Shown here: positions 1-52,159 of the stretch, in pieces | How the letters are laid out: each line of letters opens with the position of its first letter | Numbering within the stretch: the first letter of the stretch is position 1 | Assembly: GCA_947471905.1 (NCBI GenBank) | Contig: CANIZT010000001.1 | Span: 1 to 52,159 of the forward strand | Direction: 5' to 3' | DNA length: 52,159 nt | DNA from: Verrucomicrobiaceae bacterium | GTDB taxonomy: Bacteria > Verrucomicrobiota > Verrucomicrobiia > Verrucomicrobiales > Verrucomicrobiaceae | Notes under the pieces: model-generated | The model's database searches: none | Seen by the model: only the letters and a program-made list of their open reading frames with translations | What the model was told of the DNA's origin: nothing | Made by a program: the position numbers and the translations under genes

Positions 1-935
1 TCGGGGTCACGACTTTTGTCCTGGCCGTTTCCTCCTCTATTCGTGCTGCTGACGGCGATGCCGAATGGCAGAAGGTCAATGATGTCGTCGAAGGCATCAA
101 GAATCCGAAAGAGAAGCCCAAGTCGCGTGAAGAAGCGATCGCGGCTCTTAAAAAGGGACTGACGGAATTCGATGCCGCCTATGCATCAGCCATGAAAGCC
201 GCCCCCACCAACCCCGCACGCTGGGAAGCAGCGCTGTTCGAGTCCATGGTCGGACGTGCACGCGAGATCGCCGGAGTGCCGGCCCCTGCGAAGGCGGCGA
301 TCACGCTGGCGGACATTCTCAAAGCCGAAGACGCCAAGCCAGAAACCAAATCCCAGGCGAGCCTGATTGATGTCATGGAGTCTGCTGAAGCTGCTGAAGG
401 CCCGGGCGGTGACACCGCTGCATGGATGGCGAAGGCCGAGGCACATCTGAAGGCTTTCCCTGCTGAGAAGATGAACCGCATGGTCGAAGGCAAAGTGAAG
501 AGCATCAAGGCCACCGCCGATCTCAAGACCAAGCCGTTCGAACTGAAATTCACTGCCGTGGACGGCAAGGAAGTCGATGTCAGCAAGCTCCAGGGCAAGG
601 TCGTGCTCATCGACTTTTGGGCCACCTGGTGCGGACCGTGCGTGGCGGAGCTGCCCAACGTGATCAAAGCCTACAAAGAGCTGCATCCGAAGGGCTTTGA
701 AATCGTTGGCATTTCACTCGATTCCGATAAGGCCGAACTGGAAGCCTTTGTGAAGGAAAAAGGCATGGAATGGCCGCAGTACTTCGACGGCAAGGGCTGG
801 CAGAATGAAATCTCCTCCAAATACGGCATCAACTCGATTCCTGCGATGTGGCTGCTGAACAAGAAGGGCATGGTTGTCAGCACCAATGCTCGCGGCGGTC
901 TCGAAGAGACGGTGGCGAAACTGCTCGCGGAGTAA
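1..935 (+). CDS. TlpA-like thioredoxin-fold protein, 5' truncated
   Basis: The 5' end of this gene lies outside the window; 310 codons are visible in the frame starting at base 3. The visible N-terminus is the tail of a hydrophobic signal peptide (TFVLAVSSS then RAADGDAEW). An alpha-helical Lys/Glu/Ala-rich region follows, and the last ~140 residues form a TlpA/AhpC-TSA thioredoxin domain with the redox motif WCGPC and the downstream cis-Pro stretch SIPAMW. Proteins of this type act as periplasmic or membrane-anchored thiol-disulfide reductants; the substrate here is unknown. It is a close paralogue of the gene at 27786-28616. Aligned to that copy, about nine codons are missing upstream. It carries roughly 50 extra residues between helical region and thioredoxin domain. 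The CocE-like gene starts 4 bases after its stop, so they are probably cotranscribed. Confidence 0.9.
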   Translation, partial: GVTTFVLAVSSSIRAADGDAEWQKVNDVVEGIKNPKEKPKSREEAIAALKKGLTEFDAAYASAMKAAPTNPARWEAALFESMVGRAREIAGVPAPAKAAITLADILKAEDAKPETKSQASLIDVMESAEAAEGPGGDTAAWMAKAEAHLKAFPAEKMNRMVEGKVKSIKATADLKTKPFELKFTAVDGKEVDVSKLQGKVVLIDFWATWCGPCVAELPNVIKAYKELHPKGFEIVGISLDSDKAELEAFVKEKGMEWPQYFDGKGWQNEISSKYGINSIPAMWLLNKKGMVVSTNARGGLEETVAKLLAE

Positions 936-939
936 GCTC

Positions 940-2784
940 ATGATTCAGCGTTCGTTGCTCACGGTGGTCTTGCTGGCCGCTTCTTGGCTGCATGGGCAAG
1001 AGGCGGTTCCCGAAGTTCAAAAGAACGTCATGGTGGCCATGCGCGATGGCGTGAAGCTGGCCACGGACATTTATCTGCCCGCTGCGAATGCGGACAAGCT
1101 GCCGGTCATTCTGACGCGTCTGCCTTACAACAAGGACGGCGCGAAAAGCTACGGCGAATACTTTGCCGCCAATGGCTACGCCTTTGTCGCGCAGGACACA
1201 CGTGGCCGTTACGCTTCGGAAGGTGTCTGGCACTGGATGACCGACGACGGTGTCGATGGAGCCGATTGCGCCGCGTGGATTGCCGCGCAGCCGTGGTCGA
1301 ACGGGAAGATCGGCATGGTGGGCACCTCGTATGTCGGCGGCACGCAGCATGCGATGGCGCTCGAAAAAGTGCCGCAGCTCACCACCGTCATTCCCGTCGA
1401 TGCCGTGTCCAACATGGGCCGCCAGAGCATGCGGAATGCGGGTGCGTTTGAAATGCGCTTCTGGAACTGGATCATGCTCAATGCCGGAAAGGGCAGCAAC
1501 GCCGCGCTTGATCCCGCCACGCAGAACGAACTCAAGGAGATGGCGGACCATCGCTGGGATTATCTTTCGCTGCTGCCGCTGCGCCCCGGCTCCACGCCGC
1601 TGAAGTTGGCTCCCGAGTATGAGGACTGGCTCATCCAGGCCATGCGCCACGCCAAGGACGACGCGTTCTGGAAGCAGAACAACATCCTGGCCGATCCTTC
1701 GCGCTACAAGGACATGCCCGTCTATCTCGTCGGCGGCTGGTATGACTCGTGGGCCGGCAACACCTCTGCCAATTTCACCGCGCTGTCGAAGACGTTGAAA
1801 AGCGATGTTTATCTCATCATGGGACCGTGGATTCATGGTGCGCAGGGAAAATCTGCGCACGGTCAGGTCGATTTCGGTGCTGCAGCGGCCATCGAAGATC
1901 AGCTTGCCTGGCGCAAGGAGTGGTTTGATCACTGGATGAAGGGTCTCGACAACAGCGTCGGCAAATCCGCGCCTTTCGCCAAAAAGGTGCGCATTTTCGT
2001 CATGGGCACCGGCGACGGCAGCAAGACCAAGGAAGGCCTGCTCAATCACGGCGGTCAGTGGCGCGATGAAAAAGAGTGGCCGTTGGCCCGCATGAAGCGC
2101 ACACCGTTCTATTTGTATCCCGACGGACTGTTGAGTGATGTGAAGCCGAAAAGCGAGAGCGGATGGACGACTTATGCGTTTGATCCAAACAATCCCGTGC
2201 CCACGCTCGGTGGCAACATTTCCTCAGGCGACGGCATCATGCAGCAGGGCGCGTGGGACCAGCGCGGCAGTGAAAAATTCTGGAACTGGACGAAGCCCAT
2301 TCCGCTGTCCGCCCGCCGCGACGTGCTCGTGTTTCAAACCGCGCAGCTCGCTGAAGACATTGAAATTACCGGTGAGATCGAAGTGAAGCTCTGGGCCTCT
2401 TCTTCCGCCGTGGACACCGACTTCACCGCCAAACTCATCGACGTTTATCCGCCCAGCGCCGACTGGCCGCATGGCTTCGATCTCAACCTCGAAGACGGCA
2501 TCATCCGCGCCCGTTTCCGCGAATCACTCCAGGAAGAAAAACTCATGGAACCCGACAAAGTGTATCCCTTCACGATCAAGCTTTACCCCACGAGCAACGT
2601 CTTCAAAAAAGGTCATCGCATTCGTTTGGACATCAGCAGCAGCAACTTCCCACGATTCGACGTGAATCCGAATACTGGCGAACCGCTCCAGCAGCATCGT
2701 CGCACGGTCATCGCCACGAACACCGTCTATTCCGACCACGAGCATCCATCGCACATCGTGCTGCCGTTTGTACCTCAGCGTTGA
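940..2784 (+). CDS. Secreted CocE/NonD (X-Pro dipeptidyl-peptidase S15) family hydrolase
   Basis: This 614-residue protein belongs to the CocE/NonD serine hydrolases, alpha/beta-hydrolases that cleave esters or acylated amino acids. The start ATG at 940 is chosen because it gives a signal peptide (MIQRSLLTVVLLAASWLHG); an upstream in-frame ATG at 874 lies inside the preceding gene. The N-terminal hydrolase domain has the nucleophile motif GTSYVGG (Ser130), a likely acid Asp269 in GGWYDSW and a likely base His299 in GPWIHG. The C-terminal half (from about residue 390) is the beta-rich jelly-roll domain typical of this family, ending with the usual HRIRLDISSSNFPRFDVNPNTG-like stretch. Length is normal for the family. 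Its 3' end overlaps the convergent dehydratase gene by 10 bases. The substrate cannot be told from sequence. Confidence 0.93.
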   Translation: MIQRSLLTVVLLAASWLHGQEAVPEVQKNVMVAMRDGVKLATDIYLPAANADKLPVILTRLPYNKDGAKSYGEYFAANGYAFVAQDTRGRYASEGVWHWMTDDGVDGADCAAWIAAQPWSNGKIGMVGTSYVGGTQHAMALEKVPQLTTVIPVDAVSNMGRQSMRNAGAFEMRFWNWIMLNAGKGSNAALDPATQNELKEMADHRWDYLSLLPLRPGSTPLKLAPEYEDWLIQAMRHAKDDAFWKQNNILADPSRYKDMPVYLVGGWYDSWAGNTSANFTALSKTLKSDVYLIMGPWIHGAQGKSAHGQVDFGAAAAIEDQLAWRKEWFDHWMKGLDNSVGKSAPFAKKVRIFVMGTGDGSKTKEGLLNHGGQWRDEKEWPLARMKRTPFYLYPDGLLSDVKPKSESGWTTYAFDPNNPVPTLGGNISSGDGIMQQGAWDQRGSEKFWNWTKPIPLSARRDVLVFQTAQLAEDIEITGEIEVKLWASSSAVDTDFTAKLIDVYPPSADWPHGFDLNLEDGIIRARFRESLQEEKLMEPDKVYPFTIKLYPTSNVFKKGHRIRLDISSSNFPRFDVNPNTGEPLQQHRRTVIATNTVYSDHEHPSHIVLPFVPQR

Positions 2785-3737
2785 AGCGCCTCGTGCAGCA
2801 TGCCCATGCTCGCGTTGCCGCCGGTGAGCACACAGGCCACGCGTTTTCCCTGCCATGCCTCACGCTGCTTCTTCAGTGCCGCGTAGGCCAGCGCCCCCGC
2901 ACCTTCGGCGATGTTATGCGTCGTTTGAATGATCTCACGCATCGCGGTCACGGCTTCGTCATCGTTCACCGTCACGATCTCGTGCGCATGGCGGATCACA
3001 TGCTCCAGCGCGTCCTTGTTAGGCGTTTTGCACGCCACACCTTCCGCCACACGAGTCGTGCTCGATTGCTCGACAAATTGACGCTGCTGAAACGACAGGG
3101 CATACGCTGGCGCATGTTCGGACACGACGCCGATGATCTTCGTCTTCAATCCGAGTGCCTCACGTGCCGCCGCGATGCCGCAGAAGCCCGAACCGAGGCC
3201 GATGGGCACAAAAACGGCATTAAGATCAGTCACGGCGCGAAATAGTTCCAACGCATACGTCGCCACGCCGCGCACCAGCCACGGATGAAATGATGGCACG
3301 GCATGCAGCCCCTCTTTGGCAGCGAGTTCGCGTGAATACTCCAGCGCTTCCTGAAATTCGCGGCCGTGCTCGATCAGTTCAGCGCCGAGCGAGCGCATCG
3401 CCGTGTTTTTCTCCGGGTTGTTGCCATGCGGAACCACGATCACGGCACGCAAGCTGTTCAGTTTGGCCGCAAAAGCGATGGACTGACCGTGATTGCCCGT
3501 CGTCGCCGCAATCACGCCGCGCACCTCTGGCTGCTGGCGTTTAAGTTCGTCCATATAGACCAGTCCGCCGCGAATCTTGAAGGCGCCAACGGGTGTGTGG
3601 TTCTCATGCTTAAGCCACAGCGAGCAGCCGAGACCCGCTTCCAGCAGCGGCCAGCGATACGCTGGTGTTTCATGAATGTGCGGACGAATGAGCGCCTTGG
3701 CGGCTTCGATTTCGCTGAGGGTCGGCAGTGGCTCCAT
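2775..3737 (-). CDS. PLP-dependent threonine/serine dehydratase, catabolic type
   Basis: This 320-residue fold-type II PLP enzyme probably deaminates L-threonine to 2-oxobutyrate or L-serine to pyruvate. The Schiff-base lysine is Lys54 in PVGAFKIRGG. The substrate loop TTGNHGQS, the glycine-rich phosphate loop GLGSGFCG and the C-terminal LTGGN are all present. There is no C-terminal ACT domain, which points to a catabolic rather than an isoleucine-biosynthetic enzyme. Related activities such as serine racemase, hydroxyaspartate dehydratase or the EutB-like ectoine enzyme cannot be excluded. ATG at 3737 is preferred over the adjoining GTG at 3740. The gene is divergent from the Gfo/Idh/MocA gene across 60 bases. 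Together with tdh/kbl at 28.7-32.3 kb it gives the window two threonine-degrading routes. Confidence 0.88.
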   Translation of the reverse strand: MEPLPTLSEIEAAKALIRPHIHETPAYRWPLLEAGLGCSLWLKHENHTPVGAFKIRGGLVYMDELKRQQPEVRGVIAATTGNHGQSIAFAAKLNSLRAVIVVPHGNNPEKNTAMRSLGAELIEHGREFQEALEYSRELAAKEGLHAVPSFHPWLVRGVATYALELFRAVTDLNAVFVPIGLGSGFCGIAAAREALGLKTKIIGVVSEHAPAYALSFQQRQFVEQSSTTRVAEGVACKTPNKDALEHVIRHAHEIVTVNDDEAVTAMREIIQTTHNIAEGAGALAYAALKKQREAWQGKRVACVLTGGNASMGMLHEALQR

Positions 3738-3797
3738 CACGCATGGCTAGGCATGAACTTCGCAAAGGCAAGCCCGCTCCCGGCGTATGAGTGCACC

Positions 3798-5249
3798 ATG
3801 AACACGCCTGCCACCTCACGTCGTCGCTTTCTGCAAACCTCCCTCGCTGGAGCCGTTTCACTGCCTGCCTGGGCCGCACCGCTCGGGGCTAACAGCGATG
3901 TGCGCGTCGCGGTGATCGGATTTCGCGGTCGTGGCGGCGGTCATATCAAGGAACTGCTCAAAGTGCCCGGTGTGCGGTTGGTGGCGTTGTGTGATGTCGA
4001 TTCCTCCGTCGTGGACAAGAAAGTGGCCGAACTCGATAAGCAGGGCGTGAAGGTCAAAACCTATCGCGACTTCCGCGAGTGCTGTGCCGACAAGGACGTG
4101 GATGCGGTGACCATCGCCACGCCGAATCACAGCCATGTGCTCATTGCACTCACCGCTTTGCAGCATGGCAAGCATGTCTATGTCGAGAAGCCGGTGAGCC
4201 ACAATCTGATCGAAAGCGTCAAGCTGATGGCTGCGGCCACTAAAGCCGCCGCGAAGGGCCTCATCGTGCAGCATGGCATGCAGCGCCGCTCTGACGAAGG
4301 CTGGGCCTCGGCGATGCAGTGGGTGAAGGATGGCCACATCGGCAAGACCAAGCTCTCCCACGCGCTCGTTCATGGCCTGCGCATGAGCATTGATAAAGTG
4401 GAAGGGCCACAGCAGCCACCTGCCACGGTGGATTACAAGCTGTGGTCGGCACCGCGTCCCGAGCTGCCCATCATGCGGAAACAATTCCACTACGACTGGC
4501 ATTGGCAGTGGCCGTATGGCGGCGGTGACATCGGCAACCAAGGTCCGCATCAATACGACGTGGCGCGCTGGGCGCTCGGTGATCCCGATGTGCTGCCGAA
4601 GCGTGTGATGAGCTTCGGGCATCGTTGGGGTTATGTGGATGACGGTCAGAGCGCGAACTGCCAGATCGCGTTCCATCCGTATGAGCCAGTGCCGCTGATC
4701 ATGGACATGTTTGGCCTGCCCATGCGCAATCTTGATCCCAAATCCGGCGAACCGCCATACAAGGGCATCCGCACCGGCAACATCATCCACTGCGAAGGCG
4801 GTTACGTGGCCGAATCGAAGGCTTATGACCACGAGGGCAAAGCGATCACGAAGTTTGAGAACTTCCTCACCGGCCCCGATCACATGAAGAACTTCATCGA
4901 CTCCGTCCGCGCCGGCAAATACACCAAGGACGTGCTGCACATCCGCCACGGCCACAACGCCGCATGCCTGTCGCACATGGCGAACGTCTCCTATCGCGTC
5001 GGCAAGGCAATGAAGAGCGACGAGATCAAGGAGCGTCTGCAAGGTGACAAGTTCGGCCAGGAACTCTTCACCGAGTTCCTCAAGAACCTCGCCAACAACA
5101 ACATCGACACCACCGCGCAGCAGATCATAGCAGGGCCGTGGCTCGACTACGATCCCGCCACGAATCAATTCACCAGCGAATTCGCCGCCGAGGCCAACAA
5201 GCTCTGCCAGGAAGAATACGCCGCTGGTTTTGAGCTGCCGGAGGTGTGA
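3798..5249 (+). CDS. Tat-exported Gfo/Idh/MocA family oxidoreductase
   Basis: The protein has 483 residues. The start at 3798 gives a twin-arginine signal (SRRRFLQTS at residues 7-15, then a hydrophobic stretch ending AWAAP), so export with bound NAD(P) is likely. The Rossmann domain follows (VRVAVIGFRGRGGGH), then the conserved EKP motif (residues 130-132, EKPVSHN) whose Lys is part of the active site, and the C-terminal GGGDIGNQGPHQYD motif with the His/Asp that contact substrate. Family members oxidise or reduce sugars and polyols, and exported versions are abundant in Planctomycetes and Verrucomicrobia, where some act on glycans. The reading frame is open for over 400 bases upstream, but that stretch is antisense to the dehydratase and is not coding. 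The substrate is unknown. Confidence 0.92.
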   Translation: MNTPATSRRRFLQTSLAGAVSLPAWAAPLGANSDVRVAVIGFRGRGGGHIKELLKVPGVRLVALCDVDSSVVDKKVAELDKQGVKVKTYRDFRECCADKDVDAVTIATPNHSHVLIALTALQHGKHVYVEKPVSHNLIESVKLMAAATKAAAKGLIVQHGMQRRSDEGWASAMQWVKDGHIGKTKLSHALVHGLRMSIDKVEGPQQPPATVDYKLWSAPRPELPIMRKQFHYDWHWQWPYGGGDIGNQGPHQYDVARWALGDPDVLPKRVMSFGHRWGYVDDGQSANCQIAFHPYEPVPLIMDMFGLPMRNLDPKSGEPPYKGIRTGNIIHCEGGYVAESKAYDHEGKAITKFENFLTGPDHMKNFIDSVRAGKYTKDVLHIRHGHNAACLSHMANVSYRVGKAMKSDEIKERLQGDKFGQELFTEFLKNLANNNIDTTAQQIIAGPWLDYDPATNQFTSEFAAEANKLCQEEYAAGFELPEV

Positions 5250-5265
5250 TCTTCAGGCGCGGGAA

Positions 5266-7152
5266 TTACTCGGCGGATGCTGCCAGCGCCTTGAGTTCGC
5301 GCACGTTGAAGTGCTCCAGCAGGCCAAAGCAGAACAGCTCGGGCTTGTCCTGCACGGTCCAGTTGTTGCGCAGGATACCGTGGAGGTCTTCGATGTGCTC
5401 TGCGGGCTTGAATTCGCTGATGCTTGCCGGTTCCATCGCTTGCGCGACGAGGCCGGCAAGACTGCTGCGCGGACCTAGGGTGTGGATCTCGGGCTTCGTT
5501 TTGAATTCAGCGGCGGCCCAGCGGGAAACAGCGGCGATTTGAGCAGACTCAATGCCGAGCGCACGCTGGCCGAGCGTGGCGACCAGCAAGACATGCAGGT
5601 AAGTCCGGCTGCCCATGCTGGCTTCACCGATGAAGGTGGGATCGACGGCAAGCACGCGATGGCCGGATTTGAGCAGCGGCTCGATTTCCTTCGCTGCGCT
5701 TTTGCGTCCGGCATCCGCGATGACGACAGCTGTGGTTTTGGCATCGCCCTGGGTGAGTTCGGTGACAGGAATCGTCCACGTGTCGTTGATGTGCAGCTTC
5801 CAAAAGACGGCTTGAATATCTCCTCGCGTCTCCTGACCGGCCTTGGTCGCGGTGGCGGTGTAAGATGGATAATTCACGACCTCGCGCAGCTTGGCTCGTG
5901 TGGCCTGCGCAGGCTCACGGTGCAGATCCTTGGCCGCCGCGAGCGCAAGTTGATGAAAATCGAGGTTTTCGACGGGCAACGGCACATCGAGCTGCTCTTT
6001 GGTCTTCACCTCGGCTTCGCATGGAATTTCCTTCGTGCTGAAACTGGCATCGCCGGGGAAGAACATGTCGCCGATCATGCCGTAGAGAGCCTGGCGGTTG
6101 TCGATCTCGAAGTTGTGCGTGCCGGGATCGGTGTTGATGTGGAAGCGCAGGCGTTCGGACTGGTTGTAGAGTTTGAAGATGGGCTCGGCGGCATCGAGCA
6201 GCGGCGGCAGGGCGTGATCGGCGGCGAAGCAGCAGTTGTCCTTGGCGTTGTAAGTCAGCAACGCGGCACGTCCGGCCATCATGGCGGTGAGTTGCTTGTA
6301 ATCGGCGACAGTGGCGAGGTCATTCGGCGTCTGTTCGGAGTCGCCGAGGTCGGAGCCGAACTCCGCACGCGTGGCGAAGGACGAATAGCCCGCGACCGGA
6401 TTGCAGAGCGTCACACGCGTGTCGAGCGAGCTGATGGTGATCGTCTGCCAGCCGCCACCGGACAGACCGCTGACCGCGACGCGTGCAGGATCCGCATTCG
6501 GCAGCGCGAGCAGGATGTCGAGGCCGCGTGACATCGAGAGAAAGAACGGCGCGAGACCGCTGACACCGCAGAGATCGAGCTGGTTCATACGTGCGTGGAC
6601 AAAACCGTCGGAACGAAGCTGGCCCATGCCGAACCATTCGACGTTGAGACTGGTGATGCCGCGTTTGGCGAGGTTGATGCAGCGGATCTGCTTGTAAGGC
6701 GCGGCCTTGCCATCCGCATCGTGGCCGTTCACCGCGAGATGCACCGGCATCTTTGCTGCGGGCTTGTCCGGCTGGTAAAGCAGCGCCGGAATCCACAGAC
6801 CCGGCAGCGCCTCATAGCGCAGCTTTTTGATGTGATAGCCAGCGCCGCCTTCGATGGTGTCCAGCCACTCGACTTTCGTCTTTGCATCGCGCCATTGCTT
6901 CGCGAGAACGCCGCGGAAGACGATTTTGTCGAGCACTTCGGAGCGCGTCTTGTCGGCAAAGGCTTTCCATTCGTTGAGCGATGTCACCTTCGGCATGCTC
7001 GGCACCCTGGGTTCGCAAAACTGCCGCGACTCGCGTTCTGGGAGGCCGCTGGGAAGAATGGCGTGTTGCAGCAGCGCTTCAAGATCGGTCGGCGGAGGTG
7101 TTTGCGCCAGAAGCGGAAGACAAAACGCGAGGAAAAGGAGGGAAAGCTTCAT
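5266..7152 (-). CDS. Large secreted alpha/beta hydrolase (acetyl xylan esterase-like)
   Basis: The protein has 628 residues and a clear signal peptide (MKLSLLFLAFCLPLLAQ). The first half is an acetyl-xylan-esterase/dienelactone-hydrolase-like domain with nucleophile motif VSGLSGGGW (Ser231) and DPGTHNFE as the probable catalytic His region near residue 360. The C-terminal ~180 residues (from about AVVIADAGRKSAA) resemble a second alpha/beta core, but no GxSxG is visible there, so it is probably non-catalytic. This two-part layout is common in secreted PVC-group hydrolases. It converges with the oxidoreductase gene (16-base gap) and diverges from the PIG-L gene. It most likely removes acyl groups from plant or algal polysaccharide, but that is inferred from family resemblance. 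Confidence 0.85.
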   Translation of the reverse strand: MKLSLLFLAFCLPLLAQTPPPTDLEALLQHAILPSGLPERESRQFCEPRVPSMPKVTSLNEWKAFADKTRSEVLDKIVFRGVLAKQWRDAKTKVEWLDTIEGGAGYHIKKLRYEALPGLWIPALLYQPDKPAAKMPVHLAVNGHDADGKAAPYKQIRCINLAKRGITSLNVEWFGMGQLRSDGFVHARMNQLDLCGVSGLAPFFLSMSRGLDILLALPNADPARVAVSGLSGGGWQTITISSLDTRVTLCNPVAGYSSFATRAEFGSDLGDSEQTPNDLATVADYKQLTAMMAGRAALLTYNAKDNCCFAADHALPPLLDAAEPIFKLYNQSERLRFHINTDPGTHNFEIDNRQALYGMIGDMFFPGDASFSTKEIPCEAEVKTKEQLDVPLPVENLDFHQLALAAAKDLHREPAQATRAKLREVVNYPSYTATATKAGQETRGDIQAVFWKLHINDTWTIPVTELTQGDAKTTAVVIADAGRKSAAKEIEPLLKSGHRVLAVDPTFIGEASMGSRTYLHVLLVATLGQRALGIESAQIAAVSRWAAAEFKTKPEIHTLGPRSSLAGLVAQAMEPASISEFKPAEHIEDLHGILRNNWTVQDKPELFCFGLLEHFNVRELKALAASAE

Positions 7153-7234
7153 CGTCGGACCACTACGGGCTCAAGGTGATGCTTTGATCGTGGCAAAACA
7201 AACGCAGTGCGAGAGGTGTCATGCTGACGAGCGT

Positions 7235-8068
7235 ATGAAATGCATGCTTTTCCGGCTGCTCTGCCTTGTTCTTCATGCCTCCGTCGCGTTCGCGGAGAGG
7301 CCGGTCGATGTGCTGGTGGTGGCACCACATCCAGATGACGAGGTGATCGGCTGTGCGGGAGTGATTCTGCGGGCTTTGGAGGCGAAGAAGCGCGTGACGG
7401 TGGTGATTTTGACTAATGGCGACGGCCATGCGGCCCTCACGGCTGCTGTGGCGAAAAAAGATCGCGAGCAGCTCACGCCGGAAGATTTCGTGAAAGCGGG
7501 CGCGTTGCGGCAAAGTCACTCGATTGCCGCGATGAAGCGTCTTGGCGTGCCGCATGAAGATTTGATCTTCCTCGGTTATCCCGACGGTGGCTTGGAGAAG
7601 ATGTGGCAGATGGATGGCAGTACAGCTTTTCGACACATGCTCACGCAGAAGCGGGAGACGTATGGCGTGACGGAACGCGACTATCACTCGCTCTCGCATG
7701 GCAAGCCTGCTCCGTATCTGAAGACAAGCGTCGTGGCCGATCTCGTGGAGATCATCCATGCACGAAAACCGCAGGAGGTTTTCGTGTCTCACGAATCCGA
7801 CAAGCATGGCGATCATCGTGCCGCGTTCTGGCTCGTGCGCGAAGCATTGCGTGTGTCGGCGTTTCAAGGACGCTTCCTGTCCTTCGTCGTGCATGGCGAC
7901 CCGCTGCAACGCGAGCCGGATGTGCGACTGAAACTTCCGCCACAGGCCTACGAGACAAAAATGGCCGCGGTCATCGACCACACGCAGGGCACATCTCCCG
8001 TGCATGACGGCCTTGTGCAGGAGTATTTGAAGCCGGAGGAGCTTTTCTGGCAGTTTCCGATCCCATGA
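7235..8068 (+). CDS. Secreted PIG-L family deacetylase
   Basis: This 277-residue protein carries the LmbE/PIG-L zinc deacetylase domain. The motif APHPDDE (His32, Asp34, Asp35) and the later HGDH (His191, His194) form the zinc site. Relatives remove N-acetyl groups from GlcNAc-containing molecules. The ATG at 7235 is chosen because it produces a signal peptide (MKCMLFRLLCLVLHASVAFA), so action outside the cytoplasm is expected. The frame is open upstream but that part is antisense to the hydrolase at 5266-7152. The stop overlaps the start of the aminotransferase gene by 4 bases (ATGA), indicating translational coupling, and the same arrangement continues into the PSD1 gene, which makes this the first gene of a four-gene operon. 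Confidence 0.92.
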   Translation: MKCMLFRLLCLVLHASVAFAERPVDVLVVAPHPDDEVIGCAGVILRALEAKKRVTVVILTNGDGHAALTAAVAKKDREQLTPEDFVKAGALRQSHSIAAMKRLGVPHEDLIFLGYPDGGLEKMWQMDGSTAFRHMLTQKRETYGVTERDYHSLSHGKPAPYLKTSVVADLVEIIHARKPQEVFVSHESDKHGDHRAAFWLVREALRVSAFQGRFLSFVVHGDPLQREPDVRLKLPPQAYETKMAAVIDHTQGTSPVHDGLVQEYLKPEELFWQFPIP

Positions 8069-8982
8069 ACGAGCCCATCGTCTATCTCAATGACCGTTTC
8101 GTTCCTGCCTCGCAGGCGAAGCTGAACATCTACGACCTCGGCATCGTGCTCGGTGCGACGCTGACGGAGATGACGCGAACGTTCCGGCATCAGCCATTCC
8201 GTGCGGAAGATCACGTGGCGCGGCTCTATCGCTCGCTGAAGTTCTCCGGGATCACGGTGCCGTTCACGCCGGACGAGATGCTGGCGCGGACGAACGAGCT
8301 GGCAGAGGCGAACTGCAAACTCATCGGTCCGCATGAGGACATCGGCATCGTGCATTTCGTCACACCGGGAGAAAATGCACTCTACGCGGGCAGCGCAGGA
8401 GCTTCGGGGCCGTTGAAACCGACGATTTGCATTCACAGCTTTCCGCTGCGGTTTGAGATGTGGCGGCATTTGTTCACAGAAGGCGCTCACGTCGTCACGC
8501 CGTCGATCCGGCACATCCCGCCGCAGTGCTTGGAGCCGAAAATGAAGAACCGCAGCCGCCTGCACTGGTGGCTGGCTGACAAGCAGTCCCAGGCCGTCGA
8601 TCCGCGTGCCATCACGCTGCTGCTTGACCTCGACGGCAACGTCACCGAGTGCGCAGGCTCGAATTTTGTCATTGTGAAGGACGACACGATCATCTCGCCG
8701 ACAACCCGCAACATCCTGTGGGGCGTGAGCCTGCAAACCGTGAAGGAACTCGCATCGAAGATAGGCATGGAGTTCGTGGAGAAGGATTTTCAGCCGTACG
8801 ACGTGGTGAATGCGGATGAAGCCTGGCTCACGACGACGCCCTACTGCATGGCACCTTGCACAAAGATCAACAACACGCCCATCGGCCATGGCAAACCGGG
8901 GCCGTGGTTCAAGAAGATGATCGCGGCATGGAGCGAACGCGCGGGCCTGAACATCGAAGCGCAAGTCTCAGGAGAATCATGA
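8065..8982 (+). CDS. Class IV (branched-chain/D-amino-acid type) aminotransferase
   Basis: The 305-residue protein is a fold-type IV PLP aminotransferase. The N-terminus (VYLNDRFVPASQAKLNIYDLGIVLG) is the family hallmark, and Lys161 in MKNRSRLHWW aligns with the PLP lysine of IlvE. The phosphate-binding region is visible as VTECAGSNFVIVKD, followed by GVSLQTVKELA. The family includes branched-chain aminotransferase, D-alanine aminotransferase and 4-amino-4-deoxychorismate lyase; the sequence alone does not separate these. There is no signal peptide, so it is cytoplasmic. It overlaps the deacetylase gene by 4 bases and the PSD1 gene by 4 bases. That placement between exported proteins is unusual and suggests a nitrogen-containing product of the exported part is processed inside the cell. 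Confidence 0.9.
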   Translation: MNEPIVYLNDRFVPASQAKLNIYDLGIVLGATLTEMTRTFRHQPFRAEDHVARLYRSLKFSGITVPFTPDEMLARTNELAEANCKLIGPHEDIGIVHFVTPGENALYAGSAGASGPLKPTICIHSFPLRFEMWRHLFTEGAHVVTPSIRHIPPQCLEPKMKNRSRLHWWLADKQSQAVDPRAITLLLDLDGNVTECAGSNFVIVKDDTIISPTTRNILWGVSLQTVKELASKIGMEFVEKDFQPYDVVNADEAWLTTTPYCMAPCTKINNTPIGHGKPGPWFKKMIAAWSERAGLNIEAQVSGES

Positions 8983-10979
8983 ATCGGCTCATCCACCTCT
9001 TCGCAATCTTGATTACGCCGGTTTCACTCGGGGCGGTCGATTATGCGAAAGACATCAAGCCGCTCTTCAAAGAGCGCTGCTTGTCCTGCCATGGCTCCGT
9101 GAAGCAAAAAGGCGATCTGCGACTCGATGCGGGCGCTTTGATCGACAAAAGCGTCCACGCCGAGTTGATCTCGCGTGTGACCTCACACGACGAAGAAGAG
9201 CGCATGCCGCCGGAGGGCGCACGACTCACGGAATCGCAGGTGGCAGCCCTGCGGCAATGGTTTGCCTCCGGTGCGCCCTCTCCCAGCGATGAGGTGATCC
9301 CAAAGAAGCCGTCGGAGCACTGGGCGTTTCAGCCCGTAAAGCGAACGCCAGTGCCCGAATCGTCCGCCAAACATCCGATTGATGCCTTTGTCTTCGGAAA
9401 GCACGAGCTGGCGCCACAAGCCTCTCCGATGGCGCTACTGCGTCGTGTGTATCTCGACCTCATTGGCCTTCCGCCGACGATAGCGGAGCAGGAGAAGCAC
9501 CACTCGCTCGATGCAGTCATCGACAACCTCCTCACCCGCCCCGAATACGGCGAACGATGGGCGCGCCACTGGCTCGACGTCGTGCGCTACGCGGACAGCA
9601 ACGGTTACGAGCGCGATGCCGAGAAGCCCTTCGTCTGGCGCTATCGTGATTACGTGATCGAAGCGCTCAACAAGGGCAAACCCTTCGACCGCTTCGTCAT
9701 CGAGCAACTCGCAGGTGATGAGTTGCCTGACAAGTCGCTCGAAACTCACATCGCCACCGGCTTTCTCCGGCTTGGGCATTGGGATGATGAACCCGCCGAT
9801 CCGACGACGGATCGCTACGACCAGCTCGACGACATCGTCAGCACCACCGGCCAAGCCTTTCTCGGCCTCACCATCGGCTGTGCGCGTTGTCACGATCACA
9901 AATTCGAGCCACTGGCCACGCGCGACTACTACAGCCTCGTTGCCGTCTTCAACCCGCTCGAACGCCCCCGCAAAGGCCGCACGGAGCTGGCCGTGCCCGT
10001 CGATGGCACCGTGATTTACACCTGGCGCGAGCCCTCCGCGAAAGCACCTGAGACGCATGTGCTCGTGCGTGGTTCACCCACACGATTCGGCGATCTCGTC
10101 GAGCCTGCGGTGCCAGCTATCCTCGTCAAACAACAGCCGCAATTCCCATCGGGTGAAAAGACCACGCAACGCCGCCTCGGCTTCGCACAATGGATTGCAA
10201 GCGACCACAACCCGCTTACCGCCCGCGTGATCGTGAATCGTGTCTGGCAGCAGCACTTCGGCCAGGGCCTCGTGACCACCGCGAACGACTTCGGCCTCAT
10301 GGGTGCCACGCCATCGCATCCTGAACTGCTCGACTGGCTCGCGCATTGGTTCATGCACGACGCCAAATGGTCGCTGAAGAAGCTGCATCGCCTTATTCTC
10401 ACCAGCAGCACCTGGCAGTCGATGAAATCGCCCGATGCGCTCATGCGCTACCGCCGTCTCGAAGTCGAAGCCATCCGTGACTCGATGCTCGCCGTCAGCG
10501 GTCAGCTCAATCCGAAGCGTTTCGGCCCCGCCATGAAGCCCGGCATTCCCAAGGCCGCGCTCGAAGCCAACACCGACAAAGAAAAAGTCTGGCAGCCTTC
10601 AAACGAGCGCGAGGCCTCGCGTCGCAGCATCTACGCCTTCATCAAACGCGGCCTCGTCGTCCCCATGCTCGAAACCCTCGACCTCGCCGACACTGTGAGC
10701 AGTTGCCCGCAACGTCAGGTTACCACCGTCGCCCCGCAGGCGCTGAGCCTGTTCAACGGCGACTTCGTGAACCAGCAGGCCAAACACTTCGCCGCACGCT
10801 TGAAGCGCGAAGCTGGCGATGATCCTGCGAAGCAGATCACGCTGGCATGGCGGCTGGCCTTGTGTCGCGAACCATCGGCTGCCGAACTGACACAGATGCG
10901 TGCGTTTTTACACCAGGAGTCGCTGGAGCAGGCCTGTCGCGTGATTTTGAATCTGAACGAGTTTGTTTATCCCGAATAG
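8979..10979 (+). CDS. PSD1-type planctomycete cytochrome C / DUF1549 / DUF1553 protein
   Basis: The protein has 666 residues. The start at 8979 overlaps the previous stop (ATGA) and gives a signal peptide ending near LGAVD. Residues 21-80 are the planctomycete cytochrome C domain with a single CxxCH heme site (Cys34, Cys37, His38). DUF1549 follows (about 115-330), including the conserved GCARCHDHKFEP signature, and then DUF1553 (about 390-650), including ARVIVNRVWQQHFG. The family is exported, and its enzymatic role is not established. It is nearly always followed by a DUF1501 gene, as here (2-base gap), which argues for a functional pair. This copy is of compact length, without the inserted carbohydrate-binding domain found in the copy at 23155. 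Confidence 0.95.
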   Translation: MNRLIHLFAILITPVSLGAVDYAKDIKPLFKERCLSCHGSVKQKGDLRLDAGALIDKSVHAELISRVTSHDEEERMPPEGARLTESQVAALRQWFASGAPSPSDEVIPKKPSEHWAFQPVKRTPVPESSAKHPIDAFVFGKHELAPQASPMALLRRVYLDLIGLPPTIAEQEKHHSLDAVIDNLLTRPEYGERWARHWLDVVRYADSNGYERDAEKPFVWRYRDYVIEALNKGKPFDRFVIEQLAGDELPDKSLETHIATGFLRLGHWDDEPADPTTDRYDQLDDIVSTTGQAFLGLTIGCARCHDHKFEPLATRDYYSLVAVFNPLERPRKGRTELAVPVDGTVIYTWREPSAKAPETHVLVRGSPTRFGDLVEPAVPAILVKQQPQFPSGEKTTQRRLGFAQWIASDHNPLTARVIVNRVWQQHFGQGLVTTANDFGLMGATPSHPELLDWLAHWFMHDAKWSLKKLHRLILTSSTWQSMKSPDALMRYRRLEVEAIRDSMLAVSGQLNPKRFGPAMKPGIPKAALEANTDKEKVWQPSNEREASRRSIYAFIKRGLVVPMLETLDLADTVSSCPQRQVTTVAPQALSLFNGDFVNQQAKHFAARLKREAGDDPAKQITLAWRLALCREPSAAELTQMRAFLHQESLEQACRVILNLNEFVYPE

Positions 10980-10981
10980 CC

Positions 10982-12391
10982 ATGAACCACTTCCTCACAC
11001 GTCGTGAATACTTGATGCGTGCCACCAACGGCTTTGCGGGGCTGGCGTTGGCGGATTTGCTGGCGTCGGATGCGCACGCAGCATCGCCGCTGGCGGAGAA
11101 GCGGCCACATTTTCCGGTGAAGGCGAAACATTGCGTGTTCTTGTTCATGAACGGCGGGCCGAGCCAGGTGGACACGTTTGATCCGAAACCGGCGCTGAAG
11201 AAGTATCACGGCCAGCCGTACACGGGCGATGCGAAGGTGGGGTCGAACGGACGTGCGGTGGGGCATCTGATGCAGTCGCCGTTTGAGTTCACGCGGCATG
11301 GGCAGAGCGGGCTCCCGATCAGCAGCTTGTTTCCGCACACGGCGCGTCATGCGGATGACTTGTGCGTGATCCGCTCGATGCATGCGGACACGGCGGCTCA
11401 TGCGTCGGGGTGCTTGCAGATGAACACGGGCAGCATCTTCATTGGCAAACCGAGCCTGGGCTCGTGGCTGAGTTACGGGTTGGGCACGACTAATCAAAAC
11501 CTGCCGGGCTTTGTGGTGATGACGGACCCGCGCGGTGGTCCCATCGGCAGCGCGTCGAACTGGACGGCGGGTTACATGCCGGCGGCGTATCAGGGGACGT
11601 TGTTTCGCAGCGGTGGATCGCCCTTGCTCGATCTGGCGACGCCTGAAGGCACGAGCGACCGCACGCAGCGGCGCAGTCTGGATTTGCTGAAATCGCTGAA
11701 CGAGGAGCATCTCAAGCTGCATCCCGATGAGACGGAACTGATGGCGCGGATCGAAACGTATGAGCTGGCGTATCGCATGCAGACGGAGGCGATGAGCGTG
11801 GTGGATGTGGACAGCGAGGATGCGGCGACGCGCGAGATGTATGGCCTCAATGACAAGCGCACGGCGGATTTTGGCCGCAAGTGCCTCATCACGCGCAAGT
11901 TGATCGAGAAAGGCGTGCGCTTCATCCAGCTCTACTCCGGCGGCGGTCACATCGAGGACACCTGGGACGGTCACAACGACTGCATCACGAACCACACGCT
12001 GCACGCGGGCGAGACCGACAAGCCCATTGCCGCGCTGATTGCCGATCTGAAGCGCACGGGGCTGTGGGATGAAACACTGCTCGTCTGGGGCGGTGAATTT
12101 GGCCGCACACCGACGAGCGAAGGCGTGGGCAAGCCGGGTCGAGATCACGACTGGCAAGGCTTTTCCATGTGGATGGCCGGTGCCGGTGTGAAAGGTGGCC
12201 AGGCCATCGGCGCGACGGATGAACTCGGTTTCAAGGCCGTCGAGGATCGCTGCCACGTCAGCGACCTGCACGCGACGATCCTTCATTTGATGGGCATCGA
12301 CCATACGCGATTGAGTTTTCCGCATCAGGGGCTGAATCAGCGGCTCACGGGCGTGGAGGAACGGCGCGTGATCACGAAGGCACTGGCGTGA
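10982..12391 (+). CDS. DUF1501 family exported protein, partner of PSD1 protein
   Basis: The protein has 469 residues. The start at 10982 gives an N-terminal twin-Arg sequence (TRREYLMRATNGFAGLAL) consistent with Tat export. The conserved DUF1501 blocks are visible: KHCVFLFMNGGPSQVDTFDPKP near residue 50, then GEFGRTPTSEG and HDWQGFSMWMAGAGVKGG, and close to the end a DLHATILHLMGIDH block. The fold is related to alkaline phosphatase/sulfatase enzymes, but the catalytic activity of DUF1501 is undefined. It is the last gene of the PIG-L/aminotransferase/PSD1/DUF1501 operon. It is one of three DUF1501 proteins in the window, with the others at 13176-14576 and 26310-27734. Confidence 0.94.
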   Translation: MNHFLTRREYLMRATNGFAGLALADLLASDAHAASPLAEKRPHFPVKAKHCVFLFMNGGPSQVDTFDPKPALKKYHGQPYTGDAKVGSNGRAVGHLMQSPFEFTRHGQSGLPISSLFPHTARHADDLCVIRSMHADTAAHASGCLQMNTGSIFIGKPSLGSWLSYGLGTTNQNLPGFVVMTDPRGGPIGSASNWTAGYMPAAYQGTLFRSGGSPLLDLATPEGTSDRTQRRSLDLLKSLNEEHLKLHPDETELMARIETYELAYRMQTEAMSVVDVDSEDAATREMYGLNDKRTADFGRKCLITRKLIEKGVRFIQLYSGGGHIEDTWDGHNDCITNHTLHAGETDKPIAALIADLKRTGLWDETLLVWGGEFGRTPTSEGVGKPGRDHDWQGFSMWMAGAGVKGGQAIGATDELGFKAVEDRCHVSDLHATILHLMGIDHTRLSFPHQGLNQRLTGVEERRVITKALA

Positions 12392-12433
12392 AACCACTGT
12401 AGTTTTCGGTTCTGGAACGCCGCCAGCCCTCGC

Positions 12434-12847
12434 TCACGGCACCTTCACCGTCACAAACTTCAATCTAGGCACATCCTTGAAGTCCTTCTCGTTGGCTGTG
12501 AGCACGGTGAAGTCTCGTTGAATGGCTTGGGAGGCCAGCCACAAATCCTGAATGCGGAAATCGGCACCTCGACCTGTCAGATGGAGCTTGGCGGCGATCA
12601 TGCCGAAGACCTCAGCCGTTTCACCTGTGATGCGTAGCAAGGGCTTGCGGCGCATCCGGCGAAGCGTGGTCATGGCGCGTTGCTTTTGCCTAGCGTTCTT
12701 CATCAGGTCGATGCCGAAACGGATCTCGGCAACATTGACCGGCGAGAGGTAGATCGGCTCTTGCTTGGTGATCGCATGAATGTCGGCGGCGCTGAGCCTG
12801 CCGCGCTCAATGGCTATCCACAGGTTCGTGTCGATCAGGAAGCCCAC
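12434..12847 (-). CDS. vapC: VapC-family PIN-domain toxin
   Basis: This 137-residue PIN-domain ribonuclease is the toxin of a type II toxin-antitoxin pair; family members cleave tRNA or rRNA. The acidic metal-binding residues are in place: Asp6 in LIDTNLW, Glu41 in NVAEIRFG, Asp101 in IQDLWLA, with Asn119 and Asp122 in TANEKDF. All key residues are intact, so the toxin is probably active. The start is a GTG at 12847; no alternative ATG fits the N-terminal motif. The first 13 bases overlap the end of the antitoxin gene, giving translational coupling and the usual antitoxin-first order. It lies between two DUF1501 genes, convergent with the upstream plus-strand operon. Confidence 0.93.
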   Translation of the reverse strand: MGFLIDTNLWIAIERGRLSAADIHAITKQEPIYLSPVNVAEIRFGIDLMKNARQKQRAMTTLRRMRRKPLLRITGETAEVFGMIAAKLHLTGRGADFRIQDLWLASQAIQRDFTVLTANEKDFKDVPRLKFVTVKVP

Positions 12848-13110
12848 GGATTGCGCAGCTCGTTGAGGGTTCCGCGTTTGGCCTTTCTACCGGAGTTGAC
12901 TGCTTCGGCGAGGGCATCGGCGGTGTTGTCGTCGAGCGTGCGGTAGAGATCACCGAGGACTTCCAACGCGTTTTGGGCCGGAGGCTCTGGCACAAGGCGG
13001 GCGATGGGCTTGTGATTGCGCATGAGCACGACTTCTTCCTGATCGGATTCGACTCCATTCATGACGGAACTGAAGTTTCGAGCGACCTCGGTGACAGTGA
13101 GGGTTTTCAT
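12835..13110 (-). CDS. Phd/YefM-family antitoxin
   Basis: This 91-residue protein has the Phd/YefM DNA-binding fold at its N-terminus (MKTLTVTEVARNFSSVMNGV, then VVLMRNHKPIARLVPEP) and a C-terminal polar tail (TADALAEAVNSGRKAKRG) that should fold onto the toxin. It is expected to neutralise the VapC-like toxin encoded immediately downstream (13-base overlap) and to repress its own operon. A perfect 8-1-8 palindrome at 13122-13138, starting 11 bases upstream of its ATG, is the likely operator. Pairing of a Phd-type antitoxin with a VapC-type toxin is common. Confidence 0.93.
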   Translation of the reverse strand: MKTLTVTEVARNFSSVMNGVESDQEEVVLMRNHKPIARLVPEPPAQNALEVLGDLYRTLDDNTADALAEAVNSGRKAKRGTLNELRNPWAS

Positions 13111-13121
13111 GAGCGCAGGCT

Positions 13122-13138
13122 ATCAGATTGAATCTGAT
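13122..13138. promoter_or_regulatory. Palindromic operator of the vapC/phd module
   Basis: The sequence ATCAGATT-G-AATCTGAT is a perfect 17-bp inverted repeat. It lies 11 bases upstream of the antitoxin ATG (minus strand). A TTGCCA -35-like hexamer is found on the minus strand at 13145-13140, directly before it, so a bound repressor would cover the promoter spacer. Position and symmetry fit autoregulation by the Phd-type antitoxin or the toxin-antitoxin complex. The regulatory role is inferred. Confidence 0.65.
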
Positions 13139-13175
13139 TTGGCAAGATCGGTGAGCGGCAGTCTTCGGCTTTCCC

Positions 13176-14576
13176 TCAAACCAACTCCTTCAACGGGGCA
13201 CCCTGATCCACGATGAAGTTCGGCCTGCCTTGATGATCCGTGTAGGTCGCGTCGAGAGGCACGCCCATGTGGTGGTAGATCGTCGCGGCGAGGTCGCCGG
13301 GGGTGACGGGGCGTTCGGCGATTTCGCCGCCGGTTTTGTCGGATGCGCCGATGACCTGGCCGTGACGAAAGCCGCCGCCCGCGAGACTCATCGACATGAT
13401 ATGGGGCCAGTGATTGCGGCCGTCGGTGCTGCCTTGGGTGCCGAGGTTTGGGGTGCGGCCAAACTCGCCCATGCTGATGACGAGAGTGTCGTTCAGCATG
13501 CCGCGCTCGGCGAGATCGCTGACGAGCGTGGTGATGACGTGGTCGAAGATGGGCAGCAGCGGGCGCAGGCCGTTCCAGATGCCGCCGTATGGCGGGATGT
13601 TGTCGCCGTGGTTGTCCCAGGTGCCTGAGGCACCGTGATTGCTGAGGTCGATGGTGACGAAGGATGAGCCGCGCTCGACAAGACGACGCGCGAGCAGCGC
13701 TTGTTTGGCCCAATCATGCTCGCCGTAGCGGTCGCGCACTTTTTGCGGCTCCTTCGACAAATCGAAAGCCTCCTGCGCTCGGCCACCGGCGACGATGTCG
13801 AAGGCTTTTTGTCCGAAGCTGTCCATCGCGCTCATCATGCCGCTGGCGTCGAGTTCGGCGCGGAGGCCGTCCATTTGCTTGCTGAGTGTCTGGCGGGCGT
13901 GCAGGCGGTCCATGCTTAGGCCGGAAGGCAGTTGGAAGAGTTTCGTGGCGCTGTTGCCGTCGAACGGATCATACTGCGTGCCGAGGTAGCCGCCCCAGGC
14001 CACATGCGAGCGTGATTTCATGTTCAGCACGACATAGGGCGGCATAGACGGATGATTCGAGCCGCGATGCTTCGCCACGATGCTGCCAAAGGACGGGTAA
14101 TACTTCGCCTTCGGGTTCGTGCGCGGCTCGTTGGCGAGATTCGCGGTCTGCATGACCATGTTCGGCTCGTGATTGCTGAAACGGCAATCGACCGAGCGGA
14201 TGATCGTGAATTTGTCGAGCATTGCCGCCTGCTTCGGCAAATATTCGCAGATGTGCGTTCCCGGCAGCTTCGTCGGGATCGTCTTGAACGGTCCGCGATT
14301 CTCGATGGGGCGGTCCGGTTTCGGATCCCAGGTGTCGATTTGCGAGGGCCCACCCGTCATCCACAACAGGATCACCGCTTTGTTGCTCTTTGTGACTTTT
14401 CCTTCTCCTCGCAGCTTCATCAGCCCCGGCAAAGTCAGGCTGCCAAGCCCGGCGAGGCTTGTCTTCAAAACCGAACGCCTGCCATGCACGACGACGCCAT
14501 CCCGCACGCGCGGGTTCATGAACATGAATGCATGCGGATCGCTATGACCGGTGCAGAGGTGATCAGGAGATGACAT
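13176..14576 (-). CDS. DUF1501 family exported protein, without PSD1 partner
   Basis: The protein has 466 residues. A Tat-like motif GRRSVLKTSLAG lies at residues 32-43 after an unusually long hydrophilic leader. The family blocks follow: NKAVILLWMTGGPSQIDTWDPKP, then RSVDCRFSNHEPNMVM, GEFGRTPNLGTQG, NHWPHIMSMSLAGGGFRHG and the C-terminal DLAATIYHHMGVPLD. Unlike the other two DUF1501 genes here it is not preceded by a PSD1 gene. Its upstream neighbour on the same strand is the transhydrogenase operon (40-base gap), and the toxin-antitoxin pair lies downstream. The cognate PSD1 protein, if any, must be encoded elsewhere. Enzymatic role unknown. Confidence 0.93.
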   Translation of the reverse strand: MSSPDHLCTGHSDPHAFMFMNPRVRDGVVVHGRRSVLKTSLAGLGSLTLPGLMKLRGEGKVTKSNKAVILLWMTGGPSQIDTWDPKPDRPIENRGPFKTIPTKLPGTHICEYLPKQAAMLDKFTIIRSVDCRFSNHEPNMVMQTANLANEPRTNPKAKYYPSFGSIVAKHRGSNHPSMPPYVVLNMKSRSHVAWGGYLGTQYDPFDGNSATKLFQLPSGLSMDRLHARQTLSKQMDGLRAELDASGMMSAMDSFGQKAFDIVAGGRAQEAFDLSKEPQKVRDRYGEHDWAKQALLARRLVERGSSFVTIDLSNHGASGTWDNHGDNIPPYGGIWNGLRPLLPIFDHVITTLVSDLAERGMLNDTLVISMGEFGRTPNLGTQGSTDGRNHWPHIMSMSLAGGGFRHGQVIGASDKTGGEIAERPVTPGDLAATIYHHMGVPLDATYTDHQGRPNFIVDQGAPLKELV

Positions 14577-14616
14577 CAGCGAGCCAATACGGAGGTCGTG
14601 AGACGACTCTAGCTGG

Positions 14617-16008
14617 TTAGCCTGCTTTCACCAGTGTCACCAGCTCCTGCAGCGACGCTTTGGCATCGCCGAACAACATGCGGCAGTTGTCGCGCAGGAA
14701 GAGGGCGTTTTCGATGCCGGCGAAGCCTTTGCCCATGCTGCGCTTCATCACGATCACGGTGCCGGCCTTCTCGGCCTCGATGATTGGCATGCCGTAGATT
14801 GGGCTGGATTTGTCTTCGCGTGCGGCAGGATTCACCACGTCGTTCGCGCCGATGACGAGGCACACATCCACGCGATCCATCTCGGGATTGATGGCTTCCA
14901 TCTCGACGAGTTGGTCATACGGCACATCGGCTTCAGCGAGCAGCACATTCATGTGGCCGGGCATGCGACCGGCGACGGGATGGATGGCGTAGCTGACTTC
15001 GACGCCTTTTTTGGCGAGTTCATCCGCAAGCTGCCGCACCTGATGCTGCGCCTGGGCGACGGCGAGTCCGTAGCCGGGTACAATGACGACGCGTGCCGCC
15101 ATGCCGAGGAGCATGGCTGCCTCGTCGGCCTGCACGGGTCTTACACTGCCGGTTGCGGCGGCGGCATCGGCGGATGCGCCATTCACTTTGCCGAAGGCGC
15201 TGAACAACACGTTCGTCACAGGCCGGTTCATCGCCTTGCACATTGCCAGCGTCAGCAGTGTGCCGGAGGAGCCGACCAGCGTGCCGGCGATGATCATGGC
15301 GATGTTTCCAATCGCGAAGCCATCTGCCGCGACGGCGAGACCGGTGAACGAATTGAGCAATGAAATGACCACTGGCATGTCCGCGCCGCCGATGGGCAGC
15401 ACCATGAGCACGCCCAAAACGAGCGCCAGCACGAGGAACAGCACCATGAGCACCATGCTGTGAGATCCCGCCGCCATCGCAAGCGCCAGCAGCGCGCTCA
15501 TCACGAACAGCAGGCCATTCAGAACCTGCTGGGCAGGATAGGTCACGGGTTTGTCGAAGTGCCCTTCGAGTTTGAAGTAGGCAATGATGCTGCCGGTCAG
15601 TGACACCGCACCGATCATCGCCGCGCACAGCATCGACACGACAAACATCAGGCTGGAACTTGGGGTGACCTGCGCAAACTCAACCACCGCCACCAGTGCC
15701 GCTGCACCGCCGCCTGCGCCATTGAAGAGCGCGACCATCTGCGGCATCGAGGTCATCTTCACTTTGTAGGCACCCGCCGCGCCGACGACTAGGCCGAGCA
15801 CGATGCCAGCGAGGATGAGAATCCATTTCCACAGCGAAACACCGCCGCCATGCGAGCCATGCATGAGCGGCAGAAACGCGAACAAGGCGATCAACATGCC
15901 CAGTCCGGCAACGAGATTGCCCTGACGCGCCGTTTTAGGCGACGCGAGCAGCTTGATGCCGACAATGAACAGCACGGAGGCGATGAGGAAGGCGAAGGAG
16001 ATGATCAT
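14617..16008 (-). CDS. pntB: NAD(P) transhydrogenase subunit beta
   Basis: This 463-residue subunit matches the usual length (E. coli PntB 462). The N-terminal half has about nine membrane segments (for example IISFAFLIASVLFIVGIKLLA at the start), and the C-terminal ~180 residues form the NADP(H)-binding domain III, with VVIVPGYGLAVAQAQH, GRMPGHMNVLLAEADVPYD, VCLVIGANDVVNPAA and the terminal MKRSMGKGFAGIENALF. It uses proton flow to reduce NADP+ with NADH. It is the last gene of a pntAA-pntAB-pntB operon, 12 bases after the small membrane subunit. Confidence 0.97.
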   Translation of the reverse strand: MIISFAFLIASVLFIVGIKLLASPKTARQGNLVAGLGMLIALFAFLPLMHGSHGGGVSLWKWILILAGIVLGLVVGAAGAYKVKMTSMPQMVALFNGAGGGAAALVAVVEFAQVTPSSSLMFVVSMLCAAMIGAVSLTGSIIAYFKLEGHFDKPVTYPAQQVLNGLLFVMSALLALAMAAGSHSMVLMVLFLVLALVLGVLMVLPIGGADMPVVISLLNSFTGLAVAADGFAIGNIAMIIAGTLVGSSGTLLTLAMCKAMNRPVTNVLFSAFGKVNGASADAAAATGSVRPVQADEAAMLLGMAARVVIVPGYGLAVAQAQHQVRQLADELAKKGVEVSYAIHPVAGRMPGHMNVLLAEADVPYDQLVEMEAINPEMDRVDVCLVIGANDVVNPAAREDKSSPIYGMPIIEAEKAGTVIVMKRSMGKGFAGIENALFLRDNCRMLFGDAKASLQELVTLVKAG

Positions 16009-16020
16009 GGGATGGTTTCC

Positions 16021-16302
16021 TCACTTCTTGCGCTTGAACATCTGCAGCATCCGGTCTGTGACCATGAAACCGCCGAACACATTGGCCGAGCCGAGCACAA
16101 CCGCCGCGAAGCCAGCAACGTGCTGGATGAAACCATCCGCCTCCGCCAGCGCCAGCATGCCGCCGAGCAGGATGATGCCGTGAATCGCGTTCGTGCCGGA
16201 CATCAGCGGCGTGTGCAGCATCGACGGCACCTTGGAGATCAACTCGAAGCCGAGGAAGATCGACAGCACGAAGATGAAGAAGATGAGCATGTCGGCGGTC
16301 AT
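16021..16302 (-). CDS. pntAB: NAD(P) transhydrogenase subunit alpha, membrane part
   Basis: This 93-residue protein is the separate membrane domain (alpha-2) of a three-subunit transhydrogenase. It has three predicted membrane helices: DMLIFFIFVLSIFLGFELI, then GIILLGGMLALAEA and VLGSANVFGGFMV. In E. coli this segment is fused to the C-terminus of PntA, whereas the split form is the Rhodospirillum-type organisation. It sits between pntAA (6-base gap) and pntB (12-base gap). With those it makes the proton-translocating dII segment. Confidence 0.95.
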   Translation of the reverse strand: MTADMLIFFIFVLSIFLGFELISKVPSMLHTPLMSGTNAIHGIILLGGMLALAEADGFIQHVAGFAAVVLGSANVFGGFMVTDRMLQMFKRKK

Positions 16303-16308
16303 GGCATG

Positions 16309-17442
16309 TCAGGTTTTCGCGGTGGAGAGTTTTTCATTCACGATTTTGCCGCCATGCGTGACGAGGCAGCCTTTGAGAATGTCGTCCTCCAGGTTCAGCT
16401 TCAAAGTCTTCGTCTCCTTGTCCCAGAACTCGCTGAGCAAGGCGGTGACGTTGGACGAATACATCTGGCTCGCGTGAACCGGCACGGTCCCCGGCAGATT
16501 CGCGATGCCGACGATCTTCACGCCCTTGCGGTCGATGATTTGATCGGACACAACGCCTTCTACATTGCCGCCGCTCTCGACCGCGAGATCCACCACCACG
16601 CTGCCCGGTTTCATCGCATCGAGCATCTCGCTCGTCAGCAAAATCGGCGCACGCCTGCCAAATACCTGTGCTGTGGTGATCACCACGTCCGACTCCGCGC
16701 ACACGCGTGTCATGCCTTCGCGTTGCAGTTTGATCTGCTCCTCCGTCAGCGGCTTCGCATAGCCGTCAGCAGTCTGGCCGGTTTCGCCCACGTCGATCTT
16801 CACAAATTTTGCACCGAGCGACTTCACCTGCTCTTCGACAACGGGCCGCGTATCAAACGCCTCCACCTTCGCGCCGAGCCGCTTCGCCGTCGCGATGGCC
16901 TGCAATCCGGCCACGCCCGCGCCAATGATGAACACCTTCACCGGCTTGATCGTGCCTGCAGGAGTCATCATCATCGGAAAAATTTTACCCGATTGATCCG
17001 CTGCCGCGATTACCGCCGCATAACCGGCGAGACTCGCCTGCGAAGACAGCACGTCCATCTTCTGCGCCCGCGTGGTGCGCGGCACCATCTCCATGCTGAT
17101 CGCACTCACACCGCGCGCTGCCAGCGCCTGGATCAGGTCTGCTGATTGAAAGGGATCGAGCAATGCGATGAAGACAGCGCCTTCGCGCATCAAACCCACG
17201 TCGCCGAGCGATGGCTTGCGCACTTGCAGGATGACATCCGCCGTTGCGAGCATCGCCGAACGATCCGAACGCACTGTGGCTCCCGCCGCCGAGTAATCCG
17301 CATCAGTGTGTCCACAAGTGATGCCCAGCCCTGCCTCAACCTCGACTGTGGCTCCCAGCGCCGTCAGTTTGCTCACATGCTCCGGCACCATCGCGGCACG
17401 CGTTTCTCCAGAATGGGTTTCTTTGGGAAGGGCGACAATCAT
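16309..17442 (-). CDS. pntAA: NAD(P) transhydrogenase subunit alpha, NAD-binding part
   Basis: This 377-residue soluble subunit binds NAD(H). The ATG at 17442 is chosen because MIVALPKETHSGETR aligns with the start of PntA and alanine dehydrogenase; the frame is open upstream but without family similarity. Visible blocks are AAMVPEHVSKLTALGATVEVEAG, the RDQ-loop region ISMEMVPRTTRAQKMDVLSSQA, the Rossmann motif FIIGAGVAGLQAIATAKRLGA and VVDLAVESGGN. The length is close to the Rhodospirillum PntAA (384). It begins the three-gene operon and is divergent from the PVC heme-dehydrogenase gene across 121 bases, where the promoters must lie; no obvious consensus promoter was found there. Confidence 0.95.
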   Translation of the reverse strand: MIVALPKETHSGETRAAMVPEHVSKLTALGATVEVEAGLGITCGHTDADYSAAGATVRSDRSAMLATADVILQVRKPSLGDVGLMREGAVFIALLDPFQSADLIQALAARGVSAISMEMVPRTTRAQKMDVLSSQASLAGYAAVIAAADQSGKIFPMMMTPAGTIKPVKVFIIGAGVAGLQAIATAKRLGAKVEAFDTRPVVEEQVKSLGAKFVKIDVGETGQTADGYAKPLTEEQIKLQREGMTRVCAESDVVITTAQVFGRRAPILLTSEMLDAMKPGSVVVDLAVESGGNVEGVVSDQIIDRKGVKIVGIANLPGTVPVHASQMYSSNVTALLSEFWDKETKTLKLNLEDDILKGCLVTHGGKIVNEKLSTAKT

Positions 17443-17563
17443 CTGCGACGGTAACACGAACGTTAGCAAGGACTGCAATCTCGCCAGCATCATTTCCAGT
17501 GAATTGATTGAGCCGGTGCCTCCCCAACTGCAACAGGCGTGCCCCTGAGCCTGTATTGTGACG

Positions 17564-20038
17564 ATGCGTTGCACGTCCTTCCTCACGATCCTGCTCACGG
17601 CGGTCACGTTTGCCGAAATCCCGCATCCAGACGATGCGCCGAAGCCGCTGTCGCCAGCAGACAGCGCCAAGGCCTTCCAAGTGCCCGCTGGCATGAAGAT
17701 CAAGCTGCTGGCGAGCGAGCCGCTGATCAACGAGCCGAGCGGCGTGTGCTGGGATGAGCATGGGCGGTTGTTTGTATGTGAACTGCACGGCTACAACGTC
17801 GAAGGGCAAAACGACCTCGATGAATTGAACAAGAAGGGCGAACTCGACATGCAGGTGCGCCGCATCCAGGCGACGGAGGAGGCGAAGAAGAAGGCCGAGG
17901 CTGAGACCTACGGCACCGTGAAGCTGCTGCTCGACACCGATGGCGATGGCGTCATGGACAAGGCCGAGGTGTGGGCGGATCGACTACCTCCATGCTACGG
18001 CATCGCCGCCGGAAATGGCGGCATCATCGTCGCCTGCGCGCCGGACATCGTGTTTCTCAAGGACACCGATGGCGACAACAAACCGGACGTGAAGGAGAAG
18101 CTCTTCACCGGCTTCGGCACCGGCGCGTTGGAGCGCGGCATCAACGCGCCGACCTGGGGCGTGGACAACTGGCTCTACTTTGGCCGTGGCTGGAACGGCG
18201 GCACCATCACCGGGCCGCATTTGGCGAAACCGGTGACGCTTCCCGCCACCGATTTCCGCATTCGCGCCGATGGTTCGGCCTTGGAGCCGGTCAGTGGCAG
18301 CACGAAGACCATCGGCATGACCTTCACCGAAGGCGGTGACCGCTTCGTCGCCACCACGACACATCCAGGCTTGTTCGTCACGCCGATTCCGTGGCGCTAT
18401 CTCGCCCGCAATCCCGATGCCGCCGCACCGTTGCTCGATGGGCCGGCCAGTGATGACACGAAGGTCTATCCCCTCGCGCCGATCCATCCGTGGCGCATCA
18501 AGCGCGAGCAGCATGCCGAATACTTCGCCTTCTATCGCAAGATCAGCCTCTCCGATGCCGCTGCGTCCGGCTACTTCACCTCCGCCTGCGGCCCGCTCGT
18601 GTATCAGGACCACGCATTGCCAGGATTGCACGGCCACTACCTCGTCTGTGAGCCGGCGCAGAATCTCGTGCATCGCGAGCAGATCATGCGCGACGGCACT
18701 CGGCTCCGCCTGCAACGCGTCAAAGGCGAGGAGCAGCGCGAGTTCCTTGCCTCACGCGACTCGTGGTTCCATCCCATGAGTCTCACGCACACACCCGACG
18801 GCGGCATCGCCATCGTCGATTTCTACCGCGAGATCATTGAGGACTACTCCGCCATCCCGCGTCATCTTCAGCAGCAGTATGGCGTCATCAACGGACACGA
18901 TCGCGGCCGCCTCTGGCTGCTGGTGCCGGAGAAGGAAATGAAGTCGCAGCCGATGGACTTGGCGAAGCTCGATGATGCCGCGCTGGTGAAGGAACTCGGC
19001 GGTGAGCTATTGTGGCGGCGACAGACCGCACAACGCCTCCTACGTGAACGTGGGAAGCCTGTATCACCGCGCTGGGACAGTTCCAATGTCGATCAGAAGA
19101 TCCTCTCCCTGCGTGCTGCCGACGAAGACCATTTCAAATCGACGCCCGAAATCGAGAAAGAAATCCTCGACATGCAGTTCGACACCGAAATACCTCCGCA
19201 ACTGGCCCTGCAACTCGCGTTGAGCCTTGGGCAGTGTGATTCACCGAAAGCGGCCCTCACTCGCCTCGCTCGTACTCACGGTGATCTCCGCTGGATGGAC
19301 GCCGCCATCGCCAGCTCGGCATCAAAAATCGAAAAAGACCTCCTCACCGTCCTCGCAACCGATCCAGGCAAGAGCGAACTCGTCATGATCAACCTCGCTG
19401 GCATCATCGCAGCGCGTGGCGATGCGAAGGAGATCACTGACAGCATCGCTGCGATCAAGGGCGGCAAAGCCCACGAGATCCTGCAACTCGGCCTCGAAGA
19501 AACCAAACCGCTTGCCAACAAAGTCGATGTCCCAGCACCCAGCGCTCCCACCGCCGAACAAAACGCCGTGTGGGAGAAGCGTGTGCCGGATGTGCTTGCC
19601 GCGCTGAAACAGAAACCGAATCTCGAAGAAGGCCGCATGTTGTTCCAGGGCATCTGCGGAGCTTGCCACAAGTCCCATGGTCTCGGTTTCGCTGTCGGTC
19701 CCGATCTCGATGCCGAGTTCCAACGCGCCCCCGAAGTCATCCTGCGCGATGTGATGTTCCCCAGCGAGGCCGCACGTCCCGGTTACGAAACCATCATGGC
19801 CAAAACGCAGCGCGGTGAGACGCTCATCGGCATCGCCGCCTCCGATTCACCCACCAGCATCACGCTGCGTCTTCCCGGCGGTGCCGAACGCACCGTGCTG
19901 CGCAAACGCGCCGAGATCCGCACGATCCGCAATGTCTCTCTCATGCCCCCCGGTCTCGGTGATGCCCTGAAACCGGAACAGATTGCGAATATCATCGCGT
20001 TTCTGCGCTCGGCACCTCAAGCCACTGATCAGCGCTAG
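17564..20038 (+). CDS. PVC-type dehydrogenase with C-terminal heme-binding domain
   Basis: The protein has 824 residues. It combines the Pirellula/Verrucomicrobium membrane-bound dehydrogenase N-terminal domain (beta-propeller-like, similar to glucose/sorbosone dehydrogenase), a helical HEAT-like middle and the C-terminal PVC cytochrome c domain with one CxxCH site (Cys698, Cys701, His702 in CGACHKSHG). A signal peptide (MRCTSFLTILLTAVTFAE) supports the start at ATG 17564; a GTG six bases upstream is an alternative. Propeller landmarks include PSGVCWDEHGRLFVCE, LLLDTDGDGVMDKAE, WGVDNWLYFGRG and FHPMSLTHTPDGGIAIVDFYRE. It probably oxidises a sugar or alcohol in the periplasm and passes electrons to its heme. 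The last 4 bases overlap the convergent gene at 20035. Confidence 0.93.
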   Translation: MRCTSFLTILLTAVTFAEIPHPDDAPKPLSPADSAKAFQVPAGMKIKLLASEPLINEPSGVCWDEHGRLFVCELHGYNVEGQNDLDELNKKGELDMQVRRIQATEEAKKKAEAETYGTVKLLLDTDGDGVMDKAEVWADRLPPCYGIAAGNGGIIVACAPDIVFLKDTDGDNKPDVKEKLFTGFGTGALERGINAPTWGVDNWLYFGRGWNGGTITGPHLAKPVTLPATDFRIRADGSALEPVSGSTKTIGMTFTEGGDRFVATTTHPGLFVTPIPWRYLARNPDAAAPLLDGPASDDTKVYPLAPIHPWRIKREQHAEYFAFYRKISLSDAAASGYFTSACGPLVYQDHALPGLHGHYLVCEPAQNLVHREQIMRDGTRLRLQRVKGEEQREFLASRDSWFHPMSLTHTPDGGIAIVDFYREIIEDYSAIPRHLQQQYGVINGHDRGRLWLLVPEKEMKSQPMDLAKLDDAALVKELGGELLWRRQTAQRLLRERGKPVSPRWDSSNVDQKILSLRAADEDHFKSTPEIEKEILDMQFDTEIPPQLALQLALSLGQCDSPKAALTRLARTHGDLRWMDAAIASSASKIEKDLLTVLATDPGKSELVMINLAGIIAARGDAKEITDSIAAIKGGKAHEILQLGLEETKPLANKVDVPAPSAPTAEQNAVWEKRVPDVLAALKQKPNLEEGRMLFQGICGACHKSHGLGFAVGPDLDAEFQRAPEVILRDVMFPSEAARPGYETIMAKTQRGETLIGIAASDSPTSITLRLPGGAERTVLRKRAEIRTIRNVSLMPPGLGDALKPEQIANIIAFLRSAPQATDQR

Positions 20039-20685
20039 TTTACGGCCTGCTGGATTTGCGGCTTGATGAAGCCCTCGATCTTGTGGGGCCGCCAAACGAT
20101 CTTGCCGTCAACGAGCCTGCTCTCTTCGAATTTGATCGAAAGCCAGGCATAGAAACGACTGCCAGCTTCGATCTTGGAACTCTTCACTCGCAGCTCCTTC
20201 TTGGTGATGCGCCAGCCCAGCCCTTCCGCTGGACCTGGATAAGCAGCGTTAAAGTCACAGGTGAAGCGCTCTCCATCCATGAGGATGGCCAGCGAGCTGG
20301 CGTAGGCGGGCATGCCTCCAGAGATCGTCAGGCTCAGCCTGCCCAGTTTCGTTTCAGCATCGCAAAAGGACATGGCATGCTTTCCTTGGTGGGATGAAAC
20401 GCAGTCGGCAGTGTGCTCGATCTTCTTCACCGATGCCTTGCTGACGCGTCCACCGAAAGTGTCTTCCAAAGTGCCGTCCTCATGTTGAATGATGTGCCAA
20501 GGGTAGGAACTCGTCGTGGCGCGGAAGAACGGCGAATCAAGCGTTGGGTCCACCACCACATTCCCGACAATCGCATCGCTGCATTTCGGCGCTGGGGCCG
20601 GCTTGATCTGTGGCTCGGCACGCACTGACCAGCCATGCAGGCAGCACAGTACGGCCAAGATTATCGCTGGAGACCAGGGTTTCAT
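20035..20685 (-). CDS. Secreted hypothetical protein
   Basis: I do not recognise this 216-residue protein. It starts with a signal peptide (MKPWSPAIILAVLCCLHGWSVRAE), followed by a short proline-rich linker and a beta-strand-rich region. Four cysteines lie in the mature part (in KCSDAIV, TADCVSS, SFCDAE and FTCDF), which could make two disulfides outside the cytoplasm. No transmembrane helix is visible beyond the signal peptide. It converges with the PVC dehydrogenase gene (4-base overlap) and lies 22 bases downstream of the SGNH hydrolase coding region start-to-end on the opposite side, so it could be expressed independently. It may be an accessory secreted protein; no function can be assigned. 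Confidence 0.7.
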   Translation of the reverse strand: MKPWSPAIILAVLCCLHGWSVRAEPQIKPAPAPKCSDAIVGNVVVDPTLDSPFFRATTSSYPWHIIQHEDGTLEDTFGGRVSKASVKKIEHTADCVSSHQGKHAMSFCDAETKLGRLSLTISGGMPAYASSLAILMDGERFTCDFNAAYPGPAEGLGWRITKKELRVKSSKIEAGSRFYAWLSIKFEESRLVDGKIVWRPHKIEGFIKPQIQQAVN

Positions 20686-20707
20686 CAGATGGCTGTGAAT
20701 GGGGTTC

Positions 20708-21694
20708 TCACTCGCCCATCAGCTTCTTCACCGTCGGCTCGATGGCCTCGGCCCAGATGCGGTAGCCTTTCTCGTTCGGGTGGAGGTAATCGGGCATGAT
20801 GTCCTTGGTGATGAGGCCCTCAGGCGTGAGGAACTTCGGGCCGATGTCGAGGAAGGTGACGTGGTGCGTGCCGTCGAGCTTGGCGATGCCTTGGTTGATC
20901 TCGGCGATCTTGTCGCGCTGCGGACTGGGCTTCTCGCCGCGTGGGAAGACGCCGAGCAGCAGGATTTTCGACTGCGGCAGGCGCTTTTCGAGTTCTAGCA
21001 CGATGGCCTCAATTCCAGCCGCGATGTCGGGCGCGGCGCAGTTGCCGGTGTTGTTGGTGCCGATCATCATGACGACGAGTTTTGGTGCGATGTCATCGAC
21101 GGCACCGTGTTGCAGACGCCAGAACACGTTTTCGGTCTTGTCCCAGCCAAAACCGAGGTTGCCAGCGTTTCGTGGCACGTAGAACTCGCCCCAGGTCTGC
21201 TGTCCGCGCAGCGTGTAGCTGTCGAACTGCTCGCCTCCGAAGAAATGGGTGATGGAGTCGCCGATGAAGAGGATCTGCGGCTTGGCACGCTTCACGGCAG
21301 CGCTGGTGAGTTCGTGGCGCTTCTGCCAGTCGTAGCTAGGCCAGCTCCGGTCCTGCGTGACGGGCACAACGGTGCCGGGAACGGCGGCTTCGAAGTTCGG
21401 TGCCGGCTTCAGCACGGCAGTGGCGACTTCGCTCATGCTTTTGCGATCCTTGCTAAAAGTCCGCGCTTTGAGTGTGCCGCCGTGCGGGATTTCGATGGGT
21501 GCGAGGTAGGGATTCGACTTCGCGATGGGATCGGCTCCATCAAGGGTGTAGAGGATGGTGGCGTCCGCAGCGGCCTCCAGCTTCACCGTTCCTCCAGGCG
21601 ACTGCTGGATCACAGGCGGCGCGAGTGTGATTGCCGTTTCGGCGTGAAGAAGGGCGCTGAAGGCGAAAAGAGAGAGAAGCAGATGTTTGCTCAT
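20708..21694 (-). CDS. Secreted SGNH/GDSL hydrolase with N-terminal chitobiase-type domain
   Basis: The protein has 328 residues and a signal peptide (MSKHLLLSLFAFSALLHA). Residues about 25-95 look like the small beta-sandwich found at the C-terminus of chitobiases (ILYTLDGADPIAKSNPYLAPI). The SGNH hydrolase domain begins near 138: block I FIGDSIT with nucleophile Ser147, block III GTNNTG and block V DYLHPNEKGY with Asp302 and His305. It resembles platelet-activating-factor acetylhydrolase beta/gamma-type esterases that deacylate carbohydrate. The start overlaps the stop of the upstream membrane-protein gene by 4 bases, so the two are translationally coupled. It most likely removes acyl groups from a glycan; the substrate is not known. 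Confidence 0.9.
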   Translation of the reverse strand: MSKHLLLSLFAFSALLHAETAITLAPPVIQQSPGGTVKLEAAADATILYTLDGADPIAKSNPYLAPIEIPHGGTLKARTFSKDRKSMSEVATAVLKPAPNFEAAVPGTVVPVTQDRSWPSYDWQKRHELTSAAVKRAKPQILFIGDSITHFFGGEQFDSYTLRGQQTWGEFYVPRNAGNLGFGWDKTENVFWRLQHGAVDDIAPKLVVMMIGTNNTGNCAAPDIAAGIEAIVLELEKRLPQSKILLLGVFPRGEKPSPQRDKIAEINQGIAKLDGTHHVTFLDIGPKFLTPEGLITKDIMPDYLHPNEKGYRIWAEAIEPTVKKLMGE

Positions 21695-22101
21695 AGGATG
21701 CTGAGACTAACGAGGATGCCGCGTGCTGTCCATGCGAGCGTGCGAATCCAGTTGGTGAGAATGAGGCGGCGGATGAGTGACGAATCGAAGCCTCGCATGA
21801 GCTTCGTGTGAATGGGAGCCTGCAAAACGGCGGTGGAGAGCCAGATGAGCGGGATGAGGCATGCGCTAATGGTGAAGAGCCTGTTGCTGTCATGATAAAG
21901 AATCCAGGCGGCAGTCGCGGCCTCCAACAACAGCAACGGTGCGACGATGAGGCCGATGCGGAAGCAGTGGGCGAAGTGGTAGTCTTTGAACTCGGCCTTC
22001 CCGACACGCAGAAACTGCGGGTAGCAGAGAACTTGCACGACCCAGATCAGGCCGACGAGCTTCCAGGTGACCGCGAGGTGAATCGAGAAGAGCCAGGTCA
22101 T
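21691..22101 (-). CDS. Small four-helix membrane protein of unknown function
   Basis: This 136-residue protein has four hydrophobic segments: LAVTWKLVGLIWVVQVLCY, GLIVAPLLLLEAATAAWILY, LFTISACLIPLIWLSTAVL and a weaker C-terminal one. Between helices 3 and 4 it has the polar stretch APIHTKLMRGFD and then RRLILTNWIRTLAWTARG, which looks conserved-domain-like and could be an active or binding site on one membrane face. I cannot name the family. It lies 7 bases downstream of the LamG gene end and overlaps the SGNH hydrolase start by 4 bases, so the three probably form one operon. Confidence 0.75.
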   Translation of the reverse strand: MTWLFSIHLAVTWKLVGLIWVVQVLCYPQFLRVGKAEFKDYHFAHCFRIGLIVAPLLLLEAATAAWILYHDSNRLFTISACLIPLIWLSTAVLQAPIHTKLMRGFDSSLIRRLILTNWIRTLAWTARGILVSLSIL

Positions 22102-22108
22102 TGCTGTG

Positions 22109-23050
22109 CTACTTCAACGACCCGACATCGGCTGCCTCATGCAGCTTCTTCATCTCCGCACCGCTCAGCGCGCGATTGAAGACAGCGAGGCCACCGAATT
22201 TCCCAATCGTCGCCTCCCCGGTCATCGAACCCACTGCCATGCGGGCACCGACGGTGAAGTCGGACGGCGCGATCTTTGTCTTCGCGTGCAAGACCGGATC
22301 GTATTTGAAGATGCCGCGACCATGGTAGTAGGGATTCATGCCGCGATCTTGGCCGTTGGGGCCTTCCTTGGTGAAATACGGGTCGTTGCGCTTGTCTTTG
22401 ACGGCGTCGAGTTGGCGAGAGTCGAGCACGCCGTTGATGTAAGCCCGGATGAATTTGGAGTCATAGGTGAAGGCGAGCGTACACCACTGCTCCTCGGGCA
22501 CTTCGAGCTTCGTGGCGGCATAATCGGCGCACCACGGGAACTTGCTGCCATCGGCACGCATCGTGACACCGCCCTCGGCGCTGATGTGCGGCACGAGCTG
22601 GCGATTGCCGCCGTAGGTGGGCATATTCATGAGCAGCGCATACTGTCGCGTGCCGGTGTCATCGTTTGCGCCTTTGCCCTCGCTCCACATGCCGGCGATG
22701 GTGCGGCTCTTCTTGAGATCCACGATGCGAACGACGGCGAACAGTGTGACCTGCGCGCCCTTGCCGGAGATGTTGAGGTCGCCGGTCTCACTGTGCTTGA
22801 TCTCGAAATACTGATGGCCGTTCAAATCCGCCGCGTAACCGGAGAACGGGCCGCCTGCCACGCGCTGGATCGGGCCGTTCACCTCGCTGAGCGGATGCTT
22901 CTCTTTCGTGCCCTGCGAGACGCGCTTTTGACCGGCGTTTTCGCCAAACGTCCAGAAGCCGACTAGGCCCGGTGTCTTTTCGATGACGGAGGCGTCTCCG
23001 GCGAAAACGGATGAGAACGAGATGGCGAGAAGTGAAAGGAAGGCACGCAT
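22109..23050 (-). CDS. Secreted LamG/concanavalin A-like domain protein
   Basis: The 313-residue protein has a signal peptide ([17 protein letters not shown]), which supports the ATG at 23050 over an in-frame upstream one at 23077. The mature part is a laminin-G-like/concanavalin A-like sandwich: it begins with [12 protein letters not shown], a typical LamG opening, has a central [25 protein letters not shown] strand pair and ends with [23 protein letters not shown], the usual LamG closing. Such domains bind glycans or proteins. It is the first gene of the LamG-membrane protein-SGNH operon. It is divergent from the PSD1 gene at 23155, which itself contains a LamG-like insertion. Confidence 0.88.
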
Positions 23051-23154
23051 GAGTGAAGAATGAAGGATGGCAGACACTCCAAGGCATGGGAAGCCAGTTT
23101 TTAGACAGCAAAGAGTTCAGGCCCGGGCGGCGTAATGTCTCAGCCGCATCGCTC

Positions 23155-26100
23155 ATGAAAAAAAACAGCACTCATCCAGCCTGCCACGTCGTTTCGACGC
23201 GGGGCATGGCTGTGTTTGCATGGATCGCTCTCGCATCGGTGCCTGCAGCGGCGGTGGATTATGAGAAGGATATCAAGCCGCTGCTCAAGGAGCGCTGCTA
23301 CACCTGTCATGGCGCTTTGAAGCAGAAGGCGGGCCTGCGCTTGGACACCGTGGTCGCGATGAAAACCGGCGGTGACAATGGCAGCATCCTCACTGCCGAG
23401 CACACGCTGCTGCTGGAGCGCGTCACTACCACCGACAAGGATGAGCGCATGCCGCCGGAGGGCGAAGGATCGTTGCTTACGCCGGAGCAAGTCGCCAAAC
23501 TCAAAGCCTGGCTTGCCGCCGGTGCCACCGGCCCCGTGAGCGAAGTGCCGGAACCTGATCCGCGTGCGCACTGGGCCTACCAGCCGCCGAAATCATCTGG
23601 CAAGTCGATGGACGCGCTACTCGCGGCACGACTTGCTGCAAAAAAGCTCAAGCCGCAGCCCGAAGCTGCGCCGGAGATGTGGTTGCGCCGAGTTTATCTC
23701 GATCTCATCGGCCTGCCGCCTTCAACGGAGGAGATCGCGGCGTTTTTGAAGGACACGTCGATGCCTGCACGGCAGCGCGTGGTGGATCATCTGCTCGGCA
23801 CACCGCAATACGGCGAGCGCTGGGCGCGGCACTTCATGGATATCTGGCGCTATTGCGATTGGTATGGCCTCGGCGCGCAGCTTCGCCATTCGCAGAAGCA
23901 CATCTGGCACTGGCGCGATTGGATCGTGGAGTCGCTCAACACCGACAAAGGTTACGACCAGATGATCGTGCAGATGCTCGCCGCCGATGAACTCGCGCCC
24001 GAGGACCGCGATAACCTGCGCGCCACCGGCTTCCTCGCCCGCAGCTACTACCTCTTCAATCGCACCACCTGGCTGGACGAGACCATCGAGCACACCTGCC
24101 GCGCCTTTCTCGGACTGACGATGCAGTGCGTGAAGTGCCACGCGCACAAATACGATCCCATCGAGCAGACCGACTACTACCGCATGCGCGCCATCTTCGA
24201 GCCGCTGCATGTGCGCCTCGATCCCTGGAAAGGCGAAACCGACTTCGAGAAAAACGGCCTGCCGCGCGTCTATGACCTCCATCTCGACACGCCGACCTAT
24301 CGCCATGTGCGTGGCGATGAGAAGAACGAGGACAAATCGAAGCCGATGACGGCTGGCGTTCCGCAGGTGCTGGAGTTCGCTTCTTTCCAACCAGCATCCG
24401 TCAAGTTGCCACCTGCATCCGCCAGACCGGCGCTGCTTCCGTTTGTGCTCGATGATCATCTCCGCGCTGCCGACAGCGAAATCACCGCCGCGCAAAAAGC
24501 GCTCGATCAAGCACGACAGACGTTCGCCAAATCGCCCCAGCCCGCTGCGAAGCCAGTAACAACGCCCAAGGTGCTCATCAGCGATGACTTCACCTCCGCG
24601 AAGCCTCAACAGTGGGAGATCCTCAAAGGCGACTGGAAACATTCGTCCACCGGCGTGCGCCAGCATGAAACCGGAGCCGAGCGTCGCTCACTGCGACTGA
24701 AACCAGCCCCGCCAGCCGACTTCGAGGCCAGCCTGAGCTTCACCATTCGCGGAGGGCAGAAGTGGAAATCCATCGGCATCGCCTTTGACTGCGTGGATGG
24801 CGATGATGTGATGGTTTACATGAGCGCCGTGAGCGGTGGGTCGAAAATCCAGGTCGCCTTGGCCAATGATGGCAAGTCCACCTACCCCGCCACAGGTGCC
24901 CTGGCTCACACGATCTCACAGGACGTGCGTTACACGCTCGAACTCCGGGTTCGCGGCCAGCTCATCAACGCCTGCATCAATGGCGAGCCGGTGCTCGCTT
25001 ATCGTCTGCCTCAGCAGCGCCGCGAAGGCAGTCTGGCCCTCACCGCCTTCGATGCCGATGTCGAGTTCCACAGCTTCAGGCTCGCCGAACTGGCTACTGA
25101 TGCTGTTTTGCGCGAACCTGCCGCTGACAAGTCTGTGCCACTCGCGGATGCCAAAGCCGGCGTGGCGCTCGCTGAAAAACAACTCGCTGCCGCCAAGGCC
25201 AAACCCGCGATGATTCGCGCCGTCTTCGCTGCGGATAAGGCCAAGCAGGACAAAGCACTCGCCCAAGCCGCTGCTTCCGCCGAAGCGAACCACAAGCTGG
25301 CGCAGGCCGAGGTCGATCTGGTCAAAGCCGAGGCCGATCCGAAGGCCAAGGACGCTGATAAGAAGATCAAAGCCGCGCGTGAAGCTTTGGAGAAGGCAAA
25401 GAAGAAAGCTGCGGCTCCCGGAGAGACTTATACCTCACTGCCAGCAAGTTTGAAGGCCCAGGAAGGTCCCGAAGAAAGCACCAATGCGACGGTGCAGACC
25501 TATCCCGACACCAGCACGGGCCGCAGACTCGCTTTCGCCAAATGGATCGCCGACAAACGCAATCCGCTCACCGCTCGTGTGTTGGTGAATCAAGTCTGGA
25601 TGCGGCACTTCGGCGCGCCGCTCGTCGCGAACATGGATGACTTCGGCCGTCGCTCGCTCGCGCCGTTGCATCAGGACATTCTCGACATACTCACGATCGA
25701 TTTCATGAACAACGGCTGGAGCCTGAAGCATCTGCACCGCGCCATGGTGCTCTCCGAGCTGTATCGCCGCAGTTCCTCGAATGCGCAGGCTGATGCAGCC
25801 ACCGTCACTGCCGATCCTGACAACGCGAACTACTGGCGCATGAACCCACGCCGCATGGAAAGCCAGGTCGTGCGTGACAGCCTGCTGCGTCTCGCCGGGA
25901 AGCTCGATCTCACGCTTGGCGGCCCCAGCCTGGATCCCGCATCGTCTGAAACGAGCCCACGTCGCTCGCTCTACTTCGTCCAAAATGCCGACACCGAGCA
26001 TCGCTTCCTTGCCGTCTTCGACAACAGCAACGTCCTCGAATGCTACCGCCGCAACGAAAGCGTCGTCCCGCAGCAGGCGCTCGCTTTGACCAATAGCAAG

Positions 26101-26313
26101 CTCAGCCGCGAATGCGCCGACGCTTTGGCCGCTAAGCTCGGCAAGCTCGATGCGGAGCCTTTTGTGACACAATCATTTCTCGCCGTGCTCGGTCGTCCGC
26201 CAACGGAAACCGAGCGGCTGGCGAGTTTGGAGGGCTTCGCGGCGTTGAAACAGAACCGCAGCCTGTTTTTGCAGGCGCTCCTCAATCACAACGACTTCGT
26301 CACCCTTCGATGA
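23155..26313 (+). CDS. PSD1-type cytochrome protein with inserted LamG-like domain and helical linker
   Basis: The protein has 1052 residues. ATG 23155 is chosen because a signal segment follows ([17 protein letters not shown]). In order: planctomycete cytochrome C domain with CxxCH (Cys48, Cys51, His52), DUF1549 (about 140-380, signature [11 protein letters not shown]), an inserted concanavalin A-like domain (about 475-645, [18 protein letters not shown] to [11 protein letters not shown]), an Ala/Lys/Glu-rich probably coiled-coil stretch (about 660-755) and DUF1553 (about 780-1040, [14 protein letters not shown]). The insertion makes it about 390 residues longer than the copy at 8979. It overlaps the DUF1501 gene by 4 bases, so they are a coupled pair. 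Glycan recognition by the insert is inferred from its fold; enzymatic function of the family is undefined. Confidence 0.93.
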
Positions 26314-27734
26314 ACTTCCTGCATCAGCCGACACCCTTTCTCCGCCGCGACATCCTCGGCGGTCTCGGCAGCATTGCGGTCGCGTCCATGCTGAAGGCTG
26401 AGGAAGGCTGGCAGCCGCCGAGCGGGCTGCCGGTGATGCCGCAGAAGGCGAAGCGCGTGATCTGGCTGTTCATGCGCGGCGGTGTCAGTCAAATGGAGAG
26501 CTTCGATCCGAAGCCGATGCTGACAAAATATGCGGGCAAATCCATCGGCGAGACGCCTTTTGCGAGCGTTCAGGACCCGGAGAAGCTCAAGAAGGTGCGC
26601 GTGGTCGTGGTGAACGATGCGAACGGCAAGCAGCGCACGACGATTTACCCTCTGCAAACCGGCTACAAAAAGTACGGCCAGTGCGGCATCGAGATCAGCG
26701 ACTGGTTCCCGCACATCGGCTCCTGCGCGGATGAGATCGCCTTCATCCGCAGCATGTGGACCACCGATGACAACCACGGTGCGCAGGTGCAATTCCACAG
26801 TGGCCGCCACATGCTGGAGCCGCGTGTGCCGACGCTAGGCGCGTGGGTGACGTATGGTCTTGGCTCCATGACGGACAATCTACCGTCCTTCATCAACATG
26901 GGGCCGCGCTACTTTGATATTCGCGACGGCCACTACCTCGGCCCGGCTTACGACGCCGTGAATTTGAAGGTTGATCCGAAGAACCCGCTCACCTTTGCCT
27001 CACCCGAAATTGCTGTCGGCAAAACCGAGCAGGCGGCGCAGTTTGACCTCATCCACAAACTCAACACGCTCAACGCCGAGCAGTATCCAGGCGACAAAAC
27101 GCTCGCTGCCCGCATGAAGAGCTACCAGCTCGCCTTCAACATGCAGACCGCCGTGCCGGAGACGATGAATCTCGACACGGAGAGTGACGAGACAAAGAAG
27201 CTCTACGGCCTTGATGAGAAGGTGACGGAGCCGTTTGCACGCCAGCTCATCGTCGCACGTCGTCTCGCCGAGCGCGGTGTGCGCTTCATCCAGCTCCAGC
27301 ATGGCGATGGTGCCGCTGGCGCGTGGGATTCGCATTCCGGCTTGAAGAAGAATCACTCCATGCTCGCACAGCAGGTGGACAAGCCGATCTCCGGCCTGCT
27401 CAAAGACCTCAAGCAGCGCGGCATGCTCGACGACACACTCGTTCTCTTCGCCACCGAGTTCGGCCGCACGCCCGGATCACAAGGTAGTGATGGCCGCGAT
27501 CATCATCCGTATGGCTTCAGCGTCTGGATGGCTGGCGGCGGCATCAAAGGCGGCACCATTCACGGCAGCACCGACGAACTCGGCTTCCACGCCGTGGAGC
27601 ATCCGCATTACGTCACCGACGTGCATGCCACGATTCTGCACCTGCTCGGCTTGGACCCGCACCAGTTGGAGATTCCCGGCCGCAAGCGATTGGAACGCGA
27701 TTTTGGGCATGTGATCGGCGAGGTGCTGGCATAG
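26310..27734 (+). CDS. DUF1501 family exported protein, coupled to PSD1 protein
   Basis: The protein has 474 residues. The start at 26310 overlaps the PSD1 stop (ATGA). The N-terminus has a twin arginine ([19 protein letters not shown]), consistent with Tat export. Family blocks: [22 protein letters not shown], then [48 protein letters not shown] and [14 protein letters not shown]. It is the same pairing seen at 8979-12391, which supports the two proteins working together. Following the stop there is a 51-base gap to the TlpA-like gene. Confidence 0.94.
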
Positions 27735-27785
27735 GCGCAAGATTTGGGCTTGCCACCTGGGTTTAGGTCTGAGTAGCATGCTCCC

Positions 27786-28616
<831 letters not shown>

Positions 28617-28643
28617 CGCGCCACCGATGGTTTTGGCGATCAT

Positions 28644-28718
28644 CGTCATATTGGATATTCATCCGGTAAATAGGAAATTAGCATTTGCCAATTTACCGGA
28701 ATTGTGTCCAATATGACG
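28644..28718. promoter_or_regulatory. 75-bp dyad-symmetric region upstream of tdh
   Basis: The only non-coding stretch between the TlpA-like gene and tdh holds a long interrupted palindrome centred on G28681. Outer arms are CGTCATATTGGA (28644-28655) and TCCAATATGACG (28707-28718), 12 of 12 complementary. Inner arms are CCGGTAAA (28663-28670) and TTTACCGG (28692-28699), 8 of 8. Each half has the same 7-base spacer, and symmetry continues weakly to the centre. It ends 8 bases before the tdh ATG. The layout suggests an operator bound by two dimers or a tetramer, overlapping the promoter; this role is inferred. As RNA it could also form a long hairpin. Confidence 0.65.
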
Positions 28719-28726
28719 CCATAACC

Positions 28727-29755
28727 ATGAAAGCACTCGTCAAAGCACACGCGGAGCGCGGACTCTGGCTCCAGGATGTACCGGAGCCGCAGGTCGGCAT
28801 CAATGATGTCCTCATCAAGGTCCGCAAGACCGGCATCTGCGGCACTGACCTGCACATCTACAAATGGGATGCCTGGGCGCAGAAGACGATCCCCGTGCCG
28901 ATGGTGGTGGGGCATGAGTTCGTCGGCGAAGTCGTCGCTGTCGGCTCAAACGTGAACGACTTCCATCCCGGCGAGATCGTCAGTGCCGAGGGCCACGTTG
29001 TCTGCGGTCGCTGCCGCAACTGCCTCGCTGGCCGCCGTCATCTCTGCAAAGACACTGTCGGCATCGGCGTGAATCGCACCGGGGCCTTCGCCGAATACAT
29101 CAGTGTGCCGATGACCAACGTCTGGCACCATCGCGAAGGCGTGGACGAGGAAGTGGCGAGCATCTTCGATCCCTTCGGCAACGCCGTGCATACCGCACTG
29201 GCTTTTGAATGCATGGGCGAGGACGTGCTCATCACCGGCGCAGGCCCCATCGGCATCATGGCCATTCCTGTCGTCAAACACGCGGGTGCGCGTCATGTCG
29301 TGATCACCGACGTGAACGAGTATCGCCTCGATCTCGCTCGCAAAATGGGCGCAACGGTCGCTTTGAACGTCAAAACCGGCAGCATCTCCGACGTGCAGAA
29401 GCAGCTCGGCATGAAGGAAGGTTTCGATGTGGGCTTGGAGATGAGCGGCAATGCATCCGCCTTTCGCAGCCTGATCGACAACATGTGCCACGGGGGCAAG
29501 ATCGCCATGCTCGGCATTCCCAGCGAGCAGATCGCCATCGACTGGAACAAGGTCATCTTCAACATGCTCACCATCCATGGCATCTATGGCCGCGAGATGT
29601 ACGAGACCTGGTATCAGATGAGCGTCATGCTCGAAAGCGGCGTGAACATCAAACCTGTCATCACCCACCGCTTCCACTACACCGACTTCGAGCAGGGTTT
29701 CGCCGCGATGGAATCCGGCAACTGCGGCAAGGTCGTGCTCGATTGGGCCTCGTAA
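28727..29755 (+). CDS. tdh: L-threonine 3-dehydrogenase
   Basis: The 342-residue protein (E. coli Tdh 341) oxidises L-threonine to 2-amino-3-oxobutyrate with NAD+. Catalytic zinc ligands include Cys38 in [14 protein letters not shown] and the HE of [10 protein letters not shown]; the structural zinc loop is [15 protein letters not shown]; the Rossmann motif is GAGPIGIM. The start at 28727 gives [12 protein letters not shown], matching the family; an in-frame upstream ATG at 28685 lies within the dyad region. Kbl, the partner that splits the unstable product, is not adjacent as usual but 1.3 kb downstream, after an inverted-repeat element and a DUF3472 gene. The stop codon TAA overlaps the first two bases of that element. 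Confidence 0.97.
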
Positions 29756-29858
29756 AGTAGTCCCGGACTTTAGTCCGTTACGACGACCATTTGCTCCAAC
29801 ACCATCGAACTTCCAAACAAGCCGTCCAACCCAACGGACTAAAGTCCGAGACTACTTT
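29754..29858. repeat. 105-bp MITE/REP-like element with 26-bp terminal inverted repeats
   Basis: The arms at 29754-29779 and 29833-29858 are inverted copies that match at 25 of 26 positions, separated by 53 bases. Each arm contains its own small palindrome (CGGACTTTAGTCCG at 29764-29777 and CGGACTAAAGTCCG at 29835-29848), so the unit resembles paired REP sequences in opposite orientation. No coding sequence lies inside. It starts within the tdh stop codon and ends 8 bases before the DUF3472 ATG, filling the intergenic gap. It may be a mobilised non-autonomous element, an mRNA-stabilising hairpin or an attenuator; copy number in the genome is not visible here. Confidence 0.8.
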
Positions 29859-29866
29859 CTCCAACC

Positions 29867-31081
29867 ATGAACTGCCACATCCTTCTCGCCGCCCTCAGCC
29901 TCCTCGCCACCGCGCACGCTGAACTGAGCGTGCCCGCCTTCACCGCCTATACGGAACCCGACTTCCGAGGCGTGGAGATTTCCAAAGAAAAGGGGGTCAC
30001 GGGCTGGAAGGACAAAGACCAGCGCCTGTTCTGGTTCTGCGAGATCAAGACAGCGGGAAGACTCAGCGCCATCATCAAGGCGAGGGGCGACGACGGCCAC
30101 AAACTCCGCCTCACGGTCGCGGCACAAAGCCATGAGGCCGATGTCAAAAAAGGCGAAGCGCAGTTTGGCGAGTTTGAGATCACGAAGCCGGGCTATGTCC
30201 GTTTTGAACTCGCCTCTCTCAGTGATTCGGATGGCAAAGGCATCGTCGAGGCACTTGTGCTCGATGGTCCGGCTACTCAGGCCGCGCATTTCAATCTGGA
30301 CCCGCGTCGCAACGCAGCCTCGGTGCATCTGGCTTACCCGACGCCGAAGGACGAAAAGATCGCGATGTTCTACAACGAGGTCACGGCGGTGAAGGAGCCG
30401 CTGTACACGTTCTACATGGCCTGCGGTTTCTCGCGCGGCTACTTCGGCATGCAGATCAATTCGGCGTCGGAGCGACGCATCATTTTCTCGGTGTGGGATG
30501 CCGGCAGCGGCCAGAAGGCCGACGACCGTTCCGCCGTCGCTGCCGATGATCAGACGCAGCTCCTCGCTAAGGGTGAAGGCGTGGAGGCGAGCGTCTTCGG
30601 CAATGAAGGCACGGGCGGGCACTCTCATCTCGTTTATCCGTGGAAGACGGGCGAGACGCAGAAGTTTGTCGTCGCCGTGAAGCCGGATGGTTCTCACACG
30701 ACTTACAGCGGCTACTGGTTCCATCCCGAAAAGAAGGCTTGGATGCTCATCGCGAGCTTTCGCGCACCGAAGGACGGCAAGTATCTGCGCGGCCTGCATT
30801 CCTTCAGCGAGAACTTCGGCGGTCAAAACGGCCATCAACAGCGCAAAGCACTCTACGGCCCGCAGTGGATCGCCAATGCCGATGGCAAATGGACCGAGCT
30901 GACCACCGCGACCTTCAGCCACGATCCCACCGGCAAGGCAAACCGCCTCGACCGCTTCATGGGTGTCGCGAGCGGTCGCTTCTTCCTCTCGCACGGTGGC
31001 TTCGTCGAAGGCTTCACGAAATTCGGTGAACCCTTCCAGCGCCCCGCCACGAACGAACCGCCGAACTTGAAGCTGCCATGA
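29867..31081 (+). CDS. Secreted DUF3472 protein
   Basis: The 404-residue protein has a signal peptide ([18 protein letters not shown]). The first ~120 residues form a DUF5077-like beta domain that usually accompanies DUF3472; the DUF3472 core lies at about 150-330 ([59 protein letters not shown]). The function of DUF3472 is unknown; the fold looks like a secreted carbohydrate-interacting sandwich. Its stop overlaps the kbl start by 4 bases, so translation is coupled to a cytoplasmic threonine-degrading enzyme, which is odd. The protein two genes downstream (32265) also carries a DUF3472-like region. Confidence 0.88.
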
Positions 31082-32268
31082 ACTCCGCTTTTCAAACTCA
31101 TCTCACCGCACAACTCGACGCCATCCGCGCCGCTGGCACCTACAAGCGCGAGCGTGTGCTCTCCACGCCGCAGGGCACGCTCGTGCGTGCCAATGGTGGC
31201 GCGGCGGTCCTGAACATGTGCGCGAACAACTACCTCGGGCTCGCCCAGCATCCAAAGGTGCGGCAGGCGGCGCATGAAGCGCTGGAGCACTGGGGTTATG
31301 GGCTGGCGAGTGTGCGCTTCATCTGCGGCACACAGGGTGTCCACAAAGAGCTGGAGGCCAGTTTGAGCGACTTTCTCGGCACGGAGGACACGATCCTCTA
31401 TGGATCGTGCTTCGACGCGAATGGCGGCCTGTTTGAGACGATCCTCGGCCCCGAGGACGCGATCATCAGCGATGAACTCAACCACGCGTCGATCATCGAC
31501 GGCGTGCGCCTGTGCAAAGCGCAGCGCTATCGCTACAAAAACTGCGACATGGCCGATCTGGAGGCGCAACTGATCGCTGCTGATGCCAAAGGCGCTCGCT
31601 TCAAGCTCATCGCCACCGACGGTGTGTTCTCGATGGACGGCTTCATCGCACCGCTGAAGGCGATTTGCGATCTCGCGGACAAATACAATGCTTTGGTCAT
31701 GGTAGATGACTCCCACGCCGTCGGTTTCATGGGTGCGCATGGGCGCGGCACGCATGAGCACTGTGGTGTCATGGGCCGCATCGACATTTTAACCGGAACG
31801 CTCGGTAAAGCCCTCGGCGGCGCCAGCGGTGGCTACACGAGCGGGCGCAAGGAAATCATCGAACTGCTCCGCCAGCGCTCGCGTCCGTATTTGTTCTCGA
31901 ACACGCTCTGCCCGAGCATCGCGGGCGCTTCCATCGCCGCGCTCAACCTGCTCAAGCAGTCCACCAAGCTCCGCGACACGCTTGAGGCTAACACGCGCTA
32001 CTTCCGTGCCGCGATGACCGAGGCCGGCTTCGATATCGCACCGGGAGAGCATCCCATTGTGCCAGTGATGCTCGGTGACGCCGCCTTGGCCTCGAAGTTC
32101 GCCGACGTGATGCTGGAGCACGGTGTCTATGTCATTGGCTTCAGCTTTCCAGTCGTGCCGCAGGGCAAAGCCCGCATCCGCACGCAGATCAGCGCCGCGC
32201 ACACACGCGCGGATTTGGAGAAGGCGGTCAAAGCTTTTGTCGAAGTGAAGCGTCTTGTTATGGCATGA
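31078..32268 (+). CDS. kbl: Glycine C-acetyltransferase (2-amino-3-ketobutyrate CoA ligase)
   Basis: The 396-residue PLP enzyme (E. coli Kbl 398) cleaves 2-amino-3-oxobutyrate with CoA into glycine and acetyl-CoA, completing the tdh route. Visible features: [14 protein letters not shown] near residue 45, the region [37 protein letters not shown] and the PLP lysine Lys244 in [14 protein letters not shown], the same number as in E. coli. It overlaps both neighbours by 4 bases (DUF3472 gene upstream, DUF3472/BSP fusion downstream). Alternative family members such as 8-amino-7-oxononanoate synthase are less likely given tdh nearby. Confidence 0.96.
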
Positions 32269-33776
32269 AAAAGTCCATCCTTACGCTGTTCCTGTTCACA
32301 GCCGCTCTCCACGCCGAAGATTTGTGCAAACAACCCTCAGCCGAAGACATGGCGAAAGCTGCTGGCGTGAAACTGCCGCCTTTGCCATGGCATGTGGCGA
32401 ACATCTGGTGGGACTTCGAGAAGCCGGTGGAGCATTTCGTGTCGCTGGAGGTCGATGTGACCATCGACCGCGATGTGCCGAGCGATTACAATCTCTACAT
32501 CTCGCCATGCGGCATCGCGAAGATCAACGGGTTGCAGTTCTACGGCGGCATCCAGACCAACATCAATGGTTGGGCGGACAAGGAGAGCCGCGAGCGCGTG
32601 CATCGCGGCAAGGGGGGCATTTTTTCACGGTGGTCGAGCGATAAGACGACACCCATCGGTCTCGAACATGTGCGCACGGTGGCAGAGGATTGCCTCGTGG
32701 AGAGCGCGGGCTATGAAGGCGAGTTTGCCAGCGTGCGACGGCCATTTGCGTGGACAAAGGGCACTTATACGTGGTGCATCACGAAAGGTGCGACGGAAGG
32801 CGATAGCACGTGGTTCACCTGCACGATCCGCGATGCGAAGGGCGCGGTGCATGAAGTGGGCAGTCTGCGGTTTGAGGGCAGTGATTTCACGTTTTGGGAG
32901 AAGCACTCGGCCTTTGTTGAAGTGTATAGCACGTCGAAGATTCCGAAGTCGGGCATTCCTAAGGTGAATGTGACGTTTGGCTGGCCTCGACTGAACGGCG
33001 CGAAGGTGCTGCTGAAGAAGGCGCATGCCTATTATCCCGACAAAGGCGGCCCGGATTCACCGGATTGCGCGTGGGTGAAGGCGGATGGTGAAAATTGCGT
33101 CGTTGAAGTCGGCCCTATCTTCAAACGAGATGAGGCGAAGCGGCGGCATGATCTCGTGCTTGGCTCCAAAACGCGCACGGTAATGAAGATCAGCTCCAAA
33201 GAGGCCACGGCGCTGGTGGACACGAATGACGCAGCAGATTTGAAGGAATGGGGCGGCAAGGCAGGCACGCTATGTGTCGAGTGGTTTCCAAAGATTGCTG
33301 CGTTGCTGCCTTCAGAAGGCTTCACATCGCCGAAGGAGGTTGCGCTGTACTTTGATCCGGCGATGAAAGGAGTGGCTCATGCGGCGAATGGTACGATCAC
33401 GATCTCGGCGGCTTTTGTGCGGGCGCATCCCGATGACTGGGGCATGGTGGTGCATGAACTGACGCATGTGGTGCAAGCGTATCCAGCAGGTGGTCCTGGA
33501 TGGCTGGTCGAGGGCATCGCGGACTGGGTGCGCATCGTGCATTTTGAGCAACAGGCACCGAGGCCGAAGGTGACACGCCTCGCGAGCTACAAGGACGCCT
33601 ACAAGACGACGGCGGTCTTTCTCGAATGGTGCGAGAAGCAACATGGAGCGGGCTTGGTGGTGAAACTGAACGCGGCGTTGCGTGCGGGGAAGTATCGCGA
33701 TGAGCTGTGGAAGGAGATCACCGGAAAGATGGTGGATGATTTGTGGGCTGAATTCGCGAAAACCTTGTCGAATTGA
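32265..33776 (+). CDS. Secreted DUF3472 / basic secretory protein (BSP) metallopeptidase-like fusion
   Basis: The 503-residue protein has a signal peptide ([17 protein letters not shown]). Residues about 40-200 resemble DUF3472 ([34 protein letters not shown]), and the region up to about 300 continues that fold. The last ~170 residues are a plant-type basic secretory protein domain with an HExxH zinc site (His397, Glu398, His401 in [12 protein letters not shown]) followed by [15 protein letters not shown], typical of BSP. BSP proteins are predicted secreted peptidases. The zinc motif is intact, so it is probably active. It starts in a 4-base overlap with kbl. The domain combination pairs a putative glycan-contact domain with a peptidase. 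Confidence 0.85.
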
Positions 33777-33778
33777 GC

Positions 33779-34369
33779 ATGGACACTCTCTCCGCCACTT
33801 TGCTGTTGCTGACGATCATGGATCCGCTGGGGAACGTAGCGACGTTTGTGTCCGCTTTGCGACCGGTGCCGCAGGAGAAGCGGCTGCGGGTGATCGCACG
33901 GGAGCTGGTGGTAGCGTTGGGAATTCTGATCGCGTTCCTGTTTCTTGGCCAGCGGCTACTGGGTCTCTTGCATCTGAAGCAGGAGGCGCTGTTCATCAGC
34001 GGTGGCATCGTGCTGTTTTTGATCGCGCTAAAGATGATCTTCCCGCCGTCGCGGCGTGAGGCTGACGAGCAGCAAATGGAGCCTTTCATCGTGCCGTTGG
34101 CCATACCAATGATCGCAGGCCCGTCGGTGCTCGCCACACTGCTGGTTTTGGTGAGCACGCAGCCGGAGCTGATCTGGCGTTGGTTCACTGCACTGCTCTG
34201 TGCATGGTCCATTACCTCCGCGATTCTGCTATGCGCACCGGCCATCTCGCGAGTTCTTAAAGAGAAGGGCTCGATGGCCGTGGAGCGCCTAATGGGCATG
34301 CTGCTGGTCTTGGTGGCCGTGCAGATGTTTCTCAACGGCATTGAATACTACCTCAAACATCAGACGTGA
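33779..34369 (+). CDS. MarC family integral membrane protein
   Basis: The 196-residue protein has six hydrophobic segments and the MarC/YhgN landmarks DPLGNVATFVS near the N-terminus and PLAIPMIAGPSVLATLLVL in the middle. The E. coli homologues MarC, YchE and YhgN have no confirmed function, despite the old name suggesting antibiotic resistance. ATG 33779 is preferred; a TTG six bases upstream is an in-frame alternative overlapping the previous stop. The gene follows the BSP fusion by 2 bases, so it belongs to the same transcription unit. Confidence 0.92.
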   Translation: MDTLSATLLLLTIMDPLGNVATFVSALRPVPQEKRLRVIARELVVALGILIAFLFLGQRLLGLLHLKQEALFISGGIVLFLIALKMIFPPSRREADEQQMEPFIVPLAIPMIAGPSVLATLLVLVSTQPELIWRWFTALLCAWSITSAILLCAPAISRVLKEKGSMAVERLMGMLLVLVAVQMFLNGIEYYLKHQT

Positions 34370-34374
34370 TCTTT

Positions 34375-35379
34375 ATGCGCAGCACTCTCCTCATCCTCGC
34401 TCTCGGTAGTCAGCTTTTTGCCCATGGTCCTGGCAAAGACGGTGCCTTTGGTGGAAAACGTGTGCTCTTCATCGGCATCGATGGCTGCCGTGCCGATGCG
34501 GTGGTGTCGGCAATGGAGCGTGGATTGGCTCCGCAGTTGAAAATGCTCAGCGAGAGCGCGGATGGACTGCTGACGCGGCAATTTTATGCCGGAGGAGAGA
34601 TTGGCACGCCGACGCATCAGCCCACAGTCAGCGGACCTGGCTGGACGAGCCTGCTCACGGGCGTGTGGCTCGATAAACACGGCGTGAAGGACAATCGATT
34701 CATTGGTGGACGACTTCAAAGCTACTCGTGCTTCATGCGTCACATCAAGGAGGTGAAGCCGAAAGCGTTTTGCGCCTCTTTCGCCGACTGGCCGCCGATT
34801 CACGACTTCATCGCGGATGGATCACGCGTGGAAGGCAAAGAGTTCCTGGATGTGAAGTTCACCTGTGTGCCGGATGCGAAGCGGCACTTCGTGGACAACC
34901 CGGAGAAGGATGTCGAAGTGCGCGATGAGGCGCTCAAGACGCTGCGGACGCAGAATCCAGACACGATGTTCGTTTATTTCGGCCAGGTTGACGAGTTCGG
35001 GCATGGCGCGACGGATTCGCGCGCGAATTTTTCACCGGACAGCACGCTGTATCTCAATGCGATCAGTCACGTGGACTCTCATGTCGGTGAACTGGTGCGA
35101 GCTGTGCAAGCGCGGCCCAAATTTGCCGAAGAAGACTGGCTGGTGCTCATCACCACCGATCACGGTGGTCGTGGCAATGGTCATGGTGGCGACAGTGAGG
35201 CCGAGCGGAACATCTGGCTCGTTGCGCATGGTGCCAAACTGCCGCGTGAGAAGCTTCTCAACGAGTTGGTGCCGCAGACAGCGCTGGTGCCGATGATTTA
35301 CGCGCACCTCGGCATTACGCCGAAGCCGGAATGGAATCCGGAGCCGCCATTGAGCGTCCCTGAAGAGAAAGCCAAGTGA
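34375..35379 (+). CDS. Secreted alkaline phosphatase superfamily phosphodiesterase-like protein
   Basis: The 334-residue protein has a signal peptide (MRSTLLILALGSQLFA) when started at ATG 34375; a GTG at 34366 is an in-frame alternative. It belongs to the type I phosphodiesterase/nucleotide pyrophosphatase group: metal motif FIGIDGCRADAV, nucleophile region TVSGPGWTSLLTGVW, YFGQVDEFGHGATD with Asp and His metal ligands, and TTDHGGRGNGHGG. Substrates in the superfamily include phosphodiesters, phosphomonoesters and sulfate esters; the exact one is unknown. It lies 5 bases after marC and is followed at once by the TRIC gene. Confidence 0.9.
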   Translation: MRSTLLILALGSQLFAHGPGKDGAFGGKRVLFIGIDGCRADAVVSAMERGLAPQLKMLSESADGLLTRQFYAGGEIGTPTHQPTVSGPGWTSLLTGVWLDKHGVKDNRFIGGRLQSYSCFMRHIKEVKPKAFCASFADWPPIHDFIADGSRVEGKEFLDVKFTCVPDAKRHFVDNPEKDVEVRDEALKTLRTQNPDTMFVYFGQVDEFGHGATDSRANFSPDSTLYLNAISHVDSHVGELVRAVQARPKFAEEDWLVLITTDHGGRGNGHGGDSEAERNIWLVAHGAKLPREKLLNELVPQTALVPMIYAHLGITPKPEWNPEPPLSVPEEKAK

Positions 35380-35381
35380 TC

Positions 35382-36005
35382 ATGCCCGCCTGGATCGAAT
35401 ACTTCGCCGTCGCGGTGTGCGCCATCACCGCCGTTCTCGCGGCGGAGGGCAAGGGCATGGATCTGTTTGGGGTGATGGTGCTGGCGCTCGTGACGGCGGT
35501 GGGCGGCGGCACGATCCGCGATCTTTGCCTTGGCGTGCGTCCGTTGTTCTGGATCGAACAGCCCATGTATCTCTGGACGGCGTTGATCGCGGCTGTGATG
35601 ACATTTGTTGTCGTTCGTTTCACGCATCCTCCGCATCGCCTGCTTGCTATCGCGGATGCGTTTGGCCTCGCCTTGTTCGGCATCGTTGGCACGGAGAAAG
35701 CTCTCGCTCTGGGTACACCGGGAATCGTCGCAATTCTGCTCGGCATCGTTACCGGCGTGGCGGGCGGCATTCTGCGTGACGTGCTACGCGCGGAGCTTCC
35801 CTGGGTGTTCAAGCCCGAGGTGAATCTGTATGCGACAGCGGTTTTCGTCGGCGCGACGGTGTTTGTGCTGCTGCGCGAATGGTTGCCACCATCGGAAAGC
35901 CATCGCTACATCGGCATGGCGGTCATTCTGGTGATGCGCTTGGCCGCGATGCGCTGGAAGCTGCGGTTGCCAACGTTTCGGAGTCACACGAAGAGTTCTG
36001 GATAG
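35382..36005 (+). CDS. TRIC (UPF0126/YadS-like) cation channel family protein
   Basis: The 207-residue membrane protein has about seven hydrophobic segments and two internal repeats of the UPF0126 glycine-rich domain: VTAVGGGTIRDLCLG in the first half and VTGVAGGILRDVLRAELP in the second. Bacterial TRIC homologues form trimeric cation (potassium) channels. ATG 35382 is used; the GTG at 35376 overlaps the previous stop and could also serve. It is the last gene of the run beginning at 29867. A 100-base gap follows. Confidence 0.9.
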   Translation: MPAWIEYFAVAVCAITAVLAAEGKGMDLFGVMVLALVTAVGGGTIRDLCLGVRPLFWIEQPMYLWTALIAAVMTFVVVRFTHPPHRLLAIADAFGLALFGIVGTEKALALGTPGIVAILLGIVTGVAGGILRDVLRAELPWVFKPEVNLYATAVFVGATVFVLLREWLPPSESHRYIGMAVILVMRLAAMRWKLRLPTFRSHTKSSG

Positions 36006-36041
36006 GTTCAGATATTGCCTGGACAAGAGAGCCAGAACCTA
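36003..36041. terminator. Weak stem-loop after the TRIC gene
   Basis: TAGGTTC (36003-36009) pairs with GAACCTA (36035-36041) to form a 7-bp stem with a 25-base loop, beginning inside the TRIC stop codon. A T-rich stretch follows at 36045-36050. The loop is long and the T-tract is interrupted, so it is a poor intrinsic terminator, but it is the only one in the gap before the next gene. Confidence 0.25.
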
Positions 36042-36047
36042 AGCTTC

Positions 36048-36076
36048 TTTACAAGCTGCACCATAGTTGATAAAAC
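36048..36076 (+). promoter_or_regulatory. Candidate promoter of the SGNH/alpha-beta hydrolase fusion gene
   Basis: TTTACA (36048-36053) and TAAAAC (36071-36076) are separated by 17 bases and match the -35 and -10 consensus at 5 and 4 of 6 positions. Initiation near 36083 would give a leader of about 23 bases before the ATG at 36106. It is a pattern match only. Confidence 0.35.
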
Positions 36077-36105
36077 AGGCAAGTTTGATCCGACTTGTTA
36101 CATCC

Positions 36106-37788
<1,683 letters not shown>

Positions 37789-37789
37789 T

Positions 37790-37807
37790 GCGGACAGGAG
37801 TGTCCGC
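37790..37807. terminator. Hairpin between convergent genes
   Basis: GCGGACA-GGAG-TGTCCGC forms a perfect 7-bp GC-rich stem with a 4-base loop, one base after the stop of the fused hydrolase and 11 bases from the lysC 3' end. No T-tract follows on either strand, so it may be a bidirectional pausing hairpin or a short palindromic repeat. Its GGAC/GTCC core recalls the palindromes in the element at 29754-29858. Confidence 0.45.
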
Positions 37808-37817
37808 TCTCCCTTCG

Positions 37818-39041
37818 CTACGCATCCAAACCAAATGCCGTGTGGACGACGCGGGCGGCGTTCTCGACTTCGGCTTCATCGACGATGACGGCGGTCTTGA
37901 TCTCACTGGTGGAGATCATCTGGATGTTGATCTTCGCATCCGCGAGAGCCTTGAACATCTTCGCGGCTACGCCGCTGTGGCTGCGCATGCCGATACCGAC
38001 GACGCTGACCTTGGCGATGCTACTCTGCGTACGGAGCTGGGCTTTGTCACCGAGACCGGGAAGCACGGCTTTGAGAGCGGTTTCAGCCTTGGCGAGATCG
38101 GCGGCGCTGAGGGTGAAGGAGATGTCAGTAATGCCGTCGAAGCTGACGTTTTGCACGATCATGTCGATCGTGATGTTCGCGGTGGCGATGGCACCGAAGA
38201 TAGCAGCGCTGATGCCGGGACGATCGGCGACGTCGTCGATGGTGACCTTGGCCTGGTTGCGCTCGAGGCTGACGCCGCGGACGACGACTGATTCCATGCC
38301 GGGGGATTCTTCTTTCACGATGGTTCCGGGGTTGTGGTTCATGCTGTTGCGCACTTCAAAGCGCACACCAAATTTGTTGGCAAACTCGACGCTGCGGCTT
38401 TGCATCACCTTGGAGCCGGATGAGGCCATTTCGAGCATCTCCTCGTAGCTGATCTCGGGGATCTTCTGCGCGGACTTCACGACACGTGGGTCGCAGGTGT
38501 AAACGCCGTCCACGTCGGTGTAGATCTGGCAGAGGTCGGCCTTGATGGCCGCGGCCATGGCGATGGCGGTCAAATCGCTGCCGCCACGGCCCAGCGTGGT
38601 GATTTCGCCGCTGGCGGTCTTACCCTGGAAGCCCGCAAGCATGACGATGTTGCCTTCATCGAGCATTTTCTTCACCGCATCCGGAGTGATGTTCACGATG
38701 CGTGCCTTGGTATGCACGCCGTCGGTGGAAATGCCGGCCTGCGCGCCGGTGAGGGACACCGCTTTGCCACCGAGGGCATTGATGGCCATGGCGGTGAGGG
38801 CGATGGTGGTCTGCTCGCCCGTGGCCAGCAGCACATCCATCTCACGCTCGACGGGTTCGCGTTCAGGAGAGACTTCCTTCGCCAGCTTGATGAGGGTGTC
38901 CGTCACGCCGGACATCGCGGAGACCACAGCGACGACCTGATTGCCCGCACGCTGCGTTTCCAGGATGCGACGTGCGCAATTGCGGATTCGCTCGGGATTG
39001 CCGACGGAGGTGCCGCCGTATTTCTGGACGATGAGGGCCAT
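37818..39041 (-). CDS. lysC: Aspartate kinase
   Basis: The 407-residue enzyme phosphorylates L-aspartate, the first step to lysine, methionine, threonine and diaminopimelate. The start at 39041 yields MALIVQKYGGTSVGNPERI, the canonical N-terminus; the in-frame start at 39092 adds an unrelated leader. The kinase domain includes TEQTTIALTAMAINALGGKA, LGRGGSDLTAIAMAAA and the YTDVDGVYTCDPR block. The C-terminal part has two ACT domains (from about 265) such as VVGIGMRSHSGVAAKMFKAL, so feedback control by lysine and/or threonine is expected. The stand-alone monofunctional form is the usual one in most bacteria. It is the last gene of the long minus-strand run. Confidence 0.97.
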   Translation of the reverse strand: MALIVQKYGGTSVGNPERIRNCARRILETQRAGNQVVAVVSAMSGVTDTLIKLAKEVSPEREPVEREMDVLLATGEQTTIALTAMAINALGGKAVSLTGAQAGISTDGVHTKARIVNITPDAVKKMLDEGNIVMLAGFQGKTASGEITTLGRGGSDLTAIAMAAAIKADLCQIYTDVDGVYTCDPRVVKSAQKIPEISYEEMLEMASSGSKVMQSRSVEFANKFGVRFEVRNSMNHNPGTIVKEESPGMESVVVRGVSLERNQAKVTIDDVADRPGISAAIFGAIATANITIDMIVQNVSFDGITDISFTLSAADLAKAETALKAVLPGLGDKAQLRTQSSIAKVSVVGIGMRSHSGVAAKMFKALADAKINIQMISTSEIKTAVIVDEAEVENAARVVHTAFGLDA

Positions 39042-39106
39042 GCTGGGGTTGTGAAAGGGCGCGGAAAATGGCACGCTGAACCGGTGGCGCAAGCAGGGAA
39101 ATCGCG

Positions 39107-39676
39107 TCAGAGCAGCAGGCTTTGCTGCTCCTCGGCGGTCAATTCACGCCACTGACCGGGCTGGAGGGCGAGATTGGCGATCTTAAGCCCACCGATGCTC
39201 ACGCGGATGAGCCGGAGCGTGGGAAAGCCGACAGCGGCCGTCATGCGGCGCACTTGGCGGTTTTTACCTTCGGTGAGAGTGAGTTCGATCCATGATGTGG
39301 GGATGTTTTTGCGGTAACGGATGGGTGGATTGCGTGGTGGATGCGCTGGGTTACTGTCGAGGCGCTGCGCTTTGCAGGGAAGGGTATGGAAGTCCTTTAA
39401 ATCGAGGCCGGATCGAAGCTGCCGCAGGGCTTGCTCGGTGACTTCGCCATCCACTTGAGCGTGGTAGCTGCGCGGATGAGCATGGCGGGGATTCAGGAGG
39501 CGGTCGTTCCAATGCGCTTCATCGCTGAGCAACAGGAGGCCTTCAGAATCGCGATCTAGGCGACCGATGGCATACACGTCTGGTGGTAAGCCGAACTCTG
39601 CCAAGGTGTGATGCGACGGATGCTCCTGAGTGAACTGAGAGAGCACATCGAAAGGCTTGTGAAAGGCGATGAGCAT
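39107..39676 (-). CDS. RsuA/RluE-family pseudouridine synthase
   Basis: This 189-residue protein lacks the N-terminal S4 domain, as RluE does. The catalytic aspartate lies in YAIGRLDRDSEGLLLLSDE, and the family C-terminal block is LTLTEGKNRQVRRMTAAVGFPTLRLIRVSIG. Length and sequence pattern are closest to RluE, which modifies U2457 of 23S rRNA in E. coli; RluB or RluF-like specificity cannot be excluded. The start at 39676 coincides with the last base of the upstream gene stop, indicating coupling. Confidence 0.92.
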   Translation of the reverse strand: MLIAFHKPFDVLSQFTQEHPSHHTLAEFGLPPDVYAIGRLDRDSEGLLLLSDEAHWNDRLLNPRHAHPRSYHAQVDGEVTEQALRQLRSGLDLKDFHTLPCKAQRLDSNPAHPPRNPPIRYRKNIPTSWIELTLTEGKNRQVRRMTAAVGFPTLRLIRVSIGGLKIANLALQPGQWRELTAEEQQSLLL

Positions 39677-40209
39677 TACTTCTGCTTCAAGGCTTCAAGC
39701 TGGTGTGTCAGTTCGGTTCGACGTTGCTGATAGCGCGACTGCGCCTCCTCGCGAGCTTGTCCTTTGACCATGCCCATGACGCCAGCCACCAATGCAAACA
39801 CGCCCATGCCGATGGGAACCAATTGAAAAATTCCAGGCGCGCCAAAGGAGGCGGAGAATGAAGCCATGCCAAAGCAGCCCACGGCGAAGAAAATGGTGAA
39901 AGCGAGACCAAAAATCGGACTCCCTGGCGGTGTGGGGCCGTTGCTTCCCTGCACCATGTGGTTTGTCTGCTCAAAGCCCCATTCGCGATCCAGTTTCTCG
40001 ATCTCATTCTGCACCCTGATCACTTCCAAACTTTCCGCCATTCTGCCCGTGTTTTCGGCTATCTTCGCGACTTCCTCGGTGAAGACCGAAGAATCCGTGC
40101 GCTTCACCTCCAGACTGCTCTGACAGAACTGGCAAGTGACGAAGCGGGTGTTTTCGGCCACCTGAAGGGGGGCACCGCAGTGGTTGCAACGGACGGAGAG
40201 CGTTTCCAT
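39676..40209 (-). CDS. Zinc-ribbon membrane protein of unknown function
   Basis: The 177-residue protein begins with a four-cysteine zinc ribbon (Cys8 and Cys11 in RCNHCG, Cys26 and Cys29 in TCQFCQ). A helical, probably coiled-coil region (residues ~40-80) follows, then two membrane helices (FGLAFTIFFAVGCFGMASF and QLVPIGMGVFALVAGVMGM) and a charged helical tail (ARSRYQQ-type, HQLEALKQK). I do not recognise a named family. The layout suggests a membrane sensor or adaptor with a cytosolic zinc ribbon. It lies between the DUF374 gene (9-base gap) and the rluE-like gene. Confidence 0.78.
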   Translation of the reverse strand: METLSVRCNHCGAPLQVAENTRFVTCQFCQSSLEVKRTDSSVFTEEVAKIAENTGRMAESLEVIRVQNEIEKLDREWGFEQTNHMVQGSNGPTPPGSPIFGLAFTIFFAVGCFGMASFSASFGAPGIFQLVPIGMGVFALVAGVMGMVKGQAREEAQSRYQQRRTELTHQLEALKQK

Positions 40210-40218
40210 GCCGCGAGG

Positions 40219-40878
40219 CTAGCGGGAACGCTGGAGATTTTCAAGAGTGGTTCCAAACCGCATCACATCTTCTAATGCGAGTCGCTTCTGCTCAAATTCC
40301 TCCTCGGTCATGCGACGCGGGATGTGATGCGGTTTGTCGAAGACGATCGTGACCTTCGCAAAGGGCAGCGGCAGAAGGAACTCGTCCCAGGTTTTGAACT
40401 GGATGAAGTGACTGTAATGCATGTGCACAGGGATGATCGGTGTGCCGGTGAGCTGACCGAGTTTCACAATGCCGGGCTGCACGCGATGCAGCGGACCGCG
40501 TGGCCCATCGGGCGTGATGCCGATCTCGTAGCCCTCGTTGGATTTCTTGGCCAACGCGATGAGTGCGCTCATGCCTTTCTCGGGTTTGGAACTCGATCCA
40601 CGCTCCGCCTCGATGCCGAAGCTCTCGCACACATCGGCGATAATCTGCCCATCGCCGCTGGGGCTGGTCAGAATGGTGCCGGGAATGTTGGCGAACCACT
40701 CGTGATGCAGCCACGGGATGAGAAACATGCGGTTGTGCCAGAAGGACCAGATCCAGCCCTTACGTGAGGCATCGAATACGCCCGCGTCATCGCGGACTTC
40801 CCAGCGCAAAGTTGCGCCGATGCCGCGCATGAGCCATGCGATGATCTTGCCGACGTTCTTGATGCGGATTTTGGCCAT
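40219..40878 (-). CDS. DUF374 lysophospholipid/lipid A acyltransferase-like protein
   Basis: The 219-residue protein fits DUF374, related to lysophospholipid acyltransferases. The block FWHNRMFLIPWLHHEW precedes the catalytic-type block TSPSGDGQIIADVCESFGIEAERGSS, and ITPDGPRGPLHRVQPGIV and PVHMHYSHFIQFKTWD are also typical. Family proteins are thought to acylate membrane lipids or lipid A precursors. The HxxxxD motif of classic acyltransferases is present only as the family variant. The gene is 34 bases downstream of the Mla-type operon, and its predicted role in envelope lipid metabolism fits that neighbour. Confidence 0.88.
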   Translation of the reverse strand: MAKIRIKNVGKIIAWLMRGIGATLRWEVRDDAGVFDASRKGWIWSFWHNRMFLIPWLHHEWFANIPGTILTSPSGDGQIIADVCESFGIEAERGSSSKPEKGMSALIALAKKSNEGYEIGITPDGPRGPLHRVQPGIVKLGQLTGTPIIPVHMHYSHFIQFKTWDEFLLPLPFAKVTIVFDKPHHIPRRMTEEEFEQKRLALEDVMRFGTTLENLQRSR

Positions 40879-40912
40879 GTGGCGCGCATCCTTGGCGCAA
40901 TCCGCCCTTACA

Positions 40913-42598
40913 TCAACCCGGCGATGCAGTTGAGGTCGATTTCACGAGTTCGATCACCGATTTACCTTCTTCCCGGCGGAAATCGACGCGGTCAAAGATC
41001 TCGCTGATGACATGGAGGCCAAGACCGCCGATGCGCTGGCCGGTGGAGGGCGGGGCGACGAGTTTCTCAAAGTCTTCGTTCGTGATGCCTGCGCCATGGT
41101 GCTCGATGAGGATGCGGACCGAAGAGGCGTCGGCTTCGATGCGGCAGCAGGCGGGGCGCTCGGTGCTGGTGGAGCAGTAAGCGTATTTGCAGATGTTGCT
41201 CATCACCTCGTCGCAGCCGAGAACGAGGAGGCCTGTAGTGTCATCGAGCAGGCCGTGGTAGCGAGCCCAGGTCTCGATGAAATCACGCACGAGGCACAGT
41301 GTGTCGGGATGACAGGTGAGAGCGAGTTCGGATGGCGGCGGCGTGGAGTGATCCGTGATCGTCAGCACGGTGGCGTCGTCCTGGTAGCTCGCGCCGTGAG
41401 CAAAGGTGCGCCATTGCTCGACGAGATGGTTTAAGAAGCCGTCGCCGCCGTTGGTATGCTGCATGGCGGCGGCGAAGGCTTGGTCTTCGAAGTACTCGCC
41501 CGCGTTGTTTTGGACTTCGAGAATGCCATCCGTAAAGAGCATCCAGTGGCGACCGGTACTGAAGGGCAGCACGCATTCCTCGTAACGTGCGGAGCAGGCG
41601 ATGCCGAGCGGCGCATTGCCGGGGGCGGGTACTTCTTTCCATGCCTTGCCGTCAAAGACCTGCGCACCGGGCAATCCAGCACAGCACAGATGCACGCGGC
41701 GGGAATTCGGGCAGACGAGCATGGCGTTAATGGCAATGAAGCGGCCTGCCTTCATAACACCACAAAGCCGCTTGTTCAGCGTGGTCATCCATTCGGCGAG
41801 ATTCATAGAAACGCACAAGTGCGCAGTCGATGCGATCAAGGTGGTGCCGCGGGCCATGTCGAGCGCGGCGGGCAATCCTTTGCCGCAGACATCACCGACA
41901 CCGAGGAGAATCTTGCCATCGTCGATCTGGTGCCAGAAGTAGAAATCGCCGCCGACTTCGCTGGCGGGTTCGTAGAACGTTTCCACGGCGACATCGCCCA
42001 GGCGCACCTGTGGCGCAGGCAGGAAGGAGTTTTGAATTTCCGTCGCCAACGAAAGCTGCTGGCGGTTTTCGGCTTCGCGAATGGCTTTCTTCTGCGATTC
42101 TAACCGCATCAGCGTCACGGCGATGAGGCTGCCGAAGGTTTCAAACATTTCCACATCCTGTGGCGTGAAGGCGGCGCTGTGGTTCGGGTTGATCGCCTGC
42201 ATGACGCCGAGGCAGTGTTCGCCATCAAGCAGCGGGATCGTGAGCATCGCCCGCGTGACGAGTTCAGATTTGTCCGAGGCAGGTCGGAAATGCCGGGGAT
42301 CGTTGAGCGCGTCCTCGATGTTGACGACTTTTTTCGTCGCATAGACATCACCGGCGATGCCCTTGCCCTTCGGCACGCGGACTTCCATCGCATTGATGGG
42401 ATCGAGCGTGGAGCGGATCAGCAAATCCTCACTGGGGCCTTCAGGCAGCAAGATGGAGCAGACCTCGCAGTCCATCACCTCACGCGAGCGCTGGAGGATG
42501 TGATCGACGAGTTCAACGAGGTTGTGCGTGCTGCTCAAACGGCGTGCCACGTCGATCAGCACGGCCTGGCGTGATGCAATGGGCTGCGGATTACTCAC
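40913..42598 (-). CDS. GAF-PP2C (SpoIIE/RsbU type)-HATPase regulatory protein
   Basis: The 561-residue protein starts with GTG at 42598; this start overlaps the mlaD stop by 8 bases (GTGAGTAA) and avoids a 200-base overlap required by the longer frame to 42799. Domains: GAF (about 11-168), helical linker, PP2C/SpoIIE-type phosphatase (about 200-415) with metal aspartates Asp218, Asp236, Asp357 and Asp408, and an RsbW-like HATPase (about 425-555). In the HATPase the N-box (Asn468 in EVMSNICKYAY) and G2 motif GGLGLH (524-529) are present, but the usual G1 Asp is His (HHGAG, 500-504), so kinase activity is uncertain. It is coupled to mlaD/mlaF/mlaE and a STAS protein, which suggests phospho-control of the transporter. 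A phosphatase acting on an unlinked anti-anti-sigma factor is an alternative. Confidence 0.9.
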   Translation of the reverse strand: MSNPQPIASRQAVLIDVARRLSSTHNLVELVDHILQRSREVMDCEVCSILLPEGPSEDLLIRSTLDPINAMEVRVPKGKGIAGDVYATKKVVNIEDALNDPRHFRPASDKSELVTRAMLTIPLLDGEHCLGVMQAINPNHSAAFTPQDVEMFETFGSLIAVTLMRLESQKKAIREAENRQQLSLATEIQNSFLPAPQVRLGDVAVETFYEPASEVGGDFYFWHQIDDGKILLGVGDVCGKGLPAALDMARGTTLIASTAHLCVSMNLAEWMTTLNKRLCGVMKAGRFIAINAMLVCPNSRRVHLCCAGLPGAQVFDGKAWKEVPAPGNAPLGIACSARYEECVLPFSTGRHWMLFTDGILEVQNNAGEYFEDQAFAAAMQHTNGGDGFLNHLVEQWRTFAHGASYQDDATVLTITDHSTPPPSELALTCHPDTLCLVRDFIETWARYHGLLDDTTGLLVLGCDEVMSNICKYAYCSTSTERPACCRIEADASSVRILIEHHGAGITNEDFEKLVAPPSTGQRIGGLGLHVISEIFDRVDFRREEGKSVIELVKSTSTASPG

Positions 42599-43811
42599 GG
42601 CGTTTGAAGAGATTGAGAATGCCTTTCTTTTTTTCCTCGGGCGAAGCGGATTCGGGCGGCATGGAGTTGCTGCCAGACTTGGGAGCAGGCTTCGCGCCGG
42701 ATTCGAGTTCTTTGATACGCACGGGATAGGGCGTCTGGCTGCGGCGCATGTGCTCGATGATCTGCTCCTTGCTTGGCACTTCGTTTTCTTTGCTGCCAAA
42801 GATCAGGCGGCTGGGTTTTTCGGCGAGCGTGCCGGTGATGTATTCGCCCCAGACGACGAGGGCGTTCATCTCTTCGACCAGCGTGTGGACCTTGCGCATC
42901 GTGGCGTCGAGATTTTTCTCCAAACCCGGACCAGAGGCACCTTCGCCACCGGCCAGAAGCTTGTGCAGATCGGTGGTGATTTCTTCAATGCGCGCCCGCA
43001 GGCCGGGTTTGCCATCGGCAGTGCCGGTGATGGTTTGATTCAACTCCTTGGAGAAGGTTTCGAGGTTCGCGAGGATGGCATCCGCACGGTTCGCGAGGCC
43101 CTTGTCTGCCGCACCCTTCGGGCCTTTGACGAGTTCTTGGATGCCGGTGGCGGTTTCTTCGAGCTTGGTGGCAACATCCTTGAGCTTCTGACCGAAGCCG
43201 GGGGTTTTGCCATCGCCCGCGAACACGGTTTTCAGTTCCGCTGTGAACGATTCGATGTTGGTGAGTGAATCGGTGATCTTTTTCGCAGCGTCGCCTTTGC
43301 CGAGCGGGCTGGTGATTTTTTTGAGGTCGGCGGTGATGTCCCGGATGTTGGCGAAGATCGCATCGCCACCTGGCAGCATCACCTCCAGCAGGCTGCCGAG
43401 GCTGGAGGAGGTGAGCTTCGTGCCATCGGCCAGCAGGCCGCCTTGGTCGTCCATGCGCACGAGGGCGATGTGCTTCTCGCCGAGCATAGATTCGGCGCTG
43501 ATGAGTACATTCACGTTTGCCGGGATCGGCACCTGCTCCAACACCTCGATGTGAACGCGCACGGTGCGGCGGGCCACGAGGCGGTCGGCTGGAGCGAGAT
43601 GTTCGATGCGTTCGACGACACCGATGTTGTCACCGGCATAGAGCACGGTGGTGTTGCGGCGGATGCCGGTCACATCCTCAAAGTCCACGGAGAAGCGCAG
43701 GTGCGGCTGGCGCCAGGGATCGCCGGAGATCGCGAACAACAGCGCGCCGAGCAGCACCAGCGAGCAAAGGATGACCAGAGTGGCCACGATGGCATCATTC
43801 TTGTTTTTCAT
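42591..43811 (-). CDS. mlaD: MCE-domain substrate-binding protein of an Mla-type transporter
   Basis: The 406-residue protein has one N-terminal membrane anchor (residues ~8-30, ATLVILCSLVLLGALLFAI) and the MCE/MlaD domain at about 36-115 (LRFSVDFEDVTGIRRNTTVLY to NVLISAESMLGEKHIALV). A long helical periplasmic region to about residue 330 may form a tube or oligomerisation part, and a basic C-terminal tail follows. It would present lipid to the ABC permease; family members form hexameric rings. It is longer than E. coli MlaD (183 residues) and more like Mce/Ttg2C-type proteins. It overlaps mlaF by 4 bases upstream and the PP2C gene by 8 bases downstream. Confidence 0.9.
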   Translation of the reverse strand: MKNKNDAIVATLVILCSLVLLGALLFAISGDPWRQPHLRFSVDFEDVTGIRRNTTVLYAGDNIGVVERIEHLAPADRLVARRTVRVHIEVLEQVPIPANVNVLISAESMLGEKHIALVRMDDQGGLLADGTKLTSSSLGSLLEVMLPGGDAIFANIRDITADLKKITSPLGKGDAAKKITDSLTNIESFTAELKTVFAGDGKTPGFGQKLKDVATKLEETATGIQELVKGPKGAADKGLANRADAILANLETFSKELNQTITGTADGKPGLRARIEEITTDLHKLLAGGEGASGPGLEKNLDATMRKVHTLVEEMNALVVWGEYITGTLAEKPSRLIFGSKENEVPSKEQIIEHMRRSQTPYPVRIKELESGAKPAPKSGSNSMPPESASPEEKKKGILNLFKRRE

Positions 43812-44689
43812 GGCTTGGAGGGGTGGATGGCGGAGCGTGAATACTTGCCGGTGTCGTTGATGCCAAGCAGTGTTTCGCGATACAGCAGCTCGCCGGAGTC
43901 ATCGGTGCCGTCGCCTTCAGGATCACCGTTGATGAACTGTTGCACCGCAGGATTGGGATGCGCCTTGATTTCCTCCGGCGTGCCGGCGGCGATGACTTTG
44001 CCCTGATTCGGGCCGGTGCCGAGCATGATGATGCGCGTGCCGATGCGGAAGACGCTGTTCATGTCATGCGTGACGACGACAACCGTCGCACCGATTTTCT
44101 GCGTGAGGCGCTGCGTGAGTTCATCCACCACGGCGGTCATGATGGGGTCGAGTCCGGCCGTCGGTTCGTCGCTGAAGACGAGCGGCGGATCCAAGGCGAG
44201 CGCCCGGGCGAGTGCAGCACGCTTTTTCATGCCGCCGCTGATCTCAGAAGGCTTTTTGTGGCCGTGACCGGTCAGTCCGACCTGCTCCAGCTTCATTTTG
44301 ACCACGGTGTCGATCAATCCGGCATCAAGCTGCGTGTGTTCGACCAACGGGAGCGCCACGTTCTCGGCGACCGTGAGCGATTGCAGCAGCGCGCCGGATT
44401 GAAACAGCATGCCGTAGCGGCCGCGCAGCTTTTGCAGCGCTTCAGCGCGCATGGTGGTGATCTCCTGGCCGAAAACTTTGATGCTGCCGGAGGTGGGCTT
44501 CTCGGTGCCGATGAGATGACGCAACAGCGTGCTTTTGCCGCAGCCGCTGCCGCCCATGATGATGAAGGTGTCACCGGCATAAACTTTGAAGCTCACACCA
44601 TCGAGCACTTTCTGCGTTCCAAAATGCCGCACGAGCAAATCGACCTCGATGATCGGTTCGGCGGCTGAATCTGGTGCGTGAGGCTTCAT
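43808..44689 (-). CDS. mlaF: ABC transporter ATP-binding protein of an Mla-type lipid transporter
   Basis: The 293-residue ATPase has Walker A GGSGCGKST (46-54), a Q-loop near MLFQSGALLQSLTVAENV, the ABC signature ISGGMKKRAALARALALDP, Walker B LVFSDEPTAGLDP and the His switch in VVVVTHDMNSVF. The sequence of the signature and the MLFQSGAL block is characteristic of MlaF/Ttg2A rather than other ABC families. It powers transfer of phospholipid between membranes together with MlaE and MlaD. It shares its first base with the last base of mlaE (44689) and overlaps mlaD by 4 bases, so the three are translated together. Confidence 0.96.
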   Translation of the reverse strand: MKPHAPDSAAEPIIEVDLLVRHFGTQKVLDGVSFKVYAGDTFIIMGGSGCGKSTLLRHLIGTEKPTSGSIKVFGQEITTMRAEALQKLRGRYGMLFQSGALLQSLTVAENVALPLVEHTQLDAGLIDTVVKMKLEQVGLTGHGHKKPSEISGGMKKRAALARALALDPPLVFSDEPTAGLDPIMTAVVDELTQRLTQKIGATVVVVTHDMNSVFRIGTRIIMLGTGPNQGKVIAAGTPEEIKAHPNPAVQQFINGDPEGDGTDDSGELLYRETLLGINDTGKYSRSAIHPSKP

Positions 44690-45435
44690 TAGAAGAAGAA
44701 CAAGGCGGTGAGCACGGCGTTGGCAATGAAGACGCTTAGCAGCGAGACGACGACCGAACGCGTGGTTGCTAGACCCACGCCCTCAGCGCCGCCGGAGACG
44801 TTCAAACCGATGCTGCAGGCGATGGTGACGATCAGCACGCCGAAGACGCCGCTTTTGAGCAGACCGATGCCGACATCGCTCAGCTCGACGTATTGCAGTG
44901 CATGGCTCACAAAGTAGGCGGTGGACATGTTCAACGAGTAATGGCCGATCAACCAGCCACCAGTGAGGCCGACGTAGATGCTGAACACGGTGAGCAGCGG
45001 CATCATGATGACCATGGCGAGGAAACGCGGCACGATGAGGTAGGACATCGGCGGGATGGCCATGACTTCGAGCGCTTCGATTTCCTCCGACACTTTCATC
45101 GTGCCGAGTTCCGCCGTGACCGATGAGCCGCTGCGGCCAATGACGATCACCGCCGTCACCAGCGGTGCCAGTTCACGAATCAGGCTGGAGGATACGAGTC
45201 CTGGCACATAAACCGTGGCACCGAGCTTCGCGAGCTGAGCGGCGGACTGCATTGCCAGTACGACGCCGATGGTCAGGGCCGTGAGTGCCGCCATCGGCAC
45301 CGCATGCACGCCGATGCGGACGATTTGCGCGAAGGTGTGGCCGATGCGCCACGGTTTGCCACGAAACGGAGCCGCAAAGAGCCAGTAGAGAAGACTGCCA
45401 CACAATGCGAAGTATTGGCGGAAGGCTTCGATCAT
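44689..45435 (-). CDS. mlaE: ABC transporter permease of an Mla-type lipid transporter
   Basis: The 248-residue protein is an MlaE/DUF140 permease with about five membrane helices. Characteristic parts are TIGVVLAMQSAAQLAKLGATVYV, LVSSSLIRELAPLVTAVIVIGRSGSSVTAELGTMKVSEEIEALEVM and VPRFLAMVIMMPLLTVFSIYVGL. It is the membrane core on which MlaF and MlaD assemble. The STAS gene lies 18 bases upstream and mlaF immediately downstream. Length is close to the E. coli protein (260). Confidence 0.96.
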   Translation of the reverse strand: MIEAFRQYFALCGSLLYWLFAAPFRGKPWRIGHTFAQIVRIGVHAVPMAALTALTIGVVLAMQSAAQLAKLGATVYVPGLVSSSLIRELAPLVTAVIVIGRSGSSVTAELGTMKVSEEIEALEVMAIPPMSYLIVPRFLAMVIMMPLLTVFSIYVGLTGGWLIGHYSLNMSTAYFVSHALQYVELSDVGIGLLKSGVFGVLIVTIACSIGLNVSGGAEGVGLATTRSVVVSLLSVFIANAVLTALFFF

Positions 45436-45453
45436 GCGGGCTGGGGCGAGGGC

Positions 45454-45804
45454 TTAACGCTTGCTCTGCAAGTCGGCGGCATTCAGCGCCTCCTCGACCG
45501 TCGGCAGATGCAGGATGAAATCACCGAGGCGGACGATCTTGAACGAGGCTTCCACGCGTCCCTGGATGCCGGTGAGTGCGAACTCGCTGCCGGCACCGCT
45601 TGCATGCTGATAATACTCGACCACCACGGCCCAGACCGGCGTGTTGACGAAGGTGACCTTGGCGAAGTCGATGATGAGGCGCTTCACCTTGGCCTTCATT
45701 TGCTCGCGGACGAGTTTTTGGAACTCAGGCACTGTCGCGAGGTCGGCATCGCCCTCCAGTTCGATGACGGCGGCGTTCGGGTGGGTGCGAAGGGTTGGTT
45801 TCAT
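45454..45804 (-). CDS. STAS-domain protein, MlaB-like or RsbV-like
   Basis: The 116-residue STAS protein starts at ATG 45804; the in-frame upstream ATG at 45843 adds an unrelated leader. The central beta-strand and helix motif is RLIIDFAKVTFVNTPVWAVVVEY. At the position of the phosphorylated serine of anti-anti-sigma factors and of the critical threonine of MlaB there is a threonine (Thr55), while the usual Asp before it is Asn54. In the Mla system MlaB binds the ATPase MlaF and is needed for activity. Its place as the first gene before mlaE supports an MlaB role; the downstream PP2C-HATPase protein suggests Thr55 could be a phosphorylation site. RsbV-type general stress function remains possible. 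Confidence 0.88.
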   Translation of the reverse strand: MKPTLRTHPNAAVIELEGDADLATVPEFQKLVREQMKAKVKRLIIDFAKVTFVNTPVWAVVVEYYQHASGAGSEFALTGIQGRVEASFKIVRLGDFILHLPTVEEALNAADLQSKR

Positions 45805-45833
45805 GAGGTGCGCAAAGCTCAACCGTGAAAAGA

Positions 45834-47336
<1,503 letters not shown>

Positions 47337-47379
47337 GTTTGGGAAAGAATATGGGTGGTTGGGAGGTTTTCGGCCAGTT

Positions 47380-47405
47380 GGTTCAAAGTTCAAGGTTCAA
47401 AGTTC
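47380..47405. repeat. Heptanucleotide direct repeat upstream of xylB
   Basis: The 12-mer GGTTCAAAGTTC occurs at 47380-47391 and again at 47394-47405, separated by AA. Seen another way, TTCAAAG / TTCAAGG / TTCAAAG / TTC (47382-47405) is a 7-bp period repeat of 3.4 units. It lies in the 93-base gap between the UbiB-like gene and xylB, 44 to 69 bases upstream of the xylB start. It may be a slippage-prone repeat or tandem protein-binding sites. Confidence 0.75.
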
Positions 47406-47429
47406 GCGCCCTGAGTCTGAACCCCTGCC

Positions 47430-49097
47430 TTAATCCTTCGACTGGATGTTCCCGGACTTGCGGATGGCGCGCATGAGACGCCAGCCGAGGTAGAGCGAGA
47501 TCGTGTAGCCCACTGCGCCGAAGATGGACACGCCGTAGAAAAGCGGCTTCGCCTCGCGGCTCCACAGCTCGCTGGAGCCGAGGAAGACGGCGGCGGTGAG
47601 GATACCGAGGACCAAACGGTTCACGATGGGATCGAGATGGCGGTGATCGAGATGCACCGTGAGTGAGCCATCACGAAAACGGGCGAGCAGGTCGGTCAGA
47701 TCACGCGGCAGTGCGGTGAGCAGGCGGTCCCACACGCGGAAGGTGCGTCGTGCCCGTTTGGCGAGACGGCTGGGTGACAAACGCCGTAGCATTAGGCGCG
47801 AGCAGTAGGGCTGCATCAACTCAGCAAGGCTCACGTCCGGGCTGAAGCGGCGTGAGGTGCCCTTCAGTACGATGATGGTTTTCAACAGCAACGCCAAAGC
47901 CGGTGGTAGGACGATGTGATGATTACGGATGATCTCAACGAGGTTGCTCAAAGCAGCACCGACGTGGATTTCGTTCAGCGGATGGCCGGTGTAGTCGGCC
48001 ATGAAGTCCTGCAAGTCGGCGCGGAGTTTTTCACGCAAACAATCAGAAGGCACGGCGCCGAGACGCAGCACCTGCTCGGCCACGAGTTCGGAATCGTTTT
48101 CCACGATGCCGAGCAGCAGCGCTTCGACTTCATCGCGCAGGTCTTCATCAATGCGGCCGACCATGCCGCAGTCGATGACGCCGACGATGTTGCCTGGAAG
48201 CAGGATGAGATTTCCGGGATGCGGATCGGCATGGTAGAAGCCGTCGCGGAAGACCATTTCGAGGTACATGTTGGCTCCGCGCTTGGCGAACTCGCCGAGA
48301 TCTTCGCCGGACTGCTTCAGCGTTTCAATATCCACGCCAATGATGCCTTCGAGGTGCTCCATGGTCACGACTTGATGGGAGCAGAGATCACTGAAGACGT
48401 CGGGAATGCGCACAGTCGGATCGTCGGCGAAGTTGCGGCCAAACTCTTCCTGATTTTGCCGCTCGTAGGTGAAATCGAGCTCGCGCAGCAGCGTGCGGCG
48501 GAACTGACGCACCACCGCCAGCGGCTGATAGGCTCGCAAAGCCGGAGAATGCGTCTCCAGCAACTCCGCGAGTGCTTGGACGATCTCCACATCCGTGGCG
48601 GCCTGTTCGGCCACGCCAGCACGACGCACCTTGACCACGACGCTTTGGCCAGTGTGCAGCCATGCGGCATGAACCTGCGCCACAGAGGCGGCGGCGAGCG
48701 GCTCATCGTCAAAGCTGGCAAAAAGCTGCTCAATCGGCTGGCCGAGTTCCTTCTCAATCGTCGCGCGTGCGACGCTGGCGGCATCAGGCGGCACGTTGGC
48801 TTGCAGTTGGGAGAGTTCCTCGGTGAGTTCAGGGCCAAGCAGGTCGGCACGCGTGCTAAGCATCTGGCCCAGCTTGATAAAGGTGGTGCCCAGTTCTGTG
48901 AGTGCCATGCGCACACGGGCCGCCTGTGTCACGCCCGCAGTGAGAGATTGCCCGTCAGCGCTGATGAGTCGGTCTTGAAACCAAGCGTATTTGAATCCGC
49001 CGAACAAGTCCGCGAGGCCATATTTTCCGAGCACCGCAGCGATCTCTGCGAGGCGCTTCGCGTATCGTTCGAGTCTGGCTAGAGCGTCGATCTTCAT
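47430..49097 (-). CDS. UbiB/ABC1/AarF family atypical kinase-like protein
   Basis: The 555-residue protein is an ABC1/UbiB protein kinase-like family member. The KxGQ signature is TTFIKLGQMLSTRADLLGP (Lys75-Gln78). Other features are AAASVAQVHAAW, VVVKVRRAGV with the ATP-binding lysine, GFYHADPHPGNLIL, and IDCGMVGRID, where the family DFG is DCG. Two C-terminal membrane helices (LVLGILTAAVFLGSSELW and SIFGAVGYTISLYLGW) anchor it. Homologues support ubiquinone or other isoprenoid lipid metabolism, probably as ATPases rather than protein kinases. It is divergent from the FMN reductase gene across 133 bases and precedes xylB on the same strand, 93 bases away. Confidence 0.94.
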   Translation of the reverse strand: MKIDALARLERYAKRLAEIAAVLGKYGLADLFGGFKYAWFQDRLISADGQSLTAGVTQAARVRMALTELGTTFIKLGQMLSTRADLLGPELTEELSQLQANVPPDAASVARATIEKELGQPIEQLFASFDDEPLAAASVAQVHAAWLHTGQSVVVKVRRAGVAEQAATDVEIVQALAELLETHSPALRAYQPLAVVRQFRRTLLRELDFTYERQNQEEFGRNFADDPTVRIPDVFSDLCSHQVVTMEHLEGIIGVDIETLKQSGEDLGEFAKRGANMYLEMVFRDGFYHADPHPGNLILLPGNIVGVIDCGMVGRIDEDLRDEVEALLLGIVENDSELVAEQVLRLGAVPSDCLREKLRADLQDFMADYTGHPLNEIHVGAALSNLVEIIRNHHIVLPPALALLLKTIIVLKGTSRRFSPDVSLAELMQPYCSRLMLRRLSPSRLAKRARRTFRVWDRLLTALPRDLTDLLARFRDGSLTVHLDHRHLDPIVNRLVLGILTAAVFLGSSELWSREAKPLFYGVSIFGAVGYTISLYLGWRLMRAIRKSGNIQSKD

Positions 49098-49186
49098 GGT
49101 GAAGCGAGTGAAGGCTTAAACGACCCAATTTACAATGGGGAAAGCTGCTCATGCGTTGCGACTGATCGATTCATGAAATTTGTGAA

Positions 49187-49199
49187 ATCATTCAATGAT
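49187..49199. promoter_or_regulatory. Small palindrome in the UbiB/FMN reductase divergent region
   Basis: ATCATT-C-AATGAT is a perfect 6-1-6 inverted repeat 31 bases before the likely start of the FMN reductase gene. A second perfect palindrome, TTCATGAA, lies at 49170-49177. In an AT-richer divergent region such sites are candidate operators, but short palindromes are also frequent by chance. Confidence 0.3.
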
Positions 49200-49230
49200 A
49201 TCAGCTCATGACTTCCTGAAAGGTGTATGC

Positions 49231-49824
49231 ATGCTATCCCGCATGAGCACTCCCAAAATTCTCGTCTTCGCCGGCAGCACACGCGCTGGCTCCTACAACA
49301 AGCAGCTTGCACGCATCGCCGCGGACGCTGCGCGCACTGCGGGTGCTACTGTCACCTTGCTTGATCTGCGTGATTTACCGCTACCGCTGTTTGATGAGGA
49401 TTTGGAGACTGAGCATGGCTTGCCTAACAATGCCAAGAAGCTCAAGGCACTTCTGCAAGAGCACGACGGCTTTATCATCGCATCGCCGGAGTATAATAGC
49501 TCAATCACCGCCGTGCTCAAAAATGCACTCGACTGGGCTTCCCGTAGCGAGACTGACGACGAGCCAGCTCTTTCGGCCTATCGGGGCAAGACTGCTGCGT
49601 TGCTCAGTGCCTCACCCGGTGCGCTGGGTGGTCTGCGTGGCCTCGTGCATCTACGTGCTATTCTTGGAAACATCGGTGTCATCGTCCTGCCGGATCAAGT
49701 TGCGTTGCCAAAGGCTTACGAGGCCTTTGATGCGGCGGGTCAGCTCAGGGAAGAACGTCCGGCTAAACAAGTTGCCGCGCTGGTGCAGAGCTTGGTCCAT
49801 TTTTTAAAGAAGCACCTCAGCTAG
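49231..49824 (+). CDS. NADPH-dependent FMN reductase family protein
   Basis: The 197-residue flavodoxin-like protein has the FMN phosphate loop FAGSTRAGSYNKQLA and the second FMN loop ASPEYNSSITAVLKNALDWAS. It resembles the NAD(P)H:quinone/azo/chromate reductase group (ChrR, ArsH-like). ATG 49231 is chosen because AGGTG at 49221-49225 is a Shine-Dalgarno with a 5-base spacer; ATG 49243 (MSTPKIL) is four codons downstream and also plausible. It may act in quinone reduction or oxidative stress. It is divergent from the UbiB-like gene and converges with the beta-barrel gene (2 bases apart). Confidence 0.9.
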   Translation: MLSRMSTPKILVFAGSTRAGSYNKQLARIAADAARTAGATVTLLDLRDLPLPLFDEDLETEHGLPNNAKKLKALLQEHDGFIIASPEYNSSITAVLKNALDWASRSETDDEPALSAYRGKTAALLSASPGALGGLRGLVHLRAILGNIGVIVLPDQVALPKAYEAFDAAGQLREERPAKQVAALVQSLVHFLKKHLS

Positions 49825-49826
49825 AG

Positions 49827-50804
49827 CTACCAGTCGAAAAACAAACGTAAGAACAGTGTGCCATTGAGGACCTTGTAGCTGGAATCCTCCAGCGTTGATT
49901 TGGAGTCCGTGTAGTTTCCGATGACGTCAACGGCCAGATGCTTCAATGGCTGCCAACTGACGGTCATTGTTGGTGACCAAGCGTTGTCACTGCGCACGAC
50001 ACCGATGAATTGCTCATAGTAATACTGCAGGGAGGGCGTGAGGTAGAGCCTGCGCCCCTTCAAAGGGATGAATGTGACGCCGAGATTGAACGCATGCCGG
50101 TGTTTATCAGGCACGGGACCGGTGGTGCTGCCGGAGTCCATGTAATTATACATGTAGCTGAAGTCCGGTATGCACCAGTCAATGAGGAGCCAGGAAAAAT
50201 CCACAGAACCGGCATAAGTGTACGTGTCCAGAGTGCGTGCGCCGGTGGCACGGTCAAACAGCCGGGTGAACGCCCAACCAATTGGTAGAGTCAGGGTTGC
50301 CTTGTTGTGAAAGAGCTGCCGTTCATAAGTGAGGGTTTGGCCAAAGGTGCTCGAAATATAGTCATTCACGGCGTTGGCCGCTTTGCCGTAATAAAACCAT
50401 CCCTCATCATAGGTATTGGAGAGCGACCAGTTCTTGTCGAACTGCGCATCCAAAGAAACGCCCACGAACTGCGCATACTGCGTGTCCCGCTCCTTATCAT
50501 GCTGAGTGTTAAAGATGTTGTCAGAAGCAAAGAACATGGTGTTCGCGCGGAACTGCATCGACAGCACCTCGCTTAGCGTCTGATACCATTCCCCCAGCTT
50601 CGTTGGCGATTCACCGGAAGCGGCAGCGATGGACTGACTTTCCAACTCTCCCACCATGCCAAGCCGTTGAAAACTACCGCGCCCACGGGGAAGTTGGCGG
50701 CGGAAGGATTCGATCCGACTCGAACGCTTTACCTGGGCGGCGGAAGCGACACTCTCCATCAGCGGCATGCTGAACATCAGAAGAATCAAACCCACGTTAC
50801 GCAT
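49827..50804 (-). CDS. Predicted outer-membrane beta-barrel protein
   Basis: The 325-residue protein starts at ATG 50804 (a TTG at 50816 is in frame) with a signal peptide (MRNVGLILLMFSMPLMESVASAA). A low-complexity Arg/Ser-rich linker follows. From about residue 85 there are many alternating amphipathic strands rich in Tyr, Trp and Phe (NWSLSNTYDEGWFYYG, PDFSYMYNYMDSG, LYLTPSLQYYYEQFIG), and the protein ends in FLRLFFDW, an aromatic C-terminus typical of BAM substrates. It is likely a small channel or an assembly protein. It lies 22 bases downstream of a small secreted protein gene on the same strand. Confidence 0.8.
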   Translation of the reverse strand: MRNVGLILLMFSMPLMESVASAAQVKRSSRIESFRRQLPRGRGSFQRLGMVGELESQSIAAASGESPTKLGEWYQTLSEVLSMQFRANTMFFASDNIFNTQHDKERDTQYAQFVGVSLDAQFDKNWSLSNTYDEGWFYYGKAANAVNDYISSTFGQTLTYERQLFHNKATLTLPIGWAFTRLFDRATGARTLDTYTYAGSVDFSWLLIDWCIPDFSYMYNYMDSGSTTGPVPDKHRHAFNLGVTFIPLKGRRLYLTPSLQYYYEQFIGVVRSDNAWSPTMTVSWQPLKHLAVDVIGNYTDSKSTLEDSSYKVLNGTLFLRLFFDW

Positions 50805-50826
50805 AGGTAGTGTCAAACTGGGTCAG

Positions 50827-51078
50827 TTACTTTGATGAACCCGATTTGGGAATTTGAGGCTGCTGTTTCGCGGCATCTGCTGCGCGATTCTGTTTTTCGA
50901 GCGTCCGCAGTCTGGCGATGCGTTGGGTGTTTCCTTGTGTGGCGGCATTCATGCGCCGCTGGGCCTCGAGCACTTTGATAATCGGTGGACTAGTGGCTTG
51001 AGCTTGGGACAAGGTGATCACCATGACAATCGTCATCCCTATCCAGTAGGTTGGGGCTAGCAGACTGCTTATTTTCAT
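50827..51078 (-). CDS. Small secreted or inner-membrane-anchored protein
   Basis: The 83-residue protein has a hydrophobic N-terminus (YWIGMTIVMVITLSQAQA) that can be a signal peptide or anchor, followed by a charged, helix-prone mature part rich in Gln, Arg and Ala (VLEAQRRMNAATQGNTQRIARLRTLEKQNRAADAAKQQ). No family is recognised. It is immediately upstream of the beta-barrel gene and probably in one operon with it, so an accessory role for that protein is plausible. Its ATG overlaps the stop of a possible tiny upstream ORF. Confidence 0.65.
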   Translation of the reverse strand: MKISSLLAPTYWIGMTIVMVITLSQAQATSPPIIKVLEAQRRMNAATQGNTQRIARLRTLEKQNRAADAAKQQPQIPKSGSSK

Positions 51079-51290
51079 GACGAATGAGCATTCTTGTCCC
51101 CATCAAAAAGCCGATGCCGAATTGGCAGCGATTTATGAGGACCATGAATTGTCAGCCAATTCTCGTAATCTGGCAAGTCTCGTGCGCGCGAGCAATAGTA
51201 CCAGCGGATAGCTCCACACTCCCAGTTACTTCGTTGATTTGACCTTAGGCTTGGCTGGTGGAGTTGACGATTTATCCGTGCTTTGAACAC
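51075..51290 (-). CDS. Possible 71-residue small ORF
   Basis: This ORF runs through the 147-base gap between the coiled-coil gene and the small secreted protein gene, overlapping the former by 65 bases and ending in an ATGA overlap with the latter. Its C-terminal 50 residues are rich in Trp, Tyr and His (WECGAIRWYYCSRARDLPDY), which is more protein-like than most shadow frames here. There is no recognised domain and the 5' part is antagonistic to the overlapping gene's codons. It may equally be non-coding. Confidence 0.25.
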   Translation of the reverse strand: MFKARINRQLHQPSLRSNQRSNWECGAIRWYYCSRARDLPDYENWLTIHGPHKSLPIRHRLFDGDKNAHSS

Positions 51291-52159
51291 GGGTGCTTTC
51301 AGACTTCATTGGGATGGGCCTAAGGCGGATGGCATCGATGTGGACGATATGTGCCTCGGAAACACTTACGGTGGTCTGATCTTTGCCGATTTCACTGACG
51401 ACGGCAGGGTGCTGGGCCGGGTTGGCCTGCAAATCTCGAAGCGCAGCAGTCTTGGCTTCCAATTCGGCTAATTCATGCCGGGCAGTCTCGATCTGGCGCG
51501 AGAGTTCAGCGTATTGCGCTGCATCTCTTTCAACAGCGGCTTTTTGTTCCTCAGTTTTAGCCTCCTTGCGTTTGGCGATTTGTTGCTCGCCTACAGTGCT
51601 GTTGTTCTGTACGTCAAGGAAGCGTTGTTCGACGGCGGCGAGGCGCTGTCTGGCATCAGCAAGCTGCTGTTTGGTGGCGGCGAGATCCTGGCACTGCTGC
51701 TCGATTTCAGCGCGGCGCGCCTGGGTTTCTTCGAGGCGCTGAGTTTCTGTAGCGAGCTTTGTCTGTGTGCTAGCAAGCGTCGCCCCGGCCTCGGTGGCGG
51801 ACTGCTGCAACGTAGCTAGACGGGTTGCGAGTTCATTGAGGGTGGTCTCAGCGTTTTGCTGCTCCATGGACAAGGTTGCAAGGGTGGCGGTAAGGGCGGT
51901 GTACCGCTGCTCGGCCTCCTGACAGCGGGCTTGGGCCTGCTCAAGCCTTTCCTCACTGCCACTGAGTTCTTCGATATGTGCTTCGACCTTTTCTAGGTGT
52001 TGGGCGAGTTGTTCAAGTTGCTGTATCTTTTTCTCCGTCGTCTGCACCTGTTCAATGCGCGCGGCGGCAAGTTCTTGGCCCTCCTTGAAACGGGCTTCCA
52101 TCTCGATAACTTGCTGGCGTAGGCTGTTCAATAAAGCCTCGTCCTGCTCACATTCATCA
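51226..52159 (-). CDS. Coiled-coil protein, 5' end beyond the window
   Basis: The frame is open from the window edge to the stop at 51226, giving at least 310 codons; no stop occurs upstream and the first start-like codon (TTG at 52131) is within coding sequence, so the true start lies outside. Almost the whole visible part, up to about 95 residues from the end, is a continuous Gln/Glu/Ala-rich coiled coil (for example QQLEQLAQHLEKVEAHIEEL). The C-terminus is a small mixed region (TTVSVSEAHIVHIDAIRLRP) and a Ser/Thr/Pro/Lys-rich tail. The architecture suits a structural or envelope-spanning scaffold. Biopolymer-transport or tail-like accessory functions are possible; no family is recognised. 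Confidence 0.8.
   Translation of the reverse strand, partial: DECEQDEALLNSLRQQVIEMEARFKEGQELAAARIEQVQTTEKKIQQLEQLAQHLEKVEAHIEELSGSEERLEQAQARCQEAEQRYTALTATLATLSMEQQNAETTLNELATRLATLQQSATEAGATLASTQTKLATETQRLEETQARRAEIEQQCQDLAATKQQLADARQRLAAVEQRFLDVQNNSTVGEQQIAKRKEAKTEEQKAAVERDAAQYAELSRQIETARHELAELEAKTAALRDLQANPAQHPAVVSEIGKDQTTVSVSEAHIVHIDAIRLRPIPMKSESTRVQSTDKSSTPPAKPKVKSTK

Follow-up and report, generated by a model that had tools for sequence, protein, structure and literature searches.

The locus described here raises the question of why the genes of a putative lipid transporter and those of a phosphorylation switch (as predicted) lie in one cluster, and whether the switch acts on the transporter. 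In the window (i.e. the whole 52,159-nucleotide stretch of a Verrucomicrobiaceae contig that was analysed), the minus strand carries five successive genes. The first (45454..45804, ATG at 45804) encodes an RsbV/SpoIIAA-like STAS protein of 116 aa with a predicted phosphosite at Thr55 (Pfam STAS, 6.8e-16). It is followed by mlaE (44689..45435; PF02405, 5.8e-74), for a MlaE-family permease that trees and tests place in a STAS-associated group, by mlaF (43808..44689; ABC_tran, 4e-32), for a MlaF-like ATPase whose C-terminal extension with the motif YRETLL was recognised through tail alignment and survey, and by mlaD (42591..43811; PF02470, 1e-11), for a MlaD-like MCE protein of 406 aa with one MCE domain. 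The last gene (40913..42598, GTG start) encodes a regulator of 561 aa with GAF (1.6e-19), PP2C (SpoIIE, 3e-29) and HATPase_c_2 (3e-16) domains. The gap between the STAS gene and mlaE is 18 nt, while the junctions mlaE/mlaF, mlaF/mlaD and mlaD/PP2C overlap by 1, 4 and 8 bases; order, strand and overlaps had been given in this way in the initial annotation, and recomputed coordinates agree to the base. The products of the cluster are an ABC transporter of MCE type, belonging to the Mla lipid kind, and a STAS/GAF-PP2C-HATPase pair that likely works as a phospho-switch and would control transport.

With a MlaE permease, an ABC ATPase and an MCE protein encoded together, the locus has the make-up of an MCE/Mla-type ABC transporter in the broad sense; MlaC and MlaA were not found among the window genes scanned. 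The earlier designation as an Mla-type transporter is sound as far as the MlaE, MlaF and MlaD families are concerned, but it does not extend to orthology of the permease with E. coli MlaE. Permeases linked to the switch genes and those fused to a STAS domain form one MlaE group of 55 (support 100/97) with E. coli MlaE outside, and on the permease tree the link label needs 2 changes, compared to 29.7 in shuffles. E. coli MlaE falls among paralogues that are not linked to such genes, represented in the window's genome by a locus elsewhere (L312), and a topology that forces it into the STAS-associated group can be rejected (p-AU 0.0104), which rules out orthology of the window transporter with E. 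coli Mla. E. coli MlaFEDB and the window have in common a MlaE-family permease, an MCE protein, a STAS protein that has Thr at the corresponding position and a C-terminal tail on MlaF (YHADLL in E. coli, YRETLL in the window). Unlike the window, the E. coli mla region contains mlaC, and a kinase/phosphatase gene is absent from the 7 kb seen.

The initial annotation had made its proposal depend on the regulator gene adjoining mlaD in more than this one genome, and such adjacency was indeed found. Within the window's family, the five-gene unit is intact and in order in 18 of the 20 regions read, in more than one genomic setting, and among 59 family genomes a close mlaE relative occurs in 18, all of which (18/18) also have a close relative of the regulator. 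Four genomes of the window's genus were checked for other mlaE loci, and these are devoid of the module (0/10). Many of the assemblies are drafts split into numerous contigs and the unit is patchily distributed in Verrucomicrobiota, the regulator being rare (2/387 genomes at E <= 1e-90, scoring up to three candidates per genome), which might point to accidental adjacency or an assembly artefact. This is barely conceivable, as it is refuted by conservation of the arrangement in dozens of genomes from several phylum-level groups, with tight or overlapping junctions. A one-off or ordinary adjacency is likewise ruled out by family conservation and recurrence in other groups. The gene for a DUF374 protein just downstream (40219..40878, minus strand) had been taken to strengthen the envelope-lipid theme, which is not borne out: it adjoins the unit in same-genus loci only, did not turn up in the G246, G240, G248 and G281 regions, and is a mere neighbour outside the conserved unit.

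Beyond the window's own phylum-level group, a STAS gene and an RsbW-like kinase gene adjoin mlaE in four others, i.e. five in total. In the phylum of Calditrichaeota CLD2, the kinase and then the STAS gene immediately precede mlaE in 58/58 type-1 loci (58/82 genomes), and the module is absent from all 12 second-type mlaE loci, 6 of which share a genome with a type-1 locus. STAS and kinase genes directly precede mlaE in 3/3 Lindowbacteria-type and 2/2 CG07-type genomes, with the module in none of their 5 other mlaE loci, and they precede mlaE in 2/40 genomes of the Calditrichia-type phylum (that of G538). PP2C is usually present in these groups, located at the opposite end of the unit, although 13 of the 51 type-1 loci with room for it lack PP2C; at one locus (L301), STAS adjoins mlaE and a kinase is absent within the 1.5 kb seen. 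Since genes for a predicted kinase, usually a predicted phosphatase, and STAS cluster with the pump genes in five groups, the pump is likely to be switched by phosphorylation. On balance, it also seems probable that these systems form an MCE transporter group separate from E. coli Mla and spread over five phylum-level groups, in which a kinase and a phosphatase from the cluster itself act reversibly on the STAS protein and so gate transport; Verrucomicrobiaceae would then have a variant switch with co-changed kinase pocket and substrate motif.

The ATPase offers a further connection between STAS protein and transporter. The MlaF tail of linked systems resembles the MlaB-contacting tail of E. 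coli MlaF, and YRETLL in the window aligns with 'yradll' in the P. aeruginosa MlaF tail. According to an alignment-based survey, whose counts include related sequences, a MlaF tail of at least 20 aa is present in 76/79 linked systems, compared to 7/40 STAS-less and 1/27 STAS-fused ones. In the latter, which have been noted before as STAS-MlaE (DUF140) fusions (PMC1810536), the STAS domain is tied to the permease itself, and they occupy the branch of the tree beside the linked permeases; unlike linked systems, they have no kinase or phosphatase nearby (12/12 loci) and lack the MlaF tail (26/27).

In the preferred reading, the STAS protein would be the substrate of both catalytic domains, HATPase adding a phosphate and PP2C removing it. 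Unphosphorylated STAS would bind MlaF through its helical face, with the tail of MlaF taking part, like E. coli MlaB, and MlaF bound in this way would be held on MlaE, with transport on. Phosphorylation of Thr55 would break the STAS-MlaF contact and thereby turn transport off, while a ligand of the GAF domain may tip the balance through PP2C.

For the window genome, the kinase step of this scheme is the least certain on sequence grounds (it is better supported in the other groups), because kinase pocket and STAS site have changed together. Hallmarks of GHKL Ser/Thr kinases are the N-box Glu and Asn, the G1 Asp and the G2 glycines. The N-box is intact in the window regulator (Glu464, Asn468), and its Glu and Asn, together with two G2-box Gly, are invariant in 57/57 homologues, but the usual G1-box Asp is His500. 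Among the aligned homologues, this position is His in 47/57 and Asp in 10/57; in the window's family it is His in 21/21, coupled to an alteration of the STAS site from D-S-S-G to N-T-P-x, and in linked loci outside the family with both genes read it is Asp in 69/69. Given this replacement, kinase activity is not to be assumed in the family, and a clean claim of a working kinase in this genome was set aside on account of His500. The coupling in 21/21 would also fit a pseudokinase that binds and holds STAS in Verrucomicrobiaceae, with the phosphate set by PP2C or an unlinked kinase alone, although this seems rather unlikely, since the invariant N-box and G2 residues suggest that nucleotide binding is still selected. 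The metal-binding Asp residues of the PP2C domain (D218, D236, D357 and D407) are invariant in 57/57 homologues. The initial annotation's bifunctional regulator, proposed to set the phosphorylation of STAS, is supported by the PP2C Asp residues, the N-box and the conservation of the module, and is put in doubt by the His at G1. Among solved structures, the AlphaFold2 model of the regulator (mean pLDDT 86.7) is best matched by 3ke6, which contains the RsbU and RsbW domains of Rv1364c; a search with the HATPase domain by itself yielded no useful match. At four loci (L079, L080, L081 and L084), a full-length relative of the regulator stands without any mla gene in the flanks covered.

On the substrate side, Thr55 (in N-T-P-V-W) takes, in the alignment, the position of the first Ser in M-D-S-S of SpoIIAA and TM1442, and the predicted phosphosite is Ser/Thr in all 72 STAS sequences (which include one genome twice, one without the kinase and two without mlaEFD). 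This conservation is not proof of phosphoregulation, because the 12 STAS stretches fused to MlaE all keep Ser/Thr as well. The residue following the site is S in linked STAS proteins (D-S-S-G) and A in 11/12 fused ones. In E. coli MlaB, T52E reduces MlaF binding, while T52A is non-functional though still MlaF-bound (PMC7367683), the latter being a poor fit to simple phosphoregulation. In that report, MlaB regulation is an open question for which phosphorylation is suggested, not shown (PMC7367683).

Two draft genomes (G260 and G291) have lost mlaEFD and kept STAS and regulator, both with low dN/dS similar to intact pairs, so another target is possible. Classic partner switches act on sigma factors, and their kinase also binds the target (usually a sigma factor), which is freed by dephosphorylated STAS. 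It could thus be that STAS and PP2C-HATPase act on another target in trans (e.g. an anti-sigma factor or other signalling output) and that the transporter merely shares their promoter. This is quite improbable given the linkage in five phylum-level groups and two gene orders, the co-occurrence of the MlaF tail, the STAS-MlaE fusions in the neighbouring branch, and the lack of sigma-factor domains, both in 19 ORFs next to 8 linked loci and among the window neighbours scanned. STAS might also control both the transporter and a second partner, and could then outlive the transporter together with the regulator; the other MlaE loci retained in G260 (3) and G291 (2) could be such targets. That, too, is unlikely, as it is based on two draft genomes, and G260 lost the genes after diverging from G275, the STAS proteins of the two being one residue apart.

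None of the papers searched links a partner switch or SpoIIE with MlaE or describes phosphorylation control of such pumps. If the preferred reading (i.e. transport controlled by the STAS switch) is true, the direct output of a partner switch would here be a membrane transporter and not transcription, and a cytosolic signal would alter envelope lipid flux within one post-translational step. As such operons bring candidate kinases and phosphatases together with candidate substrates, they make MlaB-type regulation testable with purified proteins. The window shares with RsbU/RsbW/RsbV and SpoIIE/SpoIIAB/SpoIIAA a SpoIIE-type PP2C, a HATPase_c_2 kinase domain and a STAS protein with a Ser/Thr phosphosite, and differs from them in that PP2C and kinase are fused, the G1 Asp is His, and an ABC transporter appears to be the output. 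Phosphatase and RsbW-type kinase are also on one chain in Rv1364c, which has its STAS domain within that same chain. The same combination, with a STAS substrate, is found in SypE, a dual kinase/phosphatase acting on Ser56 of SypA (PMC8256260). Compared to both, the window regulator has a GAF domain in front, and its gene is linked to an Mla-type transporter.

The five genes of the unit, all assigned with Pfam, lie on the minus strand in the order STAS (45454-45804), mlaE (44689-45435), mlaF (43808-44689), mlaD (42591-43811) and a GAF-PP2C-HATPase gene (the regulator, 40913-42598). The first two are separated by 18 nt, and the mlaE/mlaF, mlaF/mlaD and mlaD/regulator junctions overlap by 1, 4 and 8 nt, as the initial annotation had it. 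The best reading of this arrangement is a predicted control of the transporter by a partner switch (i.e. a HATPase kinase and a PP2C phosphatase acting on the STAS protein). Thr55 of the STAS protein takes the alignment column of the first serine in the M-D-S-S motif of SpoIIAA and TM1442, which in SpoIIAA is the phosphosite Ser58. The AlphaFold2 model of the regulator (mean pLDDT 86.7) has as its top solved-structure match 3ke6 (Rv1364c, RsbU and RsbW domains). In the available part of PMC7367683, SpoIIAA is described as phosphorylated at the equivalent site. Elsewhere in the window, two minus-strand open reading frames without a Pfam match or mutual similarity resemble, by eye, an outer-membrane beta-barrel (49827-50816) and a long coiled coil (51226-52131).

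Neither a partner switch nor SpoIIE was found together with MlaE in the papers searched (few subscription papers and no preprints being covered), which agrees with the earlier remark that no described system is known to control an Mla transporter in this way; the association of STAS, kinase and PP2C with mlaEFD was not found there and is new relative to those papers. The main text of PMC10665443, where Mla components were mapped in 1083 genomes, contains, by term counts, neither SpoIIE nor phosphatase, DUF140-STAS fusions are mentioned in the accessible portion of PMC1810536, and SypE is, according to the excerpt of PMC8256260, a dual kinase/phosphatase acting on a STAS protein.

Of 59 Verrucomicrobiaceae genomes, 20 carry a close regulator (E at most 1e-150) and 18, all of them among these 20, a close mlaE (E at most 1e-60); two additional genomes (G240 and G248) hold a distant full-length regulator, and the remaining 37 have neither gene at these thresholds. 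The conservation of the PP2C-HATPase gene beside mlaEFD and STAS was borne out, since the order STAS-mlaE-mlaF-mlaD-regulator is kept in 18 of the 20 family regions read (10.7 to 19 kb each; G279, with its unit distributed across contigs, was left out) and recurs in other groups, the two exceptions (G260 and G291) being without mlaEFD. The same order is seen even in G240 and G248, with the regulator at just 36% and MlaE at 41% identity. In a phylum-wide Verrucomicrobiota sample, 2 of 387 genomes (at most three candidates scored per genome) gave a regulator match at E at most 1e-90, the second of which (G374) also carries the STAS-mlaE-mlaF-mlaD-regulator unit; a 240-genome sample gave three matches at E at most 1e-30, two of them partial (G128 and G218) and with no adjoining mlaE. 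Carbohydrate-kinase and DUF374 neighbours turned up in same-genus loci only: the DUF374 gene, earlier taken to strengthen an envelope-lipid theme, does stand beside the unit there and was seen in none of the other family regions. Because some 400-500 nt of repetitive-looking sequence separates mlaE from mlaF in four genus members (L061, L062, L063 and L065), the tight overlap of these genes is not universal. An additional open frame of ~150 codons lies between regulator and DUF374 in L062, L063, L066, L067, L068 and L070.

The gene association is real and spread across phylum-level groups. Species genomes were scanned with a profile of 57 regulator homologues (picked from 102 near-full-length ones among the 120 matches listed), and the top 80 of the loci listed were retained. 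These include Prosthecobacter-type units (L073, L074), loci with the gene order of the window (L075 to L077), a Lindowbacteria locus ordered regulator-STAS-mlaE-mlaF-mlaD (L078) and two Calditrichaeota CLD2 loci (L085, L086) with GAF-PP2C, HATPase, STAS, mlaE, mlaF and mlaD as separate genes, as well as full-length regulator relatives with flanks free of mla genes (L079, L080, L081, L084) and loci of which none gave an mlaE match (L087 to L152). The 82 genomes of the L086 phylum gave 79 mlaE matches, spread over 64 genomes, and 58 of these matches, one per genome, are of type 1, with kinase then STAS directly upstream of mlaE in all 58. PP2C adjoins 38 of these loci, is missing despite room in 13 and lies beyond assessment at an edge in 7; the phosphatase of the PP2C-less loci may act from elsewhere. 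The module is absent from the 12 loci read of the 21 other matches, and all 12 have a STAS-like stretch fused to MlaE (by eye; Pfam on two). Linked loci (i.e. mlaE adjoined by STAS and an RsbW-like kinase, usually also PP2C) occur in 3/3 Lindowbacteria-type and 2/2 CG07-type genomes, and these genomes also hold four and one unlinked mlaE loci, respectively. In the 40 genomes of the phylum to which G538, a Calditrichia record, belongs, there were 31 mlaE matches, and the 30 loci read comprise 2 linked, 1 ending at STAS by a contig edge and 27 without the module; 23 further genomes chosen for a GAF-PP2C relative gave 30 loci, i.e. 2 linked (in genomes already counted), 1 with STAS only and 27 without the module. 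One locus (L301 in G533, via a Bryobacterales record) has STAS directly before mlaE, with neither kinase nor phosphatase within the 1.5 kb read, and is a possible intermediate form. Within L238-L261, a polA-like open reading frame (by eye) stands just before the kinase gene in 10 of the 13 PP2C-less type-1 loci.

In the 57 regulator homologues, the PP2C aspartates 218, 236, 357 and 407 are invariant, as are Glu464, Asn468 and the two G2 glycines of the kinase, and the Asp position of the G1 box holds His in 47 homologues and Asp in the other 10. This histidine (His500 in the window regulator) occurs with the STAS motif N-T-P in 21/21 Verrucomicrobiaceae loci (20 regions and the window, two now without mlaEFD), and all 69 other loci with both positions read combine the G1 Asp with D-S-S-G (68) or A-S-S-G (1). 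The pairing may be a single correlated evolutionary change, the relatives counted not being independent. It is in the window's own family that the kinase step is least secure.

Natural deletions of mlaEFD leave STAS and regulator behind. In G260 (L055), a 29-nt mlaE remnant 10 nt behind STAS is fused to the end of mlaD, the ~3 kb between them being deleted and the mlaE start also gone; in G291 (L056), mlaEFD is lost and STAS lies 6 nt from the regulator. The dN/dS values of STAS and regulator are low, like those of intact pairs (0.0038/0.28 and 0.024/0.42 for G260 vs G275; 0.14/0.84 and 0.13/0.87 for G291 vs G273), and other MlaE loci are retained (three in G260, two in G291). This state is consistent with the existence of a second target, with an effect on another MlaE system or with a fairly recent loss.

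In a tree of 93 MlaE sequences (39 linked, with 22 of the 58 type-1 sequences included, 53 unlinked and 1 STAS-only), one group of 55 (support 100/97) unites all 39 linked, 15 unlinked and the STAS-only MlaE, and the link label needs 2 changes vs 29.7 in shuffles. Twelve of these 15 are STAS-fused (i.e. STAS joined to MlaE in one chain); of the other three, two have sub-threshold STAS matches alone and L306 is without any. A single clade of linked MlaE was not rejected (p-AU 0.456). E. coli MlaE lies outside the group in a quick tree, beside unlinked paralogues from the window's own genome and relatives, and forcing it into the STAS-associated group was rejected (p-AU 0.0104). Because E. coli MlaE falls outside this group, the window transporter is, judged from the trees, a distinct MCE transporter; of the Mla-type transporter first annotated, an MCE transporter with MlaE stands and orthology to E. 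coli Mla is ruled out.

For E. coli, the available part of PMC7367683 places the C-terminal extension of MlaF (Tyr261, Leu265, Leu266) and Thr52 of MlaB, the STAS subunit, at the MlaF-MlaB interface; T52E weakens binding, T52A is non-functional with MlaF binding retained, and phosphorylation of MlaB is not shown in that part. Upon removal of the tail, MlaF-MlaB binding persists and MlaF no longer stays on the complex (PMC7367683, same part). A tail (20 aa or more past the last conserved Phe, complete MlaF only) occurs in 76/79 linked loci (79 complete of 87), 1/27 STAS-fused loci (27 of 32, 20 assigned by ORF length only) and 7/40 STAS-less loci (40 of 44 chosen, a few unclear ones left out), and a Tyr-x3-hydrophobic motif in 65, 0 and 0, counts of related rows that in effect represent a small number of evolutionary events. 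In the window MlaF, YRETLL aligns with 'yradll' of P. aeruginosa, the E. coli counterpart being YHADLL.
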